From positions 1-5,741 of the forward strand of contig NZ_CALBEX010000188.1 in NCBI RefSeq assembly GCF_937889215.1: a stretch of DNA of 5,741 nt. The letters run 5' to 3'. The stretch comes from an uncultured Limnohabitans sp. GTDB lineage: Bacteria > Pseudomonadota > Gammaproteobacteria > Burkholderiales > Burkholderiaceae_C. Within the stretch, counting starts at the first letter, position 1, and every line of letters begins with the position of its first letter. The notes below the pieces were generated by a model. It was given only the letters and a program-made list of their open reading frames with translations, was not told the origin of the DNA and did not search any database. Position numbers and translations under genes: made by a program. Below are positions 1 to 5,741 of this stretch, piece by piece.

Positions 1-199
1 GTTGGCCGAGGCCTATGGCCACGTCGGCATCTTGGTGGAAAAGCCTGAGGATGTGGAGCCCGCTTTGCGCGAAGCCCGCAGGCTCAAGGACCGCACGGTT
101 TTCTTGGATATCCGTACGGACCCGACCGAAAACGTGTTCCCCATGGTCAAGGCTGGCAAAGGCATCACCGAGATGCTGATGAGTTCTGAAGACCTTTAA
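1..199 (+). CDS. ilvB: Acetolactate synthase large (catalytic) subunit, 3' end only
   Basis: Only the last 65 or so residues are present; the reading frame enters from the left edge (first whole codon at base 2) and ends at TAA 197-199. The fragment reads AEAYGHVGI, then a stretch ending in FLDIRTDPTENVFPMV and KAGKGITEML, which is the usual carboxy-terminal end of the thiamine-diphosphate-binding domain of anabolic acetolactate (acetohydroxyacid) synthases. The enzyme condenses two pyruvates to acetolactate, or pyruvate with 2-ketobutyrate, the first common step of valine/leucine/isoleucine synthesis. The catalytic glutamate and cofactor motif lie outside the window. The adjacent regulatory subunit gene and ilvC support the anabolic assignment. 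It is named ilvB or ilvI in different genomes; the choice of symbol is a convention I cannot settle here. Confidence 0.93.
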   Translation, partial: LAEAYGHVGILVEKPEDVEPALREARRLKDRTVFLDIRTDPTENVFPMVKAGKGITEMLMSSEDL

Positions 200-233
200 T
201 TAATCTCACTGGACGAATCTATTGCCCGCCAAG

Positions 234-255
234 CCTGCGCATTACCGTGCGCAGG
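234..255. repeat. Perfect inverted repeat (hairpin) between ilvB and ilvH
   Basis: CCTGCGCA (234-241) and TGCGCAGG (248-255) are exact reverse complements separated by the 6-base loop TTACCG, giving an 8-bp, mostly G-C stem in the mRNA. No T-run follows, so it does not look like an intrinsic terminator. It lies 15 bases upstream of the ilvH Shine-Dalgarno sequence. Possible roles are blocking exonucleases, setting an RNase cleavage point, or tuning the subunit ratio; these are inference. Confidence 0.6.
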
Positions 256-270
256 GGAGGGCGGCGAAAA

Positions 271-274
271 GAGG
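271..274 (+). promoter_or_regulatory. Ribosome binding site deciding the ilvH start
   Basis: GAGG lies 8 bases before ATG 283. It selects that ATG over the in-frame GTG at 247, which would add 12 residues (RRGGRRKEESH-like) that have no counterpart in the family, and which lies inside the 3' half of the hairpin. Confidence 0.75.
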
Positions 275-282
275 AATCACAC

Positions 283-774
283 ATGAAACACATCATCGCT
301 GTATTGATTGAAAACGAAGCGGGCGCCTTGTCCCGCGTGGTGGGGCTGTTTTCGGCCCGCGGCTACAACATCGAATCTTTGACCGTGGCCCCGACCGAAG
401 ACCCCAGCCTGTCGCGCATGACCATCCAAACCGCGGGTTCGGATGACGTGATCGAGCAGATCACCAAACACCTGAACCGCCTGATCGAGGTGGTCAAGGT
501 GGTCGACCTGACCGAAGGCGCTTACACCGAACGCGAACTGATGCTCGTGAAGGTGCGCGCCGTGGGCAAGGAGCGCGAAGAAATGAAACGCATGGCCGAT
601 ATCTTTCGCGGCCGTGTGATTGATGTCACCGACAAGAGCTACACGATTGAGCTCACCGGCGACCAAACCAAGAACGACGCCTTTTTGGAGGCGATCGACC
701 GCAGTGCCATCTTGGAGACCGTGCGCACCGGTGCGTGCGGTATCGGGCGCGGCGAGCGCATCTTGCGCGTCTAA
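283..774 (+). CDS. ilvH: Acetolactate synthase small (regulatory) subunit
   Basis: This is the regulatory subunit of acetohydroxyacid synthase; it binds the large subunit, raises its activity and confers feedback inhibition by valine. The protein is 163 residues, the same length as E. coli IlvH as I recall it. The amino-terminal ACT domain covers about residues 3-78 and contains LIENEAGALSRVVGLF and RGYNIESLTVAPTEDPSLSRMTIQT. The carboxy-terminal ALS small-subunit domain covers about 84-158 (ELMLVKV, IFRGRVIDVT, GIGRGERIL). The positions equivalent to the valine-site residues of E. coli IlvH (N11, G14, S17, N29) are all present, so the enzyme is predicted to be valine-sensitive. It follows ilvB after 83 bases and precedes ilvC by 39 bases with no terminator, so the three genes probably form one operon whose promoter is left of the window. 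Some annotations call this family ilvN. Confidence 0.97.
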   Translation: MKHIIAVLIENEAGALSRVVGLFSARGYNIESLTVAPTEDPSLSRMTIQTAGSDDVIEQITKHLNRLIEVVKVVDLTEGAYTERELMLVKVRAVGKEREEMKRMADIFRGRVIDVTDKSYTIELTGDQTKNDAFLEAIDRSAILETVRTGACGIGRGERILRV

Positions 775-786
775 ACTCAACCCTGA

Positions 787-1830
<1,044 letters not shown>

Positions 1831-1852
1831 TCTGGCCTCAGAGCAGGTTTGG

Positions 1853-1880
1853 AAAAGGCCACTCAGGTGGCCTTTTTCTT
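1853..1880 (+). terminator. Intrinsic terminator of the ilvBHC operon
   Basis: AAAAGGCCAC (1853-1862) pairs with GTGGCCTTTT (1867-1876) around the 4-base loop TCAG, and the T-run continues to 1880 (TTTTTCTT). It begins 22 bases after the ilvC stop. The A-tract on the 5' side would let it work on the other strand as well, though no gene converges on it. Confidence 0.92.
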
Positions 1881-1948
1881 GGGCGCTTGGACTGCCTTAA
1901 ACTTCGCTGACACGGGATGGATCCGAAAAGCCACAACAGGAATGGACG

Positions 1949-2764
1949 ATGAACAAAGCCAACGACACCGCTGAAGAGACAGAGGTCACAACGCCGGTGC
2001 GCAAACGCTCCAAGGGCATTTACATGTTGCCCAACATGATCACACTGGCGGCCTTGTTTGCAGGTTTTTATGCCGTGATCATGGCCATCAATGGCCGTTT
2101 TGATCTGGCCACGGTGGGCATTTTCAGCGCCATGGTGCTCGACAGCCTGGACGGCCGTGTGGCCCGCATGACGAACACCCAAAGTGCTTTTGGTGAGCAA
2201 ATGGATTCGCTGTCGGACATGGTGTCCTTTGGCGCGGCGCCGGCTTTGATCGCTTATGTCTGGACCCTCAAGGAGTTGGGTCGTTGGGGCTGGATTGCGG
2301 CCTTTGTTTACTGCGCTTGCGCTGCGCTGCGCCTGGCACGCTTCAATGTGAACACCGCAGTGGTGGACAAACGGTACTTTCAAGGCCTGCCATCGCCTGC
2401 TGCTGCGGCCTTGGTCATGGGCTTTGTGTGGATCATGTTCGACAACGCAGTGTCAGCCAAAGCCGTCTCTTGGGGCATGTTCGGGGTGTGCTTGTTCGCG
2501 GGCCTGACCATGGTCACCAATGTGCCTTTTTACAGCTTCAAGGACATGCACATGAAAAAGAGTGTGCCGTTCGCGACCTTGGTGTTGGTGGCCTTGGGCA
2601 TTGCGGCCGTCAACATCGATCCGCCTATTGTGGTGTTTGGTTTGTTTGTGGTTTACGGGCTCAGTGGTTATGTCATTTACATCTGGCGCAAGGCCAAGGG
2701 TCAACCCACCAGCATGATCAGCACCTCGACCGATGAGCCCGAAGAGCGCGGCTTGCACCAGTGA
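1949..2764 (+). CDS. pssA: CDP-diacylglycerol--serine O-phosphatidyltransferase (phosphatidylserine synthase), integral membrane type
   Basis: The enzyme joins CDP-diacylglycerol and serine to make phosphatidylserine, the precursor of phosphatidylethanolamine, in the inner membrane. The 271-residue protein carries the complete CDP-alcohol phosphatidyltransferase signature D65-xx-D68-G69-xx-A72-R73-x8-G82-xxx-D86-xxx-D90. The first 25 residues are polar and cytoplasmic-looking, then about six to eight hydrophobic segments follow (roughly 31-47, 53-66, 112-128, 150-165, 174-190, 206-222, 226-245), and a short polar tail ends in EPEERGLHQ. The next pattern NVPFYSFKDMHMKK (191-204) between helices suits the PssA branch of the family. 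This is the membrane (type II) family, not the peripheral phospholipase-D-like PssA of E. coli. The ATG start has AGGA (1938-1941) 7 bases upstream. It lies between the ilvC terminator and the leuA leader; I see no clear promoter in the 68-base gap and no terminator behind it. Confidence 0.95.
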   Translation: MNKANDTAEETEVTTPVRKRSKGIYMLPNMITLAALFAGFYAVIMAINGRFDLATVGIFSAMVLDSLDGRVARMTNTQSAFGEQMDSLSDMVSFGAAPALIAYVWTLKELGRWGWIAAFVYCACAALRLARFNVNTAVVDKRYFQGLPSPAAAALVMGFVWIMFDNAVSAKAVSWGMFGVCLFAGLTMVTNVPFYSFKDMHMKKSVPFATLVLVALGIAAVNIDPPIVVFGLFVVYGLSGYVIYIWRKAKGQPTSMISTSTDEPEERGLHQ

Positions 2765-2797
2765 TGTCCGGTGTACGACAGCGCCCTTTTTGATCTG

Positions 2798-2806
2798 TGC
2801 TACAGT
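2798..2806 (+). promoter_or_regulatory. Candidate extended -10 promoter for the leuA leader
   Basis: TGC-TACAGT (TG at 2798-2799, hexamer 2801-2806) matches the extended -10 pattern TGn-TATAAT with four of six hexamer bases. The standard spacing of six bases puts +1 at A2813, the first base of the leader ORF's ATG. No good -35 is visible at 16-18 bp upstream, as is tolerated for extended -10 promoters. Prediction by eye only. Confidence 0.5.
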
Positions 2807-2812
2807 TATTCC

Positions 2813-2866
2813 ATGAATTTCTCTTTGTCTGCACTACTGCTAGCGCCCCACGGGCGGGATGTGTAG
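2813..2866 (+). CDS. Leucine leader peptide of the leuA attenuator (17 aa)
   Basis: The ORF ATG 2813 to TAG 2864-2866 encodes MNFSLSALLLAPHGRDV. Leucines are at codons 5, 8, 9 and 10, encoded TTG, CTA, CTG, CTA. CTA is otherwise unused for leucine in every large gene of this window, so the two CTA codons in 17 are a marked departure and fit control codons read by a scarce tRNA. The ORF overlaps both the pause hairpin and the antiterminator strand, and the attenuator terminator follows 20 bases after its stop. There is no Shine-Dalgarno sequence upstream; the predicted transcription start is at or very near the ATG, so it may be translated leaderless. The expected role is to sense charged leucyl-tRNA through ribosome stalling; the peptide itself need have no function. 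Too short for homology, so the call rests on its position, codons and RNA structure. Confidence 0.82.
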   Translation: MNFSLSALLLAPHGRDV

Positions 2867-2896
2867 CGCACGCAAACATTTTCCCAAAAGGCCCGT
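2844..2896 (+). promoter_or_regulatory. Alternative RNA folds of the leucine attenuator (pause hairpin and antiterminator)
   Basis: Strand 1, CGCCC (2844-2848), can pair with GGGCG (2852-2856) in a tight pause hairpin with loop CAC. Strand 2, ACGGGC (2850-2855), can instead pair perfectly with GCCCGT (2891-2896), which is the 5' arm (strand 3) of the terminator. The pairing can extend with GGGA (2856-2859) to TCCC (2882-2885), leaving AAAAG bulged. Strand 2 repeats the sequence ACGGGC of strand 4 (2909-2914), so strands 2 and 4 compete for strand 3. A ribosome stalled on the Leu codons (2834-2842) would mask strand 1 and favour the antiterminator; one that reaches the stop at 2864 would cover strand 2 and allow termination. 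Structures were drawn by hand, with no energy calculation. Confidence 0.75.
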
Positions 2897-2927
2897 ATGC
2901 TGTCCGCAACGGGCCTTTTGCATTTTT
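2886..2927 (+). terminator. Attenuator terminator upstream of leuA
   Basis: AAAAGGCCCGT (2886-2896) pairs perfectly over 11 bp with ACGGGCCTTTT (2909-2919); three more pairs (TGC 2898-2900 with GCA 2906-2908) are possible past a bulged A. The T-rich tail is TTTTGCATTTTT (2916-2927). It lies 35 bases before the leuA start and after the leader ORF, with no other gene end close by except pssA 120 bases upstream, so it is best read as an attenuator and not as the pssA terminator. Confidence 0.88.
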
Positions 2928-2950
2928 GCTTGGACTTGCGGTTTTTTGAC

Positions 2951-2956
2951 CAGGAG
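2951..2956 (+). promoter_or_regulatory. Ribosome binding site deciding the leuA start
   Basis: CAGGAG ends 5 bases before ATG 2962. The in-frame GTG at 2956 shares its G with this site and so is an unlikely start. Confidence 0.8.
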
Positions 2957-2961
2957 TGAAC

Positions 2962-4500
2962 ATGACTGACAAACTGATTATTTTCGACACCACTTTGCGC
3001 GACGGCGAGCAATCGCCCGGTGCCTCCATGACCCGCGACGAGAAGCTGCGCATTGCACGTCAACTGGAGCGTCTGCGCGTGGACGTGATCGAAGCCGGTT
3101 TTGCGGCCAGCTCCAACGGTGACTTTGAAGCGGTGAAAGCCATTGCCGATGCCATCAAGGACTCCACCATTTGTTCGCTGTCCCGCGCCAATGACCGCGA
3201 CATCTCACGCGCCGCTGAAGCCCTCAAAGGGGCCAACAGTGCGCGTATCCACACCTTCATTGCCACCTCGCCTTTGCACATGGAAAAGAAGCTGCGCATG
3301 ACACCCGACCAGGTGTTTGAGCAGGCCAAGCAATCGGTCCGCTTTGCGCGCAATTTGGTGTCCGATGTCGAGTTCAGCCCTGAAGACGGTTACCGCAGTG
3401 ACATGGACTTTTTGTGCCGCGTCCTGGAAGCCGTGATTGCCGAAGGTGCCACCACCATCAACGTGCCAGACACCGTGGGTTATGCCGTGCCTGAGCTGTA
3501 TGGTGAGTTCATCCGCACGCTGCGCGAGCGCATCCCCAATTCCGACAAGGCCATCTGGTCTGTGCATTGCCACAACGACTTGGGCATGGCGGTGGCGAAC
3601 TCCTTGGCGGGGGTCAAGATTGGCGGGGCCCGCCAAGTGGAGTGCACCATCAATGGTCTGGGCGAACGGGCGGGCAACTGCTCGCTGGAAGAAGTGGTCA
3701 TGGCCGTGAAGACACGCCGAGACTATTTTGGTCTGGATGTGGGCATCGATGCGACCCACATCTTGGCCGCCAGCCGCATGGTCAGCCAAACCACGGGTTT
3801 TGTGGTGCAGCCTAACAAAGCGGTGGTGGGTGCGAATGCTTTTGCGCACGCCTCGGGCATCCACCAAGATGGTGTGCTCAAGGCCCGCGACACTTACGAA
3901 ATCATGCGTGCGGAAGATGTGGGCTGGTCCAACAACAAAATCGTGCTCGGCAAACTCAGCGGACGCAATGCTTTCAAACAGCGTTTGCAAGATTTGGGCG
4001 TCACACTGGACAGTGAAACCGAAATCAACAACGCTTTTGCCAAGTTCAAGGAGTTGGCCGATCGCAAGAGCGAGATCTTTGACGAGGACATCCTGGCCTT
4101 GGTCAGTGACGAAAGCGTGAGCACCGAAAAAGAGCAGTACGGTTTTGTCTCCATGGCCCAGCGCAGCGAAACCGGGGAGCGACCGCATGCTTCGGTGGTT
4201 TTTACCGTGGCTGGCAAAGAGGTGCACAGCGAGTCCGATGGCAATGGTCCCGTCGATGCCTCTCTCAAAGCCATTGAGTCGCACATCAAAAGCGGGGCTG
4301 AAATGGTGCTGTATTCGGTCAATGCCATCAGCGGCTCGACCGAGAGCCAAGGCGAAGTGACGGTTCGGCTGCAAAACAGCGGGCGCGTGGTCAACGGGGT
4401 CGGTTCAGACCCGGACATCGTCGTGGCCTCGGCCAAAGCCTACCTGAGTGCCCTCAATAAACTGCAAAGCAAGTCCGATCGGGTGGCCGCGCAAGGGTAA
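2962..4500 (+). CDS. leuA: 2-isopropylmalate synthase
   Basis: The enzyme condenses 2-ketoisovalerate with acetyl-CoA to give 2-isopropylmalate, the first committed step of leucine synthesis, and is classically inhibited by leucine. The 512-residue protein has the whole architecture. The TIM-barrel catalytic domain (about 1-275) opens with [17 protein letters not shown] (7-23), which includes the catalytic R13 and metal ligand D14. The metal-binding HCHND follows at 202-206, with H202 and H204, and [14 protein letters not shown] at 231-244. The linker subdomain contains [23 protein letters not shown] (282-304). The carboxy-terminal regulatory domain, about 390-500, carries [13 protein letters not shown] (426-438) and a [25 protein letters not shown] ending (481-501), so leucine feedback control is expected. 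It starts at ATG 2962. A leucine attenuator precedes it and an intrinsic terminator follows, so it is probably its own transcription unit with some read-through from pssA. No leuB, leuC or leuD is in the window. Confidence 0.98.
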
Positions 4501-4533
4501 AATGAATTCTAAATAAGTAATTAATTGCTTTAT

Positions 4534-4575
4534 AAAAGTCGCGTAAGTTATTGTTCTTGCGCGACTTTTTTATTT
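4534..4575 (+). terminator. Intrinsic terminator after leuA
   Basis: AAAAGTCGCG (4534-4543) pairs perfectly with CGCGACTTTT (4560-4569); TAAG (4544-4547) and CTTG (4556-4559) can extend the stem to 14 bp with one U-G pair and an 8-base loop. The T-run continues TTTTTTATTT to 4575. It begins 33 bases after the leuA stop, past an A+T-rich stretch (4501-4533) in which I see nothing else. Confidence 0.93.
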
Positions 4576-4613
4576 GGATACACTCGGGCACTTGTTTGCA
4601 CAAATTGACCGCC

Positions 4614-4617
4614 AGGG
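4614..4617 (+). promoter_or_regulatory. Ribosome binding site for the TTG start of the PBP gene
   Basis: AGGG (within CCAGGGTG) lies 7 bases before TTG 4625. The first in-frame ATG codons, 4670 and 4685, have no comparable site and would remove the basic residues at the front of the signal peptide, so TTG is preferred. Confidence 0.6.
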
Positions 4618-4624
4618 TGCTCCG

Positions 4625-5741
4625 TTGAAATCTGCTTTTTCTGTTCTGTTGACCAAAATTTGGCTTCGCATGGCCGTTTTCGCCATGGCGGTAGGCTTGC
4701 TCAGCATCGTGTCGAGCCAGTTCAGTTTGGCTTACGCCCAAACTGGCAAACAAAGCACACAAAAAGCTCAGAAATCAAGCAAAGACAAGGCATCTGCCCC
4801 GCGCAAGGGCCAAAGCGCCAAAAGTGCCTCCAAGCGGCAAAGCCAAAAAGCCAAAGTTGCGACTGCACCGAAAAATCAGCCCACTCAGGTGGCTTCCCGT
4901 CGTCCGGTGATCCGCGCGAAAACGGCGCGCAGCCAACGTGTGGCCAAAGCCAACCCAGCGGCCATGCCCGTGCGGGCTTCTTTTGGGCAAATGGCGGGTT
5001 TGCACGCCACCTCGGATGCCCTGGGCCTGCACTCCAGCGTGGCTTTGGTGGTGGACCAAGAAACCAAAGAAATTTTGTTCAGTAAAAACGACCACGCGGT
5101 TTTGCCCATTGCATCGTTGACGAAACTCATGACCGGCTTGGTGATTGCCGAAGCCAATTTGCCCATGGACGAGCGGATCAAAATCACGCAGGCAGATGTC
5201 GACACCGAAAAGGGCAGTACTTCGCGTTTGGCTGTTGGCACGGTGTTGAGCCGTGGTGAGTTGATGCACCTGGCTTTGATGTCCAGTGAAAACCGCGCAG
5301 CGCATGCACTTGGCCGCACTTTCCCAGGAGGTATGGACGTTTTTGTGCACCGGATGAATCAGCGCGCGGTGGCCTTGGGCATGTCCGATACCCGCTATGT
5401 GGAGCCCACGGGTCTGTCCAGTCTGAACCAATCAAGCGCCAACGATTTGGCCGCACTGGCGGTGAAGGCTTACAGCGAGCCGATGCTGCGTGAGCTGTCC
5501 ACCTCGCATGGGCGAGAAATCTCGGTGGGGCGTCGTACTTTGCAGTACAACAACACCAACCGTTTGGTCAAAAACCCCGAATGGGACATTGGCTTGCAAA
5601 AGACGGGCTACATTTCTGAAGCCGGTCGCTGCTTGGTGATGCAAGCCCAAGTGGCTGGGCGCAGTCTGATCATGGTTTTCCTGGACTCCGCTGGAAAATT
5701 CAGCCGCTTGGGTGATGCCGAGCGGGTTCGCAAATGGGTGG
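4625..5741 (+). CDS. pbpG: D-alanyl-D-alanine endopeptidase/carboxypeptidase, PBP7 family (peptidase S11), 3' end missing
   Basis: A low-molecular-mass penicillin-binding protein that cuts D-Ala-containing peptide cross-links in periplasmic peptidoglycan. The frame stays open to the right edge (372 codons seen). All three active-site motifs are present: SxxK as S164-LT-K167 in PIASLTKLMTG, SxN as S221-E222-N223 in MSSENRAAHALGR, and KTG at 326-328 in LQKTGYISEAGR. SSENRAAHALGR and RTFPGGMDVFVHRMN favour the PBP7/PbpG branch over PBP5 (DacA), with endopeptidase activity expected. A signal peptide is clear: basic K2, K11 and R15, a hydrophobic core at about 16-30, and likely cleavage after AYA (residue 38). 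Between it and the catalytic domain (from about 120) lies an unusual linker, residues 39-117, with 21 Lys/Arg and one acidic residue, rich in Ser, Gln and Ala. The start is TTG. A promoter is not obvious; TTGCGC (4557) and TACACT (4579), 16 bp apart, are a weak guess. The gene is separated from leuA by a strong terminator. Confidence 0.9.
   Translation, partial: MKSAFSVLLTKIWLRMAVFAMAVGLLSIVSSQFSLAYAQTGKQSTQKAQKSSKDKASAPRKGQSAKSASKRQSQKAKVATAPKNQPTQVASRRPVIRAKTARSQRVAKANPAAMPVRASFGQMAGLHATSDALGLHSSVALVVDQETKEILFSKNDHAVLPIASLTKLMTGLVIAEANLPMDERIKITQADVDTEKGSTSRLAVGTVLSRGELMHLALMSSENRAAHALGRTFPGGMDVFVHRMNQRAVALGMSDTRYVEPTGLSSLNQSSANDLAALAVKAYSEPMLRELSTSHGREISVGRRTLQYNNTNRLVKNPEWDIGLQKTGYISEAGRCLVMQAQVAGRSLIMVFLDSAGKFSRLGDAERVRKWV

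Follow-up and report, generated by a model that had tools for sequence, protein, structure and literature searches.

A probable leucine attenuator with a predicted leaderless leader mRNA upstream of leuA in an uncultured Limnohabitans and its relatives

The 5,741-nt stretch of uncultured Limnohabitans sp. DNA analysed here (hereafter the window; contig NZ_CALBEX010000188.1 of RefSeq assembly GCF_937889215.1, an 82%-complete genome in 607 contigs) carries, in the gap 2764-2962 between a 271-aa ORF and leuA, an element at 2798-2926 that consists of an extended -10, a 17-codon Leu-rich ORF and a terminator. We consider it probable (roughly 0.88) that this element is a leucine attenuator of the ribosome-mediated type, with a leader mRNA predicted to be leaderless, and most likely it would switch leuA on upon leucine shortage. 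A first-pass annotation, made from the sequence alone, had proposed a classical leucine attenuator before leuA, and our results support that interpretation: its coordinates for all of the attenuator parts proved correct to the base when the sequence was re-read, and neither of the sequence findings that it had named as speaking against its proposal, i.e., a leader ORF or a strand 2/3 complementarity that is not conserved in relatives, was encountered.

The surroundings of the element are given here from reading of the ORFs and from an Rfam search. Near the start of the window, ilvH RNA (RF02993) matched strongly at 212-279 (96.7 bits, E 7.4e-21), a match that overlaps the listed start of a 175-aa ORF (247) and stops just 5' of that ORF's in-frame ATG at 283, and the product of a 338-aa ORF that lies between the 175-aa and 271-aa ORFs on the same strand reads as ketol-acid reductoisomerase. 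LeuA itself is 97% identical to a protein in the Limnohabitans sp. Rim8 assembly, the closest among the best 80 of 588 loci. Directly 3' of leuA, at 4534-4569, there is a T-tailed hairpin of 14 pairs, which likely marks the end of a single-gene leuA transcript. A weak hairpin followed by a T-run was also seen at 2770-2790, 3' of the 271-aa gene and 5' of the leader promoter; it is perhaps the terminator of the upstream gene, and two related loci (L001 and L003) have, by eye, short inverted repeats at about the same place.

The coordinates of the features are collected in Table 1. The 17-codon leader ORF that had been annotated runs from the ATG at 2813 to a TAG at 2864-2866 and is rich in leucine, its Leu codons being TTG at codon 5 and the run of three at codons 8-10. 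The pause hairpin that had been placed within this ORF was recovered by folding as a candidate. The hexamer ACGGGC (2850-2855) of strand 2 is, as claimed, complementary to GCCCGT (2891-2896) of strand 3, and an exact copy of it recurs in strand 4 at 2909-2914. The 11-bp terminator was likewise found, as contiguous pairs of 2886-2896 with 2909-2919, and it can be lengthened by a C2885:G2920 pair and by an inner TGC/GCA helix past a bulged A, so that the hairpin spans 2885-2920; a T-run at 2916-2919 lies within strand 4 and a second one follows at 2923-2927. By sequence and by fold, then, an intrinsic terminator stands 5' of the structural gene leuA. Folding of the window also brought out two pairings that the first-pass annotation had not described, namely a longer antiterminator, in which GGGA (2856-2859) can pair with TCCC (2882-2885), and an outer 1:2 stem, in which CTAC (2834-2837, Leu codon 8) pairs with GTAG (2863-2866, the stop) in the MFE structure. 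The fold of 2813-2935 had a z-score of -3.60, and its energy was equalled by one of 200 dinucleotide shuffles.

Table 1. Positions in the window of the leucine attenuator and of its neighbouring genes
Feature	Position	Strand	Basis and remarks
175-aa ORF	247-774	+	ORF list; in-frame ATG at 283
271-aa ORF, putative pssA (name from the first-pass annotation)	1949..2764	+	ORF only
Extended -10, TG-C-TACAGT	2798..2806	+	sequence; 6 nt before leader ATG; absent from the first-pass annotation
Leader ORF, 17 codons + TAG, MNFSLSALLLAPHGRDV	2813..2866	+	sequence, relatives; no Shine-Dalgarno
Strand 1, 5' arm of outer 1:2 stem (TTTGT, TGC, CTAC, GC)	2824..2840	+	MFE
Control codons 8-10, CTA CTG CTA (Leu)	2834..2842	+	conservation and modelled stalling
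Apical 1:2 hairpin CGCCC-CAC-GGGCG, pause-hairpin candidate	2844..2856	+	fold
Strand 2, ACGGGC + GGGA, antiterminator 5' arm	2850..2859	+	sequence, fold
3' arm of outer 1:2 stem, overlapping the TAG stop	2861..2876	+	MFE
Strand 3, TCCC + AAAAG bulge + GCCCGT; terminator 5' arm from 2885	2882..2896	+	sequence, fold
Strand 4, ACGGGCCTTTTG, terminator 3' arm	2909..2920	+	sequence, fold
leuA Shine-Dalgarno, AGGAG	2952..2956	+	sequence
leuA, 2-isopropylmalate synthase, predicted regulated gene	2962..4500	+	ATG at 2962; name by reading

Conservation was followed in the best 80 of 588 leuA loci, the titles of which include Limnohabitans, Acidovorax, Curvibacter, Polaromonas, Rhodoferax, Hydrogenophaga, Variovorax, Comamonas, Ramlibacter, and Rubrivivax. 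Using a strict rule (an ATG ORF of 14-20 codons whose stop begins 20-45 nt before a GCCCG...CGGGC core), a leader was found directly upstream of leuA in 54 of these 80 loci, which together with the window gave 55 aligned leaders. The 26 loci that failed the rule comprised 18 with a LeuA2-like gene upstream, where the fetched sequence covers LeuA2-like coding directly upstream of leuA, three with a leader that the rule missed (a GTG start or another length), three with a short upstream sequence (<260 nt), and two (L020 and L042) that have no such leader upstream of leuA for no visible reason. The predicted conservation of the leader ORF and of its Leu codons was thereby borne out, the first control codon being Leu in all 55 aligned leaders (CTA in 50 and CTG in five) and the mean leucine share of the leader residues being 0.26. 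The control codons are thus those for the end product of the presumably regulated gene, as the gene downstream encodes LeuA.

The choice among Leu codons is extreme. CTA accounts for 129 of the 246 Leu codons in the 55 leaders; over the first 1530 nt of leuA at the same loci, eight of 2044 Leu codons are CTA. Since CTAC of control codon 8 pairs with the GTAG of the stop in the MFE structure, and TAG is the stop codon in 46 of the 55 aligned leaders, the preference for CTA might reflect base pairing in the 1:2 stem rather than the sensitivity of a rare-codon tRNA. When the 134 leaders with an extended -10 were sorted by stop codon, however, the CTA share was similar with TAG (201/404, 0.50), TAA (28/57, 0.49), and TGA (73/162, 0.45), against a background of 12/3795 for the same set. 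Because the share hardly depends on the stop, pairing with the stop codon does not explain the bias, and we regard that explanation as an unlikely one. In Salmonella, changing the control codons from CUA to CUG lowered the sensitivity to leucine shortage (PMC1183508, citing Carter 1986).

The extended -10 motif TGnTAnnnT occurs within 30 nt upstream of the leader ATG in 54 of the 55 aligned leaders (none in L074), at a spacing of 6 nt in 30 of them, 7 nt in 22, 8 nt in one, and 18 nt in one (L038, where the motif lies 6 nt from an upstream in-frame ATG); hence the spacing is 6-7 nt in 52/55. A Shine-Dalgarno match of at least 4 nt precedes the leader ATG in none of the 55 leaders and the leuA start in 50 of the 55 loci, and the base before the leader ATG is C in 48 of 54. 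With sigma-70 geometry, a gap of 6 nt after the -10 places +1 on the A of the ATG, and transcription is therefore predicted to start at A2813, the first base of the leader ATG. Since the extended -10 stands 6-7 nt before the ATG in 52/55 leaders and no Shine-Dalgarno sequence accompanies it, the leader mRNA is predicted to be leaderless. A strict rule for such leaders (an ATG with a -10-like hexamer 5-8 nt upstream and 10-40 codons with at least three Leu and an LL pair) was satisfied in 132 of 151 related loci, 129 of them with TGn, and failed in 19; on the reverse strands it was satisfied in 0/151 and in shuffled sequences in 3/1510. The window (L106) is one of the 151 loci, and some of their organisms are also represented among the first 80, so that the two sets are not independent, and as the display of leaders for the 151 loci favoured an extended -10, its spacing counts are partly selected and the strict, controlled count is preferred. 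In five loci (L066, L207, L234, L238, and L240) the leaders are longer, 27-36 codons with a Leu-rich end, and there too the -10 hexamer stands 6-7 nt before the ATG.

A simple promoter scan, for which two hexamers are required, gave no site anywhere in the window, a result that fits a leader ORF translated without a Shine-Dalgarno sequence from an RNA whose main start lies further upstream, the terminator being real all the same. We give this reading little weight in view of the spacing of TGnTAnnnT and the C before the ATG, and also because start-site mapping in Burkholderia cenocepacia reports that leaderless genes are immediately preceded by a TA-rich motif (PMC4603805). leuA is not named in the main text of that paper or in that of the start-site paper on C. 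metallidurans. Leaderless leader peptides are on record elsewhere, in trpL of S. meliloti (PMC7298713) and leuL of S. lividans (PMC8079986).

The 55 leaders were used to build a covariance model, R1. With matches taken at E <= 0.01, of which weak ones may be chance, it matched 172 of 200 sampled genomes of the window's family, representing 111 of 126 genera, and was without a match in the other 28. Among the family loci fetched from these matches, 143/145 encode a LeuA homologue. In the 151 loci with a LeuA homologue downstream of the element, that homologue is LeuA (at least 80% identity) in 80 and LeuA2-like (<40%) in 71. Many relatives have a LeuA2-like gene directly before leuA, including the 18 of the best 80 loci mentioned above, and in L087, G199, and G115 (L113, L116, L256, and L257) the attenuator stands before that first, LeuA2-like gene. 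L087 has a 271-aa ORF, related to that of the window, followed by the element and then by the LeuA2-like gene; in G199 and G115 the element lies ~1.85 kb before leuA, and the sequence just before leuA (L256 and L257) reads as LeuA2-like coding.

These data bear on an alternative in which the hairpin simply ends transcription of the gene upstream and the short ORF is a product of chance. Short ORFs are common in intergenic regions, and the hairpin does lie downstream of the ORF that ends at 2764 and would also stop its read-through. A chance frame is nevertheless hard to reconcile with the recurrence of a Leu-rich ORF behind a -10-like hexamer in 132/151 loci and 3/1510 shuffles, with the extreme choice of CTA, or with an element that precedes the LeuA2-like gene where that gene comes first (71/151 loci; L087). 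It also conflicts with the behaviour of strand 2, which is kept in different reading frames: GGGC occurs in 54 of the 55 leader ORFs, 52 of which share a frame for it while L077 and L079 use another, and among the 31 second-set leaders with an RVR/RAR end, 24 have CGGG in a frame other than the window's and seven lack CGGG. Because GGGC/CGGG is kept across frames, it is the RNA and not the peptide that is conserved at strand 2. (In-frame GGGC necessarily encodes Gly GGG, so the count of that residue is given no weight here; the argument rests on the comparison of frames.) On ORF recurrence, codon bias and strand 2 frames we reject the chance-ORF explanation, which we hold to be very improbable.

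Another reading accepts the leader and makes its products the point: the main output would be a ~110-nt leader sRNA and a peptide that act in trans, with attenuation as a by-product, as the terminated leaderless trp leader of S. meliloti acts in trans as an sRNA and a peptide (PMC7298713). The N-terminal leader residues and the sequence outside strands 1-4 vary among relatives, and conservation follows the Leu codons and the strands, a pattern that speaks against trans-acting products as the main function and makes this reading improbable.

Pairing was examined in the 54 distinct leaders. The first-pass annotation had asked for compensatory changes in strands 1-4, and these were present in the terminator and the 1:2 stem and lacking in the nearly invariant 2:3 helix. 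In the terminator, 99.8% of pair cells are paired and three pairs show changes on both sides, while five pairs are invariant and coincide with the GCCCG...CGGGC core that had been searched for, so that by construction they are not independent evidence. The outer 1:2 stem is paired in 88.9% of cells (six pairs counted) and shows both-side changes at two pairs, in five sequences and in one, and the apical 1:2 hairpin is paired in 71.8% (four pairs counted); the 1:2 stems were taken from the MFE structure of the window and then counted in relatives, a choice that favours them, and the RNAalifold consensus of the 55 leaders contains the terminator only, with the 1:2 stems absent. Together, the terminator and 1:2 stems gave a covariation score of 0.215, against 0.137 +/- 0.006 for shuffles and at most 0.076 when the pairing was slid. 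Two of the five covariation measures were within the shuffles' reach, i.e., pairs with both-side changes (seven against 4.9 in shuffles, reached by 55/500) and further pair types (17 against 15, reached by 61/500). The complementarity of strands 2 and 3 is kept in relatives, as anticipated, with 94.8% of cells paired; none of the pairs changes on both sides, and this level of pairing was reached by 39 of 500 shuffles. The 2:3 helix is conserved, not covarying.

The comparison with Rfam leucine-leader models that had been suggested gave no match up to E 5. The best match at the element was Thr_leader (E 0.011), whose 30.2 bits fall below the gathering score of 55, and no leader family matched up to E 0.1 in seven related loci. 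Membership in the known Rfam leader families was accordingly rejected.

The folding switch was modelled with a mask that covered the RNA as far as 12 nt past the control codon, the footprint lengths being assumed. In RNA that ends at strand 3, the 2:3 helix was not the MFE structure in 42 of the 55 leaders when no ribosome was present (it won in 13), and it was the MFE structure in 55/55 when the ribosome was placed at the first or second control codon. The 1:2, 2:3, and 3:4 pairings are mutually exclusive, and within this model and its assumed footprint, stalling frees strand 2. For the window, the probability of the 2:3 helix was 0.97-0.99 with the ribosome at codons 2-7, 1.0 at codons 8-10, 0.05 at codon 11, and 0 at 12-19, and it rose again at modelled positions 20 and 21 past the stop (0.57 and 0.95). 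The averages over the 55 leaders were 0.57-0.94 for codons that precede the run (n 50-55) and 0.97-0.98 for the three positions of the run itself; they fell to 0.40 one codon later and then to 0.02, with 0.29 and 0.64 at the two modelled positions beyond the stop. Since the probability drops directly past the run, the Leu codons extend just as far as stalling would be of use, and since codons 2-7 of the window also give high values, specificity rests on which codons are slow. In the full window leader at equilibrium, the terminator won under every mask, the stalled-ribosome one included, and only the truncated, co-transcriptional form switched; the switch must therefore be kinetic. Classical attenuators likewise switch kinetically.

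We propose that RNA polymerase would start at or next to A2813, giving a transcript that opens with the leader AUG. With leucyl-tRNA plentiful, a translating ribosome would reach the stop and cover strand 2, leaving strands 3 and 4 to form the terminator. Were leucyl-tRNA short, above all the reader of the rare CUA, the ribosome would stall at codons 8-10 and cover strand 1; strand 2 could then pair with strand 3 ahead of the synthesis of strand 4, and RNA polymerase would read on into leuA. If no ribosome were present, strand 1 would pair with strand 2 and the terminator would form. Of this scheme, the parts in the sequence, their conservation, the codon bias and the modelled change of fold are shown, and from these the start site, translation, stalling, termination and leucine response are inferred.

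Beyond the family, R1 at E <= 0.01 matched 58 of 300 genomes of the order, and E < 1e-7 was reached outside the window's family only in three genomes of one genus (G207, G329, and G467). Eighteen loci with weak matches (L121-L138) encode no LeuA and were treated as chance. From leuA matches in other families of the order, 26 loci and a further 40 chosen from the rest of the matches were taken, 64 of them with 300 nt or more of upstream sequence. Of these 64, 34 have a Leu-rich ORF immediately behind a -10-like hexamer and, by that rule, 30 have none (controls: 0/64 reverse strands, 7/1280 shuffles), and a T-tailed hairpin follows the ORF in only four of the 34. A looser finder gave 35 other-family leaders between L260 and L322 (L262 and L267 left out), of which 30 have LLR near the end and 33 a hairpin at the ORF end, against 568/1750 mononucleotide shuffles. 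These ORF-end hairpins are GC-rich, with arms that differ together between loci (GCGCC/GGCGC, TGCCC/GGGCA), and the 30 nt past the stop average 40% C and 13% G, the whole regions having 31% C. Such leaders are perhaps leaderless leucine leaders with another, Rho-dependent terminator, and we offer this as a lead. The two loci left out, from one other family, have the same design as the window, with GGGGC in the ORF, GGGGC/GCCCC in place of the window's 2:3 core, and a terminator AGCCCCAGC...GCTGGGGTT, which suggests that strands 2, 3, and 4 change together between families.

More tentatively, and as a possibility that we think doubtful at present, the element may be a promoter-selective attenuator and the Comamonadaceae-type form of an order-wide leaderless leucine leader whose terminators differ elsewhere. 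If it is promoter-selective, only RNA that begins at the leader AUG would be translatable and hence responsive to leucine, and read-through RNA from upstream, in which the leader ORF is internal and has no Shine-Dalgarno sequence, would always be terminated. If the form is order-wide, many other Burkholderiales families would end their leader in an LLLRxxR-like motif and use a different, probably Rho-dependent, terminator.

For a large betaproteobacterial family, the element provides a leucine attenuator that is complete, conserved, and open to test, and that no Rfam family matched in the searches made. Its predicted leaderless start shows how an attenuator could operate without any 5' UTR, and it could make the switch ignore read-through from the neighbouring gene. 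The relatives that have a leaderless leucine leader, mostly without a T-tailed hairpin, open the evolution of terminator type to study. In the literature searched, no betaproteobacterial leuA leader was found; the 2010 survey by Lopatovskaya, Seliverstov and Lyubetsky, which reportedly treats attenuators across bacteria, may contain one.

In kind, the attenuator is already known from the leu leaders of enteric bacteria, Shewanella, and actinobacteria. The enteric leu leader has a Shine-Dalgarno sequence and a 5' UTR. It shares with the window a run of Leu codons in a short ORF before leuA, rare CUA codons, mutually exclusive folds, and an intrinsic terminator, and differs from it in length (28 codons in enteric leuL against 17) and in that the window's leader is predicted to be leaderless, has no Shine-Dalgarno sequence, and gave no match to Rfam leucine-leader models; moreover, leuA of the window is followed by the T-tailed hairpin and not by a leuBCD run. 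The E. coli leuL peptide has 28 aa with four Leu (PMC6123439), the S. typhimurium leader has three CUA control codons (PMC1183508, citing Carter 1986), and putative leader peptides and terminators precede branched-chain amino acid genes in various Gram-negative species (reviewed in PMC6123439). The leuA attenuator of Shewanella resembles the window in having a Leu-rich leader, an anti-antiterminator, an antiterminator, and a terminator before leuA, with some compensatory changes; the main text of that paper makes no mention of betaproteobacteria, Burkholderia, or Ralstonia (PMC2659441). In its predicted start the window resembles Streptomyces lividans leuL1 and leuL2 and other Actinobacteria, in which a leaderless transcript starts with a Leu-rich leader ORF, and it resembles LeuL2 (before leuS) also in the hairpin and U-stretch behind the leader; unlike the window, LeuL1, the S. 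lividans leuA leader, and other actinobacterial leuA leaders lack a typical intrinsic terminator (PMC8079986), and most Actinobacteria have a LEU pseudoknot before leuA (PMC1262725). Similarly, the trp attenuator of Sinorhizobium meliloti (trpL, rnTrpL/peTrpL) has an RNA that begins at the leader ATG and combines a short peptide with a terminator; it concerns Trp rather than Leu, and its products act in trans (PMC7298713). What appears to be new among these systems is the extended -10 placed 6-7 nt before a leader ATG that has no Shine-Dalgarno sequence, an arrangement from which a leaderless leucine leader is predicted.
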